From assembly GCA_028101965.1 (NCBI GenBank), contig JAOHMI010000023.1, positions 1 to 34,420 on the forward strand: 34,420 bases of DNA. Reading direction: 5' to 3'. The notes below the pieces were generated by a model, which ran no database searches, was not told the DNA's origin, and saw only the letters and a list, made by a program, of their open reading frames with translations. The translations under genes were made by a program, and so were the position numbers. Shown here piece by piece: positions 1 through 34,420 of the stretch (positions within the stretch are counted from its first letter, which is position 1; the number at the start of each line of letters is the position of its first letter). Source of the stretch: Bacteriovoracaceae bacterium. GTDB taxonomy: Bacteria; Bdellovibrionota; Bacteriovoracia; Bacteriovoracales; Bacteriovoracaceae.

Positions 1-63
1 ATAAATCAGTAACTAAAGTAGTGACCTTTGGTCTTAATATTACTCGAGATACAAGAGGCTTAA

Positions 64-3000
64 ATGAAAAAGACATTAAATATATTTTTGATGTTGCTAC
101 CACTAATTTCCTTAGCACAAACCATATCCTTTCCAGAGAAAACCCCCTTACATCAAATAAATGAAGCTAACGATTTAACCGATTCTTCAGGAAAACTTTT
201 ATCTAAGTACCAAGTTCATCAAATGAGAGTTGAAGGTAAAGATATCAGTTTACTTAACCCGAGAGTTTCTAATCTTTACTTAAATAAACCCTTACCTATT
301 TCGAACATGGAACAAAACAACTTTCCAGCAGAAAATGCTACGGTAAGTTTCGAAGAAGAGTCAGACTCTCCCACAGGGGTGTATCGAAGCACTGTTCGTT
401 TTAAAAATAATTCACCTCAAAACCAATTGTTCACTCTCTCTGCTTCTCTATTAAATCATGGAGTCATCATAAATGCAGGCTTAATGAGACTAATGGGCTA
501 TAACGTAGACTTGCCTAAATACTATCATGAACTCAACCTAGAGTTCCCTAATGAAACGGCCAAGAAAGGGGCCCTCAAATTTATTGGGGAAAAAACACTC
601 CTTCTAAAAGATAAATGGATAACTGGAGAGACTCAAAATACACTTAAGTTAAAAGGTGCTATTCTAGAACCTTCACAAATAAAATCTCTCAATCTTTACT
701 GGCCATATATGTCGATTCAGAAGCAAGAGTCCCGTCGAATTTTTCGCGCTCTTTTACTCTTTTATGTACTCACAGATTTCCCCCAGAGTATTAATCACAT
801 TACTTGGTCTGAGGGAAGAAAATTTAACCAGAATATTATTCTTAATCACGAGCAAGCTGCGGCATTTAAAAATTTGACACCGGAAGATGCTCGATGGCTG
901 CTGCACAAACTTTCTGCCATAACTAAATCACAAATAGAAAAGGTGATAAGCTTCACTCAATACCCTCAAGAAGTACAAGATGTTGTGGTGGAGAAAATAA
1001 TCTCTCGGTTAAATCACTTTTTTGAATTATTTAATTTGGGTTCAGATGTACAAAAATTTCCCCTTAATAACAATATTAAGAAAATTTCCAACCAAGACTT
1101 CTCTCGTTGGGTACCGGACTTCTACCAACCAAGTGAAAAAAGTCCTTACCGATTTTCCCAAGTATTTAAGTTTCTAAGGCATCAAGTAATATCAAATGCC
1201 TTAACCTCAGCTTTATCTTGGGCCCAGAAAGAGTATGTGCCCAACCAAGATATGACCACGGCCACTGAGTCCATCCGTGAAAGAGTTCTAGAATACCGCC
1301 AAACTCAAGGTCAGAATCAAGGTATTCTCCCTCTAAAATCATGGTCAAAAGCATTATTTGGGGCCAGGGCCTTCGCCACCAGAAATATTGTATTTGGAAA
1401 TTTTTTAGCTTCAGATGCACCTATCCAGATAGTTGACTCTATTGGAGTTGAAGGAGAAATTGGTGGATTAAGCATTATAAATAAAAATCTAAATAAAGCT
1501 CTCCCAGTTGGAGTATCTCTTTCTCTCTCAAAAAGTTATTCCCATGTTCGTCCAACTGATAGTATCGAAGAAGCAAGCTCGAAGCCGATTAAAGAGTTAT
1601 GGATCCCTCGATTAATGAAAAATCTGGGTAAAATATTTACCAATGAAATTTCTTGCGACATTAGTGAAAAGCCGTTTGTTCAAGAAGAAGAAGTTAAAGA
1701 TGTCATTTTTAAGAAAATAATTTACGACAAAACCCAGCCTGAAATGTTGCAAAAGGCTCTCGATCTAAAAGAAGAGTTAATAAGTAATGGAACTCCAGCA
1801 AATAAAATTTTAATCTCTGGAATTGACCGTAAAAGTGATTGTGAAAAACAACTATTAGATAAGCGTAAAAACCTATTTAAAGATTTCAATGATTCTCTTG
1901 CGGAGAATGAAACTTTTGTCATTAACAATCAAATTAAACTTTCTCCATTTATCGGCACAAACGTTCCAATTGGATTCGTTCCCGGTTTGAGTGCTGGTAT
2001 TCATAATGAAATAAATTACATTCGCTTAAAAACGACTATGATGAGGAAAGTAGGAGATCAACTAGAAATTACTATCCAACAAAGAAAAGATCTCGAAAAC
2101 TTTACTCGAGGAAACATCACCTACTTAGTGAATCTGGTATCGATGGGAATTAAATTTACAAAAGGAAAAATGAATTCTCTTATCTATCGAATAAGTTTGA
2201 ATGATCTCAGTGAAGAGAAAATGCTTGAGAACCAAATTATACTCTCTCAAATTTTTTTAAAGAATAATTTCTCAGCGCTTAAGAGTAAAGGGCAAGAAGT
2301 TAATCTTGATCATAAGGTTTTAGGACGATTAACTTCATTTAACTTCTTATTCTGGAAATCTGACAAACTTAAAATGAATCATACCGTGGAGATTACCAAC
2401 CAAGCGATTCAAGAAAAAGAATACACGGGTAGCGACATTTTTTTTGGAAAGACTAGAGAATTTTATTCAATTATGGATTTAAAAAGAACTGGGAATGATT
2501 TTTTAAATTTTTTCGACAGGATGATCAAAACGGTAAGTAGCTTTATCGGCCTTGGAACATCCAATCCCGACCCTGGTCAAACTCCTCTTGGAAAATCTAA
2601 AAGGTTTTACTCTATTACTGAAACAGAATTAACCCCTGAGATTGACCCTCGATACACTTCTCGAATTGAAATTATTCATACAGGCTGGGCAACTAAAATG
2701 AAAAGAGTAAAGAAAACCGTCCGTACAATCGAAAGCTACTTCGTTGATCTCAACCAAAGCGATCATATAGATATGAATATCTTTAAACAAACACGTAAAT
2801 TAAGAAGTTATGACTTTCGAACGACTTTTATTCTCTATCCTAACTTTTATGAAAAAATGAAGTACATGCTGCTAAAGAATAAGGATATTAAATCAATATT
2901 GAGTGTCTTAACTTTTCTTTATACTCACAAAAAATGGAATGAATTTTGTGCTAGAACAAACAATGAAATTAATTTTTATGATAAAGAGTACCGAGGTTGT

Positions 3001-3342
3001 GTTCCCCCTGATGCTCAAAGAATCGTCAAACTTATTCGTAAAAAAGTGACAGCCAACCGAAAAACTAAAACTAAGCGAATAAATAAATTCATCTCCACTC
3101 TTTTTCGTGAATTTTCCATCAATCGAATATTAAAAATGGCACCTGAAGAATCTTATTTTGCAACGACACGTATAACTGGTTTTAGGGAAAAAGATCCTAC
3201 CGGATACCTTGATTATATGGCGAATACCGTAGGGAAATACAACTCTGATATTGGCACAGGAATCATGGATCAAGTGGCGAAACAATTAGGCATTACTAGT
3301 TTTGAGCTGCGAGCGATTAGCTATACACCGGGGATGTACTAG
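64..3342 (+). CDS. Large secreted protein of unknown function
   Basis: The 1092-residue product begins with a clear Sec signal peptide: a Lys-Lys start, a hydrophobic core over about residues 5-17, and a likely cleavage near SLAQ. It should therefore be exported to the periplasm or beyond. I recognise no family, catalytic motif or transmembrane segment in the mature part, which is rich in Lys, Asn, Phe and Ile. The start is supported by an AGAGG ribosome-binding site 6-10 bases upstream. The next gene, a subtilase, begins one base after this stop codon, so the two are very probably co-transcribed and translationally coupled. A joint role with that protease in the cell envelope or outside the cell is inferred from position only. 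Confidence 0.85.
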   Translation: MKKTLNIFLMLLPLISLAQTISFPEKTPLHQINEANDLTDSSGKLLSKYQVHQMRVEGKDISLLNPRVSNLYLNKPLPISNMEQNNFPAENATVSFEEESDSPTGVYRSTVRFKNNSPQNQLFTLSASLLNHGVIINAGLMRLMGYNVDLPKYYHELNLEFPNETAKKGALKFIGEKTLLLKDKWITGETQNTLKLKGAILEPSQIKSLNLYWPYMSIQKQESRRIFRALLLFYVLTDFPQSINHITWSEGRKFNQNIILNHEQAAAFKNLTPEDARWLLHKLSAITKSQIEKVISFTQYPQEVQDVVVEKIISRLNHFFELFNLGSDVQKFPLNNNIKKISNQDFSRWVPDFYQPSEKSPYRFSQVFKFLRHQVISNALTSALSWAQKEYVPNQDMTTATESIRERVLEYRQTQGQNQGILPLKSWSKALFGARAFATRNIVFGNFLASDAPIQIVDSIGVEGEIGGLSIINKNLNKALPVGVSLSLSKSYSHVRPTDSIEEASSKPIKELWIPRLMKNLGKIFTNEISCDISEKPFVQEEEVKDVIFKKIIYDKTQPEMLQKALDLKEELISNGTPANKILISGIDRKSDCEKQLLDKRKNLFKDFNDSLAENETFVINNQIKLSPFIGTNVPIGFVPGLSAGIHNEINYIRLKTTMMRKVGDQLEITIQQRKDLENFTRGNITYLVNLVSMGIKFTKGKMNSLIYRISLNDLSEEKMLENQIILSQIFLKNNFSALKSKGQEVNLDHKVLGRLTSFNFLFWKSDKLKMNHTVEITNQAIQEKEYTGSDIFFGKTREFYSIMDLKRTGNDFLNFFDRMIKTVSSFIGLGTSNPDPGQTPLGKSKRFYSITETELTPEIDPRYTSRIEIIHTGWATKMKRVKKTVRTIESYFVDLNQSDHIDMNIFKQTRKLRSYDFRTTFILYPNFYEKMKYMLLKNKDIKSILSVLTFLYTHKKWNEFCARTNNEINFYDKEYRGCVPPDAQRIVKLIRKKVTANRKTKTKRINKFISTLFREFSINRILKMAPEESYFATTRITGFREKDPTGYLDYMANTVGKYNSDIGTGIMDQVAKQLGITSFELRAISYTPGMY

Positions 3343-3343
3343 A

Positions 3344-6193
3344 ATGAAAAAATATCTCTTATCAATTCTCTTTATTTTCTCTTCCTTATCTCAAGCTGAT
3401 GATCCGTTTAATTATCTTCAGTGGTATTTGAGTAATGACGGAACTCCTATCATAGTCCCTCAAGGTGATATCGATAAGAAAACTTATTCAGCTCTTCCTG
3501 GAAAGGATATCGGTCTTAGAAGATCAAAACTCGGTATTAATATTAACCGCAAAATAAAAATTGCAGTAATTGATTCAGGAGTTGAACTAGACCATAAGGA
3601 TTTGAAAGGAGTAATTAGAGAAAACAAACAAGAATGCTTAAACCAAGAAAAATACTTAAAATGCCTAAATACTGAGTCAAATAAAGAAACTTGTCATAAT
3701 AGCTTTGCACTATTGGACTCTGACGAAAATGGCTATCCAAGAGATTGTCATGGGTGGAATGTTGCAGCTCCAATTAATGAAGTCACCAAGCTTCAAGGAC
3801 ACCCTCGGGTTAATGATGAAACTGGGCATGGAACTCATGTCACAGGAATTATCGCTGCTCTTCAAAATAATAATATAGGAATAAAAGGTGTTGCTAACAA
3901 TGTTGAAATCATTCCCATAAAGACAACTGGCTCGAGTGAAATACCTCCTAAAACAACCAATCCTATCGATCTCTTTGCTCAAGCTTTGAAATATGCCATC
4001 GCCAATAATGTGGATATCATTAATATGAGCTTCGGATGGAAATTTACTCAAAACTCCATCGCAGTTCGAGATCAAATTCGTCTTGCTGCAAGTAAGGGTA
4101 TTATTATGATTGCAGCTGCCGGAAACTCTGGCAACAAACAAACAATCTATCCATGTGCTTTTAAAGAGGTCATTTGCGTAGGTGCCCATTTGCCAAATGA
4201 TCAAATAGCTCCCTTTTCTAGCGTGGGTAACCAAGTAGACCTTTATGCTCCGGGGTTACACATTCTCAGTACATACCCATTAAACCGAAGATCTTTCCGT
4301 TTTGTTCTGCAAAAAGGATACGAATATATGGATGGGACCTCGCAAGCTGCTCCAATGGTGACAGGGACCATTGCAAGTCTACTTAGCTACGGCTTTACCA
4401 ATCAGCAAGCAAAGGATGCAATATTAAAATATTCCAGAACCGGGTCACACCCATCCTTTCCCCTTTATTCTTTTCCTTTACTTGATCTAGAGAAAATCAC
4501 TAAGAAAGTAAGCGGGCAAAAAGTAAATTTTAGAATGGTGGAAAAAATATCACCTTTTTTCTATATACAAAAAGATCAATACAACTATGACTTAAAAATA
4601 AAAAACCTTTCTGATTCCCCTGTGAGCGTAAAGTTAAGTCTGGATTATAATAATGATGCTCTCACTATTGTATTGAGAGGGCAGGATAAGATTAATTTTA
4701 ATCCGAATGAAATTAAATCTATTCCCCTAAAAATTGATTTAAACGATAGTTCCACCATGCAAGCTGAGCAACAAATACTCCTTACAGTAAGAGATATCAA
4801 AACAAATCAAGCACAAGTAATCACTACGAGTTTTAGTTTTTTCGACTTTGCTCATACTAGTCATTTAAGTAAAAAGACCTATTCTCTTCCTCGCTTTCCT
4901 CCAAATTTCTTAGGTAATAAATTTGTAGGAATTCGAGATTTAGCAGACAACAAATCACCTAATTCAGAGTTTGCCTTTTTTCAAAGCAATGGCAAAGGGA
5001 CACTTCTAAGTATCCTTAGGTTAAATGAAGGCATCTATGAGATACCTCGACCCATACAAGTTGAGGAAAAAGACTTAATACTAATTAATGCTTCAAAGTT
5101 AGATCTCAATTTAGATGGTAAGCTGGATTATTTCCTCTACCTTCTCAAAAGAGATGAAGTCTACAATCGAATTCTTAATAAGAATGAGCCAAAATTCACT
5201 TCATATTTTTTAGCACTTGATCATAGTTTTAATAAAATACAAAACTACCCTCTTCCTGAAAAATATTTAAACGAAAATATTATTTTAAGCGGGAGAATGT
5301 CTTTTCACCCAAACTCAAACGAATCCTTTCTCATTCCTTATTGGATAAGTTTTGGGTCTTTTGAGCATTCTAGCTTAAAAACTCCTTGGGAAGATTTAAA
5401 ACCAAAACAAATCCCCCAGAATAATATCTATTTTTTTAATGATAAAAAAGAACTCAGCCAACATTTAAAAGATAAACCCGAGTCGGAGCCAATACATTTA
5501 TTAATTCAAAATACTGTTTCAAAATATAATAAAACCGCTTTCTTAATCTCAAAGAACAAGGAAGGTACTTACTTTTTGGACCAGTTTAATGGGAAAAAAG
5601 TTTCTACAATAAAAAAGATTAATGCTAGTGGTATCGACTTAGAAAATTTTCGAATGATTCCTGTAAAGGGCAAGCAGGATATAAAAGTTGCTTTTTATAA
5701 TGAAGGGCTCCCTGGAGAGATCATCACTTATTTCTTAAATTACAATATAAAAAATAATAGCATTAATGAATCTACACATGTAATTGAAACAGAAGAGAAA
5801 ATTCAGCAAATTATTAACGTTCTTCCGCAACCAAATAATAATTACTTTGTTTTATTTAAATCCGAAACTACTTTAGGAATAAAAAATATCAGAACTTCTG
5901 AAATTTCCTTGAATCGAAATTTTTTTACACGTGATAATTTGGTTTTAAACTTATTTCATAATCAACAGACGTTGCTACTTGCGCAATTAACAGAAAAAGA
6001 TCGATCAGATAAGTTTCTTAACCTAAAAAAGGGGTCAAATGGAGACTACTTTTTCTCCTTACTAGCAAGAAAAAACTTCTTGCCAAATAATGATTGCTTC
6101 TTTTTATCAAGTGACTATGGTTTTTGGAGTCACACTGACTCTGTTTTTTACTTTTGTCCCACTGAAAAGCAAATTTTAGAGCTAATTCTATAG
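3344..6193 (+). CDS. Secreted S8 family serine protease (subtilase)
   Basis: This is a subtilisin-like endopeptidase of about 949 residues. The ATG at 3344 gives a signal peptide (MKKYLLSILFIFSSLSQA); a longer in-frame reading from 3302 would bury it and overlap the upstream gene. The catalytic triad is complete: Asp77 in VIDSG, His162 in GHGTHVTG and Ser333 in DGTSQAAP, with the oxyanion Asn261 in AAGNSG. Residues 90-160 hold a cysteine-bearing insertion between the Asp and His motifs. After the protease domain, about residue 390, come some 550 residues that match nothing I know except an FG-GAP/VCBS-like acidic loop at 587-595 (DLNLDGKLD), a possible calcium site. The long tail may be a beta-rich substrate- or surface-binding region. 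The gene follows the upstream stop by one base. Confidence 0.95.
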   Translation: MKKYLLSILFIFSSLSQADDPFNYLQWYLSNDGTPIIVPQGDIDKKTYSALPGKDIGLRRSKLGININRKIKIAVIDSGVELDHKDLKGVIRENKQECLNQEKYLKCLNTESNKETCHNSFALLDSDENGYPRDCHGWNVAAPINEVTKLQGHPRVNDETGHGTHVTGIIAALQNNNIGIKGVANNVEIIPIKTTGSSEIPPKTTNPIDLFAQALKYAIANNVDIINMSFGWKFTQNSIAVRDQIRLAASKGIIMIAAAGNSGNKQTIYPCAFKEVICVGAHLPNDQIAPFSSVGNQVDLYAPGLHILSTYPLNRRSFRFVLQKGYEYMDGTSQAAPMVTGTIASLLSYGFTNQQAKDAILKYSRTGSHPSFPLYSFPLLDLEKITKKVSGQKVNFRMVEKISPFFYIQKDQYNYDLKIKNLSDSPVSVKLSLDYNNDALTIVLRGQDKINFNPNEIKSIPLKIDLNDSSTMQAEQQILLTVRDIKTNQAQVITTSFSFFDFAHTSHLSKKTYSLPRFPPNFLGNKFVGIRDLADNKSPNSEFAFFQSNGKGTLLSILRLNEGIYEIPRPIQVEEKDLILINASKLDLNLDGKLDYFLYLLKRDEVYNRILNKNEPKFTSYFLALDHSFNKIQNYPLPEKYLNENIILSGRMSFHPNSNESFLIPYWISFGSFEHSSLKTPWEDLKPKQIPQNNIYFFNDKKELSQHLKDKPESEPIHLLIQNTVSKYNKTAFLISKNKEGTYFLDQFNGKKVSTIKKINASGIDLENFRMIPVKGKQDIKVAFYNEGLPGEIITYFLNYNIKNNSINESTHVIETEEKIQQIINVLPQPNNNYFVLFKSETTLGIKNIRTSEISLNRNFFTRDNLVLNLFHNQQTLLLAQLTEKDRSDKFLNLKKGSNGDYFFSLLARKNFLPNNDCFFLSSDYGFWSHTDSVFYFCPTEKQILELIL

Positions 6194-6247
6194 TTTTTGG
6201 TAGAAAGCTGTGTAAGTATTTTTTCTTTATTTCTCCTTAGTTATCTA

Positions 6248-6276
6248 TTGTCTATTCACTTTTGAAACGATACAAA
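6248..6276 (+). promoter_or_regulatory. Candidate sigma-70-type promoter for the Tyr/Trp-rich lipoprotein gene
   Basis: TTGTCT (6248-6253) and TACAAA (6271-6276) are 17 bases apart, which would give a leader of about 50 bases before the ATG at 6336. Both boxes are imperfect, so this is tentative. Confidence 0.3.
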
Positions 6277-6335
6277 TTTTTTATCAGCATTAATCAGGAT
6301 GATTAGCGAAAATACTATTTTCTAAAGGAGAAAAC

Positions 6336-6914
6336 ATGAAAGCAAAGTTATTAGGCTTAGCTATGCTCATTGCAATGAGTTTAGGTTCAGTAAGTTGTGT
6401 AAGCAGCGGAACAGGTTATTATGAGCCACAATGGTGGTATAATTGTTATCCTGTATACGACTACTGGGGATACTATTTATACGATGATTGTTATTGGGAA
6501 TACTACAACACAGATGGAGCAAAAATCGCAGGACATGAGTCTAGAGACGTTCTCTCTGACGAGTATACTAAAGAAACTAGATTGCTAACAAATCTATCTA
6601 ACTTTTATGCAACTGAGTTTAACTTAAGTACTACTTCTGCAACTAAATTAGCGAAAGCATTTAACGACTATAAGAAACTTGAAAACAGATCAATCGAAGA
6701 TTTAGCTGATTTCGCAGAAACTCTTTATGGAACGAACCCTGTTGCTTTAACCAAAGCAGTAGCGAAAGCTCAAGGTAAAGATGGCGACTACAGTGCACTT
6801 GAAGCTGAACTTTCAAAAGCAGCAGAATCTTTTGGAACAGATCCAGCAAACATGAAAGAAATCGTTAAACACTTCTACGGAAAAGCCTTAGAAGAAAGTA
6901 ACATTAACTTGTAA
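6336..6914 (+). CDS. Small Tyr/Trp-rich probable lipoprotein
   Basis: The 192-residue protein has a hydrophobic signal segment ending in a cysteine (SLGSVSC, Cys21). That is an imperfect lipobox, since position -3 is Ser, so anchoring to a membrane is likely but not certain. Residues 25-58 are strikingly rich in Tyr and Trp (for example PQWWYNCYP and DYWGYYLYDDCYWEYY) with two further cysteines. The rest, about 60-192, is predicted helical and hydrophilic with Ala, Lys and Glu. The start is well supported by AAGGAG five bases upstream. The gene stands alone, with a promoter-like region upstream and a strong terminator downstream, and its even codon use suggests good expression. I do not recognise the family; a structural envelope role is a guess. 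Confidence 0.85.
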   Translation: MKAKLLGLAMLIAMSLGSVSCVSSGTGYYEPQWWYNCYPVYDYWGYYLYDDCYWEYYNTDGAKIAGHESRDVLSDEYTKETRLLTNLSNFYATEFNLSTTSATKLAKAFNDYKKLENRSIEDLADFAETLYGTNPVALTKAVAKAQGKDGDYSALEAELSKAAESFGTDPANMKEIVKHFYGKALEESNINL

Positions 6915-6945
6915 TTTAGTTATAATTTAATAGGTTTCTATAAGG

Positions 6946-6984
6946 GCCAGGACTTTAATAGTCCTGGCTTTTTTTTGTTTTTTT
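6946..6984 (+). terminator. Rho-independent terminator after the lipoprotein gene
   Basis: A perfect 8-bp stem (GCCAGGAC / GTCCTGGC) with a 7-base loop is followed by a long T-rich run on the plus strand. The T run extends into the stop codon of the convergent protease gene. The minus strand lacks a U tract after the hairpin, so termination is mainly rightward. Confidence 0.9.
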
Positions 6985-8659
6985 AACGAATAATTTTTTG
7001 ATTTTTAAAGTACTTCTTGTAGACTTCATCGTATTTTTTATTTGGAAACATCTTCTTAGCAGTTTGAACAATAGAGTTCGCCCAATCTCTCATTTTAACA
7101 CCACTTCCCATTCCAAATTGCGACTCAATGATGATCGCTTGCAAGCTATCTGCACTCTCTCCCTTGTCCACAAGCTCTTTAAAGGCTTGAAAAATTGGGG
7201 TAGACCATAACTCATCAGTAACTCCTCCATCCATTCTTACGTGAGCTCCATAGGTGGTGTTATGGTTGTATTTCATATTAACTTTGTTTACCATTCTTCC
7301 GCCCCAACATTTGTTGTGACCATCCCATTTAAAAACACGATTTGGCAGAAAGGTTCCGTTCTCTTGAAGGTAAGCATAACTTGCGGCCCAATAATCCCCA
7401 AATCCTTCCCCCATAGCTCCAGTATCACCACCACGCCATGAATTATTAATATTAAAGTTTATTGCATGGCCAAGTTCATGAAGAATAACGTCGCTATCTT
7501 CATTATCATCAACACATCCATGTCCAAATGCCAGAGCATTTTGGGCGGGAGAGAAATATGAGTTATCACTCCCATAGACCGCATCTGAATCAGCAATCAT
7601 GGCTTTCTTGAAAATAAGCTTTGAGTTTTTAAATCCCAAGTTTTTGAGATATTGAATGCTGTCATAAAGGTGATAATAAGTCATAGTATCAGTAAATGTT
7701 GAACTGTTTCTTTCTCCTGTAAAGTCACCAGACTTTGAAGTCGTAACCGACGTGTTCGGAGACTCAAAGTTTTTTAATTCAACTAAGTCTGACTTTAGAT
7801 GATAAACACCATCTTTTATCAGGAGATTTTCAAGAGTGACTTTTCGATAAGCTGGTTTGAAAATGTAAGCTTCACTATTATCTTCTAATTTATCATTTTT
7901 AAGTGTCGTCACTGGATTTGGTTTAAAAATCTGCCCATAGCCTTTACCAATTGATGATTCAGTAATTAAGGATTTTGTTTTATTCTTCTTAATAACCAAT
8001 TCAAGATAAGCATCAGTAAAATAATTTAATTTCTTCTTCCCTTTTACTATCACTTTTTTAGGAATGGACTTTAAATGCCGATAAATTCTAACATCTCTCG
8101 ATGAAATTATATCTTCAGTATTTGCATCAATAACAATTTCGTAATCCCCTCTCGGGTTCACCGTATTCATATTGATGATATAGACTAATCTTCCATTATG
8201 AATCACTAAGTTAGCCATTGGGTACTCTAAAAGCTCAGCATACCCACCTAAAGAATCATAAGCGATCCCCTCAGCGTAGCGTGATGTAATCGAAGCAGAT
8301 AATTTCAATTTCTTCAAAGAACTCGAATCTGCAACATTATCATGAACTTTATATAAGTAATCGTTTTGATCGATGGAAAGCACTATCTCACTGTCTTGAA
8401 TTTGAATCCCTTCCTTTACTTCGATAAAACGAAAATGGGATCCCAGTAGAGAATCTTGCTTTTGCACAAGCTTAAATGATTTAGATGATAACTCTAACCC
8501 AAAGTGCTTTTGTAAAACAGTCTTCACTTTTACAGACAATGTGTCTTCCACACTAAAATTTGAACCCATATAAATATGTTCAAAATTTGTCATTGTTTTT
8601 GAATGAGAAGTTGATGCATAGACTAGAAGGAGAGAGATTAAAATCAATACTTGCTTCAT
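6983..8659 (-). CDS. Secreted thermolysin/fungalysin-like zinc metalloprotease
   Basis: This 558-residue exported protease has a signal peptide (about residues 1-20) and a propeptide region at about 35-110 that resembles the FTP/PepSY inhibitory propeptide of M4 and M36 enzymes. The zinc site reads HELGH (394-398) and GEGFGD (417-422). The second His and Glu418 are 20 residues apart, and Asp422 follows four later, the same spacing as in thermolysin (His146, Glu166, Asp170). A His473 in YGAHVRMDGG may be the transition-state-stabilising residue, which I infer from position. The wording around Glu418 is closer to M36 than to classical M4. AAGGAA precedes the ATG by six bases. It probably digests extracellular or prey protein; that role is inferred. 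Confidence 0.9.
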   Translation of the reverse strand: MKQVLILISLLLVYASTSHSKTMTNFEHIYMGSNFSVEDTLSVKVKTVLQKHFGLELSSKSFKLVQKQDSLLGSHFRFIEVKEGIQIQDSEIVLSIDQNDYLYKVHDNVADSSSLKKLKLSASITSRYAEGIAYDSLGGYAELLEYPMANLVIHNGRLVYIINMNTVNPRGDYEIVIDANTEDIISSRDVRIYRHLKSIPKKVIVKGKKKLNYFTDAYLELVIKKNKTKSLITESSIGKGYGQIFKPNPVTTLKNDKLEDNSEAYIFKPAYRKVTLENLLIKDGVYHLKSDLVELKNFESPNTSVTTSKSGDFTGERNSSTFTDTMTYYHLYDSIQYLKNLGFKNSKLIFKKAMIADSDAVYGSDNSYFSPAQNALAFGHGCVDDNEDSDVILHELGHAINFNINNSWRGGDTGAMGEGFGDYWAASYAYLQENGTFLPNRVFKWDGHNKCWGGRMVNKVNMKYNHNTTYGAHVRMDGGVTDELWSTPIFQAFKELVDKGESADSLQAIIIESQFGMGSGVKMRDWANSIVQTAKKMFPNKKYDEVYKKYFKNQKIIR

Positions 8660-8780
8660 GGAAATTCCTTTTCCAAAATTGGCGTTGAATATTTTTGGTC
8701 ATTTTATTTTAATGACCTTTGATCTGAGTAAAGATACACAATGCATAACCGGCAATTATTTCCATGTTAGCATAAAAAAT

Positions 8781-8821
8781 TGCTCAATGGAGCATTTCTC
8801 ATTTGACTAAAAGAGTATAAT
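8781..8821 (+). promoter_or_regulatory. Candidate -10 box and small inverted repeat upstream of sfsA
   Basis: A consensus TATAAT at 8816-8821 lies 16 bases before the sfsA ATG, which would leave a leader of only about ten bases; no clear Shine-Dalgarno is present. A well spaced -35 box is not evident. A 5-bp inverted repeat (TGCTC-AATG-GAGCA, 8781-8794) sits just upstream and could be an operator. Confidence 0.3.
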
Positions 8822-8837
8822 TTGGCCCAATACGAAA

Positions 8838-9563
8838 ATGATTTTCGAAAATAAAATTGGTACAAAATTAAATAAAGGGATCCTTCTCAGACGTTATAAA
8901 AGATTCTTAGCTGATGTTGAACTTGATAATGGAGAAGTAAAAACTATGTTCGTTCCGAATACTGGATCGATGAAGTCATGCCTTTTTCCAAAAACTACTT
9001 GCTATTTTTCGACCACACCAAGTGATAAACGAAAATATGACTCAACGCTGCAGCTACTTTCCGATGAAGATGGAAAAACTTTTATTGGAATTAATACACA
9101 TTTAACCAACTCACTCGTTCAAGAATTTATATTAAATGATTCCTTAAATAAAATTATCACTAAAGAAGAAATTAAACTTTTGAAACCTGAATTTAAAATT
9201 GGAAAATCTCGATTTGACTTTTATATTGAATCCGTAAAAGGTGAACGAATTTTAATTGAAGTCAAAAATGTCACAATGAAATCCGATCAAGCAGCAACAT
9301 TTCCGGATGCCGTTTCAACTCGTGGTCAAAAGCATTTGAAGGAATTAGCTGAGTTAAAAGGTGAATACGATAGGTGTATTCAATTTTATTTAATTCAAAG
9401 AGAAAATTTAACTTCTTTTTCCTTTGCCCATGATATCGATCCAGATTACTTCACTTTTGCGAAACAAGCCAAAAAAGCCGGTGTCGAATTTTTGGCTTTT
9501 ACTTGTAGCCTCTCTCCCCTTAAAATTGAATTAAAGGAAGAGATCCCTATTCAATGGACATAG
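8838..9563 (+). CDS. sfsA: SfsA family DNA/RNA nuclease-like protein
   Basis: At 241 residues this is full length for SfsA (sugar fermentation stimulation protein). Diagnostic motifs are present in order: RRYKRFLADV (18-27), PNTGSM (40-45), SRFDFY (124-129), EVKNVT (142-147) and FPDAVSTRGQKHL (155-167). The family joins an N-terminal OB-like region to a C-terminal PD-(D/E)xK nuclease-like domain; here the acidic residue in FDF and the E-V-K motif fit that core. In E. coli SfsA was described as binding DNA and influencing maltose metabolism, but its true role is uncertain. The stop overlaps the next gene by ten bases, so the two are probably translated together. Confidence 0.95.
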   Translation: MIFENKIGTKLNKGILLRRYKRFLADVELDNGEVKTMFVPNTGSMKSCLFPKTTCYFSTTPSDKRKYDSTLQLLSDEDGKTFIGINTHLTNSLVQEFILNDSLNKIITKEEIKLLKPEFKIGKSRFDFYIESVKGERILIEVKNVTMKSDQAATFPDAVSTRGQKHLKELAELKGEYDRCIQFYLIQRENLTSFSFAHDIDPDYFTFAKQAKKAGVEFLAFTCSLSPLKIELKEEIPIQWT

Positions 9564-10129
9564 ACTATAGCTCATTTATAAAGAACCTATCATTACCACA
9601 TCAAGGTGAAGTGATTTTCTTTCCTGGAAGTTTTAACCCATTACATAAGGGTCACCTTGAAATTATAAAAAAACTTCCACCCGAAATACCCTTAAGAATT
9701 ATCCATGATCAAAATCCTCAAAAAAACTCTCAAGAACAACCTCAAGATTTGAAAGATTTAATTACTCAAGTCAGAAATAAAAATATTATTATCAATAAAG
9801 ATTTTTTACAACTTAAAGAAACTAAAAACTATACCTTCAATTGGTTAAAGAAAATTAAAGCACTTCATCCAAAATTAAACTTATCCTTGGCCATGGGGTT
9901 TGATCAATTAAGTAATTTATTTACTTGGTATCAAGCCGAAAGCCTTCTTCAAACATTGACTAGTATTTATTGGATTTCTCGCAAAGAGTCAGATGAAGAA
10001 AAAGATATTTGTTATAATGAAATAAAAAAATGTTGCCCCAAGATTAACTTAATTTACCTGGGGCAACACTCATATGAAGATCTATCTTCTAGTCAAATTA
10101 GAGAGAAAGCAACTCTAAAGAACGATTAA
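9554..10129 (+). CDS. Nucleotidyltransferase of the NadD/cytidylyltransferase superfamily
   Basis: The 191-residue protein carries the HxGH fold signature of nucleotidyltransferases: PGSFNPLHKGH at 24-34 and the C-terminal SSSQIREKA at 178-186, equivalent to the family's SSTxIR motif. Such enzymes transfer AMP or CMP from the triphosphate to a small acceptor. The wording FFPGSFNPLHKGH is unlike canonical NadD (GGTFDPPHxGH) and closer to uncharacterised cytidylyltransferase-like proteins, so I do not assign a substrate. It starts within the end of sfsA (10-base overlap). Its last 32 bases overlap tail to tail with the convergent metzincin gene, so the two transcripts have complementary ends. 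Confidence 0.8.
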   Translation: MDIDYSSFIKNLSLPHQGEVIFFPGSFNPLHKGHLEIIKKLPPEIPLRIIHDQNPQKNSQEQPQDLKDLITQVRNKNIIINKDFLQLKETKNYTFNWLKKIKALHPKLNLSLAMGFDQLSNLFTWYQAESLLQTLTSIYWISRKESDEEKDICYNEIKKCCPKINLIYLGQHSYEDLSSSQIREKATLKND

Positions 10130-13100
10130 TCTCATCCTGTGATGGAAGTTGATTTTGCAAGAATTGTTGCATTGTTTGAATGTCAACGTCTTCCAAGTCT
10201 ACCATTGCTTCTTTTAGCTTCTTCTCTTCTTCTGTTTCTGGTTCCGGCTTAGCTTCTTCTTCCGTCTTAGTTTCCTCTTCCGGCTTAGTTTCCTCTTCCG
10301 GCTTAGTTTCCTCTTCCGGCTTAGTTTCCTCTTCCGGCTTAGTTTCCTCTTCCGGCTTAGTTTCCTCTTCCGGCTTAGTTTCCTCTTCCGGCTTAGTTTC
10401 CTCTTCCGGCTTAGTTTCCTCTTCAGGTGCTGGTTTTGGAGTTGGTTCAGGAGCAGGACCTGGCGCCGGTTTCATTTTTTCCATCATTACTGCAAAGATA
10501 AGTGGTTTTTCATACTTTTCAAGTTTAGATTTTTTTACCGCAATATCAGCAAGTCCAGTTGCAATAGTATTTTCTGAACTTAGGAGGTAACGACCGATCT
10601 CTTTACCTTCTGTATTAGTTATTTTGTACAACTTAACGTCTTCAGTATCATACCAATCAGTGAGTTTACCCACCTTAAGAGATTTAAAAATTTCTAAAAA
10701 CTTTTTCGTTCCAAAAACATCTTTTTTAGATAAGTGATTCTTTTTAAACATCTTTAAAAAGACTTCATTCAGATAGTTGGTCTCACTATTTAATGAAAAT
10801 CTCTTATTCACAGATGAAGAAAAAGAACTTCTAACAACATGACCCGCTTCCATCGATACTGGAATAGGTACAATTTGCTCTGATCCATCTTCAAAAGTAA
10901 TGAGCTGTGGGTTAACAATTTCATCTTTAACTATTTCAGTGATTAGCTTTACTCCCTTATCAATATTTGTGGAAATATCGAAGTAGTTATTTGTGTACTC
11001 ATCAAATATCGAAATTCCCAACTCTCTTTGAGTCAACATCTGCATGGCAAGTAATTTATCAAGATAGATACCTTTCACAGATATTTCTGTGGTTGATGAT
11101 CTTAAGTCAGGGGCCATATCATTTGATTTAATATGTTCAATTGTCTTCCCCATTTGCCCAATAACTTTTAGCCCGTTTGCTTCAAGTGCCCTCGTGTTTA
11201 AGTTTTTCTCATCAAAGCAACTAACTGGCTGCCCAAAGGGACTTTTGATAATTCTGATCGGAAGAACTTGGGGACTTCCTTGTGCTGTCATAACCACACA
11301 AGTTAACTCAGCAGTTTTAACAACATCAACGAAGAAATCAAAGGTCTTATCAGAGGCATCTTTAATTTCTTTTAAAAATTCATTTTCTTCCCAAATTTTA
11401 TCATCATCAGGAATTCCTAATTTATTTCTGATACTGACATATCTTTCAAAAAAGATTCTTAACTTTAAAAAGGTATTTCTTACTCGAGATGCATAACTAG
11501 CATCATCTTGCGCAGAGAAACTTTTTCTATAGTTTCGAAAGTTTCGAGAGTCATATCTAGTATTGTAGCTTTTGATTAAACTATCAACAATTTCTCCAAA
11601 ATTAGTTCCTTCATCAAATCGATTACAATCAGGACTAACGAAAGCATGTTCGTCGGTACAAAACCTATAGTTCTTTAACTGATCTTCTAGGTCTGAAATC
11701 TTCCCGGAAGATTGTGTTTTTAAATAAGAGGACTTTCCTAACTTTAAAACTTTATTGTTTTTAAGTTCAACTTCTCTTTTATATCCAAACTTTAGAGCAG
11801 CTAGGTCATACTTACCAAAAACTGCTAACGAATTAAGATTCGACTTCCCGTAATCCATAACTGAAGAATAAGGTATCTGCTTCGAAATATTTAATTTCTT
11901 TCTTTCCGAAATACTGTAAAAATTTTCTTCATCCACTGATCCCATGAAATTATGTCTTAATCCAAGAGTATGACCGATTTCATGAATCATTGTTGGAATG
12001 ATTACATGGGGTAGCATTTCATCTATAACAATTTGCTTCTCTTTTTTATTTAATAGGTGCCATGGACGTAGGTTGTCTTCACTACCCAAGTTCTTAGCAT
12101 CTGCTGTAAGCTTAGTTAGTGCCGATGACATAAAGCCACTAAAATCAACCAATGATCCATGATACATATTATTTTTTGAATATTCGTGTAGAGTAGCTTC
12201 CGTCAACTCTTCTGAAATTCGATCAAACTTAAAGTTTTTAGCAGCATACTGCTTTTTTAAATTTTGGGTAAACTCTTTGGCCAATTCCTCATCATAATTT
12301 TCTTGTAATGTTTTGACAGTATAGTCTGTATGAGTAATGCCTGTATGAGCATGTGAATGCAATTCATGAGCATGAGTTGTAGCTTTCGCTAAAATCGGTT
12401 TCATACTCATTGCGTGAGACTTTGCCTTTGCTTCTGCCACCAGCTCTTTAGTAACCTCTGATTTTGGTTGAGTTTTTTTACCTTCCTCTTCCTCTTTTTG
12501 CCTCTTCCTCTCTTCTCTTTCACGCTTTTCTTTTTGCAGTTTTTTCTTTTGTATTGTTAAAGACTGCACAACCTCATTATAAGTGTGCTGAATAAAACGA
12601 AGAATTGTCCCGTAGTAAACAACAACTTGAGCGGAGAGGATTTCTCCTGTTCGAGGGTTCGCCACGCTAGGTCCATAGCCAATGACACCGCTCGCGAGAG
12701 GGTCCTTAACAAGAGTGAAGAAACTTTTATTGGCTTGACCAATTTCTTTATTATTCCCTTTTTTAAGTTCAATATTTAGAGGAATGTCTCCTTGTTTAAG
12801 GGACTTATTGACAGACGAAACTGAGACTTCCATCATTTTTTTGAGTGAGGACATATCTTTCTCATAAAACTTTTCATCTAGATGGAAAGTAATAGTACGG
12901 TTTGGCTTCCATCTCTTCATCATATATTTTTTATCGTACATGGTTTTATTATTATCAATATCAGCTTTGCTTTTTTCAGCAGTAAAGAAACCATAAAGAT
13001 CATGGTCTTCATATGGATAATCAACGACATCAAAACCTTTTGAGGCCAAGGAAGATAGTTTCATAATTGAGTAATGATAATCTACCGTAAAGGTAAAATT

Positions 13101-13748
13101 CTTCATTTTCTCAACTAGATCTCCCCAGTTTTTGACTTGCTGGCAAGCCACATGGGCGGTTGAATAAGTTTTCTCAACGGTTATATTCATGGACTGATTT
13201 GGAACAAACTGAATATCTTTAATACGAGTATTTACAGTGGGAAAACACTCCACAAATAAGTTGGCCATATTTAAGGGCATTGTATTGGTTTCTAAAATAT
13301 CAATGCTATCTTTTTTTAATGTGACATATTTCTTTTTACTCCAATGCTTATCTTTATTTTCTTCCTCTTTTCGTGAACACTTATCTTTAGCATTCTTTTT
13401 ACAACGATAGTCTTTGTGTTCTATTTCTAAACTAAAGACTGGGGCAAGGTTGTTTTTATTTTGCGAATAGCGATTATCTTCTTCCATCTGTCGGAAAATT
13501 ATTTGATCTTTTTCAACTGAAAGATTAACAATTTTCTCATCTCCAACTGAAAAAGGACGAGCCTGTGGAATGTCCTTTGGAACTTCCCTGACTGTTGGAA
13601 GATACAAACATCCTCCAGCGCACATATCAACAATATGCTTTTTCTTTAAATGCGTGTCATTTCCCTTGTACACTTTTTTGTACTTTCTCTCTTTGGCACA
13701 GCCCATGAGAAAAAGAGATGCTAAAAACAAAAAATTAAAAATCTTCAT
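10098..13748 (-). CDS. Outer-membrane-type metzincin metalloprotease lipoprotein with acidic repeat tail
   Basis: The 1216-residue product starts with a lipoprotein signal (LFLMGC, lipidated Cys17). The zinc-binding HEIGHTLGLRH motif is at 589-599, followed by a Met-turn (SSVMDYG) about 40 residues later, as in metzincins. The layout resembles the large DUF4953-type zinc metalloproteases. Residues 400-450 are highly charged (Lys/Glu/Arg), and a histidine cluster (HAHELHSHAH, 459-468) precedes the catalytic region. The C terminus has a Pro/Ala linker, ten EEETKP-like hexapeptides and a Glu-rich end. An AGGGGG ribosome-binding site precedes the ATG. A beta-barrel-like gene lies 24 bases upstream on the same strand, indicating an operon. 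The likely role is extracytoplasmic proteolysis; the substrate is unknown. Confidence 0.9.
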   Translation of the reverse strand: MKIFNFLFLASLFLMGCAKERKYKKVYKGNDTHLKKKHIVDMCAGGCLYLPTVREVPKDIPQARPFSVGDEKIVNLSVEKDQIIFRQMEEDNRYSQNKNNLAPVFSLEIEHKDYRCKKNAKDKCSRKEEENKDKHWSKKKYVTLKKDSIDILETNTMPLNMANLFVECFPTVNTRIKDIQFVPNQSMNITVEKTYSTAHVACQQVKNWGDLVEKMKNFTFTVDYHYSIMKLSSLASKGFDVVDYPYEDHDLYGFFTAEKSKADIDNNKTMYDKKYMMKRWKPNRTITFHLDEKFYEKDMSSLKKMMEVSVSSVNKSLKQGDIPLNIELKKGNNKEIGQANKSFFTLVKDPLASGVIGYGPSVANPRTGEILSAQVVVYYGTILRFIQHTYNEVVQSLTIQKKKLQKEKREREERKRQKEEEEGKKTQPKSEVTKELVAEAKAKSHAMSMKPILAKATTHAHELHSHAHTGITHTDYTVKTLQENYDEELAKEFTQNLKKQYAAKNFKFDRISEELTEATLHEYSKNNMYHGSLVDFSGFMSSALTKLTADAKNLGSEDNLRPWHLLNKKEKQIVIDEMLPHVIIPTMIHEIGHTLGLRHNFMGSVDEENFYSISERKKLNISKQIPYSSVMDYGKSNLNSLAVFGKYDLAALKFGYKREVELKNNKVLKLGKSSYLKTQSSGKISDLEDQLKNYRFCTDEHAFVSPDCNRFDEGTNFGEIVDSLIKSYNTRYDSRNFRNYRKSFSAQDDASYASRVRNTFLKLRIFFERYVSIRNKLGIPDDDKIWEENEFLKEIKDASDKTFDFFVDVVKTAELTCVVMTAQGSPQVLPIRIIKSPFGQPVSCFDEKNLNTRALEANGLKVIGQMGKTIEHIKSNDMAPDLRSSTTEISVKGIYLDKLLAMQMLTQRELGISIFDEYTNNYFDISTNIDKGVKLITEIVKDEIVNPQLITFEDGSEQIVPIPVSMEAGHVVRSSFSSSVNKRFSLNSETNYLNEVFLKMFKKNHLSKKDVFGTKKFLEIFKSLKVGKLTDWYDTEDVKLYKITNTEGKEIGRYLLSSENTIATGLADIAVKKSKLEKYEKPLIFAVMMEKMKPAPGPAPEPTPKPAPEEETKPEEETKPEEETKPEEETKPEEETKPEEETKPEEETKPEEETKPEEETKTEEEAKPEPETEEEKKLKEAMVDLEDVDIQTMQQFLQNQLPSQDEINRSLELLSL
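10262..10423 (+). repeat. In-frame 18-bp tandem repeat (nine units)
   Basis: Eight exact copies of an 18-base unit (first at 10280, last ending at 10423) plus one copy with a single mismatch at 10262-10279. Read on the minus strand each unit encodes EEETKP, or EEETKT in the variant. Exact copies and a codon-multiple length suggest recent expansion by slippage or recombination without breaking the frame. Confidence 0.97.
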
Positions 13749-13772
13749 TAGTCCCCCTAAAAAAAATATTCC

Positions 13773-14639
13773 TTAAAATCGTATTGTTCCCCGTAAAGTT
13801 ATTGATGCTGTATCTGGCGAATAAAAATCGAAATCTTTCACATTACCGTTTCTATTTAAAACTAAAGCACTTCCCTCTTGCACTAAGAGAAGAAGGTCAG
13901 TATTTATTGATGAAAAAGTTCGATTATATCCAATATATCGAGCCAGTTCTGTATCCATTAGATCGTTTTCATAATCAAAGGCAGTGGCCGTTGCGACTCC
14001 CCCAATAAAAGTATCTAAGTCCGTAAACGAATATCCTGCTCCAAAATCCCCTGAGTACGAATAATTAATATTTTGCTCACCACTTCCATCTGTTGTGTAT
14101 TTATGAAAATTCTGACGCAAAGAAATATCAGGCTGTAAAAAGAATCGTCCACCCATCGGAATAACGGTGCTTAACCCTGCAACTGCTCCAGCGTATAGTG
14201 CTTCATCTTGTTGGGAATCTTCTGAAGTTGGAATTATGGCCGAAACCCTCCCAAAAATATTTCGAAATATACTTGATTTCCGAACCAATAATTTACGATA
14301 AGTCAGGACAGTATCGTTTAAGCGATTAATTTCCTCATCATAATCAGGATTATGATCTATTAAAATAGATGCATTCAAAATTATTTGTTGATCATTACTA
14401 AAACCATAATCAAAAATAAAATTTGATTGGGTCATTTCGACCTTTCGGTAATCTTCTGACCCCACAAAATTTGTGGTGTAGCCTGACATGGCCCTAAATT
14501 GAAAACCTTTTGCTTCTGCTTGTAATACCTGTGCGTTTGCAAAACTTAGAAATAAGAAGTTAAGTATTATCAATGTGATAACGCTTATCTTTGATTTAAA
14601 AATTGAATAAATAAATGAATAATTCTGAAAATGATTCAT
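13773..14639 (-). CDS. Probable outer-membrane beta-barrel protein
   Basis: From the ATG at 14639 the protein is 288 residues with a signal peptide whose hydrophobic stretch (VITLIILNFLFLSFANA) ends in an AxA-like site. The ORF stays open to 14777, but that extension places an unlikely 46 residues before the signal peptide. The mature part alternates polar and aromatic residues, as in beta strands, has Gly/Asp/Asn-rich turns, and ends in RGTIRF. A terminal Phe is typical of BAM-assembled barrels. No specific porin family was recognised. It lies 24 bases before the metzincin lipoprotein gene on the same strand, so the two may act together at the outer membrane. The start lacks a strong ribosome-binding site. 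Confidence 0.75.
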   Translation of the reverse strand: MNHFQNYSFIYSIFKSKISVITLIILNFLFLSFANAQVLQAEAKGFQFRAMSGYTTNFVGSEDYRKVEMTQSNFIFDYGFSNDQQIILNASILIDHNPDYDEEINRLNDTVLTYRKLLVRKSSIFRNIFGRVSAIIPTSEDSQQDEALYAGAVAGLSTVIPMGGRFFLQPDISLRQNFHKYTTDGSGEQNINYSYSGDFGAGYSFTDLDTFIGGVATATAFDYENDLMDTELARYIGYNRTFSSINTDLLLLVQEGSALVLNRNGNVKDFDFYSPDTASITLRGTIRF

Positions 14640-14798
14640 TAAGGTTACCCCGCTCAAAAGTGTCAAAATAGCCTCAAAAAATCCTTTTTTTGATTTAAGA
14701 GAAATCTCTATGCAAACTGCAGGCAAGACTTCTACAATGTAAGAATTTATAAGCGGAACTTGGCTCTGTAACCCCATACTAAAAAAACAATATATAAA

Positions 14799-15389
14799 AT
14801 GAAAAAAAGCGAAGCTATAATTTTTTTACTATCTGCCTCTATCATTGCGCTTGGCAGTATTTTGATTTCTCATTCCCCTCTCTTTAATTTAAGCATCCTT
14901 CCAATATTAAATATTGAGCAAGACTTGTCCTTGTTCCCTTCTATTGTTTGGATTTACTTAAGTCTTTGCTTTTATACTCTCTACTTATTGAAAGAAATGA
15001 TTATTTCATCTCCTTCCTCCAAGGTAGCTAAACTGCTCCTATCCTTTAATATTGCAATTTTATGCTTCAACTTTTTTTTCCCAATAGTGTATCCTCGAGA
15101 CTTTCATCCCTTACCATTGATTAACGATACCTCTCACCATCTGTTAAGTTTATTAAGACAAATTAATCAGCCCATAGGAACAAGCCCTTCGATTCTAATC
15201 GTTAATTGTTTTGTCATGAGTTATCTGATCTTTAGAGATAAAAAGAAAGTACTCTACCCACTTTATCTTTTCTTATTAATTGCGACGTATAGTTTAATTT
15301 TTCTAAAACAAAATTATGTGATTGGACTTAGTTTCTCTTTATTTATTTCATTTATCTTTATTCAATTATTAAAAAAATATCAAAAATGA
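14799..15389 (+). CDS. Integral membrane protein, degenerate PAP2-like
   Basis: The 196-residue protein has five or six hydrophobic segments and a Lys-rich C terminus. Three regions are placed like the motifs of PAP2/Aur1-type lipid phosphatases: YPRDFHP near 98-104, SPSIL at 129-133 where the family has PSLH, and KQNYVIG at 170-176 where it has KQHYVxD. The catalytic His of the second and third motifs and the Asp of the third are replaced by Leu, Asn and Gly. If the relationship is real, the protein is unlikely to be a phosphatase and may bind lipid or a partner. It is transcribed away from the beta-barrel gene; no clear ribosome-binding site is visible. Confidence 0.65.
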   Translation: MKKSEAIIFLLSASIIALGSILISHSPLFNLSILPILNIEQDLSLFPSIVWIYLSLCFYTLYLLKEMIISSPSSKVAKLLLSFNIAILCFNFFFPIVYPRDFHPLPLINDTSHHLLSLLRQINQPIGTSPSILIVNCFVMSYLIFRDKKKVLYPLYLFLLIATYSLIFLKQNYVIGLSFSLFISFIFIQLLKKYQK

Positions 15390-15537
15390 ATTCAAAATAT
15401 TTTTATCTAAATTAATTTAAAACAACATTTGAAGGATTGAAGCACCTTAAATCTATTACCTCAAGTGATAATTAAATTAAGAAAAAAAGATAAGTCTATG
15501 AACAAGAATTCTAAGTATAAATTTTCGTTTTGGTAGT

Positions 15538-16374
15538 TCAATTAGCAACTATTTCATCCTTCCAAGCAAGCACCTTCTCAATAATCCAATCTGGATCATC
15601 AATCGGTAAGCCATGACCGGCCCAATCATTCCAAAAAAGTGGAGCTTTAAGAAGATTTGATAAATTCTGATAACATGCTTTATCAGTCAATTGATCTTGC
15701 TCAGAAGCAAAAATATAATATTTTATATTTTTATTTACGCTTGCAAAACTCGCTCGATAAGTTAGACCTGCTAAAGTCTGACGAATCATAGTGCTTTTTG
15801 AAATAGGTTGCTTCTTTTGTAAATCAACCCAATCCTTAACAACTCTTTCCTTCTGCTTAGAGTTTTTTACATTTGAATTAATATCATAAAGTAGAGATTC
15901 TCTTTTTTTTATTTTTTTCTTAGAAACCAAGCCAGTTTTAATCAATTTAATTCGCATTTTTGGTTTTATTCTTTCTTTAAACTTACAAACTCCTCGGAAG
16001 GGAGTATTCACCAATAATACTTGCTTAAAGTCCTGTGGAAATTGGGATATCCACTCCCAAACCACAATTCCCCCTAGACTTGTCCCAAGAATATAATTGT
16101 CTTCATCCATTTTTAAATTTGAAGATATTTCTTTTCTCATAAGAGGAATGAAATTTTTAACTCTTACAGGGGACTTAATATGAGACAACCTCCCGGTCCC
16201 GGGCAGATCTAAATAAAAGATATTCCAATCAGGAAGACTTTCTTGAAGTTTTTCTTTAAAATCTTCTCCCCAATGACCACTTTGTCTTGAAAGACCTCGT
16301 ACTAAGAATAGTTGTTTAGCAAATAAATTATGTGACAAAAAAATTAACAATGTTAAGTATAAAATTTTTTTCAC
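15538..16374 (-). CDS. Exported alpha/beta hydrolase
   Basis: I choose the GTG at 16374 because a strong AAGGAAGGG site lies just upstream and the protein then begins with a signal peptide (VKKILYLTLLIFLSHNLFA). The in-frame ATG at 16491 would add 39 residues before it. The 278-residue product has the alpha/beta-hydrolase nucleophile elbow GTSLGG (Ser99), a candidate acid Asp227 in SEQDQLTD and the catalytic His254 in WAGHGLP. After the oxyanion strand it reads FLVRGLSRQSGHW. The substrate, an ester, lipid or peptide, cannot be told from sequence. It stands alone between a terminator upstream and a gene-free stretch downstream. Confidence 0.85.
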   Translation of the reverse strand: MKKILYLTLLIFLSHNLFAKQLFLVRGLSRQSGHWGEDFKEKLQESLPDWNIFYLDLPGTGRLSHIKSPVRVKNFIPLMRKEISSNLKMDEDNYILGTSLGGIVVWEWISQFPQDFKQVLLVNTPFRGVCKFKERIKPKMRIKLIKTGLVSKKKIKKRESLLYDINSNVKNSKQKERVVKDWVDLQKKQPISKSTMIRQTLAGLTYRASFASVNKNIKYYIFASEQDQLTDKACYQNLSNLLKAPLFWNDWAGHGLPIDDPDWIIEKVLAWKDEIVAN

Positions 16375-16495
16375 GCACCCTTCCTTCCAAATAGCTTTAT
16401 TTTTGGTAATAACAATTTGAATACGAAAGAGCTTAGAACTATATAAAATTTTTGCTTTATAAGGTAGACGGATTTTCTTAATTTTTGTCAAAAAA

Positions 16496-16520
16496 AAAGG
16501 CTAGAAAAAATCTAGCCTTT
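16496..16520 (-). terminator. Rho-independent terminator for the urate operon
   Basis: A perfect 10-bp stem (AAAGGCTAGA / TCTAGCCTTT) with a five-base loop. On the minus strand it is followed by an eight-base T run. It lies about 170 bases beyond the stop codon of the fused purine gene. The plus strand has only a short T run. Confidence 0.85.
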
Positions 16521-16642
16521 ATAACCCAAAAAATGAAGGAAAAGAGAATCGATAGAGACTTACGTCTCAGTCGAATCTGAATAGAGTCTATACGACTTGA
16601 TCATTTTTGAAATTAACCGTTATCAATCAAATTTCGTTTGCC

Positions 16643-16656
16643 TTGACCTAGGTCAA
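16643..16656. promoter_or_regulatory. Perfect 14-bp palindrome TTGACCTAGGTCAA
   Basis: This perfect inverted repeat has the TTGA-N6-TCAA outer form recognised by FNR/CRP-superfamily regulators. It lies just after the 1545-residue fusion gene and upstream of the terminator and hydrolase. Chance occurrence of a perfect 14-mer palindrome is low. The regulator and target are unknown. Confidence 0.45.
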
Positions 16657-16689
16657 TATTAAGTGAAATAACTTAGAAGGGCTTTGTCT

Positions 16690-19600
16690 TTACAGAAACT
16701 TAACTCGATTTATTCCCCCATCGGGATATAACTTTAAGGTGATAAATTTGCATTTAAACTCTGAATTTATTTCAAAAAGAGCAAAGTTGCCACGGTAGGG
16801 TTTTACAAATACTTTTTGTAAAAGAGTTTGTTTCTCGCCATCATTGTCCATCGCATTCAAAGAAAGATATAAGGGACTATTATTAATAAAAAACTTGAAA
16901 TCAATCAAAATTTTCTTTATTACCTTCTCTTTTTTTAATCTAATTTTAATCACTTCACAATTATCATTCTTTCTTGAGCGTGCACTTTCTCCGCCATCAA
17001 ACATATCTAAGGGGTCGTAGGGAGATAGAATCGATGAAGCTTGAGAGTAATGTTCATTGCTAACTTTAACCACTTCATATTCTGAATTTTGAAAAGGGAT
17101 TGTGTATCCTTTATTTATTTGTGGAATTTCAGAACATCTAATTGCCTTATTTAAATGCTCTTTAAAAACTTTGGCATCTTTACTTTCCAAAAAACTCTGG
17201 TCGAAGAATTTAATTCTGGTTAAACCACCATCAGGAAATGTTTTTAATTTAAAATGTGTATAATTATCTTTTAATTCCTCTAGCTTAAATAAATGCCAAG
17301 AGTTTCCTTGAAGTATTTTATTGTCTAAAAGTGTTTCATTCAAATTGAAAGTTTCATCTTTTGAGGCAATTAGAGTGATCGACTCCACATGATTACCATC
17401 ATGATATTCAGTTGAAACAAAAACAAATTTAGGCTTTATTGCTTCACAAGAAAAAATTAACTCCTCATACCCACGGACAGAATGCCGAGAAGACTCCCAA
17501 CTATCCATGACTTTTCCTTGATTACCAAAAAGAGTTGGGTCAAAGTCCACTTGGTATGGAGAAAGTAAATTTTCTGCAGGGGCAAACTTTTGGTCAGTTA
17601 CACTAAGAATACTCGGTTTTCTAGTTAAATTGTAATGCTCAAACAAGTCTAAAGAGAAATTTCGTCTGGGATAAGATGCAGCTTTTTCCAATTCAAAAGC
17701 TTTTAAAAATAATTCTTTATATCCCCTATTTACTTTTTCATCTTGAGAAAACTCAGAGTGATTAAAATCGGTATTAAATAAATCTGAATTAATACCAGCT
17801 ATATTATTTGAAACTAAAATTAATTGAATAATTTTAGATATTGCTAAAACAGATTTTTCCTCGCCTGTACTAAAGAGACATAAACCAAAACCTTTATTTA
17901 ATCCCTTAAAACAATAGAGATAAAAGGAACGATATCCATCATTTGCCCCTTGATGAATCATAAAATAATTCTCTGCTCCCTCTATAATAAAAGTTCCAAG
18001 GGCGGCCTTCGCATGCATAAATTCACACGAGCCAAAGTCTTCTCCGTGTAGCATTTGTCTAGCCAATGTATGGCCAATGTTTATTCTAGTATTTTTTAAA
18101 CAATGATCCTGAGAAGAGTTGAAATCTTCGCTTATTCTCTTTAATACTTTAATCACATCTTTGGGATGAGAAGTCATCCCCGCAGCAAAAGAGGGAAAAA
18201 AAAGTTCGCTCTCAAGTGACTTATTTAAATCATTGTGTGGAGTTACTTTTGAATTAAAATTTTTATTTTTTGGGTTGGAAGAGATGGTCTCACAACCTAA
18301 TTTTTGATAGAACTTGTCTATCAATGGAAAAATATTTTGTTCTTTATTGATTAGTCCAATGAGATATTCAAGAAGGATAAACCCTCCTCCAGAATACTGA
18401 AAGCTTTTTCCAGGGTCGCCACATACTTCAATTTGTTTGTAACCAAACTGTTCTGGAGCTAGCAATAGCTCTTCTACCGTGGGAAAATTTTTATCCTCTG
18501 GAATTCCATTTACATAGTGCATATTCATTGCACTATGATTAAGTAAGTGACGAATCTTTAAATCAGATGAAAGATTAGAGATAACAATTTTACTATTATA
18601 TTTAACTAAGATATCTGAAACCGAACTATCAATTGAAACACATTTATCAGCGAAGAAGTTAAGGCAAAAATAAGTTGCCATTGTCTTTGATAAAGATGCC
18701 ATTTGGTAAATATATTTATTATCCTTTAAATCCACTTTACCTTGATAGAAGTTTAAACTATTAATTTCTCCACTCTCTAGACTAAGAGAAAAAGATAAAG
18801 AGTCCACCGAATTTTTCTCAAGAATTTTCTCCACTTGATGAATAAAATCAATATCAGAGTTTTCTCTTACTCTTCTATCGGTAATTGCAAAAAGTTCACT
18901 TTTTGCAGTTAAAAACTCTTCATCTAAGCCTCGTGCCATTCTATTATTTATCAATTCAAGAAGCTCGGGAGAGCTCTTTCCTTTAGCAGAAACTAAAAAT
19001 TTAAAATTAAATTTTTTGAAGTACTCGATTCCTTTTGTAAGTAGTTCAGAAGATATGGTTCCTTCAGGGTCAGACTCTTTAGCAGCGGATTGTTCTGTTT
19101 TGGCCAATTCGTCTAATGTTTCTTTTTTTTGTCCAATATCACCATGAAATGAAGCAGCTGAGTTTAATTGTTTAAGAGAAAAGCCAAGAATCATTTCTCT
19201 TGATGAAACAGAATCATAATAACCTACTGATGAACAGTGCTTTGCAAATTCATGAACACCACACATTTCAAAGTAAAAACTATATTTTTCAAATTTCGTC
19301 TGTAGTTTAAACTTTTCCTTGTCATATTTTTGTATTGCACTCCACGGATCACTGGCTTCTTGAATAAAATCCAAGGTAAAAGGCAGCAAAACCTCCGGTA
19401 AAAACTCAGGTGGCTTGGGATCTAACACTACTTTCATTAATAAGTGGAATGCTACTTTGTACCATTTCGCATTCGAAGCAGTATAATTAACTTGTGTAAT
19501 TTTGCTTTTCGTTTGCAATTTTTTTCGAATAAAATTCATTTCCTGATGGCACAAATGTATAAAAGCTAAAGGATCAAAGCGACAATGGTTAACCTCATGC

Positions 19601-21327
19601 CACAGCTCCCAACGAGAGCGTTCAGCAGTAGCTAAATCATCCATCACCCTAACCGGAGTATTCCCGATTTTAGCAGGAAGCGCCACACAGCCGTTACCAC
19701 ATAGCCAATCAGTTAAGTATTGTAGCGATTGGAAAATATTATATTCGATTTCCGTAGGATCATTATTAGAAATAAAATTTGATTCCTTAATATCTGCAAC
19801 TATAAGAGAACGAGCAAATTTTTTCGAAGTTGGATTTAAACTAGAAACGTCATCATCTTCTAAAAATTCTTTAATTTCCTTGAAGTAACTATTATTTAAA
19901 TAATCTTTAAAAATAATTAATAAAGATTCATTCTTCTTGTTTTTATAGTCTTCAAAAGCGATTGTAAGGGCTTGACCAAGCCTAATAAAGTCAGGGTGGG
20001 CTACCCAAAAACCTTTTAATCCTCTTTTTAACTGAGTTACGACATCCTTAAAGAACCCTAGTAAAGTCAATTGATAAGACTCAGAATTCAAATCATTTGA
20101 AACGGGAAGAATTCCATACATCCCCCCAATGGGGATTCCCCCTCTTTCTCCAACAATATCAGCAACCAATTCATGGCTTGCCTTAATATACTTTATCACT
20201 ATGTTTGGATCTGCTTTAACTGGAATTCGGTAATTTGGATCCTGTTTAAACAATCTCGCCGTTGAAGCTAAAAAATCATGCCACCCTAAGCTCGCTCCTG
20301 CAAAGTTTGGCGATAGAGCATCAATTATTTCATTTAATCGAAAAATAGCTCGAGGATTCTCTAATACGATAAAAAGTTTTATGGTTGATGAGTCAAAACC
20401 AGGATTGATTTTTCTTATCTCTTCGGAAGTAACTCGAATTAATTGTTTTATGTAAGCAGCTTCTTCATCGTTTTCTAATTTTGGAATATAAAATGCTAAT
20501 CTCTCAGGGTGAGCATGATGGTGGAAAAGATGTAGGACAAAATCATATAGATGCAAAGGAACCGCTTCATTCTGTAAAAATAAAAATGTACAAGGTAGAG
20601 CTAACCCAGGAATTCGTTTAATCGGTTGAAGCAATTTATTCTTTTCTAATGAATACGTTTTTTTACCTTGCTGGAAAGAAAGAGTGCCTTCAAAGCAACT
20701 TTTTAAGTTTCTCCCTGCTTCCACTAAATCTTCATGTATGGGAGTTTTTGAATCCTCATCATCTGCTCCCCACTTAGTGGGGAAATCACTTTTTTGAAGC
20801 ACTTCCTCGATAATCTTAGGTTCTTGATCATGCTTACGATGAAATGCATTCATTGCATTGATACACATTTTCTCTTTTCCCGGTGGCCCAAAAAGAGTAA
20901 CGTGATGACCATCTAAAAATTTTGGTAAATGAATTTGTTTAGACTCGGGGTCTGCTTTATAAAAATCTTCCCTAAGAGGTCCAAAGGGAATCCGATCATT
21001 TTCATCTCTAAATCCAATGGCCGTTTTATAATCTTCAGATGTTACCTCTATTTTATTTTCTAAATTATATTTGGACAAGCTAGAACAACGCTGATCAATA
21101 AAATGTCGATCTTTTTCCCGTTGCCAAATTAATCGAGAGTAATCCTTCCTTACTTTTTCCCAAACCTGGGTAATCAGTAAAAGAGCGTCTTCTGTTTCAT
21201 AATCATTGATCGTTCCATGAAAAGCGATATCTGAATTAAGTGATTTGGATGATTTCAAAACTCTTTGCTTAAATTTCAAGTTAAAAAAAGGCTTTTCATG
21301 TAATGAGATTGATTTTATTTTTTGCAT
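16690..21327 (-). CDS. Four-domain purine catabolism fusion: malate synthase-like, OHCU decarboxylase, serine hydrolase, allantoicase
   Basis: No signal peptide, so cytoplasmic; 1545 residues. About 35-605 aligns with malate synthase: FGPP at 146-149, Glu323 in VLEN, metal-ligand Asp351, GGMYGILP, WVAHPDF, and the catalytic base Asp564 in MDDLATAE. The family's PRGWHL arginine is not in register (IPGLAL). About 650-825 is OHCU decarboxylase, which makes S-allantoin: His728 in FHGDIGQKK, Glu745 in TEQSA. About 835-1175 is a beta-lactamase/esterase-type hydrolase: SLSK (Ser878, Lys881), Tyr978 in YSGGGF, HQGANDGYR at 1125. About 1235-1545 is allantoicase, with both repeats: MDSWESSR and FPDGGLTRIKFF, then FDGGESARSR and YPDGGINRVKF. 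It follows the HIU hydrolase gene by 18 bases. The ATG has only a weak GGAT site. Confidence 0.93.
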   Translation of the reverse strand: MQKIKSISLHEKPFFNLKFKQRVLKSSKSLNSDIAFHGTINDYETEDALLLITQVWEKVRKDYSRLIWQREKDRHFIDQRCSSLSKYNLENKIEVTSEDYKTAIGFRDENDRIPFGPLREDFYKADPESKQIHLPKFLDGHHVTLFGPPGKEKMCINAMNAFHRKHDQEPKIIEEVLQKSDFPTKWGADDEDSKTPIHEDLVEAGRNLKSCFEGTLSFQQGKKTYSLEKNKLLQPIKRIPGLALPCTFLFLQNEAVPLHLYDFVLHLFHHHAHPERLAFYIPKLENDEEAAYIKQLIRVTSEEIRKINPGFDSSTIKLFIVLENPRAIFRLNEIIDALSPNFAGASLGWHDFLASTARLFKQDPNYRIPVKADPNIVIKYIKASHELVADIVGERGGIPIGGMYGILPVSNDLNSESYQLTLLGFFKDVVTQLKRGLKGFWVAHPDFIRLGQALTIAFEDYKNKKNESLLIIFKDYLNNSYFKEIKEFLEDDDVSSLNPTSKKFARSLIVADIKESNFISNNDPTEIEYNIFQSLQYLTDWLCGNGCVALPAKIGNTPVRVMDDLATAERSRWELWHEVNHCRFDPLAFIHLCHQEMNFIRKKLQTKSKITQVNYTASNAKWYKVAFHLLMKVVLDPKPPEFLPEVLLPFTLDFIQEASDPWSAIQKYDKEKFKLQTKFEKYSFYFEMCGVHEFAKHCSSVGYYDSVSSREMILGFSLKQLNSAASFHGDIGQKKETLDELAKTEQSAAKESDPEGTISSELLTKGIEYFKKFNFKFLVSAKGKSSPELLELINNRMARGLDEEFLTAKSELFAITDRRVRENSDIDFIHQVEKILEKNSVDSLSFSLSLESGEINSLNFYQGKVDLKDNKYIYQMASLSKTMATYFCLNFFADKCVSIDSSVSDILVKYNSKIVISNLSSDLKIRHLLNHSAMNMHYVNGIPEDKNFPTVEELLLAPEQFGYKQIEVCGDPGKSFQYSGGGFILLEYLIGLINKEQNIFPLIDKFYQKLGCETISSNPKNKNFNSKVTPHNDLNKSLESELFFPSFAAGMTSHPKDVIKVLKRISEDFNSSQDHCLKNTRINIGHTLARQMLHGEDFGSCEFMHAKAALGTFIIEGAENYFMIHQGANDGYRSFYLYCFKGLNKGFGLCLFSTGEEKSVLAISKIIQLILVSNNIAGINSDLFNTDFNHSEFSQDEKVNRGYKELFLKAFELEKAASYPRRNFSLDLFEHYNLTRKPSILSVTDQKFAPAENLLSPYQVDFDPTLFGNQGKVMDSWESSRHSVRGYEELIFSCEAIKPKFVFVSTEYHDGNHVESITLIASKDETFNLNETLLDNKILQGNSWHLFKLEELKDNYTHFKLKTFPDGGLTRIKFFDQSFLESKDAKVFKEHLNKAIRCSEIPQINKGYTIPFQNSEYEVVKVSNEHYSQASSILSPYDPLDMFDGGESARSRKNDNCEVIKIRLKKEKVIKKILIDFKFFINNSPLYLSLNAMDNDGEKQTLLQKVFVKPYRGNFALFEINSEFKCKFITLKLYPDGGINRVKFL

Positions 21328-21345
21328 AAAAAATTATCCGAATTT

Positions 21346-21669
21346 TTAACTACCTCTATAAGTTGAGTAGCCATATGGATTAAGAAGGATAGGCACATGA
21401 TATTTACGAGATGTATCTTGAATATTAAAAGTAATTTGAACATTCTCGAAGAAATGAGAAGTATTTATTTTTGAAAAGTATTCCTCAACTTTAAAATGCA
21501 ATTGATAAACGCCTTCCTCAAAAGGACAGTCAAAAGCTATTCTCCCATCATTATTAGTGGACGATTCACTTATGGTTTTCCAAGATTCACCAATTTTTAC
21601 TTTTAAATCGACAGGAACTCCGTCTGCGGGACTTCCTAAGGTGGTGTCAAGTATATGAGTCGAGATCAT
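21346..21669 (-). CDS. uraH: 5-hydroxyisourate hydrolase (transthyretin-related)
   Basis: The 107-residue protein is standard length for HIU hydrolase, which opens 5-hydroxyisourate to OHCU in urate breakdown. The catalytic residues are present: His5 in STHILDT, Arg43 in DGRIAF, His91 in RKYHVPILL, and the terminal tetrapeptide YRGS (104-107) that separates this enzyme from transthyretin. AAAGGAA lies about seven bases before the ATG. The upstream puuD-like stop is only three bases away, and the fusion gene starts 18 bases downstream, so the three form one operon catalysing successive steps. The name uraH (also pucM or hiuH) is used by homology. Confidence 0.97.
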   Translation of the reverse strand: MISTHILDTTLGSPADGVPVDLKVKIGESWKTISESSTNNDGRIAFDCPFEEGVYQLHFKVEEYFSKINTSHFFENVQITFNIQDTSRKYHVPILLNPYGYSTYRGS

Positions 21670-21672
21670 AAT

Positions 21673-23322
21673 CTATTCCTTTGTAAAAACAATATTTAAA
21701 TTTGGGCTACTCTCACTATTCTTTATTTCTATCGTTTCGGTCTTCTCACCAAGTTTTTCATGCCAAAAAATTATTTGGTATTTCCCTGGAATTAAGTTTT
21801 CAAGAGAGAATTCTCCCTTTGAATTTGTAACTGAATAATATGAATGATCAAATATTGCTATGTAAGCACCCATCCAAGGATGAAGTGAACATTTAGTAGA
21901 CAATGTTATTTCCGGATTATTAAAAGAGACACTCTTTCTTTGATTTTTTCCAGGCATATTTAAATTAAAATTCTTATTTATGTTACTCACTGACTTTACG
22001 TTATGAAAAATATTATCGCTATTCAAAAAGGTAACTTTTTGACCAACTCGAACGGCACTTACTCGAGGATGATACAAACAGCCCTTTTGATCTATGAAAT
22101 GCTCTGAGAAATCCTTGTCCTTACTTTCTTCAAAAAAGGATAAATCCGTACCAGAAACTTCTTTAATATAGACGAGAACATTCTCTATCTTCCCATTTTT
22201 AATCAAATACTGATTATTAAACTTTCCCGGATTACCTGAAGTATCACATCCCTTCGGAAGTTTGAGTTCTTCATTCTCAGGAACTTTACCTGAAAAAGAA
22301 ACAGTGCCAGACAATGCTAAATCAAACTTTTGAGAAACAACTGTCGATAATTTTTTATTATTAGTTTCATGATTATGCACAGTTCGCTTTACATTGGAGG
22401 AAACCGCTTTCTCTATCGGCTGATCTTTTGAATATTGAATCGCATAAATGAGAGTAGTTAGCCCTATAAATAATGCAAATTTAGATCGCCCAGGGTTATT
22501 AATTCTTTTCACAAAGTATTCTCTGATCCCAGCTCCTGAAATGCACAATATTAACAAAATAATCCAGTTATACTCATGTCCATAAGTAGAAGGAAAATGA
22601 TTACTTAACATTATTAGAATGACTGGTAAGGTGAAATAAGTATTGTGGGTTGAACGGTTCTTGGCATTTACAGCCCAAGACTCATCCACTGTTTTATTCT
22701 TTTTTGCGGCCTCCACCATTTTAAACTGCCGGGGAATAATTCGCATGAATACATTTGCGGTCATCCAAGTTCCTAGCATCCCCCCAATATGAATATAAGC
22801 GGCTCTTCCACTAAAAGTATGGCAGAGAAGATAAGTCATCCCCACTAGCCAAACAATGGTTAGAAAATGTCCGATAAGTGGTGATGCGAGTATTGTCTTT
22901 CTCTCCCACACATAATCATAAAAAAACCATGAACCAAAAATAGAAAATAATCCAAGACAAATTGCCTCAAAATTTTGAATGGATGAAACTCCGGAATCAA
23001 GTAGGAACATGCCACCAGTAAAATAAAAGATTAGACTAAGAAGTAAGAAACCACTCATCCAAGTCCAATAGGCCTCCCATTTAAACCAGTGTAGAGATTT
23101 TGGTACTTCAACAGAACCCATTTTTAATTTTTTGACATGATAGAACCCACCACCGTGAACCATCCAAACTTCGCCAAAAGAGTTTGGATTTTGATCATCA
23201 TCGGTCTTTTTAAATGTGCGATCAAGCCACATGAAAAAGATAGATGTCCCAATCCAAGTTACTGCCGTTGTAATATGCAGCCACCGAACTATTAATAATA
23301 GCCAATCGTAATAAAAATCCAT
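21673..23322 (-). CDS. puuD: Membrane urate oxidase (PuuD-type) fused to a C-terminal cupredoxin
   Basis: From the ATG at 23322, preceded by AGGAC, the protein has 549 residues; an in-frame ATG at 23361 has no better site and adds 13 unlikely residues. Residues 1-310 match the PuuD membrane domain: RWLHITTAVTWIG, GEVWMVHGGGFYH at 50-62, LHWFKWEAYWTW at 77-88 and about eight membrane segments. PuuD oxidises urate to 5-hydroxyisourate, and known members end in a cytochrome c domain. Here no CxxCH heme motif is seen. Residues 332-549 instead form a plastocyanin-like domain with a type 1 copper set: His440 in IFHNV, Cys478, His481 and Met484 in CSLHPWM, followed by a carboxypeptidase-regulatory-like strand region (GEFSLENLIPGKY). 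It is the first gene of the urate operon. Confidence 0.92.
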   Translation of the reverse strand: MDFYYDWLLLIVRWLHITTAVTWIGTSIFFMWLDRTFKKTDDDQNPNSFGEVWMVHGGGFYHVKKLKMGSVEVPKSLHWFKWEAYWTWMSGFLLLSLIFYFTGGMFLLDSGVSSIQNFEAICLGLFSIFGSWFFYDYVWERKTILASPLIGHFLTIVWLVGMTYLLCHTFSGRAAYIHIGGMLGTWMTANVFMRIIPRQFKMVEAAKKNKTVDESWAVNAKNRSTHNTYFTLPVILIMLSNHFPSTYGHEYNWIILLILCISGAGIREYFVKRINNPGRSKFALFIGLTTLIYAIQYSKDQPIEKAVSSNVKRTVHNHETNNKKLSTVVSQKFDLALSGTVSFSGKVPENEELKLPKGCDTSGNPGKFNNQYLIKNGKIENVLVYIKEVSGTDLSFFEESKDKDFSEHFIDQKGCLYHPRVSAVRVGQKVTFLNSDNIFHNVKSVSNINKNFNLNMPGKNQRKSVSFNNPEITLSTKCSLHPWMGAYIAIFDHSYYSVTNSKGEFSLENLIPGKYQIIFWHEKLGEKTETIEIKNSESSPNLNIVFTKE

Positions 23323-23387
23323 AGTCCTGCTTAACACAATAGATGTTATTCTGCCTAGCATCTTCTAATATTTTCAATATGATATAT

Positions 23388-23412
23388 AGGAACGAACTAT
23401 TCCTTCATTATA
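23388..23412 (-). promoter_or_regulatory. Candidate puuD promoter -10 with an overlapping operator
   Basis: On the minus strand a consensus TATAAT (23412-23407) is followed at once by the inverted repeat AGGAA-N7-TTCCT (23404-23388), which would span the transcription start. This is a usual place for a repressor site. No convincing -35 box is present. Confidence 0.3.
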
Positions 23413-23577
23413 AAAATTAACCAGTTAGTGGGCTCGATTGAGCATATAGTGAAGTTATAAAAAGTAAGAATTGAAGGACATAAACATTATTTTTACATTA
23501 ATTCTTATCCTTCAAACTTTTTATCAAATCTCTTGCTATGATTTAAGTAGATTTACATTGGATAGGGGCTGAACGTT

Positions 23578-24789
23578 ATGATTATTAAAAACTCAACTTT
23601 TTATTTAATTCTATTATTTACAATTTCCATAACAAATATTTTTGCTGATAATAATTGTAAAAATTTTGAAGATAGCCCTTTAGTTCAAGAAATTAATAAA
23701 ACATTCATTAAAGCTAAAAACGAAAATATCTCTCCAATAGGATTTAAGGTTTATGACTTTCCGATTGTTCTAACGGATCAGCGGAATTATCCAAATTGTG
23801 GAACAATGCTCCTTGAAGGGAGAATAAAAAAAACAATTCAACTAAATACGAATATTTCATTTTCTAATGGAACCTACTTATTTGTGAACAAGGATAAGCA
23901 TAAACCATACTTTGATGCTTTTAAAAAATATACTACGAATCAAAATATTCTTTTTTATAATTTAGCAAATACTTATGAAGAACGATTTGTAGAAAAATCG
24001 AACTCTCAATACTCTAATGATCTTCCTGAGCATATCGGCTTTATTGTTCATGAAGCATTTCATCTATTTTATCAAAAAACTAGAACTCTGAATAAACCAA
24101 TTCTAAGAAATCATTCTCATTTTGATTGGTTAAATGAGGATCATAGATATAATTTGTTACTTCCTATTTGCTATTCCCAAAAAAGCAAAGATCCAAATCT
24201 TTTAGAAATTATAAGAAACGAAAATCGAAGTCTTCGATATAGCTATTTAAAAACGATTAAACCAGATATCAATTTTGAAGAAACTGAGTATGAAAATGGG
24301 TGGAGCGATGATTACAATAGTCTTAGTGCAAATGACTATTTATACAATTATGTTACTTTGAGAAAGAGTCGTTATAAAATGTTATCTGGAAACCAACAAT
24401 CACCCTTTGGCCCAGTAATAAAATCAGAAGGCTGGGAGCGAGAAGTCACATGTGCTGAATTCGAAGCTGAGGCAAATTATATTGAAGGTACTGCACTATT
24501 TATAGAAATAAGCTATCTTCACGACTTAAAACTTATTTCTCCTTATGAATTTGCAATAGATAATCATGAGCTCTTTAGTAATCGAAACTCCTATTCTCTA
24601 AACTATCTCAGTAAAGCTAGTGGCTATTTAAGATATTTTTATATAGGGATGATGGAGCTTTTCCTACTGAAAGAAATTGCACCATTGAGATTCCAGAAAT
24701 ATATCAATCACAAATACTTAAATCCATATTCTCGTTGGGACGAATTAAGCTTTAACGAGCTAGAAAGTATTAGCAAAAGCCTTGAATAA
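23578..24789 (+). CDS. Secreted protein with HExxH motif, putative zinc metalloprotease
   Basis: The 403-residue protein has a signal peptide (hydrophobic residues 8-22, cleavage near IFADN). HEAFH at 158-162 fits the zinc-binding HExxH pattern. A Glu-rich segment 130-145 residues later (AEFEAEANYIEGTALFIE, 293-310) could supply the third ligand, as in gluzincins, and its acidic and E-G pattern is typical of such helices. I do not recognise the family, so activity is unproven. The start has an AGGGG site about nine bases upstream. It is transcribed away from the urate operon; sharing of a control region is possible but there is no evidence that it belongs to urate metabolism. Confidence 0.75.
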   Translation: MIIKNSTFYLILLFTISITNIFADNNCKNFEDSPLVQEINKTFIKAKNENISPIGFKVYDFPIVLTDQRNYPNCGTMLLEGRIKKTIQLNTNISFSNGTYLFVNKDKHKPYFDAFKKYTTNQNILFYNLANTYEERFVEKSNSQYSNDLPEHIGFIVHEAFHLFYQKTRTLNKPILRNHSHFDWLNEDHRYNLLLPICYSQKSKDPNLLEIIRNENRSLRYSYLKTIKPDINFEETEYENGWSDDYNSLSANDYLYNYVTLRKSRYKMLSGNQQSPFGPVIKSEGWEREVTCAEFEAEANYIEGTALFIEISYLHDLKLISPYEFAIDNHELFSNRNSYSLNYLSKASGYLRYFYIGMMELFLLKEIAPLRFQKYINHKYLNPYSRWDELSFNELESISKSLE

Positions 24790-24917
24790 TAAACTCAAAA
24801 TATACTTAAATTGAATTTTTCTCGTGTCTTAAAGACTAAAATACCGAATATTTTGAATATCATCATCTATCCGACGAATTATTCCATGACAACTGGAAAT
24901 TTTTTAAGCTCTTGTCA

Positions 24918-24923
24918 TATAAT
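24918..24923 (+). promoter_or_regulatory. Candidate -10 box upstream of the GT-C-like gene
   Basis: A TATAAT hexamer within TTGTCATATAATG, 23 bases before the TTG start. No good -35 box lies 16-18 bases upstream, so support is modest. Confidence 0.3.
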
Positions 24924-24946
24924 GTTAAAAATTAGAAAATTGTTAT

Positions 24947-26293
24947 TTGGAACATCTAAAGAAAATATTTGAAAAGATTGACTACAATAAATGTAGTTTT
25001 TGGCTCTATCTTTTTGGATGTTATCTAATTTGTTATTTTATATTTTTCGATCACCCTCTTGAAGAGTACTTATTTTCAGATATGAAAATTTATCTTCGAA
25101 GAGCCATATATTTACTCGAAGGAAAAAACTCCCCTTACAATACATTTCATACCACCGGATTAGCTTACATTATTGCTATTGATGAAAAATTCTTTGTTAA
25201 AGATAAGTTTTATCTTACTAAAACAATATTCTATTTTATGTCTATTCTCATACCTGTTATGTCTGGATTAGCTTTCCAAAATATATTCAATAAAAAAATT
25301 CTTTGGCCAATTGCTGCAATCATAATTTTCCATTTTCAACTCATTGGTTTTTCAGGCTATCTTATGGCCGAAATACCTTCATCTTTTTTTATCACTCTCA
25401 TTTTACTTATTGGTAGTTATTATAAAAATTCATTTTCATTTGTTAAATGCTTACTTTTAGGCCTGATCTTTAGTTTAAGTTTAATATTTAAAGGTAATAT
25501 TGCATTTTTCTTACCTAGTTTTATTTTGACTTTCATTTTTTATAACCGCTCAATCGGTCAAAAAATATTATCCTTAAAATTATTCAAACCTATCTTTGCC
25601 ATTTTGATTAGTATCACAACATTTTTTTTAATTTATGGAGGAATAAATAAAAAGTTTTTTGGGTACTTTCATCCACTAGGGACAGTCGGTGGAGTCAATT
25701 TCTACATGGCAAAATGCCCTAAAAAAAAGATGATTGATTCAGAAGGTAGGAATTTAATATCACCAGTTCATTATCAATTGGGGCAAACAGATGAAGTTAA
25801 ATTCAATGAACCATTCTATAATTCCAAATATTTCTATCTCAAAGCGATTAAGTGTTTATTGGATGATCCTAAAAGAATTTTTTATGCATTTAACGATTTA
25901 AGCCACATGTTTGATGGAACATATGTGTGGCCTTTGGTCATGTCAAAAAAATATTCTCAACTTGTTCATTGGTTACAAAACTTTTATGCTCTTCTAGTTT
26001 TTCCAGGATTTCTTATATTCTTATTAATCTTTTTTAGAGGCGAAGCTTATAGAAATATAATATTAACTTCACTCATTTTAGGCAGTTTAATTCTGCCATT
26101 AGTTTTTGTAGGAGACGTTAGATATAGATCGGTATTCGATCCCATTTTTATGCCAGGAGCTTTGCTTGGTTGGATTCATATTGGAAATAGTAGTTTATTT
26201 GGTCTTAAAGAAGATATGATGATCAAGTTTTGTTTTTTCATTTATTTTTTATTATGCATTATCCCGGTTAGCTATAATATTTTACTAGTGTAA
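24947..26293 (+). CDS. Polytopic membrane protein, GT-C glycosyltransferase-like
   Basis: The 448-residue protein has about ten transmembrane segments and a hydrophilic first-loop segment with acidic residues (EEYLFSDMKIYLRRA, about 40-54), as in ArnT/PMT-type GT-C glycosyltransferases that move sugars from polyprenyl phosphate carriers. A soluble loop at about 245-300 has two cysteines. The function is inferred from topology and this loop rather than a firm motif match. The start is the TTG at 24947, because the frame closes upstream and the next ATG (in SDM) would remove the first membrane segment; no clear ribosome-binding site is seen. The gap to the preceding gene is 157 bases, so it may be transcribed separately. 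Confidence 0.65.
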   Translation: MEHLKKIFEKIDYNKCSFWLYLFGCYLICYFIFFDHPLEEYLFSDMKIYLRRAIYLLEGKNSPYNTFHTTGLAYIIAIDEKFFVKDKFYLTKTIFYFMSILIPVMSGLAFQNIFNKKILWPIAAIIIFHFQLIGFSGYLMAEIPSSFFITLILLIGSYYKNSFSFVKCLLLGLIFSLSLIFKGNIAFFLPSFILTFIFYNRSIGQKILSLKLFKPIFAILISITTFFLIYGGINKKFFGYFHPLGTVGGVNFYMAKCPKKKMIDSEGRNLISPVHYQLGQTDEVKFNEPFYNSKYFYLKAIKCLLDDPKRIFYAFNDLSHMFDGTYVWPLVMSKKYSQLVHWLQNFYALLVFPGFLIFLLIFFRGEAYRNIILTSLILGSLILPLVFVGDVRYRSVFDPIFMPGALLGWIHIGNSSLFGLKEDMMIKFCFFIYFLLCIIPVSYNILLV

Positions 26294-26309
26294 CTTTTGA
26301 TTAAAAAAA

Positions 26310-26329
26310 GGGAGCTCTCTCGAGCTCCC
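26310..26329 (-). terminator. Rho-independent terminator for the Cys/Arg-Pro protein gene
   Basis: Perfect 8-bp stem (GGGAGCTC / GAGCTCCC) with a four-base loop; on the minus strand it runs straight into seven T residues. It lies 36 bases after the minus-strand stop at 26365. The plus strand lacks a T tract after the stem. Confidence 0.9.
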
Positions 26330-26364
26330 CCATTCATCTAAATTATTTCTAAAATTAGAATGTC

Positions 26365-28554
26365 TTAAACAGTTAAGTTTCCACCTCTTCGAGGTCTACT
26401 TGGACGACTCGGTCTTGAAGGCCGACTTGGTCTCGATGGACGAGAAGGTCTTGTGCTTGGTCGACTAGGACGAGATGGTCTTGTGCTTGGTCGACTAGGA
26501 CGAGATGGTCTTGAAGGAGTTGTACTCGGTCGTGACGGTCTCGAAGGTCTTGTACTTGGCCGACTTGGACGAGATGGTCTTGAAGGAGTGGTACTCGGTC
26601 GTGACGGTCTCGATGGTGTCGTACTTGGCCGACTTGGACGAGATGGTCTTGAAGGAGTTGTACTCGGACGACTTGGTCTCGAAGGAGTCGTACTTGGTCG
26701 ACTTGGCCTATTAGGTCTCGTTGTCGGACGGTTTGGCCTAGTAGGTGTTGTCGGTCTACTTGGACGGTTAGGTCTTGTTGTTGGACGATTTGGCCTTGTA
26801 GGTGTTGTCGGTCTATTCGGACGATTCGGTCTTGTGGTTGGACGGTTTGGCCGAGTAGGTGTTGTCGGTCTATTAGGACGGTTAGGTCTTGTTGTTGGCC
26901 GATTTGGTCTATTAGGACGAGTTGGTCCTGTCGTCGGTCGGTTTGGCCGATTCGGACGATTCGGTCTTGTAGTAGGTCTGTTAGGACGGTTTGGTCTTGT
27001 GGTTGGCCTTGTTCTAGGAGGCATCGTTCGTGGTGGACGGTTTGGTCTATTTGGTCTACGAACAACCACTCTTCGGCGATTTGGATTGTGCCGAACTCTT
27101 CTAACAACTACAGGACGTCGATGAGGACGAACTCTACGATGAGGTCTCATTACTCTTCGGCCTCGAGGAATTCTTACTCCGACACAGTGTCCATAGTATC
27201 CTGACCACCGGTAGCCTCCACGACAACTAGCTCCAACATATATTCTTCTTCTTAGACAATTTGATCTACCATAATCCCAATAGTTTCCAGCATGACATCG
27301 TCGATAAGATCTTCTTGGGCGACAGTTCCAAACATGGGGATCCCAGTAGTTGCCGGTAACGCAAATTCTTCGATGAGGAAGACACCTTCTCGATCCATAG
27401 GACCAGTAATTTCCATATCGACAATAATTATAGTTTGGACGACATCTTCCAGCGTAAGCATCATAGTACTCACCTACTGAACATCTTCTGTATCCAACAT
27501 AGACACATTCTTTATATGTCCAAGAATATTTATAACCAATATTACAAGTATAAGGTAATCTCACACAACGATTATAATAGCTCGACCATCTGTAATTATA
27601 CGGACAATAGTTATAACTTCGACGAACACATTGATTTAAAAAATGATCATAATAGTATCCAGCACCACAATTTCCATTATTAACTTCTGGATATTTGTAA
27701 CATGAATTACTTTCTTCATCGTAATACTCACCAATTTCACAACGCTCTCCAGCTGCTTGAACACAATGACCTAAAGTATCGTCATAGTAGTAACCAGGTG
27801 CACATTGATAACCAATGTCTTTATTTTCTTGAACATCAAATTGAAACTGTTTGTATACAGTGACTTCTTCACGGGTTGAGATATTCATGGCCGTTAATGA
27901 AGCAGTGAATTCATAAACACCTTCAACTGAAGTTACACCCTGAATAAGCATTGCTTTTTGAGCATTTGTTAAATCAACTCCTTCAGGCATATTTCCAACT
28001 TCAAACTGAATAGTTCCAGCATTAAATGAAGGCTCGTCTGCTTGAGAAATCTTTAAATTGATCTGCTCATTTTTTGTTTGTTTAGTTAAATACTTGTCTT
28101 CAACAAACTTGGGATGGATAAAACCTTCAATGGACTCAGAGACCAGGCACATTCTCTCCACAATATTTTTCTTTCCTTCAGCATCTTTAATGTCTAAAGA
28201 AATTTGAAAACAATACTCTCCTAAGAAAGCTGGAGTTCCCGCAACAATAAAATTACTATTGTTGACTTGATACAGATTCATTCCAAACGGAAAAGAATCA
28301 TCTGCAAATTTGACTTCAACTGGAAAGTTGTCATCATTTCCAAAAATCTTTACTTCTACTTCAGAGTACTGACCATAGTTTACAACTAGGTCTTCTTCCT
28401 CGTAGGTAAGAAAAATGTTTTGAAAGTCTTCACCGAGCTCTCTCTCTTGCGAGTAGGCTGGCATTAACTGAGATAAAAGCATAAAGCTTAAAAGCATTAA
28501 TAGAAGATTCCGGAACGAGATCACACTCGTCCGCCTCCAAATACCCTCTTTCAT
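26365..28554 (-). CDS. Secreted modular protein: Ig-like region, ten C-x12-C repeats, Arg/Pro-rich tail
   Basis: This 729-residue exported protein has a long signal segment (15-36, cleavage near AYSQ). Residues 40-245 look like two putative-Ig (He_PIG-like) beta domains (FGMNLYQVNN, GTPAFLGEYCF, MPEGVDLTNAQ). Residues 251-457 contain ten cysteine pairs, each exactly C-x12-C, with G-x-Y-Y/W after the first Cys in most. Residues 462-500 are Arg/His/Val-rich, and 500-722 are runs of RPN, RPT and then RPS triplets, ending RPRRGGNLTV. AGGGGGAG lies just before the ATG, nearly the same leader as the metzincin lipoprotein gene. I do not recognise the family. A cell-surface or matrix protein is a reasonable guess, as the tail would bind acidic polymers. 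Confidence 0.88.
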   Translation of the reverse strand: MKEGIWRRTSVISFRNLLLMLLSFMLLSQLMPAYSQERELGEDFQNIFLTYEEEDLVVNYGQYSEVEVKIFGNDDNFPVEVKFADDSFPFGMNLYQVNNSNFIVAGTPAFLGEYCFQISLDIKDAEGKKNIVERMCLVSESIEGFIHPKFVEDKYLTKQTKNEQINLKISQADEPSFNAGTIQFEVGNMPEGVDLTNAQKAMLIQGVTSVEGVYEFTASLTAMNISTREEVTVYKQFQFDVQENKDIGYQCAPGYYYDDTLGHCVQAAGERCEIGEYYDEESNSCYKYPEVNNGNCGAGYYYDHFLNQCVRRSYNYCPYNYRWSSYYNRCVRLPYTCNIGYKYSWTYKECVYVGYRRCSVGEYYDAYAGRCRPNYNYCRYGNYWSYGSRRCLPHRRICVTGNYWDPHVWNCRPRRSYRRCHAGNYWDYGRSNCLRRRIYVGASCRGGYRWSGYYGHCVGVRIPRGRRVMRPHRRVRPHRRPVVVRRVRHNPNRRRVVVRRPNRPNRPPRTMPPRTRPTTRPNRPNRPTTRPNRPNRPNRPTTGPTRPNRPNRPTTRPNRPNRPTTPTRPNRPTTRPNRPNRPTTPTRPNRPTTRPNRPSRPTTPTRPNRPTTRPNRPSRPSTTPSRPSRPSTTPSRPSRPSRPSTTPSRPSRPSTTPSRPSRPSRPSTRPSRPSRPSTTPSRPSRPSRPSTRPSRPSRPSTRPSRPSRPSRPSRPSRPSRPRRGGNLTV
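26391..27057 (-). repeat. Degenerate tandem repeats encoding an Arg/Pro/Ser/Thr/Asn tail
   Basis: About 670 bases built of short units that on the minus strand encode RPNRPTT- and then RPSRPSTT-type peptides. The N-based units dominate near residue 500 and the S-based units towards the C terminus, suggesting growth from two ancestral units. The repeats also keep shadow frames open on both strands. Confidence 0.93.
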
Positions 28555-28840
28555 TGGCTCCCCCTAAAAAAGAATGTTAATAAAAAAAAATCTATTATTT
28601 TGGTTGTGTATTAAGTTGCCCTAACAACATTCATTAAATTTATTAATAAGTAAAACAGATTCTCCTTACAGCAAAACTCGCATTTGCAAGTTAATTTAAA
28701 CATTAATTCTGTTTTGATTTATTAACTGAGGGAAATGCAAGAGAAATGCCGATAAAAATGAAAATTGGGAGTCAAAAGGAAACTGATATTAGGTTTTTAA
28801 TGCATTGAAAGATGCGAACTGGCTCTAGACAAAAATATTT

Positions 28841-29239
28841 TTATTTCTTTTTCCGTTCAGTGATTAGAGACAAATTTTCTAATTTATTTTTTTGCAGAGA
28901 ATCTAAAACTTGAACCAGTCTTTCATAAACAACACTAGAATCAACTTTAAGCACAATATTAGTTTTAGGATCTTTTCCTTGAAGCTCGTTATCTAAGACA
29001 TCAATTGAGACTTCTTTTTGATCAACTCTTAACTCATCTTGATTTAATTCGATCATCATCGCTAGCTTTTGCTTTTTGCTAGTTTTTCCTTCTTCAGTTT
29101 TAGGAAGGGTTAAAAGGAGCGATAACTCTTCTTTTTTAAATACAGACGAAACCATAAAAAAGATTAGCAAAAGAAAAACCACATCGATAAGTGGAGTTAA
29201 TTCAAAAGTTAATTCTTCTCTTTTATTTTTTCTGCTCAT
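28841..29239 (-). CDS. exbD: ExbD/TolR family biopolymer transport protein
   Basis: The 132-residue protein has the family layout: a short charged N terminus, one transmembrane helix (about 14-33) and a periplasmic domain. The essential helix Asp is present at residue 19 in LTPLIDVVFLLLIFFM. ExbD couples the proton gradient, with ExbB, to TonB-dependent outer-membrane transport or related envelope processes. It follows exbB after 13 bases. No tonB gene is seen in the window, so whether the pair is ExbBD, TolQR or a gliding-type motor cannot be decided. The ribosome-binding site is weak, consistent with coupling to exbB. Confidence 0.93.
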   Translation of the reverse strand: MSRKNKREELTFELTPLIDVVFLLLIFFMVSSVFKKEELSLLLTLPKTEEGKTSKKQKLAMMIELNQDELRVDQKEVSIDVLDNELQGKDPKTNIVLKVDSSVVYERLVQVLDSLQKNKLENLSLITERKKK

Positions 29240-29252
29240 CTTATCTCGCGTT

Positions 29253-29765
29253 TTAGAAAAGTTTTTCTAAAATTGCTTTTTCCATAGAGGATTCTAATTT
29301 ATCTAAATGACCATTTAAGTAGTTATGACCAACAAAGTGAGGGATGGCCACAATTAAGCCTCCAACGGTGGTAAGAAGGGCCATTGCAATCCCACCAGCA
29401 AACATAGAGGGATTATTCAGTCCCTGCTCACTAATAACCTGGAAACTAGAAAGGATTCCTACAACAGTTCCAAGCAGACCCAATAAAGGAGAAATAGAAG
29501 CAATTGTTTTAATTGTTCCCATTCCATACTCGAGGGCGATGACGTTTTGTTTAATTTCATCTTTAACTAAATTTATTTTTAAATTATCATCAACTGTAGA
29601 TTTTTTAAATTTATCTAAAATCTGATCCACATATACTTGAATATTTTTTTTGTATTCAAAAATTACAATAAATCTCCAAATGAGAATAGAAATACCCACA
29701 ATATTTAAAAGGATGAGTATATACATGATGGGGCCACCCTGCTGGATGTAATCAATTAAACGCAT
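29253..29765 (-). CDS. exbB: ExbB/TolQ/MotA family proton channel
   Basis: The 170-residue protein has three transmembrane helices (near 12-30, 85-112 and 122-145) and the conserved stretches PLLGLLGTVVGILSSF and GIAMALLTTVGGLIVAIP. It forms the inner-membrane motor stator channel with ExbD, encoded next. It is short, as expected for minimal ExbB proteins. AGGA lies about ten bases before the ATG. It comes 25 bases after the dedA-like gene. Confidence 0.93.
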   Translation of the reverse strand: MRLIDYIQQGGPIMYILILLNIVGISILIWRFIVIFEYKKNIQVYVDQILDKFKKSTVDDNLKINLVKDEIKQNVIALEYGMGTIKTIASISPLLGLLGTVVGILSSFQVISEQGLNNPSMFAGGIAMALLTTVGGLIVAIPHFVGHNYLNGHLDKLESSMEKAILEKLF

Positions 29766-29790
29766 GATGTAGGTCCTTATTCTTAATAAC

Positions 29791-30483
29791 TTAAGAAGAA
29801 AGTTTCGCAGAAGTCTTTGGAGTAAAAAAGTACTTCTTAATTAATAAAAAGGATACTACTCCAAGAATGATAATGAAAAGAGCAATTTTAATATACTTAA
29901 AGTATTCGATTATAAATTTACCCCAAAAAGCAACGGCCAATACTTGAGTTGGAACAGAGACTAAAGCCGCCAACCCGTCCACTAGCATAAACTTCCACAA
30001 AGGAACCCCTAACATTCCGCAGCTCATGTGACCTGGAAAACGCAGACCAGGAGTAAAACGAAAAATACCGCTGACCCAAAAACTATATTTTTGAAACCAT
30101 AAATTAATTTTATCAAAATGTTTTCCTTGAACTTTTTTCGCAAAAAACCTGGTTTTCATGATTTTTCCGCCAAAAAATTTCCCCAAAAAATAGATAAAAA
30201 CATCAGAAGCCAAGACCGCAAAAAAACAGACAACGCACAGCAAAGCAAGATTGACTCCTTCAGCCTCAGGGGTTGGTGGAGGGAATTGATCTGGATTTCT
30301 GGCCATATAGGCAACTAAACCAACACTAATTAATGTAACTTCTTCAGGTATGGGTAATCCAAAACTGGAAGCAGTCATAAAAAGAAAAACAAAGGAGTAT
30401 ACTGCATAAGGCTGATAGGCATATTGGCGAAAAAATTCGATCAAATCAAATTCACGAATAAAGTTTATTATTTCAAAATCCAT
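29791..30483 (-). CDS. DedA family membrane protein
   Basis: The 230-residue protein matches DedA/SNARE-associated proteins: PIPEEVTLISVGLVAYM near the start of the core and FTPGLRFPGHMSCGMLG in the second half, with five or more hydrophobic segments. Family members act in membrane homeostasis and are implicated as undecaprenyl-phosphate or lipid flippases; the exact substrate here is unknown. It is the first gene of the exbB-exbD cluster on this strand and has a promoter-like sequence just upstream. Confidence 0.9.
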   Translation of the reverse strand: MDFEIINFIREFDLIEFFRQYAYQPYAVYSFVFLFMTASSFGLPIPEEVTLISVGLVAYMARNPDQFPPPTPEAEGVNLALLCVVCFFAVLASDVFIYFLGKFFGGKIMKTRFFAKKVQGKHFDKINLWFQKYSFWVSGIFRFTPGLRFPGHMSCGMLGVPLWKFMLVDGLAALVSVPTQVLAVAFWGKFIIEYFKYIKIALFIIILGVVSFLLIKKYFFTPKTSAKLSS

Positions 30484-30497
30484 TAAAAATCCAAAAT

Positions 30498-30525
30498 ATT
30501 ATGGTAAGGGAAACTTCTAGCTCAA
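30498..30525 (-). promoter_or_regulatory. Candidate promoter for dedA-exbB-exbD
   Basis: On the minus strand TTGAGC (30525-30520) and CATAAT (30503-30498) are separated by 16 bases, close to the sigma-70 consensus. The start site would be about 8 bases from the dedA ATG at 30483, which is unusually short. Confidence 0.4.
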
Positions 30526-30568
30526 TTTTTAGTTTAATGCATCAAAAAGTATAAAAAAACTATAAATT

Positions 30569-33172
30569 TTAGTCTATTAATAAATCCCCAAGCCCCCCTT
30601 TAGGAATGGAAAAGATTTTAGAAAAAACTGTCCCAGTAATTATTATCAACTGTGAAATCACCAGAATTAAAAACATAATTCCCAAAGTATCCAGAAAAAC
30701 CGCAGTTACCACTGAATCAAATAAAAAGTAACCTAGAAGCTGAGCAACAACCGTACTAAGGGCATAGGCAGAAACTAAGGCCAAACTAAGGAGAATTAAA
30801 AATTCAATCCAAATCATGTAGATTAGTTTTCCCCTACTAAGTCCATAAACACGAAGTAATCCTAAAGTATATTTTCTTGTCTCAAGTGAATTAAGAAGGA
30901 TTGATAGAAGCACAAATAAGGAACATATAAAGCACATCCAAGCCAAGGACTTGATGGCCAAGGCCATCATCTGTAGATTTTTCGTTAGTTTTTTTATTAA
31001 TTCATTCACACTTATCATGGAAACATTTGGCATTTTATTTTGAATATTTAGTTGAATTTCAGTTAGATCTTTTTGTTCAAGGTTCGCCACAGTAGATAGA
31101 TATGTTTTCGGAGCAAGGTTAATTACATTAGGCTGAAAAACAATAAAAAAGTTTGGATGAAAGCTACTCCAATTGATACTACGAATGCTTGTTACTTGAG
31201 CTTTAATTTCCACTCCTAAGATATCAAAGGTCAAAATATCATCTATTCCCGCTCCGATTCTTCTGGCATATCGTCTTTCTAAAGAAACCGCAGCTAATCG
31301 TTCTCCATCATCAATAAATTCTTCATGAATAAATTCTCCACTGACAATTTTTTCTGAAGTTTTTAGCTTGGTGGAATAAGTTAAGTTCACCGCACGGTTA
31401 CGAAATCTCTCTGCACTTTGCTCCTCTCGTGTTTTAAAAGCCTTGTCTTCTTTTTCTACTTGAAAAACTTCATCATTAAGATGAGTTATTCTCCCCCTAA
31501 TCATGGGATCAAGATATTGAATTTCTTGATTATTTTTTTGAATTATTTTTTTATATTGATCTATTTGCTCTTCTTGAATATCAAATAAAAATAAACTTGG
31601 CTTATTCTTAACTTCTGGATTCACTTCAGTCAGTAAAGAAACTTCGATTTGATATACTAGAAAAATGATAAGAGCGCCTAAAGAAAGGGAAAGAATGCTA
31701 AGAATGGTAGAATTTTTATAAGTAAATAAATTTTTTAATCCCATCATGAGAAATGGATATTGATCTAAGTAGATTTTATTCGAATTTGTGATTTTATTCT
31801 CAGCAAACTTTAAAAGAGCTAAAAAGAAAAAATAGAGCAAAAGAAAACTAGCAAAAAAAGTACAAAAGAAAATTGTACCAACTTTTATAGAATTTGCATT
31901 AAACACACATAAAAAATAAAAGATAATAATAAAGGGCAAATAATTTAAGCTCTTCCCTCCAACACTAATTCGACTGGCCAAATGCTCGAAGTTAAATAAA
32001 TCATAGATCTCAAACTTTAAATAATTCTTTAGGACAGGTAGAGTAAATAAAATAGGCAATAATAAGGAACTACTCAAAGTAAGAAGAAAAACATAATTCA
32101 AGTTAACTTCTTGCAGGATATTTAATCCTTCTAAATTAAACTGACTATTAATGAAAGGAAAAATCCCCCAAGATAAACCTATGCACAATAAACTGCTGGC
32201 GACTCCCAAAACGATTAAGTGACTTACCAGAAAAGCATAAATTTTAATTCCACTAAGTCCATAACTTTTTATTAACGCCACTTGCTTCAAAATTAAATTT
32301 AAAAAATTTTGGAATAAATAATTTGCTCCTATTAAAGAAAGAAAAATGCACAGAAGCGCTAATAATCCTAAATAATCTCCTATATAACCAAAAACTCTCC
32401 CAAGTTGTTGAGATGATTCCTTCGGTTTTTTAACTTTAATAGAGGGGTCGTTAAAAAAACTTTCATGAAAAGCAGTAGCAAAAACTTCAGTACTAATAGT
32501 TGGTTCTTCAAAAAGGTAATTTAGACCTGTCCAGTAGGTTGATCCAAACTGAAGAAGTGGAGTTCCCTTCAAAGCATCAATTTTTACGTATAAGTATGGT
32601 GCTAAAGAGAACCCTCTCCAGGAAACCGTGGAATCATCTTGAACAACTCCTCGAACTTTAAAATCTTTCCCACCAAAATTTAAGCTCTCTCCAACTTTAA
32701 TTTGCAGCTGCTCAAATAAATCTTTAGATACAATAACCTCATTTGCCTGTAAGTCTGAAAATCTAATTTCATTCTTATTAGTATCTGACATTTGAACTTT
32801 GCCATAGAGTGGATAACTATTCTGCACCCCTATAATTAAACTTAACTTTATTGGCTGTTTAACTTTATTTGGCAATGAAACCATAGAGTAAAGTTCCACT
32901 GTTTCACTTTTATCACTAACCTTAATTTCCTTGGAATCGAAAATATTTTGAATTTTATTTCTCTCTTCTTCGGTAATACCTCTTCTCGCTGAGATATTTA
33001 AATCTGCCCCTAATAGCCTTTTGGCGTTTTTATCTAAGTGTTTTGAAATTCCATCTTTAAATACAAGAAGTACCGATTGGGAAAGAAATCCTAAGCTCAG
33101 CGCGGTTAAAATTAGCAGTGAATAAAATTTATAATAGAAAAGATTTCTTAATATTAAGCGGAAATAGCTCAT
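30569..33172 (-). CDS. FtsX-type ABC transporter permease (YbbP-like)
   Basis: The 867-residue protein starts with one membrane helix (about 17-36) and a periplasmic region that opens with LLGADLNISARRG, a hallmark of the YbbP-type permeases. It has FtsX-like four-helix blocks near 265-390 and 735-865 and an additional helical cluster near 405-510. Such permeases do not usually pump substrates but transmit ATPase motion to the periplasm, or extract lipids or lipoproteins. The ATG overlaps the ATPase stop by four bases. The neighbour genes match the E. coli tesA-ybbA-ybbP set, supporting a lipid or envelope role. Confidence 0.9.
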   Translation of the reverse strand: MSYFRLILRNLFYYKFYSLLILTALSLGFLSQSVLLVFKDGISKHLDKNAKRLLGADLNISARRGITEEERNKIQNIFDSKEIKVSDKSETVELYSMVSLPNKVKQPIKLSLIIGVQNSYPLYGKVQMSDTNKNEIRFSDLQANEVIVSKDLFEQLQIKVGESLNFGGKDFKVRGVVQDDSTVSWRGFSLAPYLYVKIDALKGTPLLQFGSTYWTGLNYLFEEPTISTEVFATAFHESFFNDPSIKVKKPKESSQQLGRVFGYIGDYLGLLALLCIFLSLIGANYLFQNFLNLILKQVALIKSYGLSGIKIYAFLVSHLIVLGVASSLLCIGLSWGIFPFINSQFNLEGLNILQEVNLNYVFLLTLSSSLLLPILFTLPVLKNYLKFEIYDLFNFEHLASRISVGGKSLNYLPFIIIFYFLCVFNANSIKVGTIFFCTFFASFLLLYFFFLALLKFAENKITNSNKIYLDQYPFLMMGLKNLFTYKNSTILSILSLSLGALIIFLVYQIEVSLLTEVNPEVKNKPSLFLFDIQEEQIDQYKKIIQKNNQEIQYLDPMIRGRITHLNDEVFQVEKEDKAFKTREEQSAERFRNRAVNLTYSTKLKTSEKIVSGEFIHEEFIDDGERLAAVSLERRYARRIGAGIDDILTFDILGVEIKAQVTSIRSINWSSFHPNFFIVFQPNVINLAPKTYLSTVANLEQKDLTEIQLNIQNKMPNVSMISVNELIKKLTKNLQMMALAIKSLAWMCFICSLFVLLSILLNSLETRKYTLGLLRVYGLSRGKLIYMIWIEFLILLSLALVSAYALSTVVAQLLGYFLFDSVVTAVFLDTLGIMFLILVISQLIIITGTVFSKIFSIPKGGLGDLLID

Positions 33173-33843
33173 TGAAGAACCTTTAATTGGCCTTGTTCAA
33201 GGGAGAATCGTTTATTTGCTCTTGAAGCTAAGTCTTTGTCATGGGTCACAAGAATTAAAAGCTTATTTTCATTTTTGACCAACTTAAAAAGATCATCAAT
33301 AAGCTGTCCACCAGTTTCCTCATCTAGATTCCCTGTTGGCTCATCTGCAAATATTATGTTTAAATTCATGGCCATGGTTCTGGCAATGGCGACTCGCTGT
33401 TGTTCCCCCCCAGATAATTGGTAAGGAAGATGCTTTTTCCTTTCAGAAAGACCAACCTGATCCATCCATTTGTTAGCCGTTTTAAGAGCATCGTCTTTTT
33501 TCAAAATTTTTAATGGCAACAATACATTCTCTAATGCATTTAATGACTCAATTAAATGGAACTGCTGAAAGATTATTCCTAAATTATTTTTTCGAAAATT
33601 TTCAAATTCTTGGTCACTTGAAAAGCTTGACTTCGCTCTATCTCCAAAGACAAGTTCTCCCTTATCGGGACTCATTATCCCTGATAACACAGAAAGCAAT
33701 GTAGATTTCCCTGAACCAGACTTACCGATAATGCTTGCGACGTTTGTACCACCTTCTATTTCAAAACTTAAATTTTTCAAAACTTCTAGGGGGTTCTCCC
33801 CTTGCATAAAACTTTTATTAATATCTTTTGCGATTAATCTCAT
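33169..33843 (-). CDS. ABC transporter ATP-binding protein (YbbA/LolD-like)
   Basis: The 224-residue ATPase has a complete nucleotide-binding site: Walker [10 protein letters not shown] (40-48), Q-loop QQFH, signature LSGGEQQ (143-149), Walker B IIFADEP with Glu168, D-loop and His of the H-loop in LVTHDKD. The length and wording fit the MacB/LolD/YbbA class that pairs with FtsX-like permeases. It overlaps the upstream esterase gene and the downstream permease by four bases each (ATGA-type), so the trio is translationally coupled. Confidence 0.96.
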
Positions 33844-34420
33844 ATTTGTTCCTGTATAAAAGGGTACAACTTCTTAGCAATATGTTCATGCCCCTTTTCA
33901 TTTGGGTGAATCCCATCAGCTAAGTTCATTTCTTTTTTTCCTGCAATCTCTTCTAGGATAAAAGGTACAAGAGTTATCTTAAATTTATCTGCTATTTTTT
34001 TATACATTTTCTCAAAATCAGAATAATACTTCTTCCCATAATTCCGCGGAAGCTTCATTTGTAGAAGAACTACTTTAATATTTTTCTCCTGAGATTTCGT
34101 TATAATTTCTTCGATATTTTTTTGAGTTAGTTCCGTCTTTATCCCGCGCAGACCATCATTTGCACCAATTCCCAATACCATTAACTTTGGCTTACCTTTA
34201 TAAAACCAGGATAACTTACTTTTCGCTGCAGTAGAAGTTGCTCCCGACCAGCCTCCTTGGATAATAGAAAAAGTATATTTTTTTGACTTTTCACTTTTTT
34301 TTAATTGATCAAGAATTAAATAAGGAAATGCCTTTTGTGTATCAAGTCCATAGCCTTCCGTTAATGAATCCCCTAAGAAAAGAATTTTATATGGATCAGC
34401 TGCATAAAGTTCATTGGTAG
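33840..34420 (-). CDS. TesA-like GDSL/SGNH esterase, 5' end outside the window
   Basis: The coding frame stays open to the window edge at 34420, so the N terminus, probably a signal peptide, is missing. All SGNH blocks are visible: GDSLTEG with the nucleophile Ser close to the edge, GGWSGAT (oxyanion Gly), GANDG (oxyanion Asn) and the catalytic pair DGIHPNEKGH. These match periplasmic TesA-type thioesterase/lysophospholipase proteins. An internal ATG at 34181 is not the start, because it would delete the first two blocks. It overlaps the ATPase gene by four bases, and the three-gene set mirrors E. coli tesA-ybbA-ybbP. Confidence 0.92.
   Translation of the reverse strand, partial: TNELYAADPYKILFLGDSLTEGYGLDTQKAFPYLILDQLKKSEKSKKYTFSIIQGGWSGATSTAAKSKLSWFYKGKPKLMVLGIGANDGLRGIKTELTQKNIEEIITKSQEKNIKVVLLQMKLPRNYGKKYYSDFEKMYKKIADKFKITLVPFILEEIAGKKEMNLADGIHPNEKGHEHIAKKLYPFIQEQI

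Follow-up and report, generated by a model that had tools for sequence, protein, structure and literature searches.

Urate breakdown passes from OHCU to allantoin, allantoate, ureidoglycolate and then glyoxylate (PMC3646786). Two-enzyme fusions have been described, namely an allantoicase-ureidoglycolate hydrolase in C. neoformans and an OHCU decarboxylase-HIUase in plants (PMC3646786). For yeast, the same source cites DAL7, a malate synthase known as an accessory of allantoin breakdown which disposes of glyoxylate (PMC3646786). The urate oxidase PuuD is described in PMC4562309. Also, the NCBIfam model PRK13797 (NF010371, "allantoicase", 521 positions) appears to unite allantoicase with OHCU decarboxylase in a bacterial protein.

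The DNA analyzed here, called the window, is the whole stretch of 34,420 nucleotides of contig JAOHMI010000023.1 (assembly GCA_028101965.1) from a Bacteriovoracaceae bacterium; the source genome is 67% complete and related to Bacteriovorax. It holds a gene whose product contains, from the N- to the C-terminus, a malate synthase-like domain, an OHCU decarboxylase domain, a beta-lactamase-fold serine hydrolase and a two-repeat allantoicase. We propose that this chain is a scaffold uniting four enzymes of the lower half of urate breakdown, with the serine hydrolase as the allantoinase, and we give this reading a probability of about 0.73. We infer the activities of the domains from the families to which they belong and from their conserved residues. 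The features are the following, in window positions:

16690-21327, minus strand: four-domain fusion gene, 1,545 aa, a single uninterrupted frame from the ATG at 21327 to the stop codon at 16690-16692.
20773-21327, minus strand: N-terminal region, aa 1-185, shared with unfused malate synthase-like proteins of genus g9.
19348-20772, minus strand: malate synthase-like part, aa 186-660, made up of the TIM barrel and the C-terminal domain (Pfam, PDB 3cuz profile, invariant residues).
18850-19347, minus strand: OHCU decarboxylase domain, aa 661-826, with H728 and E745 conserved (Pfam, PDB profiles, fold match).
17623-18849, minus strand: beta-lactamase-fold serine hydrolase, aa 827-1235, proposed allantoinase (profiles, fold, exclusion with AllB).
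18694-18696, minus strand: predicted nucleophile Ser878 of the S-x-x-K motif (SLSK), invariant in the copies holding the region.
18685-18687, minus strand: Lys881 of S-x-x-K, invariant in the copies holding the region.
18394-18396, minus strand: Tyr978 of the Y-S-G motif, replaced by Phe in the unfused proteins of g9 (alignment).
17953-17955, minus strand: His1125 of the H-Q-G-A-N-D-G motif, where the g9 proteins have HHA (alignment).
16693-17622, minus strand: allantoicase, two repeats, aa 1236-1545 (Pfam, PDB profiles, stand-alone allantoicases).
21346-21669, minus strand: HIUase (5-hydroxyisourate hydrolase, transthyretin family) ending in YRGS, the next gene upstream of the fusion (Pfam, 121 bits).
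21673-23361, minus strand: membrane urate oxidase of the PuuD type with a cupredoxin-like C-terminus; this gene heads the presumed operon (Urate_ox_N, 337 bits).

The preliminary description of this DNA had reported the four domains, in this order, in one frame, and had read them as a set for urate breakdown and glyoxylate use. The first point was borne out by the 1,545-codon open reading frame and by Pfam matches along the protein, and the second was right as well. Its statement that it knew of no described protein with this domain order also held, as our literature searches of open-licence papers returned no such four-domain protein, nor any beta-lactamase-fold allantoinase. Its interpretation was less complete: the serine hydrolase was given no role, and the allantoinase gap discussed below was overlooked. 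The N-terminal region has no Pfam match of its own.

A phylum-wide search found the fusion in 68 of 369 genomes of Bdellovibrionota, a count that takes in whole fusions and copies cut by contig ends, and these genomes fall in seven families. Other genomes yielded over 30 full-length homologues at about 40-45% identity; 31 distinct full-length sequences measure 1,512-1,590 aa and share 40-95% mutual identity, and one copy lies in an independently titled Bacteriovorax MAG (L003). The many independent homologues, including this last copy, rule out an assembly artefact, which the preliminary description had named as a possible source of the frame. Across 58 aligned sequences, some of them partial, R238, E323, D351, D564, H728, E745, S878 and K881 are invariant wherever present, whereas variation at Y978 and at the final residue of H1125-x-G is confined to the three unfused proteins of genus g9. 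The mapping of these residues was read off alignments to solved structures, and we take the catalytic role of residues at these places in malate synthase, OHCU decarboxylase and class C beta-lactamases to be established family knowledge. As to spread beyond the phylum, a scan of genome contigs returned two Bacteriovoracaceae loci only, with single-sequence patterns which distant fusions could escape. No plasmid record covered 80% of the query, and the search of viral contigs was negative.

A few copies depart from the common form. The G326 copy (L122) is shorter, with 1,405 aa and no match around aa 609-675, the G317 copy (L126) has one internal stop codon, and the frame of the G063 copy (L091) is split inside the OHCU domain. 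That split, together with the separate gene for the malate synthase-like part in g9, could be taken to mean that the polypeptide is cleaved post-translationally into separate ordinary enzymes and has no scaffold role. We regard this as very improbable, since the fused frame is maintained in seven families and the rare split frames are perhaps due to frameshifts in sequencing.

Three of the domains matched their Pfam families above the gathering scores. The malate synthase-like domain was recognized by MS_TIM-barrel (PF01274; 74.2 bits at aa 239-455, gathering score 26.4) and MS_C (PF20659; 32.4 bits at aa 526-642, gathering score 23.1), and by the profile of E. coli malate synthase A (PDB 3cuz, E 3.7e-38), with whose catalytic and metal-binding residues R238, E323, D351 and D564 align. 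The OHCU domain matched OHCU_decarbox (PF09349; 48.9 bits at aa 710-820, gathering score 24) and the PDB profiles 5uou/3o7h (E about 5e-20), and H728 and E745 were aligned with the His and Glu of OHCU decarboxylase structures. Its AlphaFold model (pLDDT 91.3) found 3o7h (E 1.7e-7), zebrafish 2o70 (TM 0.74) and also 2q37 in Foldseek. The allantoicase domain matched PF03561 with 125.5 bits in two stretches from aa 1240, and PDB allantoicases 1o59/1sg3 with E about 3e-22; its GKxMDxWExxR and PDGG motifs are conserved, and the alignment shows residues common to stand-alone allantoicases. All three fall below NCBI equivalog cut-offs, with 122.4 bits against 594.5 for malate synthase A (TIGR01344), 46.2 against 139.4 for UraD_2 (TIGR03180) and 128.1 against 277.9 for allantoicase (TIGR02961). 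As these scores lie far below the cut-offs, the domains are divergent members of their families, the first not being classed as malate synthase A, and an altered specificity is possible.

The fourth domain was less readily recognized. Of the profile checks proposed in the preliminary description, only that with Beta-lactamase (PF00144) fell short in the window protein (22.3 bits at aa 873-1062, cut-off 27), whereas homologues of the same architecture are clearly over the cut-off (88.0 bits in L030, 64.3 in L091). The proposed structure prediction gave confident models for this domain (pLDDT 89.9) and for the OHCU domain, matching class C beta-lactamases and OHCU decarboxylases, respectively. 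In Foldseek, the serine hydrolase model had the class C beta-lactamase fold, with best PDB matches at E about 1e-14, and the S-x-x-K, Tyr and H-x-G motifs are present within this fold. A phmmer search with the serine-hydrolase stretch alone returned weak matches only (DD-peptidases and chance antibody chains), and the question was settled by profile search.

The fusion has enzymes on both sides of the conversion of allantoin to allantoate, yet no known allantoinase. Among the 96 genomes bearing allantoicase, 68 have the fusion, 26 have AllB, one has PuuE and one (G147) has a serine hydrolase-allantoicase protein, so that none is left over. Orthologues of AllB reach E 1e-73 or lower and 44% identity or more to the queries, clearly apart from paralogues at E 5e-52 and weaker. 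These orthologues occur in 26 genomes, all allantoicase-bearing, and in 0 of the 68 with the four-domain fusion; the single genome with PuuE is likewise fusion-free and allantoicase-bearing. Genera g152 (G330 and G331) and g163 (G345 and G344) each contain one genome with the fusion and one with AllB. The p-value for the exclusion of fusion and AllB is 1.8e-21, which overstates independence as the pattern is partly inherited. A hidden AllB or PuuE in the fusion genomes was searched for and not found, paralogues being classed by tree and NCBIfam. The amidohydrolase paralogues examined there were dihydroorotase-like, or dihydropyrimidinase in G023 and G034; none exceeded an allantoinase cut-off, and one paralogue in G066 was below every cut-off. 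With no known allantoinase in the fusion genomes and with AllB and the fusion excluding each other, the missing step is best assigned, as a candidate, to the serine hydrolase. It is most likely a metal-independent allantoinase working through an acyl-enzyme.

Genus g9 (G008, G146, G147; L087, L088, L031, L033) differs in that the parts are not all fused. The malate synthase-like gene is separate in G008 and G146 and 52% identical to the fusion domain, there is a serine hydrolase-allantoicase gene, and G008 has an AllB-OHCU decarboxylase fusion (L033). Beside the serine hydrolase-allantoicase gene, L031 and L087 carry a class V aminotransferase and a half-length allantoicase. In the g9 serine hydrolases, Tyr978 is replaced by Phe and HQG by HHA, the truncated G008 copy showing only HHA. 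Both G008 and G146 still have AllB. Against the proposed role, G147 carries the Phe variant while no AllB was found in its genome, which is 68% complete. The g9 pattern, drawn from three related genomes, is suggestive and fits a loss of allantoinase activity where AllB is present.

These data also bear on another reading, in which the fusion is real and its serine hydrolase acts on another ureide, an ester or a peptide, allantoin being opened by a hidden enzyme such as a dihydroorotase-like amidohydrolase. Beta-lactamase-fold hydrolases are indeed catalytically diverse; the domain of the fusion, however, is placed between the two steps that it would join. Every fusion genome searched retains at least one amidohydrolase, mostly dihydroorotase-like, but the same families are present in AllB genomes, and fusion genomes usually have just one, which is needed for pyrimidine synthesis. 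No further gene is conserved in the fusion operon. Genus g9 does have AllB alongside a serine hydrolase-allantoicase protein, but there the Tyr is lost, and elsewhere the domain is missing where AllB is present. We consider this reading quite unlikely.

In the pathway that we propose, with the serine hydrolase as allantoinase, PuuD and HIUase would produce OHCU, which the OHCU decarboxylase domain would convert to (S)-allantoin. The serine-hydrolase domain would then open the hydantoin ring via a Ser878 acyl-enzyme to give allantoate, replacing the unrelated AllB or PuuE, with Lys881 and Tyr978 as a putative acid-base pair of the kind found in class C beta-lactamases and DD-peptidases. The opening of cyclic amides via an acyl-serine is known chemistry of the beta-lactamase fold. 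The allantoicase domain would split allantoate into urea and ureidoglycolate, the latter would yield a second urea and glyoxylate, spontaneously or by some further enzyme, and the malate synthase domain would form malate from glyoxylate and acetyl-CoA. A single chain would at least hold the enzymes at a constant ratio and clear toxic glyoxylate close to where it arises; that intermediates are truly channelled is speculation.

The preliminary description had the steps from OHCU to malate on one scaffold; in this chain no enzyme is assigned to the conversion of ureidoglycolate to glyoxylate. The ureidoglycolate lyase family PF04115 was absent from 37 of the 38 genomes tested, with or without the fusion. 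Its one occurrence is in G147, adjoining the serine hydrolase-allantoicase gene. Since AllB genomes and fusion genomes lack PF04115 alike, nothing ties the serine hydrolase to that step. The serine hydrolase was also considered as a lyase substitute and not favoured, an acyl-serine enzyme being poorly suited to this chemistry.

With no ureidoglycolate lyase found, the malate synthase-like domain could have diverged into a Claisen-type enzyme that takes another acceptor or serves another role, such as using ureidoglycolate directly, so that its product would not be malate from free glyoxylate. The distance from the malate synthase A cut-off would agree with this, as would a second malate synthase-like gene in several fusion genomes, the window's own included. 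We nevertheless hold it to be unlikely, as the catalytic Arg, Glu and Asp and the base Asp are invariant and the yeast DAL7, cited in PMC3646786, is a precedent for a malate synthase in allantoin catabolism.

Fusion loci whose flank is long enough preserve the order PuuD-HIUase-fusion, and the other neighbours differ. The C-terminus of the window's urate oxidase matches an amicyanin model with 27 bits and contains a C-x-x-H-P-W-M motif and no CxxCH, whereas PuuD carries a cytochrome c at the place of this cupredoxin-like region. These sequence features suggest that copper replaces haem as the electron acceptor of the window enzyme. A cupredoxin-like end was seen in most of the related loci read, and CxxCH in G030 and G146. 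Fusion-free relatives have separate genes for AllB, allantoicase, OHCU decarboxylase, HIUase and DUF6986, and a urate oxidase gene is often close by. DUF6986 (PF22484; L034:11071-12477 and orthologues) closes many AllB-type urate operons; it was detected in 11 of the 44 genomes tested, all 11 without the fusion, and is absent from the tested fusion genomes. It may correspond to the malate synthase domain as the protein that handles glyoxylate or ureidoglycolate; a literature search on DUF6986 found nothing. Elsewhere in the window, a 729-residue protein (26365-28554, minus strand) has no match in Pfam or NCBIfam.

Bdellovibrionota are known for predators, which are exposed to much prey nucleic acid. 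The fusion offers a ready system for asking whether OHCU, ureidoglycolate and glyoxylate, which are unstable or toxic, are passed on within a chain. Also, the allantoinase prediction names a catalytic serine and explains why the fusion genomes are without every known allantoinase. If true, it would add a beta-lactamase-fold enzyme to purine catabolism and set right how this step is annotated in dozens of bacteria of the phylum.

Compared with known enzymes, the first domain shares with E. coli malate synthase A (3cuz) the TIM barrel, the metal-binding Glu/Asp and the catalytic Asp, and differs from bacterial malate synthase genes in being about 27% identical, fused, and provided with its own N-terminal region. 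It resembles the yeast DAL7 in that glyoxylate from allantoin would be disposed of by a malate synthase. The serine hydrolase has the fold and the S-x-x-K/Tyr/H-x-G motifs of class C beta-lactamases, DD-peptidases and D-amino-acid amidase (PDB 2drw), but it is 12-17% identical to these, has Y-S-G instead of Y-x-N, stands in a fusion and has another predicted substrate. AllB (TIGR03178, amidohydrolase superfamily) and PuuE (TIGR03212) catalyze the reaction proposed for it, allantoin to allantoate; their folds are unrelated to its class C beta-lactamase fold, it has no homology to either, and both are absent from all fusion genomes. It is likely that the serine hydrolase represents a further non-homologous class of allantoinase, metal-independent and working through an acyl-serine, within a four-enzyme OHCU-to-malate scaffold that replaces the separate-gene pathway in much of the phylum. 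The C. neoformans and plant fusions likewise unite consecutive enzymes of urate breakdown in one polypeptide, with allantoicase or OHCU decarboxylase as a partner, but they comprise two enzyme kinds, are eukaryotic and lack malate synthase and serine hydrolase. PRK13797, which matches the fusion with 80.6 bits (cut-off 814), has its OHCU part C-terminal, at profile positions 440-515, whereas this part precedes the allantoicase in the fusion, and it is also without malate synthase or serine hydrolase. Next to the known two-enzyme fusions, the four-domain OHCU-to-malate chain is probably new, as is, probably, the enzyme class inside it.
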